From positions 1 through 24,451 of IMG/VR virus record IMGVR_UViG_3300030085_000485: a DNA stretch of 24,451 nt; one strand, given 5' to 3'. This DNA comes from a virus. Positions within the stretch are counted from its first letter, which is position 1, and each line of letters starts with the position of its first letter. The position numbers and the translations under genes are program-made. Below are positions 1 through 24,451 of this stretch, one piece after another. The notes below the pieces were generated by a model. That model was not told the DNA's origin and made no database searches. It saw nothing but the letters and a program-made list of their open reading frames with translations.

Positions 1-132
1 TATTGCTTTGAATTTTTTTCTAGAACTAGTTCTCGCTGTTCCATTGGAATCAACGCTAGTAATTAATGCAAGCTTGTCACCTTCTATAAAGTACATAGCT
101 TGACTGTCTGGGTATTTAATACTACTTGCCAT
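1..132 (-). CDS. Partial structural-region protein, N-terminal 44 residues
   Basis: An open frame starts at an ATG (minus strand, base 132) and runs off the window edge, so only the first 44 codons are visible. It begins MASSIKYPDSQ and is rich in Ser, Lys and Thr. It starts 2 bp after the stop of the upstream gene and continues the same leftward head-gene operon, so it is inferred to encode another virion or connector protein. No motif in the visible part identifies a family. The spacing and the absence of stops make it likely a real gene. Confidence 0.6.
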   Translation of the reverse strand, partial: MASSIKYPDSQAMYFIEGDKLALITSVDSNGTARTSSRKKFKAI

Positions 133-134
133 AA

Positions 135-485
135 TTAATCCGGTACGTTTAAGTTATCTTCACTTGCTATGTCTGCTAATAATAAATCTTTATCAACTAA
201 TCTTGGTATTTTTATATAGTCACCATCGCTATCCATTAGATAGACTCTTAGTACTTGATTTACTTCTAGCTTATTACTACTAGAGTCTTGAGCCCCATCT
301 GCTAAATTGTAATACATTTTATCAGCAGTTGTACTAATCTTTGCATGAGAAACTTTTACTTTATAAGTTCCTATTTCTACTAGTGCATCATTTATTAAAT
401 TCATTATATATGTTTCTGGAGCACTAGGGAATACTTGCCTAACTCTACTTATTAATTCTTTTACACTTATGGAATGAACTGCCAT
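135..485 (-). CDS. Hypothetical protein in head/connector region
   Basis: This encodes 116 residues. The N-terminus reads MAVHSISVKELISRVRQVF and is followed by a predicted helical stretch (about residues 7-45) and a mixed beta/acidic C-terminal half. It lies 1 bp after the stop of the 240-residue adaptor-like gene, in a tightly packed late operon. By position downstream of capsid and adaptor genes it could be a head-tail connector or neck component, but no diagnostic motif was recognised. The function is inferred from context only. Confidence 0.6.
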   Translation of the reverse strand: MAVHSISVKELISRVRQVFPSAPETYIMNLINDALVEIGTYKVKVSHAKISTTADKMYYNLADGAQDSSSNKLEVNQVLRVYLMDSDGDYIKIPRLVDKDLLLADIASEDNLNVPD

Positions 486-486
486 A

Positions 487-1209
487 TTAGTTTACTAGCT
501 TAGCTAGCCCTTTGTCATAATCTTGTTGTAATTTAATTTGTTTCTTTTCATAGAATGAATACTTTGCACTATTATAGGAAACTCTCTGACTGGATTCTGT
601 AGCGTAGTTGGCAACCATTTCAGAGTCTTCTCTACCTGCATTTGTTTTTAAATTAGTTAATGCGGCTGATGCATTTGTCATAGGAGAAACATCTCCCATT
701 AAATTATCCAAAGCTCTTATTGCGGCATATAACACAACCAAGTGCTCTGCCTCATCTGGAAAGTTTGCTATAGTACTTACAGCACTGGCATCAACAGTTG
801 GAAATGCAACAAACTGAACATCCGCTGTTTGATTAGCCGTAGGTGTAGGATACACTTCCAATATATTATCATACAAAAGATAAGCTGGGTCTGTAACTGT
901 GGCAAATTCCATATCTGAGCTGTCTTGTATTCTGCCTCTTTTAAAACTATCCACATATCTACAAGGTCTTTGAACTCCACTACTATCTGCATCAACTCTA
1001 AGTACGCTTATTATTCTACCCTTAGTATCAATACTTGTTAAGGTTGATGGAGAATTGTTAAGAGTTGTTTTATCAGCACACTTGTAGAGCATAGACATAG
1101 GAAGTGCGTTTATAATTTCTTTAGCACCAGCAGTCATAAAATCATCCATAGCTGTTTGGTCTGAAAATGTACCAACTAAGTCTTGTATTTGTACATCAAA
1201 ATTAGCCAT
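487..1209 (-). CDS. Phage head-tail adaptor-like protein
   Basis: This encodes 240 residues. The central to C-terminal part carries a pattern I associate with phage adaptor/connector proteins: a YLLYDNILEVYPTPT stretch (about residues 109-123), a beta strand VQFVAFPTVDAS, then FPDEAEHLVVLYAAIRALDN (about 149-168), where the helix ends in an Arg-Ala-Leu-Asp motif. These proteins sit at the portal/tail interface after packaging. The gene follows portal, scaffold, capsid and decoration genes, as expected. Its ATG overlaps the preceding zinc-ribbon gene by 8 bp, suggesting coupled translation. The family call rests on pattern memory, without a search. Confidence 0.6.
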   Translation of the reverse strand: MANFDVQIQDLVGTFSDQTAMDDFMTAGAKEIINALPMSMLYKCADKTTLNNSPSTLTSIDTKGRIISVLRVDADSSGVQRPCRYVDSFKRGRIQDSSDMEFATVTDPAYLLYDNILEVYPTPTANQTADVQFVAFPTVDASAVSTIANFPDEAEHLVVLYAAIRALDNLMGDVSPMTNASAALTNLKTNAGREDSEMVANYATESSQRVSYNSAKYSFYEKKQIKLQQDYDKGLAKLVN

Positions 1210-1453
1210 TTAACACACCTGCCTGTCTTACTTTTTCTTTCCAAAATTTATTACTCTTTGCAATCTTATCTTTATTAATCTTATCTATATGACTGTCCAT
1301 ACTAACTGTAGAAAATTCTATATCACTTCTCTTACCTATCTCACTTTGCATAAATAAATTAGTAGTATAAACAGACTCAGAAGCCTTCTTACCACAGCTT
1401 CTGCAGTAGAACCATTGTTCTGGGTTTGGTGTTTCGCAATGTATACAATTCAT
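1202..1453 (-). CDS. Zinc-ribbon small protein in head operon
   Basis: This encodes 83 residues with an N-terminal zinc ribbon: Cys3-x2-Cys6 and Cys17-x2-Cys20, with an aromatic WFYC run before the second knuckle. The remaining 60 residues are polar and Lys-rich (about 55-75). A strong AAGGAG site lies 5 bp before the ATG, and an 8-bp hairpin sits just upstream of that site. The gene lies between the decoration-type gene and the adaptor-like gene, which it overlaps by 8 bp. Zinc ribbons bind metal and often nucleic acid or protein partners. The specific role here is unknown. Confidence 0.65.
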   Translation of the reverse strand: MNCIHCETPNPEQWFYCRSCGKKASESVYTTNLFMQSEIGKRSDIEFSTVSMDSHIDKINKDKIAKSNKFWKEKVRQAGVLNG

Positions 1454-1470
1454 ATTTTCTCCTTAGATTC

Positions 1471-1498
1471 GGGGGTTACCCTTTATTCGATAACCCCC
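1471..1498 (-). other. 8-bp GC-rich hairpin in leader of zinc-ribbon gene
   Basis: The two arms gggggtta (1471-1478) and taaccccc (1491-1498) are perfectly complementary around a 12-nt loop. In the leftward transcript the hairpin falls between the decoration-type gene and the ribosome binding site of the zinc-ribbon gene, 6 nt before AAGGAG. No T-run follows on either strand, so it is not a textbook intrinsic terminator. It could lower distal expression, protect a processed 3' end, or be a weak terminator. Confidence 0.5.
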
Positions 1499-1533
1499 AC
1501 AGTTCTAATTACTGTTAACTTTATTTATTCAGT

Positions 1534-1968
1534 TTATGACAATGTCATATGGTCAGCGTCATGCTCTTGACCATAAACATAGTAATTACTACCATCACAC
1601 ATTAGCTCAGCCCAGTCTCCGGGAGCCGCAGTTGAAGCAACCCATACGAGTTCATCAACTCCAGACTCTGCTGACTCAGCGGCCGCACCATCTGCAGACG
1701 TAATCATACCAATTAAAGTGTCTTCAGATGAATCTGGAATAACCTTAACTGTACCACTACCAGCATCAGTTAGGATAAACTTTGCGTGCCATCCAGCTCC
1801 AGCATTAGCCGCAGTTGGAAGAGTAATGTTAAATGAAGCATCTTGGTCTAGTGTAAAAATCTTACCAGAATCATTAGCTGTTAATGTTCTAGCCGCAGTT
1901 ACATTTTCAACCTTGAGCTTTAATTTACTTACACCACTATTCTGTTCTAAATAACTTGCTCTAGCCAT
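1534..1968 (-). CDS. Decoration/virion structural protein
   Basis: This encodes 144 residues, small, beta-rich and poor in Lys, directly downstream of the major capsid gene. After a short basic N-terminus (MARASYLEQNSG) it has alternating Ala/Thr/Gly-rich strands: TLTANDSGKIFTLDQDA (about 28-44), NITLPTAANAGAGWHAKFIL, and a C-terminal strand around YYVYGQEH. This resembles head-fibre or capsid-decoration proteins with a jelly-roll-like fold, which coat the capsid surface. An AAGGAG site precedes its ATG inside the end of the capsid gene. The structural role is well supported by position; decoration rather than another minor virion role is inference. Confidence 0.55.
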   Translation of the reverse strand: MARASYLEQNSGVSKLKLKVENVTAARTLTANDSGKIFTLDQDASFNITLPTAANAGAGWHAKFILTDAGSGTVKVIPDSSEDTLIGMITSADGAAAESAESGVDELVWVASTAAPGDWAELMCDGSNYYVYGQEHDADHMTLS

Positions 1969-1970
1969 TA

Positions 1971-3296
1971 TTAAACTCCTTCTAAGTTGATTAAATAGTG
2001 ACTTTCAGGAAGAGAAACTTCCAATCCAGCCTCAGTTAAAATCATATCTTTACGAAGGTCTTCGTCAGCAGACTGAACGTTAGTCATGATTTGAGTGTCA
2101 CGATTAACTCCGTTACCTACCAATGGTCTGTAAGCTACATTATCCATATCAACCATACATAAGAAACCAGAAGCAAAACCTCTGAACAGAGGCTCTTTAA
2201 CTAGATTCATTGTACCATGAATAGTTTCAACTTGTAAAACTGTATGTCCAAAAGAACCAACAGATTTTTCCATATTGTAGCGTAATTCATTTCCAATGGA
2301 TTGGTCAACAAAAGATGATGAACCTAACTTGTTGAAAAATGTAATTACTGGTAAACTAGCTAATGCTAGCTTTCCATCTGAACCACCACGTGCTGGGTCG
2401 TAAACAACTTCAAAGTCAGATAATATTCTATCATATGTAAGCTCGGAAGCTTGTGAAGACCTGTAGTAAGGCACACCTGAAGAATAAGATAGGGCACCGT
2501 TATCATGTACGGCTGTACCGTTTTTGATAATATGTCCTGCTATACCTTCAGTGTACTGTATTCCACCAACTGTTGCTTGCTGACCAAATAACATAGCACG
2601 TTCAATATCAATCTTATGCTCACGTAACTTAAGATTCCAAACTCTTTGGAACTCATCTGCATAACCACGATAGCGAGTTGCTCTTGCTGTATTTGACATT
2701 TCACAAGCTGTTTTAAAAATCTGGGTTAAACCAGAATCGCTTGATAGTTCTTCTGAAAAAACATCTGGCGAACCAGAACCTTCAACAAACGATGTACCTA
2801 TTACAGTACACTTTGCATCGTCGGCTCCTGTCTCAGTCTCACCGTCTTTTGAAGAAATAGTCTTTCCAACAAATGAACTTGTACTTCCATTATCTACTGG
2901 AGAAGATTCTACCCTTACAATAATTGTTTCAGGTGCGTTATTTTCTGCGTACTCAACTGCAAACACCATTCCTTTAATTAGGAAATCTACTGATGCTCCA
3001 GCAGATGTATCTACAGTATATGTTAAGCTAGAACCAGCCGCAGGTATACTATGAGAACCGTTAAGTAAAAAACTGCGGTCAGTCATAGAAATCTTGGTTC
3101 TATCTTCTAAAAATCGGAATTGTGGGTCATCCGTAGGAACTTTAGCTACCTTTGAGAGATACACGAAAAATGGTGATTCATCTGGAGCCAAGTCCGCTAC
3201 ACGGTCACTAAAGTTGAATAACCTACGAGTATGAAAGCCTGAAGAGGCTGAACCCGGGTCACCAACATTTACAATCCCTTGATTGATTGTTGACAT
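1971..3296 (-). CDS. Major capsid protein (SU10/DUF5309-like, HK97 fold)
   Basis: This encodes 441 residues, a usual length for a major capsid protein. The N-terminal region has a DLAPDESPFFVYLSKV stretch (about residues 35-50) followed by DDPQFRFLEDR (about 56-66). I associate this motif with the SU10/DUF5309 capsid family, where a P-x-D-P-x-F segment precedes the HK97 core. Later segments include LREHKIDIERAMLFGQQ (about 223-239), typical of the spine-helix region, and a C-terminal domain ending LPESHYLINLEGV. It follows the scaffold-like gene by 14 bp with an AAGGAG site and precedes the decoration-type gene, the expected order. It forms the icosahedral shell. The family assignment was made by eye. 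Confidence 0.85.
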   Translation of the reverse strand: MSTINQGIVNVGDPGSASSGFHTRRLFNFSDRVADLAPDESPFFVYLSKVAKVPTDDPQFRFLEDRTKISMTDRSFLLNGSHSIPAAGSSLTYTVDTSAGASVDFLIKGMVFAVEYAENNAPETIIVRVESSPVDNGSTSSFVGKTISSKDGETETGADDAKCTVIGTSFVEGSGSPDVFSEELSSDSGLTQIFKTACEMSNTARATRYRGYADEFQRVWNLKLREHKIDIERAMLFGQQATVGGIQYTEGIAGHIIKNGTAVHDNGALSYSSGVPYYRSSQASELTYDRILSDFEVVYDPARGGSDGKLALASLPVITFFNKLGSSSFVDQSIGNELRYNMEKSVGSFGHTVLQVETIHGTMNLVKEPLFRGFASGFLCMVDMDNVAYRPLVGNGVNRDTQIMTNVQSADEDLRKDMILTEAGLEVSLPESHYLINLEGV

Positions 3297-3310
3297 TTAG
3301 GACTCCTTGT

Positions 3311-4063
3311 CTATATTTTAGTATTTCTTGACGAGTTCATAACTCCTTGCCATACGTCATCTAGCTCGTTTGGTTGCTCAGGTGCAGACCCTTGAACTAC
3401 TCCAGCCGTAGTTGGAATTGTTTTGGTCTTCTGAACAGCCTCTAAGTTTGGAGATACCTTTTCCTCACCGCCTTTATACTTCCTATATACATCAACTAAC
3501 ATATCCAAAGGAAGGTCTTCCCTAGGTGTAGTTGCAAATTGTATGAAGTCATCAGCCATTTGAGGGTCTGTTATTCCGTGCTTACTAGCTAAATCCTGTC
3601 TTAAGTTATTTATCGCCATTTGTTGCTGAAACCCTGCCATCTGTTCTTGAACAGCTTGCTGAGCAACAGCCTTTTCTTGTTGCACCCTCATCTCATAAGA
3701 AGGTGAACCCGGCTTGTAATAAGCTTCCCAAGGGTCAAAAGAATCTTCTGTAACCTTAGGGGCTTCTTCTTTACTAGCCTCATTACCACTCAAAGTGTTT
3801 CTCATCGCTTCAACTACGTCAGGTCTATCTTGTAGAACCCTTCCTAGTTGCTCGTATTTACGAAGCTCCTCGAGCTCATTATTAAGCTTGTCATACTCAG
3901 CGGCTTTCTTATCGTACATTGATTGAAACTTTTTAGCATCATCAACAACTTCTTCAGCAGGTTGTGCTGGTTCTCCACCGACTTGTTCAGGCTCAACAAC
4001 TTGTTCTAAAACTTCGCCTTCCACGCCTTCTATTGTGGTATTTTCGTGCATAGTGTTTTCCAT
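3311..4063 (-). CDS. Capsid scaffolding-like protein
   Basis: This encodes 250 residues with a strongly acidic N-terminus (about 1-45, many Glu, Val and Pro). A likely coiled coil covers about 45-75 (KKAAEYDKLNNELEELRKYE), followed by a Gln-rich helical stretch around 125-155 (AVAQQAVQEQMAGFQQQMA) and a Pro/Gln-containing tail. This composition and the position between portal and major capsid genes are typical of scaffolding proteins, which organise procapsid assembly and then leave. A GGAGA site precedes the ATG. No protease motif was seen, so whether the scaffold is cleaved is unknown. Confidence 0.75.
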   Translation of the reverse strand: MENTMHENTTIEGVEGEVLEQVVEPEQVGGEPAQPAEEVVDDAKKFQSMYDKKAAEYDKLNNELEELRKYEQLGRVLQDRPDVVEAMRNTLSGNEASKEEAPKVTEDSFDPWEAYYKPGSPSYEMRVQQEKAVAQQAVQEQMAGFQQQMAINNLRQDLASKHGITDPQMADDFIQFATTPREDLPLDMLVDVYRKYKGGEEKVSPNLEAVQKTKTIPTTAGVVQGSAPEQPNELDDVWQGVMNSSRNTKI

Positions 4064-4096
4064 TATCTTCTCCGATTTCTTTTAATTTAGCATCAC

Positions 4097-4156
4097 CTAT
4101 TTAAAGATGTCTATAAAAGCAGAACCGGGTAACGTTCCCACTACTTCTGTTTTCAT
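4097..4156 (-). CDS. Possible 19-residue microprotein after the portal gene
   Basis: The portal stop and this ATG share one base (TAATG on the minus strand), and the frame encodes MKTEVVGTLPGSAFIDIFK before a TAG. It fills most of the 92-bp gap between portal and scaffold genes. The TAATG arrangement would allow re-initiation by ribosomes finishing the portal gene, and the peptide is not low-complexity. No separate ribosome binding site is visible and it is very short, so this is a weak call. Confidence 0.25.
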   Translation of the reverse strand: MKTEVVGTLPGSAFIDIFK

Positions 4157-6123
4157 TAGCTTACAGCCTGAGTCTCTGAGTCAACAATTCGTTTTAGATT
4201 ATCAACCTGTACCTTGCTTTTAAACTTGGTATCATTTTGAATCTCATTAAGCCTGCTCTTGAACTTCTCAGTTTCAGCCCTCTTTCTTGAGTTGAGCGTT
4301 TCACGCTCTGCTGTTTGAAGGTCTCCACTAAGTTTCTTGACCTGAGCTTCGAGTTGTTTAACATAAGACTGCATCTGAGCCATTTGGCCTTTCCGCTGTA
4401 AAACACCTTGTTTGTCAAAGATTTCAGTTTTCTTTAAAACCTCGACATCGTCTACCAGATTCATTCTATACGCTTCTAGGTACATCTGATATTCAGCTAC
4501 CCTATTAGAAGGTAATGTTGAACCGGATATGATTCTCACGTCGTAATGCCCTACGGTGATGTCATTTGTAATGGCATTAACCTCTTGGCGTCTATCGTCA
4601 TACATATTTACCGTAAACTCCGTAATGTCGTTATTTGGTTGTACGATTCTAAACGTCTTTGCGTAAGTATAATGACCCTTAGCTAGATTATATAAACTCT
4701 TACCTAGCCTCGTCAAACTTCCTTCGATATCTCTTAATTTAGATTTACCACGAGTCTCACCCATCTCGGCAAGCATCGCAGTACCACGAACTGTTTCAGG
4801 TGCGGCTTCTTTGAAGCCTTGCATTAGTTCTGGGATACCGAAACTTAAATCTATATAGTGCTCTATCCTACTCATTAAATTATAAAACTCTCCTGAGAGT
4901 GATTGTGGGGCAGGGAAGTGCGGTGCACCAAACTCTGGGTTATAAGGTATAACAGCATTAGGTCTAGCCCAATCCTGTTCCAACTGCCCCAAATCATCTA
5001 CGCTCCCCTCTGGAACCATTAGTTTTAGTCCAGCAGAGGCTTGAGCGTGTGAGAGAGTGAGAGAGAAAAGCTTGTTCAAAAGTCTTTGAGAGTCTTTGAC
5101 TTTTGCGATATCAGACTTTGGATAAGGAGTTCCTGTCCATATATTAGGAACTGGTATTATCGGATATATGTCTGTATTTAATATTTGCTCATACAACAAC
5201 ACATCACCTGCTGTTGCCGAGACTTTAATTCTTGTTTGCATTACTTCAACAATCTCAATCATTTCAGCTTCTATCAAAAGCTTTGCGTTTTCAGATTCTA
5301 TGAAGTCATTATATTTTTCTATATCTAGGATAACCTCTGAGCCATCCTGTTTGTTGAATATTCTATAGAAAGGAACTTTTACTTTTGTAAATCTTTCTAG
5401 TATTCTGTATTTATTAACCCTGTTATACTCTGATTCGTATGTTACATCGGGTGTAAAAGATTGTGAAGAATTTTTTCTACCACCCTCAGGATAATCTTCT
5501 TCATCGTAATAACTATCAATATCTTCTATAAAAGGTTCTACCTGAGGATACATATTTAGAAGTTGGTCTTCTGTAAGTATGGTAGATAATATAATACCAG
5601 ACGCATCGTCAGCATATCTATGCCTAGATGCTGGGTCTACATAAACTCTGAATGGGTCTAGGTAGGTATACTTAACTTCACCTCTGCCATAATCAGCTTC
5701 TGGGTCTATGTAAGCATATAAGTAACCCATACCTGCAGTAGCATAATCGTGTACTGCTTGCTTGAATTGTGTATCACCATCAGAGATATCCCATATGTAT
5801 TCAAGAACAGTTCTCCATACATTGGATATCCTACTATCAGAGTCCTCTCTACCAACTGCACTATACTTAGGTGAGCGTGAAGTAAGTAGGGATTTTAGTT
5901 TTTCTATAGCGGCATACACCCTATCAATAACAAAGTCACCTTGCCCTACTGCACGTAGAGCATCTGACTCTTCTTGAGAATAATGGTTACCTAGAAAGAA
6001 ATCTATAGAATCTCTTGCCTCTACATCCCATTCGGCACGAGCATCCCTCCACATTCTCCATAACTGTCTATTAACTTCTGAGTGTTGAGCTTCGTTCTTT
6101 TCTAACTCTCTAATACTAGAAAT
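4156..6123 (-). CDS. Portal protein, probable ATT start
   Basis: The first ATG (base 6054) gives 632 residues; an in-frame ATT at 6123 would add 23. Portals form the dodecameric DNA channel at one capsid vertex. Visible features are an N-terminal RDSIDFFLGNHYS segment, YLDPFRVYVDPASRHRYADD (about 130-149), the wing/stem region with a GTPYPKSDIAKVKDSQRLLN stretch (about 308-327), and a charged coiled-coil C-terminus (about 555-615). I favour the ATT start because the frame stays open with a helix-like sequence (SEVNRQLWRMWRDARAEW) spanning the ATG. An AAGGAAGG site sits 6-7 nt before the ATT, and a promoter-like site ends about 27 bp upstream. The ATG has only GGAGA directly abutting it. The gene follows the terminase by about 62 bp. 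Confidence 0.88.
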   Translation of the reverse strand: MSSIRELEKNEAQHSEVNRQLWRMWRDARAEWDVEARDSIDFFLGNHYSQEESDALRAVGQGDFVIDRVYAAIEKLKSLLTSRSPKYSAVGREDSDSRISNVWRTVLEYIWDISDGDTQFKQAVHDYATAGMGYLYAYIDPEADYGRGEVKYTYLDPFRVYVDPASRHRYADDASGIILSTILTEDQLLNMYPQVEPFIEDIDSYYDEEDYPEGGRKNSSQSFTPDVTYESEYNRVNKYRILERFTKVKVPFYRIFNKQDGSEVILDIEKYNDFIESENAKLLIEAEMIEIVEVMQTRIKVSATAGDVLLYEQILNTDIYPIIPVPNIWTGTPYPKSDIAKVKDSQRLLNKLFSLTLSHAQASAGLKLMVPEGSVDDLGQLEQDWARPNAVIPYNPEFGAPHFPAPQSLSGEFYNLMSRIEHYIDLSFGIPELMQGFKEAAPETVRGTAMLAEMGETRGKSKLRDIEGSLTRLGKSLYNLAKGHYTYAKTFRIVQPNNDITEFTVNMYDDRRQEVNAITNDITVGHYDVRIISGSTLPSNRVAEYQMYLEAYRMNLVDDVEVLKKTEIFDKQGVLQRKGQMAQMQSYVKQLEAQVKKLSGDLQTAERETLNSRKRAETEKFKSRLNEIQNDTKFKSKVQVDNLKRIVDSETQAVS

Positions 6124-6149
6124 GGGTACACCTTCCTTTTTGGTGTGTA

Positions 6150-6178
6150 ATATAATAAACTATACATATATAATGCAA
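6150..6178 (-). promoter_or_regulatory. Promoter-like site before portal gene
   Basis: On the minus strand, GTACTTGCAT holds a -35-like TTGCAT (6173-6178) followed after 17 bp by TTATAT (6150-6155). The TACTTG core and spacing match five other sites in the window. Predicted transcription would start near 6143, leaving a leader of about 20 nt before the proposed ATT start of the portal gene. The same leader length is seen at two right-arm copies of the site. Confidence 0.6.
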
Positions 6179-6185
6179 GTACTTT

Positions 6186-7778
6186 TTAAATTTTTTGTCC
6201 AGTTACCCAAGAGATAACTCTTTTCTTTGTTTCACTTACAGGTTTTACTACCTTGTTCTCTATGAAGTCAGTAGCATCAAACCTCTTACTAACAGGGGGT
6301 CTAGCTTTATTTATAGCATACCAAAGACCATCTAGTATATCATCGTTCTTACCTTTTGGAAACTGATACATCTCATCTACAAGTGATGTATGAGACCTTT
6401 TGATAAACATTTTCTTTCTATTTACTATTGGTGCTAGTAAAGACTCTAACCTATCTTCTTTTTTTATACCACTAGGAGGTCGTACACCTAGGGCTATGCC
6501 GGGTGCTACTTTTCTTTCTTTACCTGAAAGACTGTTAACAGCATCCTTGATTATACCCTGAGCACCAACGTGTTCTACATTTACACGCTTTACTGGTGAA
6601 AACTCCCTAGCGTATTCTAGTATCTGCTCTGGCATATCATATAAAGGTATATGTTCTCTCATATAATCAATAACATAAATATTTCTATCACTATCTATAC
6701 CTATAACCATTATTATCTGATAGTCACTTGACTCTGTAGCTTCATACGCTAAGTCAACGCCCATATAAATATTAACAGGAATAGCATCGTCTTTGTTTAC
6801 AAGATACGCATATCCATCTCTACTCTCAAACTCGTGGTCATAGTTTTGTAATCTATCTGTTTTGAACTTAGCATTCTCTAGGTCTCTAGCCTCATTCAAA
6901 TATTCTTGTGCAAACTTATGTGATAATCCTACATCTTCAAACCTTCTACGTATGTCTTGCAGTTTTTCTTTACTGAAGTAGCTTGGCCACAATACATTGC
7001 CATCTGAGTCTATTGCTTTGTGGTACATAACATCCCAAGCATAATCTCTTTTATCTCTTTGAGCTTCTACGTAACCATCATATATACTCTGTAAAAATGA
7101 ATCATAGTGAACTATAGTACCTATCATCCATATAGAACCTTCATTACCTGCTGAGTTTTCTAAAGCTGGTTCCACAGTAGACATAACCCACTCTTTAATC
7201 TCTCTTCTCCTATCTGGAGTTTTTGTATTCAGCTCAGATTCAAAGTCATCAAGAACTATCTTAGTATATCTCAAACCTAGTTGTGACCTACCACGAAGTC
7301 TTTGTGATGTACCCTTAGCTATAACTCTATCTCCCTTACTTGTAGTGAACTCTTTTTCTGTCCACTTGCTACCACGTATGTCACCAAAGTAGTAATTGAG
7401 TGCAGGGTTAACCTCTATGTGGTTCTGTATGTATTTAATGTGGTCTATTGCCTGAGATTGTTCTTCAGCTACCCAAGCTATAAACTCCTTCTTACCTTCA
7501 GGATTAAAGTATAAATGATATAGTAGTGCTGTCTTAGCTAAGGTTGACTTACTGTGACCACGAGGAAGTATAATGCAATTTCTTTTTTTAGTGTCATCTA
7601 ATAGTAAGTCATTTAACTCATAATGATATGTAGCAGGAGTAGACTTCATAAAGTCTTCTGGTAAAAACAGTTGACCAAAAGCTATTATGTCTCTCTTAGC
7701 TAGTTCTAGTACACGTTCTTTTTCAGATACGTTATTTTTATTTATGTTCGGAGCTTTAGGCAATCTTCTGACATCCAA
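6186..7778 (-). CDS. terL: Terminase large subunit
   Basis: This encodes 530 residues. The N-terminal ATPase has a Walker A variant PRGHSKST (72-79) after CIIL, a Walker B IVLDDFE (174-180, Asp177/Asp178/Glu180) and a coupling segment MIGTIVH (218-224). The C-terminal RNase H-like nuclease has GVDLAYEATESSDY (340-353, Asp342), VNVEHVG (399-405, Glu402) and NDDILDG (478-484, Asp480/Asp483). It pumps DNA into the prohead through the portal and cuts the concatemer. The frame opens at TTG (7778); no ATG fits the N-terminus before residue 44. It overlaps the cyclotransferase-like gene by 37 bp, which is unusually long here. The small subunit gene lies two genes upstream. Confidence 0.95.
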   Translation of the reverse strand: MDVRRLPKAPNINKNNVSEKERVLELAKRDIIAFGQLFLPEDFMKSTPATYHYELNDLLLDDTKKRNCIILPRGHSKSTLAKTALLYHLYFNPEGKKEFIAWVAEEQSQAIDHIKYIQNHIEVNPALNYYFGDIRGSKWTEKEFTTSKGDRVIAKGTSQRLRGRSQLGLRYTKIVLDDFESELNTKTPDRRREIKEWVMSTVEPALENSAGNEGSIWMIGTIVHYDSFLQSIYDGYVEAQRDKRDYAWDVMYHKAIDSDGNVLWPSYFSKEKLQDIRRRFEDVGLSHKFAQEYLNEARDLENAKFKTDRLQNYDHEFESRDGYAYLVNKDDAIPVNIYMGVDLAYEATESSDYQIIMVIGIDSDRNIYVIDYMREHIPLYDMPEQILEYAREFSPVKRVNVEHVGAQGIIKDAVNSLSGKERKVAPGIALGVRPPSGIKKEDRLESLLAPIVNRKKMFIKRSHTSLVDEMYQFPKGKNDDILDGLWYAINKARPPVSKRFDATDFIENKVVKPVSETKKRVISWVTGQKI

Positions 7779-8113
7779 TCTTTCTTAGGTACTAACTCAA
7801 ACACACCACCATTCTGTAGTAGAGCTGGGCCCATTGTATACATCCAAGCGTCTACTTCATCATCATCGTTATATGCTTTAACCATTCTTCTTTCATACAA
7901 ACCATAGGACACACCTTCATACTGGTCATATCCTGCTAAGTCCATATTATCTACATCTATAATTTCTACAACCATCTCATTTTGATTCTCATCAATAAAT
8001 GCGGCTGGATAGTTTCTATGTCCGGGAAACACTAATGAGTAGCCATCTACCTTCCAAGTATCTCGCTCACCATTTCTAAGTGTTCCGTATACTGCTAACT
8101 TATTCGTCTTCAT
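7742..8113 (-). CDS. Gamma-glutamylcyclotransferase-like (AIG2-like) protein
   Basis: This encodes 123 residues, the usual size for the small GGCT/AIG2-like fold. The signature YGTLR lies at residues 9-13, close to the N-terminus as expected for the substrate-binding loop. YDQYEGVSYGLYERR (62-76) supplies the expected catalytic Glu66 and the Tyr73-x-Arg75 motif. Family enzymes release 5-oxoproline from gamma-glutamyl amines or peptides. It sits between terminase subunit genes and runs 37 bp into the large-subunit gene. Phage copies often accompany amidoligase and class II amidotransferase genes, both present in the right arm. The fold call is firm; the substrate is unknown. Confidence 0.8.
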   Translation of the reverse strand: MKTNKLAVYGTLRNGERDTWKVDGYSLVFPGHRNYPAAFIDENQNEMVVEIIDVDNMDLAGYDQYEGVSYGLYERRMVKAYNDDDEVDAWMYTMGPALLQNGGVFELVPKKDWMSEDCLKLRT

Positions 8114-8312
8114 CTAGGTCTTGTCTAAATTGCCAATAGTCACTTAAATCATTCATATAGCCACTATCAATAAAACTAGAATAAACTTGACTTTCGTAAA
8201 ACAGTTCATAGATTTCAGTAGCAATGCTCTGCTTTGACATATCATCCTTTATTGACATATCGTTATCATCAGCGTGCTCTAGAACCTCCATCACTATTTC
8301 GTATAGATTCAT
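8100..8312 (-). CDS. Small acidic hypothetical protein
   Basis: This encodes 70 residues, very acidic (Asp/Glu throughout, ending DLDEDE), with predicted helices at about 3-14 and 27-45. Its ATG shares one base with the stop of the terminase small subunit gene (TGATG), and its end overlaps the cyclotransferase-like gene by 14 bp, so it is probably translated by coupling. Such acidic proteins may mimic DNA or bind basic partners, but nothing here proves that. No family was recognised. Confidence 0.6.
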   Translation of the reverse strand: MNLYEIVMEVLEHADDNDMSIKDDMSKQSIATEIYELFYESQVYSSFIDSGYMNDLSDYWQFRQDLDEDE

Positions 8313-9067
8313 CAGCTTTTCAATTCCCTTTTGGCACTTGCCAGTTTCTTATTGTTTCCACCAATAGCTTCTAGTTGCTCAGATGAGAATCCTTGGAATA
8401 CAGTAACGGATTCAGATTTCTTTTCAGTATCTTTCATCCCAGCTATAGAAACTAATTCTTTTAACAAGGACACTTTATCACTATCTCTAGAGGTAGTAGA
8501 CTCTATAATGTCCTTCATCTTCTCTAAGATATACAATGGGGTTATCTCTGCCTCATTCAATATCTTATCTATTTCTTCACGTATCAAACTTTTTACCCTT
8601 TCAGTGTTCATTAAAAATTTAGCTTCTCTTTCTGCATACTTTCTGCTATTAGCTGGAAATGCAGTTAGAAACGCATCTACCATATCTTCGCCCTTAGCTA
8701 CATACTTAGCAAATAAGAATTCATTTCTAGTTGCTTTCTTTCTTTCCTTCTTTACTTTGTATGCACTATCGTACTTAGGACTGAAGGTATATATATTTTT
8801 TCTCATATCGCCAGTAATTTTATAACTACCTGTACATATATACGTACCCATTACAGTTCTGATGTAGTCAGCTTTTATAACACCATTCTTTTTAAGATAG
8901 TTTCTTTTTAAAACCTGACACACTTTACCATCATCACACAGAACCCAATCACCTTCAAAGCCATCTCTCCAGTTCTCAACTAACTCAGTGTTAGGCATAA
9001 ACTGCTGAAACTCGTTGACATCATCAAATAAGAGATGGTCTTTCTTCTTTATTGTTCTACTTTGCAT
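8312..9067 (-). CDS. terS: Terminase small subunit-like protein
   Basis: This encodes 251 residues. The C-terminal half has the pattern of small terminases: RNEFLFAKYVAKGEDMVDAF (114-133), a Tyr/Ala-containing turn and AEREAKFLMNTERVKSLIRE (145-164), consistent with a helix-turn-helix that recognises packaging-site DNA and oligomerises. A helical C-terminal segment follows (171-215). Residues 1-105 form an extra, more beta-like N-terminal region with two Cys (Cys44, Cys50) that I do not recognise. The position two genes upstream of the large subunit supports the call. It overlaps the metallophosphoesterase gene by 11 bp. The extra N-terminal domain is the unusual part. Confidence 0.7.
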   Translation of the reverse strand: MQSRTIKKKDHLLFDDVNEFQQFMPNTELVENWRDGFEGDWVLCDDGKVCQVLKRNYLKKNGVIKADYIRTVMGTYICTGSYKITGDMRKNIYTFSPKYDSAYKVKKERKKATRNEFLFAKYVAKGEDMVDAFLTAFPANSRKYAEREAKFLMNTERVKSLIREEIDKILNEAEITPLYILEKMKDIIESTTSRDSDKVSLLKELVSIAGMKDTEKKSESVTVFQGFSSEQLEAIGGNNKKLASAKRELKS

Positions 9068-9818
9068 TTAAAACTTTTCCATCAACCGTACTTACCCCAT
9101 CTACTATCTGATGTATTGTAACATTGAAGTTACCATTCCTATGAAAGTCTACTATAGCAAATGCGTGTTGCCAGTTATGCTGTCTATTACCTAACCATTC
9201 GTTAGCTTCAGCACTCATATCCTTCAAACACCCTATTGACCACGCTGACTTAACCCCATCAATGTGTGTAACAGAGCTCTGCTGAATATCATGATGGTGA
9301 CCATACATAACATTACCACCGAGACGAAGGAGATGATTACGAGTGTGATTAATTCCTGCAAAATGGTGGCCGTGATAGAAATTAATTTTACCAATCTTGA
9401 GCATCTTTCCGAGCCTATGATACTTGTATCCACGCTCTTTAAGACGTAATGCATTTTTAACGAGGATGTCTTTAGCCAAGTATGGATTTTCTTCAACAAA
9501 CCTATTAAGCCAGTCTTCATGATTACCCTCCACGAAATGACGTTCTTTAGTTCCTGCTTTATCAAGAGAAGCGTCTATAGTGTCCATACCCTTGTTTACA
9601 GCCTTTATTTCTTCATATACAAAAGGAAGCTGATATTCCAAAGGTGGTCTCTTTTTCTTCTTCCACTGCCAATGAGATACAGACTCCCATTCTCCAGTAT
9701 CACCTAAGTCTACATATATGTCAGGCTTTACAAGTTCTATAGCCTTACATAGTACTTTTATTGCTTTTTTGTCTTCATATGGAAAATGCTTATCTGGCGT
9801 TACGATAGCTCTCTTCAT
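9057..9818 (-). CDS. Calcineurin-like metallophosphoesterase
   Basis: This encodes 253 residues with the ordered metal-binding motifs of the fold: TPDKH (Asp9, His11), DLGD (Asp37-Asp40), GNHE (98-101, Glu in place of the more common Asp), YHGHH (148-152) and YGHHHD (172-177). These bind two divalent metals and hydrolyse phosphodiesters or phosphomonoesters. Candidate roles are nuclease or nucleotide phosphatase activity in DNA metabolism. It lies just upstream of the terminase small subunit gene and overlaps it by 11 bp; its ATG overlaps the stop of a 36-residue membrane microprotein. The fold is clear; the substrate is not. Confidence 0.85.
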   Translation of the reverse strand: MKRAIVTPDKHFPYEDKKAIKVLCKAIELVKPDIYVDLGDTGEWESVSHWQWKKKKRPPLEYQLPFVYEEIKAVNKGMDTIDASLDKAGTKERHFVEGNHEDWLNRFVEENPYLAKDILVKNALRLKERGYKYHRLGKMLKIGKINFYHGHHFAGINHTRNHLLRLGGNVMYGHHHDIQQSSVTHIDGVKSAWSIGCLKDMSAEANEWLGNRQHNWQHAFAIVDFHRNGNFNVTIHQIVDGVSTVDGKVLNAK

Positions 9819-9925
9819 CTGACAAAACCCTTTATTACTTTAATTAACAATACTATAGCTATGGCTTCTAGAAAAAACCAAAGCTTTCCAGATATCATTG
9901 TAATAATACCTACTGCTGTTCTCAT
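9815..9925 (-). CDS. 36-residue membrane microprotein
   Basis: The frame starts at ATG (9925), 5 nt after a perfect AGGAGG (9931-9936), and ends in TGA overlapping the next ATG by 4 bp. It encodes MRTAVGIITM..., with one hydrophobic helix at about residues 15-31 (LWFFLEAIAIVLLIKVI) that contains a single Glu20, then a short basic tail (KGFVR). ATGA overlaps at both ends, between the Cys-rich gene and the metallophosphoesterase gene, are strong evidence of real, coupled translation. A single-span inner-membrane peptide is inferred; the function is unknown. Confidence 0.75.
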   Translation of the reverse strand: MRTAVGIITMISGKLWFFLEAIAIVLLIKVIKGFVR

Positions 9926-10158
9926 TTATTCCTCCTAGACAATCTAGCAGACTGTCTTATTCTATCGTCAGTTATTCCCGGTATAACCACAGTATCAAAA
10001 AAATCACAACCTCTCTCTACTCTACAAGACTTACCACTTAGCTTAGAATCTAATGTGATAGATAGCTTATCGTCTTTTCTATTAAATATACATCCTATAC
10101 AGTTACCTGCATCCCAGTTAGAGCAATAACTTCTAGCTATGTTTAATACTTTAGTCAT
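9922..10158 (-). CDS. Cys-rich small protein, first gene of leftward operon
   Basis: This encodes 78 residues with five Cys: Cys12, Cys20-x2-Cys23, Cys45 and Cys51. The layout (C-SNWDAGNC-IGC, then GKSCRVERGCDFFDTVVIP) resembles small phage/plasmid proteins with a conserved Cys-rich core ending in Phe-x-x-Val-x-x-Pro, possibly the cysteine-rich VLP group, and suggests metal binding. It is the first gene after the divergent promoter region and ends with a 4-bp ATGA overlap with the microprotein gene. The predicted transcript start leaves only about 7 nt of leader, so it may be nearly leaderless. The family link is tentative. Confidence 0.65.
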   Translation of the reverse strand: MTKVLNIARSYCSNWDAGNCIGCIFNRKDDKLSITLDSKLSGKSCRVERGCDFFDTVVIPGITDDRIRQSARLSRRNK

Positions 10159-10171
10159 ATCTTCAACATTA

Positions 10172-10200
10172 ATTTAAATAAAAGATACTATATAGTACAA
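10172..10200 (-). promoter_or_regulatory. Leftward promoter of the divergent pair
   Basis: On the minus strand, ATACTTGTAC carries a -35-like TTGTAC (10195-10200) and, after 17 bp, a -10-like TTAAAT (10172-10177). It faces away from the rightward promoter, and the two TACTTG cores are 18-19 bp apart across a run of T then A. It would drive the Cys-rich gene through the terminase block. Confidence 0.6.
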
Positions 10201-10224
10201 GTATTATTTTTTTTAAAAAAGTAC

Positions 10225-10253
10225 TTGATATGTATATGGTTTTATTAGTAACT
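10225..10253 (+). promoter_or_regulatory. Rightward promoter of the divergent pair
   Basis: GTACTTGATA gives a -35-like TTGATA (10225-10230) and, after 17 bp, GTAACT (10248-10253) within ATTAGTAACTT. The ATTAGTAA block and its 16-bp distance from ACTTG are identical in two other right-arm sites. The predicted start near 10,260 leaves a leader of about 80 nt that contains two inverted repeats. Confidence 0.6.
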
Positions 10254-10284
10254 TATACGGGCTCTAAGCCAAGAAGCTACTTAG

Positions 10285-10297
10285 TTTACTTAGTAAA
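10285..10297. repeat. Short inverted repeat in early leader
   Basis: TTTAC-TTA-GTAAA is a perfect 5-bp inverted repeat with a 3-nt centre, lying about 25 bp downstream of the predicted rightward start. The preceding bases also repeat ACTTAGT twice. It could be an operator half of a control region. It is short, so chance is possible in AT-rich DNA. Confidence 0.35.
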
Positions 10298-10306
10298 AGA
10301 AAGAAA

Positions 10307-10326
10307 TATATTACTAACGTAATATA
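10307..10326. repeat. 8-bp inverted repeat before first early gene
   Basis: The arms TATATTAC and GTAATATA are perfectly complementary around a TAAC centre, ending 14 bp before the ATG of the first rightward gene. This fits a repressor operator or an RNA hairpin that controls translation. No T-run follows, so it is not a typical terminator. A perfect 8-bp repeat at this position is unlikely to be trivial, but no binding protein is identified. Confidence 0.5.
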
Positions 10327-10340
10327 AAAAGAAAGAAAAG

Positions 10341-10499
10341 ATGAATGGTAAAGGTGATAAGGATAGAACCTCTGATATCAAGAGGTATAAAAATAACTAC
10401 GAAAGGATTTTTGGTAGTAAACCTGCTACTACAACAACTAGACCTAGACAAGATGTTCCAAGAAACAAAGTGGAAAGAGGTACAAAGCGTACAAGATAA
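10341..10499 (+). CDS. Conserved phage small basic protein (MNGKGDK type)
   Basis: The ATG at 10341 opens a 52-residue frame beginning MNGKGDKDRTSDIKRYKNNYERIFG and ending in an Arg/Lys/Thr-rich tail. The M-N-G-K-G-D-K start followed by a Tyr-x-x-Asn-Tyr-x-x-Ile-Phe pattern recurs, as I recall, in small phage proteins of unknown function. That is why I prefer this frame over the longer one that opens 4 bp later at 10345. It is the first gene of the rightward arm, about 80 nt after the predicted start, so it is probably expressed early. A purine-rich AAAGAAAAG precedes the ATG. Confidence 0.7.
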   Translation: MNGKGDKDRTSDIKRYKNNYERIFGSKPATTTTRPRQDVPRNKVERGTKRTR

Positions 10500-10653
10500 A
10501 GGTTATGAGGTAGAATATGTTACTCCTGTAGCTGGAGTACGTGGTAATGAAGCAGAACACGAGATACTTGTATACCTTTACTATATTATAGACACGAAAA
10601 CTGGCGAAAATTCACTCAAAACTAGAAAACCTACACATATACCCGTATTTTAA
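10453..10653 (+). CDS. Hypothetical protein overlapping the MNGKGDK gene
   Basis: This frame is +1 relative to the MNGKGDK gene and stays open for 51 codons beyond that gene's stop. The likely start is ATG 10453, giving 66 residues beginning MFQETKWKEVQSVQDKGYEV and continuing with a globular YVTPVAGVRG, a strand VYLYYIID and a Lys/Thr tail. The same frame is open from ATG 10345 (102 residues), but the extra N-terminus there is the out-of-frame shadow of the smaller gene. No good ribosome binding site precedes 10453, so coupling or another start remains possible. The function is unknown. Confidence 0.5.
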   Translation: MFQETKWKEVQSVQDKGYEVEYVTPVAGVRGNEAEHEILVYLYYIIDTKTGENSLKTRKPTHIPVF

Positions 10654-10755
10654 ATAAAATCTCCATATATGGGCAAAATACAGCCAAATAAAACTATTCC
10701 TATGTTGTACACTTACCTACTATTTGAAAAAATTTACAAAATATTTTAAAAATAC

Positions 10756-10784
10756 TTGTTTTAAGTAGCTTTTCATTAGTAAAT
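10756..10784 (+). promoter_or_regulatory. Promoter-like site, right arm copy 2
   Basis: AATACTTGTTT carries a -35-like TTGTTT (10756-10761), then 17 bp, then GTAAAT (10779-10784) inside ATTAGTAAATT. It lies at the end of a 156-bp gene-free gap that also contains the palindrome CCATATATGG (10663-10672). The predicted leader before the ATG at 10810 is about 19 nt, with an AAAAAGG site. Confidence 0.65.
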
Positions 10785-10809
10785 TCAATAAACAAAAAAG
10801 GTTGAAAAA

Positions 10810-11043
10810 ATGAAAAGAAGATTTGATAGAGCAGTATCCAACGAGTTTAGAGAGAATAGTAGTCACGAAAACATAAACGAAGCTATAAAACTAGCTATGA
10901 ATATGAAAGTTCTAGATATTTTAGAACCTACAGGTAAAACTATAGGCGAATTAGCTGAAATAGTAAACAGACTACAAAACGCAGATTCACTGGAAGTTAT
11001 TGATATAGAGCTATTTAGCAGTAAACTACACTCCTATTCCTAA
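10810..11043 (+). CDS. Small helical hypothetical protein upstream of iterons
   Basis: This encodes 77 residues, mostly helical and charged, beginning MKRRFDRAVSNEFREN and continuing with NINEAIKLAMNMKVLDIL and a GKTIGELAEIVNRLQNADSL segment that could form helix-turn-helix-like geometry (about 43-62). It has its own promoter-like site with a leader of about 19 nt, and it is the last gene before the palindromic iteron block. It is therefore a candidate binding protein for those repeats. That link is positional inference; the fold is not recognised. Confidence 0.6.
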   Translation: MKRRFDRAVSNEFRENSSHENINEAIKLAMNMKVLDILEPTGKTIGELAEIVNRLQNADSLEVIDIELFSSKLHSYS

Positions 11044-11109
11044 AAAAATAGCACAATTTTGTGTGTGGCTCTTATTTGCGTGATACCCCCGCCCCCCTAT
11101 CCTTTTTGT

Positions 11110-11268
11110 TGAGAATGAGTCTCATTAGCATTTTGGTTTTTCTATTGAGATTGAGTCTCATTAACATCTAGTCATCCCACCTGAGATTGAGTCTCATTAT
11201 CATTAACTAACTTATTGATATTGCGTCTCATTATCATATACTACTATAATTATTGAGACTGAGTCTCA
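11110..11268. repeat. Five palindromic iterons, about 36 bp apart
   Basis: Five 15-bp units with consensus TGAGAnTGAGTCTCA, usually followed by TTA, lie at 11110-11124, 11146-11160, 11182-11196, 11216-11230 and 11254-11268. Centre-to-centre distances are 36, 36, 34 and 38 bp. The last unit has perfect 7-bp arms around a single G; the fourth has a degenerate left arm. They fill most of a 312-bp gene-free stretch (11044-11352) that begins with an unusual C-rich run near 11086-11098. Regular dyad iterons suggest a replication origin or a multi-site repressor array. Both are inference; the repeats are directly visible. Confidence 0.85.
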
Positions 11269-11307
11269 TTATCGCAAAAAAGCTGGAATTTACGAAAAAG
11301 AAACATT

Positions 11308-11325
11308 ATATCCTATAGTGGATAT
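11308..11325. promoter_or_regulatory. Inverted repeat enclosing a -10-like TATAGT
   Basis: ATATCC (11308-11313) and GGATAT (11320-11325) are perfect complements around TATAGT, which resembles a -10 box. It lies 40 bp after the last iteron and upstream of the next gene. It could be a repressor operator superimposed on a promoter. No convincing -35 box was seen, so this is tentative. Confidence 0.35.
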
Positions 11326-11423
11326 GAACTTTCTTTAAAGTATTTTGTAGCAATGAACAGCCCAATAATAAAAGAAAACGCTCAAAACGCTCATCTTGTA
11401 GATAATGGCTGTTCTATATCTAA

Positions 11424-11442
11424 ACTCATCTATAAGATGAGT
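11424..11442 (+). other. Perfect 8-bp hairpin in leader
   Basis: ACTCATCT (11424-11431) and AGATGAGT (11435-11442) pair fully around an ATA loop, ending 18 nt before the preferred ATG at 11461 and close to its AAAAGG site. No T-run follows. In RNA it would be a stable small hairpin that could affect translation of the next gene. Confidence 0.45.
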
Positions 11443-11460
11443 GTAGAGAAAAGGCTAAAA

Positions 11461-11799
11461 ATGTCAAACATTAATACTAAACTAAGTCAAGACGCATACA
11501 ACAAGCTAGTTGCCCAGCTTGGAGAAGAGCAAGCTAGAGAGGTTGCTTTCACTCTAGGCGGTGTAAAAGGACAGAAAGTAAAAGGCGGTAAAGGCGGTGC
11601 TCTATTGCAATTCCTAGAGAATCAAACAGATAGAACAGAAGCAGAGCAAAAGGTTCTAGACTTATTTAACAAACTGTATGATACTGTACATAAAATCAAT
11701 ACAGACAAGGATGTTACAGACGCTTTCTACACTCTATTCCCTAACTTCATAGAAGGTTTTAACCTAGACCTAAACTGGAAAGATAAGAGCAAAATCTAG
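11461..11799 (+). CDS. Hypothetical protein downstream of iterons
   Basis: The preferred ATG (11461) gives 112 residues starting MSNINTKLSQDAYNKLVAQL. It has an AAAAGG site 7 nt upstream, whereas the more upstream in-frame ATG at 11353 (148 residues) has none and would translate through a perfect hairpin. The protein has a helical N-terminus, a Gly/Lys-rich GGVKGQKVKGGKGGA segment (about 32-46) that could contact nucleic acid, and a helical C-terminal half ending NLDLNWKDKSKI. An intrinsic-terminator-like hairpin follows. No family was recognised. Confidence 0.65.
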   Translation: MSNINTKLSQDAYNKLVAQLGEEQAREVAFTLGGVKGQKVKGGKGGALLQFLENQTDRTEAEQKVLDLFNKLYDTVHKINTDKDVTDAFYTLFPNFIEGFNLDLNWKDKSKI

Positions 11800-11813
11800 A
11801 ACGGCGATAATAG

Positions 11814-11842
11814 AACGGGCCTAGTATAACGCTAGGCTCGTT
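11814..11842 (+). terminator. Probable intrinsic terminator
   Basis: AACGGGCCTAG (11814-11824) pairs with CTAGGCTCGTT (11832-11842) as an 11-bp stem with one G-U pair and a 7-nt TATAACG loop, followed by TCTACT. It comes 15 bp after the stop of the preceding gene. The T-run is short (the end of the stem plus TC), so termination may be partial. Confidence 0.65.
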
Positions 11843-11874
11843 TCTACTCAGACTGTTCTCTAGACTTCGTATCT

Positions 11875-11931
11875 AGTAGATGCAAAAATAGTAGATGCGA
11901 ATTTTATAGAACAATAAAATAGTAGAAGCAA
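11875..11931 (+). repeat. Three direct repeats before a gene
   Basis: AGTAGATGCAAA (11875), AGTAGATGCGAA (11890) and AGTAGAAGCAAA (11920) occur in the 90 bp between the terminator and the next gene; the last abuts the ATG at 11933. Spacings are 15 and 30 bp. They may be binding sites or the product of local duplication. No promoter is obvious here. Confidence 0.5.
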
Positions 11932-11932
11932 A

Positions 11933-12394
11933 ATGAATAGAGAAAACCTTATAGTAGATATGCAAAGCCCTACACCGCTAGACGTATACAGGTTTAGTAG
12001 TAAGGGTTATGTAGATATTCTCTTCTATAAAGTTGGTGCTAGTAAATATACTATAGAGATAAAAGATGCTAGTAAAGATGATGTAGTATTAGATAGTGTC
12101 TGTAATAACCTAGTACAACTATGGACTATAGTAGAAGTTATTAGAGCAACAGCTTATAGAGAGAGTAAAACTGTAGATGTTTATGATGTAGATGCAAAAA
12201 CACGCTACAAGAAAATAACTCTAGCAACAACACTAGACAAGCAAGAGAGAGAAGAAGCTAGAGAGAGACAGATTAAGAGAATCAAAAACACTAGAAGAAG
12301 AATGCTTGTAGATAACAAGTATCATAGTAGAAAGCGTAAGAAGGTATCACCCAGAGTTCTACGACCAATACTTAGAGAAGAAAAAACTTGGTAG
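11933..12394 (+). CDS. Hypothetical protein with basic tail
   Basis: This encodes 153 residues. The first 100 look like a compact alpha/beta domain (strands around YVDILFYKVG and YTIEIKDA, then a helix NNLVQLWTIVEVIRATAYRE at about 58-77). The last 50 are strongly basic (KRIKNTRRRMLV, YHSRKRKKVSPRVLRP), suggesting nucleic-acid binding. The ATG directly follows a direct repeat and has no clear ribosome binding site. Codon use (many CTA, AGA and GTA) matches its neighbours. The family is not recognised. Confidence 0.6.
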   Translation: MNRENLIVDMQSPTPLDVYRFSSKGYVDILFYKVGASKYTIEIKDASKDDVVLDSVCNNLVQLWTIVEVIRATAYRESKTVDVYDVDAKTRYKKITLATTLDKQEREEARERQIKRIKNTRRRMLVDNKYHSRKRKKVSPRVLRPILREEKTW

Positions 12395-12437
12395 AAAGAT
12401 TTAATAGAAACAACCATACCTATAAGGAGGTAATAGA

Positions 12438-12557
12438 ATGAGACGTAGTAAACTAGTTAAAGTAGCTAAGAGAAAGAAGAACGCTCTACTAAAAGCTAAT
12501 GGTAGAACACCTGCACAGATAGAAAGAATAAAGCGTAAGAAGAGTAGGAGTAGATGA
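12438..12557 (+). CDS. 39-residue highly basic microprotein
   Basis: ATG 12438 follows a near-perfect TAAGGAGG site (12423-12430) by 7 nt and opens 39 residues beginning MRRSKLVKVAKRKKNALLKA and ending RIKRKKSRSR. Nearly half the residues are Lys or Arg, with a short helical middle containing TPAQIERI. It ends in a 4-bp ATGA overlap with the next gene. The composition suggests nucleic-acid or ribosome binding. The strong start signal and tight overlap support a real gene. Confidence 0.7.
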   Translation: MRRSKLVKVAKRKKNALLKANGRTPAQIERIKRKKSRSR

Positions 12558-12736
12558 GAAATAAAATGAATTTTGCATTGTTTAATATAAAATTAGGAAT
12601 GTACGAAAGCGAAATAGTACATTATGAATATGTATATCATATTACCAGTGTAAAAGAAACCATAGAGAACAACCCTAGTATTTTCGTAGAAAATGGAGGG
12701 AGTTGGTTATTTGTACCAACATTAAAAAGGAATTAA
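12554..12736 (+). CDS. Small hypothetical protein
   Basis: This encodes 60 residues from an ATG in a 4-bp ATGA overlap with the preceding stop. The next in-frame ATG (12566) is an alternative. The protein is aromatic-rich (FALFNIKLGMYESEIVHYEY) with a helical middle (SVKETIENNP) and a strand-like GGSWLFVPTL end, suggesting a small alpha/beta fold. It is followed after 3 bp by another small gene. No family was recognised. Confidence 0.55.
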   Translation: MRNKMNFALFNIKLGMYESEIVHYEYVYHITSVKETIENNPSIFVENGGSWLFVPTLKRN

Positions 12737-12739
12737 TAG

Positions 12740-12907
12740 ATGAATAGAGTTATGTTCAATGGTACTTGGTATAACAAGTATAGACTAGTAGATGGTACTA
12801 GATTTATTGCTATTAGTACAACTGAAGCTATGAGATATGCTGATAAGGTAGGTGGTATGCACTTACTAGATAGAGAGGATGCTCATAGAAGGTATAGTAG
12901 TTTCTAA
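12740..12907 (+). CDS. 55-residue hypothetical protein
   Basis: ATG 12740 lies 8 nt after AAGGA and opens 55 residues beginning MNRVMFNGTWYNKYRLVDGT and ending REDAHRRYSSF. Its TAA overlaps the next ATG by one base (TAATG), so the two genes are probably co-translated. The sequence suggests a small strand-strand-helix fold (strands near TWYNKYRLV and RFIAIS, helix near TEAMRYADKVG). No family was recognised, but spacing and start signal argue for a true gene. Confidence 0.65.
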   Translation: MNRVMFNGTWYNKYRLVDGTRFIAISTTEAMRYADKVGGMHLLDREDAHRRYSSF

Positions 12908-13326
12908 TGCAGACATTTCTACCATACGAAGATTTTACTCTATCTGCACAAGTACTAGACTATCGTAGACTAGGAAAGCAGAGAGTAGAAGCCTTGCAAA
13001 TCTACAATGTACTAGTAGATAACCCAACCCTACAAGGCAATAAATACAAGGGTTGGCGTAGACATCCAGCCGTTCTAATGTGGGAAGGCTACGAAGAAGC
13101 GTTGTTGCTCTACAAAAACAAAATGATAGAAGAGTGGATACTTAGAGACTATAATAATACTATGGAACTTGTAGGTCTACCCGATTCTATAAAGATGCCT
13201 CCTTGGGTAGGCGATGATAGAGTGCACGCATCACATAGAAGTAATCTTCTACGTAAGGACTTAGAGTATTACTTTAAGTACGGATGGAATGAACCTATAG
13301 ATATGGAATACTATTGGCCTGTGTAG
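12907..13326 (+). CDS. MSMEG_6728-like protein (possible DNA glycosylase relative)
   Basis: This encodes 139 residues. It starts MQTFLPYEDFTLSAQVLDYR, followed by RLGKQRVEALQIYNVL (21-36), WRRHPAVLMWEGYEEALLLY (50-69) and, near the end, ASHRSNLLRKDLEYYFKYGW. This order of motifs matches the MSMEG_6728 family, often annotated as related to pyrimidine-dimer DNA glycosylases; biochemical proof for the family is limited as far as I know. A DNA-repair or nucleic-acid role is plausible. It overlaps the previous gene by one base and is followed by a new promoter-like site. Confidence 0.75.
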   Translation: MQTFLPYEDFTLSAQVLDYRRLGKQRVEALQIYNVLVDNPTLQGNKYKGWRRHPAVLMWEGYEEALLLYKNKMIEEWILRDYNNTMELVGLPDSIKMPPWVGDDRVHASHRSNLLRKDLEYYFKYGWNEPIDMEYYWPV

Positions 13327-13346
13327 ACAAATCTGTAAAAAAGTTC

Positions 13347-13375
13347 TTGCATTTGTCAGTAGAATTTCGTAATAT
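13347..13375 (+). promoter_or_regulatory. Promoter-like site before the amidoligase operon
   Basis: GTTCTTGCAT gives a -35-like TTGCAT (13347-13352), then 17 bp, then TAATAT (13370-13375) within TTCGTAATATC. It differs from the other copies by one base in the upstream core (TTCTTG for TACTTG). The predicted leader (about 72 nt) includes the small hairpin CAAGT-TTAT-ACTTG (13398-13411). It would drive the microprotein, both amidoligases and the amidotransferase. Confidence 0.6.
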
Positions 13376-13453
13376 CTATAGAGAGGAAAGGTACGTCAAG
13401 TTTATACTTGGTGTAGATGTAAGTTAATAGATAACAATAAGATAGGAGAAAGT

Positions 13454-13600
13454 ATGAGAGAGATACTTCATCACCTACTTGGTACTTGTGGAGAGAGTCA
13501 CGTTAGTGTACTAACTCTGTATTATCTAGGAGTCTTTGTAGTATACAAAGAACTTGTAGTAACGATAGCAAGAGAGGTGAAAGATGGTCTATTCAAATGA
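13454..13600 (+). CDS. 48-residue conserved-type phage membrane microprotein
   Basis: ATG 13454 lies 5 nt after AGGAG and opens MREILHHLLGTCGESHVSVL, then a hydrophobic stretch (about 18-38, TLYYLGVFVVYKELVVTIA) and a short tail ending DGLFK. The E-I-L-H-H-L-L-G-T-C-G-E-x-H-x-S start is a pattern I recall from other phage microproteins, although I know of no assigned function. It overlaps the amidoligase gene by 17 bp in another frame, and it is the first gene after the promoter-like site. A single membrane span is likely. Confidence 0.75.
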   Translation: MREILHHLLGTCGESHVSVLTLYYLGVFVVYKELVVTIAREVKDGLFK

Positions 13601-15407
13601 AGTCTATCTAGTAAATAGCAACTACGCTAGAACAGTACATCTAGCTACTAGCTTCAAAGATATAGATGTAGAGAGTGCTATGCTAGACTACAGTGCTAGA
13701 GTAGACGTAGATACTGTAGAAGGTACGTCTAATAGAATATTCAAACTAATAGATGTATCAAGTAGCTACAAGCACAATGTACCTTGCTTACTACTAGAAA
13801 GGAGTGACGGTCTACATATTATATGTAGAGTTCTAGATGTTCTATTTACAGATAAGAGATTACTTACTGTAACTTGGAGTGAACGTAGAGACCTATACTT
13901 AATACATATGCCTCAGAATAGAAATGAGGTACAGTTCTACGCTCAAGGTGATACGTATGATGTATGTAGTAGCTTAGAGATGTACGCGTCTGATGAGAGT
14001 AAGTGTTTTCTAGCTTGGAACTCGTATAGAAGTGCAGAGTTTGTAGACAAAACTGATAGTAGACACGGATTACATAGAAACAGATTCTTTCTAAATACAG
14101 ATACGTATGGTCATATGACTACGTATATGGATAAGAGCGATATAGATAGCACTAGAGGTAAGTACGAAGTATGTAGAAGCTGTGGAGATATAGTACCAAA
14201 GTTTAGAATGACAGATGTTACTATATCAGATGGAGTAGAAAAGTCTATTTGTAGACCTTGCTATGATGTACTAGAGATACCTTGTGATTGTTGCCATATA
14301 GATGTGCCAATATCTAATAGGATAACTATATCAAGCGATACTTCTAGACAAAGAAACAGTACAGATGTTATATTTTCTAATAGTGATATAAGTAATATAT
14401 GTAATACTTGCTACGAAGGAACTCTTAGAACTTGTAGTAGATGTAGATGCTATGAGATGATAGATATAGAGGCCCTTAGAAGAAGTGATGATAGAGATGA
14501 GACTATTAGGCAGTTTAATATAGAATCTAATTATAGATATATATTTAGTAGACAGTATTGCAGTGATTGTGCAGACATTCTACTAACTACATATCTAGCT
14601 AACCCGTTCAACTATAGCCCACTACCTAGAAAATATTCTGATAAGAGTGATTTTAATACATTCGTAGGTATAGAAAGTGAGGTAATAACAGAGACAGAAG
14701 GTGCTAGTGATTATATAGATGAAGAGAGATATATACCTAATTACTTTAGAGTAGTAGATGACGGCTCTCTAAATCAAGGAGGAGTAGAGTTTGTTACTAA
14801 AAGACCTATTATAGGTACAGATGTTGATAGAGCATTAGACCAACTACAAGAAGCTCACGAGTCAGAATGGAATACTGTAGATAGTAGCTGTGGTCTACAT
14901 ATACATATGAACGCTCTAGATATGGGATTCAGAGAAATAAAGTCTCTACTTATGATTATGTCTAGAATACAGGATGTAATATATGACAGTATACCTAGTA
15001 ATAGAAGAGATACATCTTATGCAAGGGTAATTACTATGACACCTAAAGAGATAGCTAAGATAGATACACTTGGTCATCTAATAACTAGCTACTATGGTAT
15101 GGTAGATACTATTATAAGTGACAACAAGTACAATGAAGCTAGGTACATAGGTACTAATATACACGCTAGGTTCTATCTAGGTTCAATAGAGTTTAGGTAT
15201 CACGAGGGTACTATTAGGTCTAGTAGTATAAAGGATTGGATACTATTCCTAAATGGTATAATGGATGCTTCTAAGAACTTACATAATAGACATAGATTAC
15301 GTAACAAGATAATGAAAGAAAAGTTCAGCTCTATAGATATCATTAGAGATATATCTGGTATCAGTGGTGCTGAATACATAGAAAGTAAAATAGATAATAA
15401 CAGTTAA
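13584..15407 (+). CDS. Zinc-finger amidoligase-like protein 1
   Basis: This encodes 607 residues. About 1-190 is an uncharacterised beta-rich region. Residues 197-329 carry six Cys clusters (197/200, 223/226, 234/236/237, 273/276, 284/287/289, 326/329), consistent with several zinc sites. The C-terminal part matches the Amidoligase_2 pattern: GIESEV (362-367), DDGSL (392-396), GGVEFVT (399-405), CGLHIHM (436-442), RYIGTNIHARF (520-530) and GSIEFRYHEGTI (533-544). These acidic, His and Arg residues are those expected of the glutamine-synthetase-like COOH-NH2 ligase fold, which would join a carboxylate to an amine using ATP. It starts 17 bp inside the microprotein gene. The class II amidotransferase and a second amidoligase follow. 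The substrate is unknown. Confidence 0.8.
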   Translation: MVYSNEVYLVNSNYARTVHLATSFKDIDVESAMLDYSARVDVDTVEGTSNRIFKLIDVSSSYKHNVPCLLLERSDGLHIICRVLDVLFTDKRLLTVTWSERRDLYLIHMPQNRNEVQFYAQGDTYDVCSSLEMYASDESKCFLAWNSYRSAEFVDKTDSRHGLHRNRFFLNTDTYGHMTTYMDKSDIDSTRGKYEVCRSCGDIVPKFRMTDVTISDGVEKSICRPCYDVLEIPCDCCHIDVPISNRITISSDTSRQRNSTDVIFSNSDISNICNTCYEGTLRTCSRCRCYEMIDIEALRRSDDRDETIRQFNIESNYRYIFSRQYCSDCADILLTTYLANPFNYSPLPRKYSDKSDFNTFVGIESEVITETEGASDYIDEERYIPNYFRVVDDGSLNQGGVEFVTKRPIIGTDVDRALDQLQEAHESEWNTVDSSCGLHIHMNALDMGFREIKSLLMIMSRIQDVIYDSIPSNRRDTSYARVITMTPKEIAKIDTLGHLITSYYGMVDTIISDNKYNEARYIGTNIHARFYLGSIEFRYHEGTIRSSSIKDWILFLNGIMDASKNLHNRHRLRNKIMKEKFSSIDIIRDISGISGAEYIESKIDNNS

Positions 15408-15425
15408 AAGAAAAGGAGATAGTAT

Positions 15426-16433
15426 ATGTGTGGTATCTTTGGTTTCGCTAAGACTAGCGGAAGGCAAAGTGATAATCAGTTAGAGATACTCAAGAGAGTA
15501 GTAACTGAACTCACAGATGAATCATCTATACGAGGTACTGATAGTACAGGTTTCTCTATTATCAATGAGGATAATAGATATACCTACAAGACCTTAGTAG
15601 ATTCATCAACACTAGTAGGTTTTCCTGAGTGGAATATGCTACTAGATAAAGTAAATAGAGACACTACTATATTTATGGGCCACGTTAGACTGGCAACTAC
15701 TGGTAGTGTAAAAGTAGAGAACGCTCACCCATTCAATATAGGTAGTGTAACTGGTGTACATAATGGTATAATACACAACTACAACCAAGTATCTAACATA
15801 CTAGGTAAGAGTGTACCAGATGTAGACTCACAAGTTCTATTCCAAGCTCTTAACAAGTTAGAGATGAGCAAGGCATTTGAAGATATAGATGGAGACTTTG
15901 CTATTACTTGGGTAAAGGACAGTAACAAGAAGGTACATCTAGCTAGAGAGAGTGGCAGACCTATGGTGGTTGCATACTGGAAGAAAGCTAGAGTTCTACT
16001 ATGGGCTTCTACTAGACAGATTATGGAGGATGCTATGACTAGAGCTGGTCTTAGGTTACCTATTAAAAATGTTAGGCAAGACTATATATTTACCTACGAT
16101 ACAGACAAGTTCGATAGTAAGCCTAATGTAGATAGTGTAGAGTTTGAGACTCTAAGTCAGTACGACTACGGCTATGGATTCAAACCATATAGTGGTACTC
16201 GGTACTATAGAGGTAATGGATATAGTATGAGTCCTGCAACCAAGTCTCTACACGGAGTTAGTACTTGTGATACAGAAAGAGACGAGTTGTGCTACTTCTG
16301 TTTTGAGTACGCACCCAAGCAAGAGATAGACCCTAACGATGGTAGACCTATATGTGTACAATGCGAGGTTGTAGAAAATTATAGGTACGGATACAGTAAC
16401 GAAGATGAGAGAGATAATGATGTCCCATTCTAA
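15426..16433 (+). CDS. Class II glutamine amidotransferase with zinc finger
   Basis: This encodes 335 residues. The Ntn-hydrolase glutaminase domain starts MCGIFGF (Cys2 nucleophile after Met removal), with RGTDSTG (36-42), GHVRLATTG (85-93), NAHPF (99-103), VHNGIIHNY (111-119) and a DVDSQ acidic segment (132-136), as in GlmS and PurF. The enzyme would release ammonia from glutamine. No SIS, synthetase or phosphoribosyltransferase domain follows. Instead residues 289-313 hold a CYFC...CVQC zinc knuckle pair, and the tail ends DERDNDVPF, much like an SSB C-terminal tip. A strong AAGGAG lies 7 nt before the ATG. Placement between two amidoligases suggests it supplies ammonia or gamma-glutamyl transfer for them. 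Confidence 0.85.
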   Translation: MCGIFGFAKTSGRQSDNQLEILKRVVTELTDESSIRGTDSTGFSIINEDNRYTYKTLVDSSTLVGFPEWNMLLDKVNRDTTIFMGHVRLATTGSVKVENAHPFNIGSVTGVHNGIIHNYNQVSNILGKSVPDVDSQVLFQALNKLEMSKAFEDIDGDFAITWVKDSNKKVHLARESGRPMVVAYWKKARVLLWASTRQIMEDAMTRAGLRLPIKNVRQDYIFTYDTDKFDSKPNVDSVEFETLSQYDYGYGFKPYSGTRYYRGNGYSMSPATKSLHGVSTCDTERDELCYFCFEYAPKQEIDPNDGRPICVQCEVVENYRYGYSNEDERDNDVPF

Positions 16434-16728
16434 GAAAGTAATACTACTAGGATTTCCTGAAGCTGTAAAGCTAAAGTCTAAGAAGTATATTATAGAGACT
16501 TTATATAATAGAGCTAAGAAGAATCCTTTTCTAGCAGATAAGACATACGATGAATATCTAGAGTTTCTAGTAGGACAGATAGACCTACTAGGTTCTACAG
16601 ATGTAGAGATAGATATAGATGCAAGCGATGTAGAATCTCAGATATACGATGCACTGAAAGAGATGCAATGGTTGAAGGTAATAAACGCCTTCATAGTTGG
16701 AGTAATAACTACTAACATAGGAGTCTAG
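16420..16728 (+). CDS. Hypothetical protein between amidotransferase and amidoligase
   Basis: This is 102 residues from ATG 16420, which has GAGAGAG about 6 nt upstream; in-frame ATGs at 16405 and 16417 are alternatives. The protein begins MSHSKKVILLGFPEAVKLKS, has a helical YDEYLEFLVGQIDLL region and acidic strand-like DVEIDIDASDVES, and ends with a hydrophobic WLKVINAFIVGVITTNIGV. The end could be a membrane or packing helix. It overlaps the amidotransferase gene by 14 bp and precedes the second amidoligase by 1 bp, so it probably belongs to the same pathway. No family was recognised. Confidence 0.6.
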   Translation: MSHSKKVILLGFPEAVKLKSKKYIIETLYNRAKKNPFLADKTYDEYLEFLVGQIDLLGSTDVEIDIDASDVESQIYDALKEMQWLKVINAFIVGVITTNIGV

Positions 16729-16729
16729 T

Positions 16730-17851
16730 ATGCCACCTGATACAGAACAACAATTAGTATGTGAGTGTTGCGAGACTACAAGTAATGTACAAGAACAGCC
16801 AAGTGCTACTGTATGCGATGACTGTAATGTAGAACACTACTACCACTGCGTTAGTTGTGATACACATAGCAGTTACGATAGTGGTTACAATGTTTCTCCT
16901 CACGGAGATGAGTACTGTGAAGATTGTTTCTATGAAATATTCTGCTATTGTGCAGGTTGTGGAGAAGCTACCGATAGAGACTGCACAACATACTACGGAG
17001 GTGAGGAGTACTGCGAGAGTTGTGTACCTGAAGATACTATACTAGAGGTTGCAAGTACAGTACCCTCTAGTAGTAGAATTGCAGAGACATTCACATACCC
17101 TATAAGAACATTGGTAGGTTTGGAGATAGAATGTATTACACCTGAGGTAGAGTCTATTGATACGCCTATGTACTGGACTAACTGCTCAGATGGTTCTATT
17201 AGTACAGATGAAGAAGATAGTATGGGTGTAGAACTAGTGTCTACCCCTGCTAGTGGAGACCTACTAATGCAGAATATAGATAACTTGATACAGTGGAGAG
17301 ATTACTACGGTGGATGGGTTAATCATACTTGTGGTTTCCACGTACACTTTAACTCTATAGATAAGACACCTAGAGAGATAGCACACGTAGCTATAGTATA
17401 TCAAAAGTACCAGAGTATACTAAAAGGTATGATGCCTAACTCTAGACAGAGGTCTAATTGGTGTAGAGATTCTAATATGAATGTGAATTATCTTCGTAGA
17501 GTTACAGAAGAACAAGAACTAATAGATGAGTATTATGAGACTATGGGCTCACATCCTAGTAGTGAGAAGTATAACGATGCTAGGTACTGTGGTCTTAACA
17601 TACACTCTAGATACTATCACGGTACTATAGAGTTTAGACTACACTCAGGTACTATTAACAAGGAGAAGATAACTAATTGGATATCAATACTTAATATTAT
17701 AATAGATAAAGGTATAGAGATATCTAAGTTTAGTGAGGAGAACTTTAGGTCTTGGTTAGACTTAAAACCTAATCTTGATATATTTGGTTATACTCTAAAG
17801 TCTTATATGCTTATGAGGATAAGTAAATTCAAGCAACAAAGAGGAGAATAA
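16730..17851 (+). CDS. Zinc-finger amidoligase-like protein 2
   Basis: This encodes 373 residues. The first 100 contain at least seven Cys knuckles (11/13/14, 29/32, 40/43, 63/66, 72/74/77, 85, 95/98), a dense array of zinc sites. The rest matches Amidoligase_2: GLEIEC (130-135), SDGSI (153-157), GVELVSTP (166-173), CGFHVHF (201-207), RYCGLNIHSRY (285-295) and GTIEFRLHSGTI (298-309). It is a shorter paralogue of the 607-residue protein in this operon, lacking its long N-terminal region; the shared motif order makes duplication likely. An AGGAG site precedes the ATG. It presumably acts with the amidotransferase; its target is unknown. Confidence 0.85.
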   Translation: MPPDTEQQLVCECCETTSNVQEQPSATVCDDCNVEHYYHCVSCDTHSSYDSGYNVSPHGDEYCEDCFYEIFCYCAGCGEATDRDCTTYYGGEEYCESCVPEDTILEVASTVPSSSRIAETFTYPIRTLVGLEIECITPEVESIDTPMYWTNCSDGSISTDEEDSMGVELVSTPASGDLLMQNIDNLIQWRDYYGGWVNHTCGFHVHFNSIDKTPREIAHVAIVYQKYQSILKGMMPNSRQRSNWCRDSNMNVNYLRRVTEEQELIDEYYETMGSHPSSEKYNDARYCGLNIHSRYYHGTIEFRLHSGTINKEKITNWISILNIIIDKGIEISKFSEENFRSWLDLKPNLDIFGYTLKSYMLMRISKFKQQRGE

Positions 17852-17855
17852 AGAG

Positions 17856-18047
17856 ATGGATGATAACTATAAAACAGTAATAGTAGAACTAGCAGTTTAT
17901 ATGGACAGAAATGAACACGTAAACGAAGGACAATCTATAGAAGAGATTGTAGAGAATGAGCTAGAAGCTATAGAAAGTGATACTGGTATATACATAGAAA
18001 GGTTTATATCGTATGATGAAGTATTAAATAATGAAGAAGAAAATTAA
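17856..18047 (+). CDS. Small acidic hypothetical protein
   Basis: This encodes 63 residues, strongly acidic (ending VLNNEEEN), with a strand KTVIVELAVYM followed by a helix SIEEIVENELEAIESD. The GAGGAG site overlaps the end of the second amidoligase gene, and the ATG lies 4 bp after its stop, so they are co-transcribed. It closes the operon; the next gene has its own promoter-like site. The function is unknown. Confidence 0.6.
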   Translation: MDDNYKTVIVELAVYMDRNEHVNEGQSIEEIVENELEAIESDTGIYIERFISYDEVLNNEEEN

Positions 18048-18055
18048 AATAATAC

Positions 18056-18084
18056 TTGCTTCAAGTAATCACATATTAGTAAAT
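18056..18084 (+). promoter_or_regulatory. Promoter-like site before recombination/replication operon
   Basis: AATACTTGCTT gives a -35-like TTGCTT (18056-18061), then 17 bp, then GTAAAT (18079-18084) inside ATTAGTAAATT, identical in that block to the copy at 10,756. The predicted leader is about 20 nt, with a GAGAGGAG site before the ATG at 18111. It would drive the nuclease, annealing and SSB-like genes. Confidence 0.7.
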
Positions 18085-18110
18085 TAACAAAGAGAGAGAG
18101 GAGTAAATAT

Positions 18111-18986
18111 ATGCCTTTGAGAGGTTTTAAATACCCTGATGGTTTTACAGTATCTATAACAGATATTAAGAAGGGTAATGTAGATATAGAGAGAATGCAA
18201 GTATCATTACCTACTTTACTACATATGTCATCAGATAGAGACCCTAATAGAAAGCCTTCTACTACAGAACTGATACAAGGTACTTGTCAATCATATCTAC
18301 AGAGAACACAAGACTACTATATATATCCAGACGATTATGCGTTCTCTTTAGCAGGAACTCTACACCATCTAAAACTAGAAGAATCTTCTTCTGTATTAGA
18401 TAGGCTAGGTTCAGAGATTGCTCTAGAGTCAAATGGTATAACTGGTATTGTAGATTTATATGATAAAGATACAAGGACGTTAATAGATTACAAGTTCTCT
18501 GGTAGTTACAAGATAGCTAAGTGTCTTGGTATACAAGTAAGACATGGACATCACCCTACTGAAGTATATCAGAGAAGTGGTAGGTGGGGCAAAGCTGGTA
18601 CGCCAAAGAGAGTAAAGGAGTTTTACATAGATAAAGATACTGCAGATATGGAAGATTGGGGATGGCAAGTAAACTTCTATAGGTACTTACTAGAACAGAA
18701 CGGATACCCAGTAGATAGTATGTATGTACAAGCGACGGTTAGAGATGCAGGGTTACAGATAGCTAGAGAGAGAGGGATAGATAAGAATATATATATGATA
18801 GAAGTTCCTTATATAAACGACGAACATCTATTAGATATGTTTGAAACAAAGAGAGACGCTCTATTATTATCATTAGATAATGAAGAGTTACCAGATAAAT
18901 GTACAGACGAAGAAACTTGGAATGGTACAAAGTGTAAGTCTTACTGTTCAGTAAGAGACATATGTCCATACAACGAAGGAGAATAG
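18111..18986 (+). CDS. Cas4-like PD-(D/E)XK Fe-S nuclease
   Basis: This encodes 291 residues. RecB-type nuclease motifs appear in order: GTLHHLKLE (82-90), IVDLYD with Asp115, LIDYK with Asp126 and Lys128, and WQVNFYRYL with Gln186/Tyr190. Cys59, and Cys275, Cys279 and Cys285 near the C-terminus, fit the four-Cys iron-sulphur layout of Cas4/AddB-type exonucleases, where one Cys is N-terminal and three are C-terminal. No CRISPR array or other cas gene is present. It is probably a phage recombination or end-processing exonuclease that makes single strands for the annealing protein encoded downstream. It has its own promoter-like site. Confidence 0.8.
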   Translation: MPLRGFKYPDGFTVSITDIKKGNVDIERMQVSLPTLLHMSSDRDPNRKPSTTELIQGTCQSYLQRTQDYYIYPDDYAFSLAGTLHHLKLEESSSVLDRLGSEIALESNGITGIVDLYDKDTRTLIDYKFSGSYKIAKCLGIQVRHGHHPTEVYQRSGRWGKAGTPKRVKEFYIDKDTADMEDWGWQVNFYRYLLEQNGYPVDSMYVQATVRDAGLQIARERGIDKNIYMIEVPYINDEHLLDMFETKRDALLLSLDNEELPDKCTDEETWNGTKCKSYCSVRDICPYNEGE

Positions 18987-18987
18987 A

Positions 18988-19251
18988 ATGCAAGAGTTAG
19001 AAGTAGTATTTAAGAAGAGTAAAGAAGATAATATTAATAGTGGAAAGCGATGGGCTATCAAGGAAGAGAAGGGTGATGGTAGTACTTGGTGGATGATTAG
19101 AGGTGGTGCTTTCTCTAATGTTATAAATACTAAATACAACTATAGATTATTCGAATCTAAGGATGATGCTATTATGCAATCCAATGATATGAATAGACTA
19201 TATGGTAGGAAAACAACAGTAGCAGAAGTGAGGTATAAAAATGCCAAGTGA
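18988..19251 (+). CDS. Hypothetical protein
   Basis: This encodes 87 residues from an ATG 5 nt after AAGGAG, 1 bp past the nuclease stop. It begins MQELEVVFKKSKEDNINSGK and has aromatic-rich WWMIRGGAFSNV and a C-terminal helix-like RLFESKDDAIMQSNDMNRLY, suggesting a small alpha/beta fold. The 3' end overlaps the next gene by 11 bp. It belongs to the recombination operon by position only; no family was recognised. Confidence 0.65.
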   Translation: MQELEVVFKKSKEDNINSGKRWAIKEEKGDGSTWWMIRGGAFSNVINTKYNYRLFESKDDAIMQSNDMNRLYGRKTTVAEVRYKNAK

Positions 19252-19438
19252 TATTGATACCCTTGAGTATAGAATAGAACAGCTAGAGATTGCATTGATG
19301 AATCTAATGTTTGTTGTTGCTAATCAAGAGGAAGAGCTACCTCTGTTTAAAGAGAATATAAAGAAAGCAGAGAAGTTAGCTAATGAGAATAAAGATATGA
19401 TTACTCTACTTGTAAGTGAAGATAAGGCAGAGGCTTAG
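19241..19438 (+). CDS. Small coiled-coil hypothetical protein
   Basis: This encodes 65 residues, almost entirely helical with heptad-like hydrophobics (DTLEYRIEQLEIALMNLMFV, then NIKKAEKLANENKDMITLL), and acidic overall. It probably forms a short coiled coil or helical bundle. A GAGG site lies 7 nt before the ATG, inside the preceding gene. The function is not recognised. Confidence 0.6.
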   Translation: MPSDIDTLEYRIEQLEIALMNLMFVVANQEEELPLFKENIKKAEKLANENKDMITLLVSEDKAEA

Positions 19439-19439
19439 T

Positions 19440-19634
19440 ATGAGTGGTCATAATAAAGAGATAGTATCTCTAATAGAGAGCAGGCTAGAAAAAGGTAGAA
19501 GAGAGTACAAGCAAGAGGTGGATGTGTTTGATGGTAGAGATTGGACTAAGGAAGCATTAGAAGAATTACTAGATGCTTGTGTCTATATAACAGCAGAGAT
19601 ACTAAAGATAAAGAAGAGGAGTGAGAATGAGTAG
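19440..19634 (+). CDS. Small helical protein, possibly MazG-like
   Basis: The start is taken at ATG 19440 (64 residues), 1 bp after the preceding stop with a GAGG-type site; an upstream in-frame ATG at 19416 lies inside the previous gene. The protein begins MSGHNKEIVSLIESRLEKGR and has WTKEALEELLDACVYITAEI (about 38-57). The E-A-x-E-E-L-L-D-A helix recalls all-alpha NTP pyrophosphohydrolases of the MazG type, although the full metal-binding set is not evident. The link to nucleotide metabolism is tentative. It overlaps the annealing-protein gene by 8 bp. Confidence 0.6.
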   Translation: MSGHNKEIVSLIESRLEKGRREYKQEVDVFDGRDWTKEALEELLDACVYITAEILKIKKRSENE

Positions 19635-20244
19635 TGAGTTATCAGTAGTAGAGAACGGTGCTATTGTAGAACAGGAAGTATTCGACATCATTAGAGACCT
19701 TCACGAGAAAGTATCTATGGAGGATACACCTAAGACATTCGTAAAGAAGAAGATGGGTATGGACTATGTGGAGATTAGCTATATGAAGAGTGTAGCGGAT
19801 AAGTATTATCCCGGATGGTCTTGGACTATTATAAGTACAGAGATGTTAGGTAGTGAGGCGTTTATGGTACACGGAAGATTGAAGTGGTTTGAAGGTGGTA
19901 TATGGAGAGAAGGAGATATGACAGCGGCTCATAGAATAATGAAGTTAAGAGATAAGGAAGGTTTCGTAGACGTTGGCAATGATATCAAGTCAGCTAATAC
20001 AGATGCTATGAAGAAGGCATTTAATATGTATATGAACATTGCAGATGACGTATATAGAAACAGAGTAGAAGATACATCATTAAGTCAAGAAGATATAGAC
20101 TACATATATGCAGAGATGGAAAGTCTTAGTGATGAATGGAAAGGAAAGATATCGCTATCAATAGAGAATGGCGATATAGAAAAGAACGATATAGCGAAAG
20201 TTATAAACAAGATAAATCAAATAAAGGAAAGTGAAAATGAGTAA
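19627..20244 (+). CDS. Rad52/Sak-like single-strand annealing protein
   Basis: ATG 19627 (205 residues) follows AGGAG by 5 nt; an in-frame GTG lies 6 bp earlier. The N-terminal part has ISYMKSVADKYYPGWSWTII (about 50-69). The key segment is GNDIKSANTDAMKKAFNMYM (about 119-138), matching the D-x-x-K-x-A-x-T-D-A-x-K-[KR]-A motif of Rad52/Sak-type annealing proteins, with a helical C-terminus after it. Such proteins pair complementary single strands during phage recombination. It sits between the Cas4-like nuclease and an SSB-like gene, a typical recombination trio. The superfamily is likely but needs profile search to separate Sak from related types. Confidence 0.75.
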   Translation: MSSELSVVENGAIVEQEVFDIIRDLHEKVSMEDTPKTFVKKKMGMDYVEISYMKSVADKYYPGWSWTIISTEMLGSEAFMVHGRLKWFEGGIWREGDMTAAHRIMKLRDKEGFVDVGNDIKSANTDAMKKAFNMYMNIADDVYRNRVEDTSLSQEDIDYIYAEMESLSDEWKGKISLSIENGDIEKNDIAKVINKINQIKESENE

Positions 20245-20809
20245 CTCAGTTGATTCAGTATTAGGTGATGTTATGGGAGGGGAGTCTTACTACGACCCAT
20301 CACAAGACAAGCCTAATGTAATAGTACCTGAAGGTGACTATTATGCACACGTAAAAGACTTCACCTTAAAAGAGGATGTAGTTATACGTGGTAAGTACCT
20401 AGCAGATATATACAACCTAACGTTCAAGTTAGCTAGCGAGAACTCTGAGAAAGAGTTTGGTGAGCATAGCGGTAGTATGTTTGTAGGTAAAACAATACGC
20501 TCTAAGGGTTTGTTTAGATTTAAGAACCCAACAGAGAATCACCTAGAGCCTAACTCTGGTGGTAATAGAGAGTTCAAAGAAGTGTGTGATTCTTTAGGTA
20601 TAAAGCCTGAGGAGAAAGAGATAGATGGTAATAAGGTATTCGCACTACCAGTATTTACACCATCTAACTGTGAAGGTATGCCTGCAATAGTAAAGGTAAA
20701 GCACGAGACTTGGACTAACAGAGAAGGAGAAGAGGTAACATCTCCTAAGGTTGTTGGAATCTATAGTTGGAGTAATGGTAAGCAAGACTTATCAGACTTA
20801 CCATTCTAG
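20237..20809 (+). CDS. SSB-like DNA-binding protein
   Basis: This is 190 residues from ATG 20237, with AAGGA about 8 nt upstream. A beta-rich middle (YYAHVKDFTLKEDVVIRGKY, about 35-54; FVGKTIRSKGLFRF, about 82-95) is followed by ITEM-free linker-like and strand-rich C-terminal segments and a tail ending KQDLSDLPF. That tail resembles the acidic protein-binding tip of bacterial SSB (D-x-D-x-P-F). The arrangement and its place after the annealing protein suggest a single-stranded-DNA-binding protein with an OB-like or DUF669-like fold. The tail is the best evidence; the core family was not proven by eye. Confidence 0.6.
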   Translation: MSNSVDSVLGDVMGGESYYDPSQDKPNVIVPEGDYYAHVKDFTLKEDVVIRGKYLADIYNLTFKLASENSEKEFGEHSGSMFVGKTIRSKGLFRFKNPTENHLEPNSGGNREFKEVCDSLGIKPEEKEIDGNKVFALPVFTPSNCEGMPAIVKVKHETWTNREGEEVTSPKVVGIYSWSNGKQDLSDLPF

Positions 20810-21076
20810 ATGAAAATAACAAACCAAGAATACGATATCATCATTAGAGCCTTATCAGCTTATTCAGACATAATGAAGTACGGTGCTAGTAAACCAAATC
20901 ACTGGAATACTAGAGAGGAAGCAGATATGTTAAAGGGTAAACTACAGAAGGAATATGACGAGATAGCAGAACGCAATATGGCAGAGGGAATGACAGCAGA
21001 TGAAGAAGAGATATACCCTAGTAGATTGAATACTGAATACGGAGGTAACCCTAATGGAGATAAAAAAGTGGAATGA
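20810..21076 (+). CDS. Small helical hypothetical protein
   Basis: This encodes 88 residues starting directly after the SSB-like stop, with no strong site, so re-initiation is likely. It begins MKITNQEYDIIIRALSAYSD, with a helical middle (TREEADMLKGKLQKEYDEIA) and a Gly/Asn tail that overlaps the next gene by 23 bp. The helix pattern is common in small phage proteins. No family was recognised. Confidence 0.55.
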   Translation: MKITNQEYDIIIRALSAYSDIMKYGASKPNHWNTREEADMLKGKLQKEYDEIAERNMAEGMTADEEEIYPSRLNTEYGGNPNGDKKVE

Positions 21077-21272
21077 GATAGAGCATTCTTTCACTACTAA
21101 GTTCGGATGGTATGATGGACTACGACATATGACAGATATATCTAAAGAGTTTACTAGAGGTGAGAGAAGTATCTACGAATTAAATGATAGAGAGGACTAC
21201 CTCTTAATCAAGAAACTAAGAACCAAATACAAAAAGGAGCCAACATGGCACGTAAAAGAAAGTCACAAGTAA
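21054..21272 (+). CDS. Small hypothetical protein
   Basis: This encodes 72 residues from an ATG 7 nt after GGAGGT. It begins MEIKKWNEIEHSFTTKFGWY and has a helix-like DREDYLLIKKLRTKYKKEPT near the end. It is basic overall and overlaps the HTH gene by 28 bp. The strong ribosome binding site inside the previous gene supports it. The function is unknown. Confidence 0.55.
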   Translation: MEIKKWNEIEHSFTTKFGWYDGLRHMTDISKEFTRGERSIYELNDREDYLLIKKLRTKYKKEPTWHVKESHK

Positions 21273-21448
21273 GTAAAGTAAGAGACTTCCTATTCACTGG
21301 GAAGAAGCTCACAGCTAAAACAGCAATCAGTAGGTTTGGTGTATATAGATTAGCCGCAGTTATCTATGTATTACGTAATACATTCAATATGGATATTACT
21401 ACTGACAATACAAAGGGATACGCTGTATACTCTTTGACTACTTCTTAA
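21245..21448 (+). CDS. Helix-turn-helix DNA-binding protein
   Basis: This encodes 67 residues. After a basic start (MARKRKSQVSKVRDFLFTG), residues 20-46 read KKLTAKTAISRFGVYRLAAV then IYVLRN, the pattern of a winged or simple HTH (A-K-T-A-x-x-R-F-G-V-x-R-L-A-A-V-I), often seen in small phage HTH proteins. The end (MDITTDNTKGYAVYSL) could form the wing. AAGGAG lies 5 nt before the ATG. A hairpin follows the stop, so it ends this operon segment. It is a candidate regulator of the promoter or iteron sites. Confidence 0.75.
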   Translation: MARKRKSQVSKVRDFLFTGKKLTAKTAISRFGVYRLAAVIYVLRNTFNMDITTDNTKGYAVYSLTTS

Positions 21449-21459
21449 GTAGATGGCTA

Positions 21460-21480
21460 GGGGTGTGCCATAAACACCCC
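21460..21480 (+). terminator. Hairpin after HTH gene
   Basis: GGGGTGT (21460-21466) pairs with ACACCCC (21474-21480) around GCCATAA, followed by AAAGATTTTATTTAG. It starts 12 bp after the HTH stop. The T-run is offset by 4-5 bases, so it may be a partial intrinsic terminator. Confidence 0.55.
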
Positions 21481-21517
21481 AAAGATTTTATTTAGTCTCC
21501 TTACTAAGAAGAGGTTA

Positions 21518-21549
21518 GGGCGTACCTAGAGCTTTATCTCGAAACGCCC
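21518..21549 (+). other. Nested stem in leader of zinc microprotein
   Basis: GGGCGT (21518-21523) pairs with ACGCCC (21544-21549), and inside it GAG (21529-21531) can pair with CTC (21538-21540). The element lies just upstream of the AGGA site of the 29-residue gene and could act on its translation. No T-run follows. Confidence 0.4.
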
Positions 21550-21562
21550 AAAGGATTAGGAT

Positions 21563-21652
21563 ATGCCTACACCATTTATGTGTCACGGGTGTGACAAACC
21601 AACTATGAACAAGAGTGGAGTCTGTGATGACTGCAAAAATAAAAAGGAGTAG
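21563..21652 (+). CDS. 29-residue zinc-knuckle microprotein
   Basis: ATG 21563 opens MPTPFMCHGCDKPTMNKSGV followed by CDDCKNKKE. Two C-x2-C pairs (7/10 and 21/24) make a minimal zinc ribbon. An AGGATTAGGA stretch precedes the ATG, and the next gene's AAGGAG lies inside its last codons. Proteins this short with two ordered knuckles are unlikely by chance. The role is unknown, but it adds to a window rich in predicted zinc proteins. Confidence 0.7.
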   Translation: MPTPFMCHGCDKPTMNKSGVCDDCKNKKE

Positions 21653-21655
21653 ATT

Positions 21656-21790
21656 ATGAGATACTACTGGGAAGTTCTATTTAGTGCAGAGTATTTTCCA
21701 TACTGGGAATTTACTATGTTGATGATGTTATGTCTACAGATTAGTCATATCTGGAGACTACACAGAATAGAAAAAAAGTTAGATAGATAA
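21656..21790 (+). CDS. 44-residue membrane microprotein
   Basis: ATG 21656 follows AAGGAG by 6 nt and opens MRYYWEVLFSAEYFPYWEFT, then a hydrophobic MLMMLCLQISHIWRL (about 21-35) and a basic tail IEKKLDR. One membrane span with a basic end is likely. It follows the zinc microprotein by 3 bp, so the two are co-translated. The function is unknown. The clear start signal supports it. Confidence 0.7.
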   Translation: MRYYWEVLFSAEYFPYWEFTMLMMLCLQISHIWRLHRIEKKLDR

Positions 21791-21795
21791 GATAT

Positions 21796-21940
21796 GGATT
21801 AGATGTGGGGGTAAAACTTTTAATAATAGACCTATGAGCAGAACACATAAGCGAGTAGGAACTGGAAGTGGTGTTATTATTCTCTCTTCGTTTATTAAAA
21901 GGATGGCATACGGTTGGCTCTGTATTCCCCCACATTATCC
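21796..21940 (+). ncRNA. Candidate structured RNA (nested long stems)
   Basis: This fills the 159-bp gap between two genes. ATGTGGGGG (21803-21811) pairs perfectly with CCCCCACAT (21927-21935), extended with bulges by GGAT (21796-21799) and ATCC (21937-21940). Nested inside, CTTTTAATAA (21817-21826) pairs with TTATTAAAAG (21892-21901), 10 perfect pairs. Inside that, AACAC (21842-21846) can pair with GTGTT (21871-21875). A 25-nt single-stranded segment remains between the first two stems on the 3' side. Two independent nested stems suggest an RNA element, but no known class was recognised. A cis-acting leader or a DNA structure is also possible. Confidence 0.4.
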
Positions 21941-21949
21941 TAAATAGAT

Positions 21950-22201
21950 ATGAAAATAAAGAAAAACAAAACAACAAAGAGAACTATTCAGAAAGATATA
22001 AACACTCTATCTAGATTAGTTCTAGCTAATAAATCAGCAATAGATGTTCTTGGAGATTTCCTTTATAACTACTTAGATATGAAAGGAGAGACCGAGACTT
22101 ATACTAAATTTATGGAGGAAAAAATAGATGGATTTATTCAAGAGAATAGCAAGGGGGATGGAAGTATTCCTAGAGAGTCCCTTCAAGAAGAGGAGGAATA
22201 G
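21950..22201 (+). CDS. Hypothetical helical protein
   Basis: This encodes 83 residues. A very basic start (MKIKKNKTTKRTIQKDINTL) is followed by helical segments (RLVLANKSAIDVLGDFLYNY; MEEKIDGFIQENS) and an acidic tail ending LQEEEE. It starts about 10 bp after the structured-RNA candidate with no clear ribosome binding site, so RNA structure may influence its translation. An AGGAGG for the next gene lies in its acidic tail. No family was recognised. Confidence 0.6.
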   Translation: MKIKKNKTTKRTIQKDINTLSRLVLANKSAIDVLGDFLYNYLDMKGETETYTKFMEEKIDGFIQENSKGDGSIPRESLQEEEE

Positions 22202-22203
22202 AA

Positions 22204-22554
22204 GTGCCATCAAAAAGCAAAGCAAAAGGAAACAGGTTCGAAAGAGAAGTCGTAAAACTAGCTAAGGAATACGGCTTAGAATCTAAGAGAGCGTGGGGTT
22301 CTGATGGTAGGTCATTAGGACTTCACCCTGAAGTAGATATAACAATAGAAGAATACACCGTACAATGTAAGGTACGGAAAAGGATAGCAGAATGGTTGAA
22401 ACCTTCGGAGCAAATAGAGGGATTACACCTCCAATGCGTAAAGGAATCAAGGGGTCAGATGTACGCTATAATGTCAATGACGGACTTGATGGAGATTATG
22501 GTTCGCCTAAAGACGCTCAGTGGAGATTCGAAGCAAAAGCAAGAGCAAGAGTGA
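22204..22554 (+). CDS. Holliday-junction-resolvase-like nuclease, GTG start
   Basis: This encodes 116 residues from GTG 22204, which lies 7-8 nt after AGGAGG; no ATG fits. The fold pattern is KGNRFEREVVKLAKEYG (8-24, Glu13), RAWGSDGRSLG (29-39), EVDITI (43-48, Asp45) and YTVQCKVRKR (51-60, Gln54-Cys-Lys56). This matches PD-(D/E)XK resolvases of the Hjc/VRR type, with Gln in place of the usual acidic residue before Lys. The enzyme would cut branched DNA during late replication or packaging. It precedes helicase-region genes, and its TGA shares a base with the next ATG. Confidence 0.75.
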   Translation: MPSKSKAKGNRFEREVVKLAKEYGLESKRAWGSDGRSLGLHPEVDITIEEYTVQCKVRKRIAEWLKPSEQIEGLHLQCVKESRGQMYAIMSMTDLMEIMVRLKTLSGDSKQKQEQE

Positions 22555-22808
22555 TGGACTTACAGCACTACCTAGGAGAAGAATGGATTGACTACAAAGC
22601 AGTTAACTACTACGTTAATGACAAAGCATCTAGGGATGGAGGTCAGTCAAAGGTAGCTAGTAAAGTGTTTAGATGTACTGAATGTAGGAATGCTTACGAG
22701 ACTAATTCTATGCAGTCAGGTGGTCGTAACACAGGTAATAGAACACTACCTAGTACAGTTTTTGATAATGTACCTCTACATAAAGGAGAGTGTGGTTTCT
22801 GTGGCTAA
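22554..22808 (+). CDS. Small zinc-finger protein
   Basis: The start is taken at ATG 22554, which overlaps the preceding TGA by one base (TGATG); a longer in-frame ORF from 22392 lies over the resolvase gene and is rejected. The 84-residue protein has CTEC (41-44) and CGFC (80-83) as two knuckles of one zinc site with a long loop between them, after MDLQHYLGEEWIDYKAVNYY. It resembles small zinc-ribbon phage proteins that bind nucleic acid. It ends 8 bp inside the next gene. Confidence 0.65.
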   Translation: MDLQHYLGEEWIDYKAVNYYVNDKASRDGGQSKVASKVFRCTECRNAYETNSMQSGGRNTGNRTLPSTVFDNVPLHKGECGFCG

Positions 22809-23181
22809 GTGTCCACTATGTGATGGAAAGATACTAAAGAAGGATGTATCTATAAGACTTAAGTCTCTTAGATTATCTAGGTCTCCATCTACGCTTAGGC
22901 AAATAGATGCTATAATGAAGGAGTTGTCTGCTCATTGGGTAGTTGACGATGTGCAGATGGCAGGATTCTTAGCAGATATCCAAGGAGTAGATGACTCCAT
23001 AGTTATAGAATCAATAAGGAAGTTTAGAAAAAAGAATGGTGTTGAACAAGGTTATAATGTTAAGTATCTTGCAGGCATAGTAAAGAATGAGAGTAAGAGA
23101 TACAGACTTAGAGAAGACTACGAAAGAAGAACCTTGGATAGAATACCACCAAAATTAGAGGAGAACAATGAAGAGTATTGA
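22801..23181 (+). CDS. Zinc-knuckle protein before DnaB, possible loader
   Basis: The frame has no well-placed ATG; GTG 22801 (126 residues) or GTG 22792 (129) follow AAGGAG (22783-22788) at 12 or 3 nt. The N-terminus has VAKCPLCDGKI (a C-x2-C knuckle), then a helical domain (SPSTLRQIDAIMKELSAHWV; VIESIRKFRKKNGVEQGYNV; KYLAGIVKNESKRYRL). A small helical protein encoded directly before DnaB (14-bp overlap) is a common place for a helicase loader or primosome partner. That role is inference. A longer ORF reading from 22690 starts inside the preceding gene. Confidence 0.6.
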   Translation: MAKCPLCDGKILKKDVSIRLKSLRLSRSPSTLRQIDAIMKELSAHWVVDDVQMAGFLADIQGVDDSIVIESIRKFRKKNGVEQGYNVKYLAGIVKNESKRYRLREDYERRTLDRIPPKLEENNEEY

Positions 23182-24451
23182 GTTAGAGAAAGCCTTACTA
23201 GGTTGCTTAATAACAGATAGTAAGTACATAGATTCTGTAAGGCAGTATATACCTGAGGATGATTATTTCTATTCATCATTTAATCAGAAGGTTTGGAGAG
23301 CACTAGACAAACTTCACAAACAAAACAAGGAGATAGATACAGTAACTGTATGTGAAGAGGTGGTTAGTTCTACAAGTTCTGGTAACGATAGATATGAGAT
23401 ATTAGGATTCTTAGACTTAGTTACATCTCCTGCAAATGCTGTTGAGTATGCTAAGAGGTTACACTCTTACTACCTTAGGAGAATATTATTTGTACAGATG
23501 AATGATATATCTAAAGGTATTAACGACACATCCTTAGAGACTGGCAACTTACTAGAGGATGCACATACTACTATTGGTAATATTATAAAGCTACAACCTA
23601 ATCAAACATTCGACATAGACTCTCTATTAGTTGATACAAAAGAGTCTATAATAAATTCTACCACACAAATACCTACTGGTATAGGTACTCTAGATAGAGT
23701 TATTACTGGTATGACAAGAGGTGAGATTACTATAGTTGCAGGTAGACCCGGCAATGCAAAGACTACTGTGTCTGCTAATATAGCTAGAAACCTAGTACAT
23801 AGAGGACTGAAGGTTGCTATGTTTAATAGAGAGATGCCTAATACAGAGATGATGAAGAAGTTTATTGCTATGGAGTCAAGAGCTTTACAGTATAGAAACC
23901 TTAGGAATAATGTAGGTATAGACCAAATAGAACTAGCCGATGTGTCTGATAAGATATCAGAAGTGTACGGAGGTAAGCTATTTATGTTTGATGACGTTAG
24001 AGATATAGAGGGTACGTTTCGTGAGATAAAAGCTATAAGTCCTGACGTAGTTATTGATGACCATATAGGATTGATTGAGCACCCTGCTCACGATAGAAGA
24101 GACCTACGTCTTAAGATAGGTGATGTTAGTCGTAGTTATAAGTGGTTAGCTAAGGCACAAGATATGTCTGTTATATTAGTATCACAGATGAATAGAAATA
24201 TGGAACATAGAAATGATAGAGTACCTAGGCTGTCTGACTTGGCAGAGTCTGGTAACTTAGAGCAAGATGCAGAGATAGTAGTATTTACACACTACCCTTG
24301 GGTGTCAAGGTATGGAGATGATGGTAATAGTGATTGTTTTCTAGAGCTTATAGTAGCTAAGAATAGATATGGTAGCACTAACTCTTGTGAGGTAGGGTAT
24401 CACGGTAACAGTTGCTTGGTTACTAATACAGAATCTGAGGCAGTAGAACTA
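23168..24451 (+). CDS. dnaB: DnaB-type replicative helicase, 3' partial
   Basis: ATG 23168, about 5 nt after GAGGAG, opens 428 codons to the window end. An N-terminal helical domain starts KSIELEKALLGCLI. The RecA-like core has AGRPGNAKTT (191-200, Walker A), MFNREMP (218-224, Glu223), VVIDDH (294-299, Walker B), VSQMNR (338-343), SGNLEQDAEIV (361-371) and KNRYGS (398-403, likely Arg finger). It unwinds DNA at the fork as a hexamer. Ala197 replaces the usual Gly before the Walker Lys, a notable variant. The C-terminus lies outside the window. Confidence 0.9.
   Translation, partial: MKSIELEKALLGCLITDSKYIDSVRQYIPEDDYFYSSFNQKVWRALDKLHKQNKEIDTVTVCEEVVSSTSSGNDRYEILGFLDLVTSPANAVEYAKRLHSYYLRRILFVQMNDISKGINDTSLETGNLLEDAHTTIGNIIKLQPNQTFDIDSLLVDTKESIINSTTQIPTGIGTLDRVITGMTRGEITIVAGRPGNAKTTVSANIARNLVHRGLKVAMFNREMPNTEMMKKFIAMESRALQYRNLRNNVGIDQIELADVSDKISEVYGGKLFMFDDVRDIEGTFREIKAISPDVVIDDHIGLIEHPAHDRRDLRLKIGDVSRSYKWLAKAQDMSVILVSQMNRNMEHRNDRVPRLSDLAESGNLEQDAEIVVFTHYPWVSRYGDDGNSDCFLELIVAKNRYGSTNSCEVGYHGNSCLVTNTESEAVEL

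Follow-up and report, generated by a model that had tools for sequence, protein, structure and literature searches.

An intergenic row of predicted host Fur boxes in a tailed-phage genome fragment

Genomic context of the repeats

The window, that is, the whole analysed stretch of 24,451 nucleotides (IMG/VR record IMGVR_UViG_3300030085_000485), is part of the genome of a tailed phage. Genes for the large terminase subunit, the portal, an SU10-type capsid protein and other structural proteins occupy the minus strand on its left side. The plus strand on its right side carries small genes, two amidoligases and a glutamine amidotransferase, an exonuclease and a RusA resolvase, and a putative DnaB-like helicase gene, identified by reading the sequence, continues past the right end (Table 1). 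The glutamine amidotransferase is of class II and lies between the two amidoligase-2 proteins, which makes this a phage amidoligase cluster.

About 1 kb into the rightward gene cluster, an intergenic gap holds five dyads with start-to-start distances of 36, 36, 34 and 38 bp; the gap measures ~417 bp if the downstream ORF is translated from 11461. The positions and spacing reported in the sequence-only reading stand, whereas its count of five copies was slightly generous: four of the dyads match TGAGAnTGAGTCTCA exactly and the remaining one departs from it at two positions. The full repeat unit, approximately CTTATTGAGAnTGAGTCTCAnTAnCA, is also longer than first noted. When up to 3 mismatches to TGAGAnTGAGTCTCA were allowed on both strands, the window yielded 15 matches, 14 of them inside the array, as compared with 4.1 ± 2.2 expected from shuffled windows; 15 matches were reached in 0 of 100 shuffles. 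No helical phasing of the inter-box distances was detected (R=0.10).

Neither ORF flanking the array has a family match. The upstream 77-aa ORF had been put forward as a candidate binder of the repeats, and it is indeed conserved beside the array; yet its structure model, consisting of four helices, is of low confidence (pLDDT 53), too poor for use, and contains no recognisable DNA-binding fold. The second candidate binder fared no better, matching only a PHROG of unknown function. In the ORF downstream of the array, the N-terminal part carries the conserved leader motif NAQNAHLVD, which belongs to a separate small ORF in relatives. This leader ORF (11353-11460 in the window) directly follows the array, and in L006 and L014 it corresponds to a protein of 57 aa that contains a hydrophobic stretch. 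A sigma-70 promoter predicted inside the array was discarded, as it is not conserved in relatives.

Table 1. Features of the window discussed in the text. Box sequences are followed by the adjacent 3' hexamer; matches refer to TGAGAnTGAGTCTCA.
Feature	Position	Strand	Description	Host-PWM score	Identity to Fur [7-1-7]2 consensus
Small Cys-rich protein	9922..10158	-	CxNWDxGxCxGC...C...GC.YF		
77-aa ORF upstream of array	10810..11043	+	conserved in 11 loci, window included		
C-rich run	11086..11097		in the stretch of the array		
Predicted Fur box 1	11110..11124	+	TGAGAATGAGTCTCA then TTAGCA; exact match	31.2	17/21
Predicted Fur box 2	11146..11160	+	TGAGATTGAGTCTCA then TTAACA; exact match	34.8 (above host mean)	16/21
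Predicted Fur box 3	11182..11196	+	TGAGATTGAGTCTCA then TTATCA; exact match	31.3	17/21
Predicted Fur box 4, weakest copy	11216..11230	+	TGATATTGCGTCTCA then TTATCA; 2 mismatches	25.6	17/21
Predicted Fur box 5	11254..11268	+	TGAGACTGAGTCTCA then TTATCG; exact match	32.5	
Candidate promoter	11289..11319	+	TTTACG-N19-TATAGT, 3' of last box; weak, from alignment with 10 relatives only		
First ORF 3' of array	11353..11799	+	148 aa from 11353 or 112 aa from 11461		
Amidoligase cluster	13584..17851	+	amidoligase-2 proteins and class II glutamine amidotransferase		
Second candidate binder ORF	21245..21448		PHROG of unknown function		
Putative DnaB-like helicase gene	from 23168		continues past window end		

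Arrays in related and unrelated phages

A common protein cluster unites a set of fifteen loci (group A), among them the window, in which the boxes occupy the same intergenic place. A search for the repeat in related phages, suggested in the sequence-only reading, thus bore out its presence there, with 3-6 boxes kept at the same spot in each of the 11 aligned group A phages, window included. Among these aligned relatives, the core bases of the boxes agree in 91.5% of the comparisons and the spacers in 37-55%. Moreover, the distance from the last box (box 5 in the window) to the downstream conserved leader block is nearly constant across the 11 related phages. As judged from the alignments, the boxes are kept under selection in the relatives. 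Searches by blastn with the locus and with the array against 50,697 phages returned nothing useful.

Two further elements were noted in array-bearing loci. A second palindromic element, GTTCGAAATTTCGAA and its variants, lies downstream of the 77-aa ORF and ahead of the first box in L011, L013, L017, L023, L027 and L033, and is absent from the window. The small Cys-rich protein is conserved in 15 array-bearing loci and has a distant relative at 8981-9199 in L034, an array phage that differs in other respects; its four invariant cysteines might form a metal site.

Two exact copies of the box within a short distance were found in 31 viral contigs, and the carriers outside group A belong to unrelated groups with different neighbouring genes and G+C contents of 24-51%. 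Viral contigs also contained pairs of classical Fur boxes, with 40 stretches for TGAGAATnATTCTCA and 9 for TGATAATnATTATCA, some of which could be host DNA called viral, against 1 and 0 matches for control palindromes with permuted half-sites. Some of the classical-box stretches contain 4-8 boxes; one of them (L163), which resembles Microcystis phage Mic1, has eight boxes ~37.5 bp apart. The cultured Mic1 (L340, MN013189) carries five Fur-like sites at 55587-56301, in an unannotated 3-kb gap.

No protein common to all array-bearing phage groups was found. GP88 (PF17338) was present in 19 of 50 array contigs versus 1 of 50 random viral contigs, in a comparison in which habitat was unmatched and related contigs were counted. 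Genes for GP88 or the DUF7227 Cys-motif protein lie ~0.1-2.3 kb from many arrays in unrelated phages (L015, L021, L022, L025, L030, L034, L161, L167 and others). This association was retained only as a lead, given that GP88 is absent from the window lineage and that no box was found near the GP88 or DUF7227 gene of six cultured phages; the structure model of GP88 was too poor for use.

Correspondence with iron-gene operators of Opitutales

A two-box scan of 84,980 species genomes retrieved 21 contigs, nearly all from marine Opitutales or other Verrucomicrobiota. In most of the Opitutales contigs, a double box, 23 bp apart, is located directly upstream (within ~90 bp) of a gene for a TonB-dependent siderophore receptor, as assigned with Pfam. 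Whole-genome scans of eight of these genomes, in which some single host boxes were accepted with up to 3 mismatches, placed further boxes ahead of genes for flavodoxin and a phosphatase, bacterioferritin (ferritin-like), a DUF3450/TonB-system operon, a PhnD-like ABC protein and an AraC regulator. By their predicted products, the genes behind the boxes in these eight Opitutales-type genomes are a small iron regulon. A receptor gene with a double Fur box nearly identical to that of Opitutales was also seen in a contig of a 'Flavobacteriales' MAG (L047, DGQE01000006.1), which is probably mis-binned.

A position weight matrix (PWM) built from 49 host boxes, whose mean score is 34.0, gave the phage sites scores of 25.6-34.8, which fall within or close to the range of the host boxes, and the top-scoring positions in the window were all inside the array. 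The canonical Fur consensus TGATAATGATAATCATTATCA, applied blind, ranked the five array sites as the top five of the window, with 16-17 of 21 positions identical. The dyads follow the 7-1-7 pattern of Fur boxes, although their inner bases (GAGTCTC) deviate from the classical AT-rich Fur core. Furthermore, Fur-family genes are present in 8/8 of the host genomes, with 2-4 paralogues each, whereas no Fur gene (PF01475) was found in the window or in 19 other array-bearing viral records. Because of the iron regulon, the host PWM, the Fur consensus and the presence of Fur genes in the hosts but not in the phages, we interpret the five repeats as Fur boxes of an Opitutales dialect, that is, as predicted operators of the host iron repressor Fur, with a dimer on each dyad; we assign this reading a probability of roughly 0.75. 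The suggestion of a multi-site operator with a dimeric binder was therefore well placed, being supported by the Fur geometry and the match to the Opitutales iron-regulon operators.

From the sequence of its boxes, this marine phage most likely infects a marine bacterium of the order Opitutales. A search with the phage terminase in 273 genomes of this order gave just one weak, 31%-identical fragment and hence no host proof, and P8625, the one cultured phage of Puniceicoccales (Verrucomicrobiota), has no box.

The same chromosomal sites bear on the other of the two readings first offered, a replication origin, in which the repeats would be iterons recognised by an initiator that the phage encodes. 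An origin would suit direct repeats spaced almost regularly in AT-rich intergenic DNA next to a C-rich run, with a change of GC-skew sign nearby and a DnaB-like helicase recognised from its sequence. However, identical sites are found at chromosomal iron genes, arrays turn up next to unrelated genes in different phages, the inter-box distances lack helix phasing, and no initiator family appeared among the part of the ORFs scanned in this fragmentary contig. The skew does switch at 10-11.5 kb, as the proposed check anticipated, but the switch coincides with that of gene direction and is thus uninformative alone. With nothing specific in its favour, an origin appears very improbable.

The regulator binding the sites could, in principle, be another one. 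That a different host iron or TonB regulator is involved, either AraC/PchR-like or one of the Fur paralogues (for example Zur or PerR), would fit with the several Fur-family paralogues per host and with the AraC gene under the same motif; yet siderophore receptor, flavodoxin and bacterioferritin genes are a typical Fur regulon, the dyad geometry and up to 17/21 identity suit Fur, and the AraC gene resembles a target, so that we consider this unlikely, at less than one chance in ten. Equally unlikely is a phage-encoded repressor with operators copying, or evolved from, the Fur box. Arrays do lie at intergenic transcription boundaries, and the array is flanked on either side by genes for small conserved proteins, but no common protein accompanies it across unrelated phages, a Fur homologue is encoded in 0/20 records, and in other phages the classical box takes its place. 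The binder of the array is likely a host protein, and host Fur is the reading that we follow below.

Predicted roles of the array and comparison with known systems

Iron-loaded host Fur would sit on the array, and the adjacent early or leader operon starting at 11353 is probably repressed or timed by the iron status of the host. Such control in cis is favoured by the intergenic location of the array and the fixed distance from its last box. Simple repression is nevertheless disfavoured, because the best promoter candidate lies 3' of the array. The array may additionally titrate Fur and derepress siderophore uptake by the host, a role to which we give somewhat less than even odds. In favour of titration, the boxes exceed in number those of any host promoter seen (at most two), their copy number rises with replication, and unrelated phages share arrays. 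The box count of the phage would be about that of the whole host regulon, and replication would multiply the boxes until Fur is titrated; both roles could coexist. Fur is abundant in model bacteria, and titration may thus be weak early in infection. During phage infection, host iron transcripts have been reported both to increase and to decrease (PMC9305737).

Similar rows of boxes in many unrelated phages suggest that host iron control is either sensed or commandeered by phages. More tentatively, and with the odds rather against it, phages might widely carry decoy arrays of the host Fur box, matched to the host dialect, which would soak up Fur during replication and switch on host iron uptake. 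Iron is limiting in much of the ocean; if the proposal is true, host-specific Fur-box arrays, conserved in marine phages and paralleled in unrelated ones, would let phages intervene directly in the regulation of host iron metabolism. The Fur-box dialect also offers a way of guessing the host of a phage. In the literature searched, no description of such arrays was found.

Phage genes controlled by host Fur or DtxR are known from stx1 and tox, where the operators are located at the toxin gene of temperate phages. The likeness lies in a phage-borne promoter read by a host metal repressor, whereas the arrays described here are multi-box and intergenic, and none of the genes next to them was recognised as a toxin or iron gene. 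The Fur box itself ([7-1-7]2 model; 19-bp GATAATGATAATCATTATC) resembles our sites in the heptamer dyad with one central base, the second overlapping dyad 6 bp away, the 16-17/21 identity and the position, in the presumed hosts, ahead of iron genes; the Opitutales form TGAGAnTGAGTCTCAnTAnCA differs in having G/C in the inner half-site, and the phage in having 5 separate boxes ~36 bp apart rather than one or two. In the Fur titration assay (FURTA), plasmids with high-copy Fur boxes derepress Fur targets (PMC3145626); by analogy, what is an artificial assay there would be brought about naturally by replication of the phage array. Finally, the Ferrojan Horse hypothesis, in which iron is carried in phage tails and siderophore receptors serve for entry (cited in PMC9305737), likewise connects marine phages with iron and siderophore receptors, but concerns virions and receptors, whereas the element described here is regulatory DNA within the phage genome.
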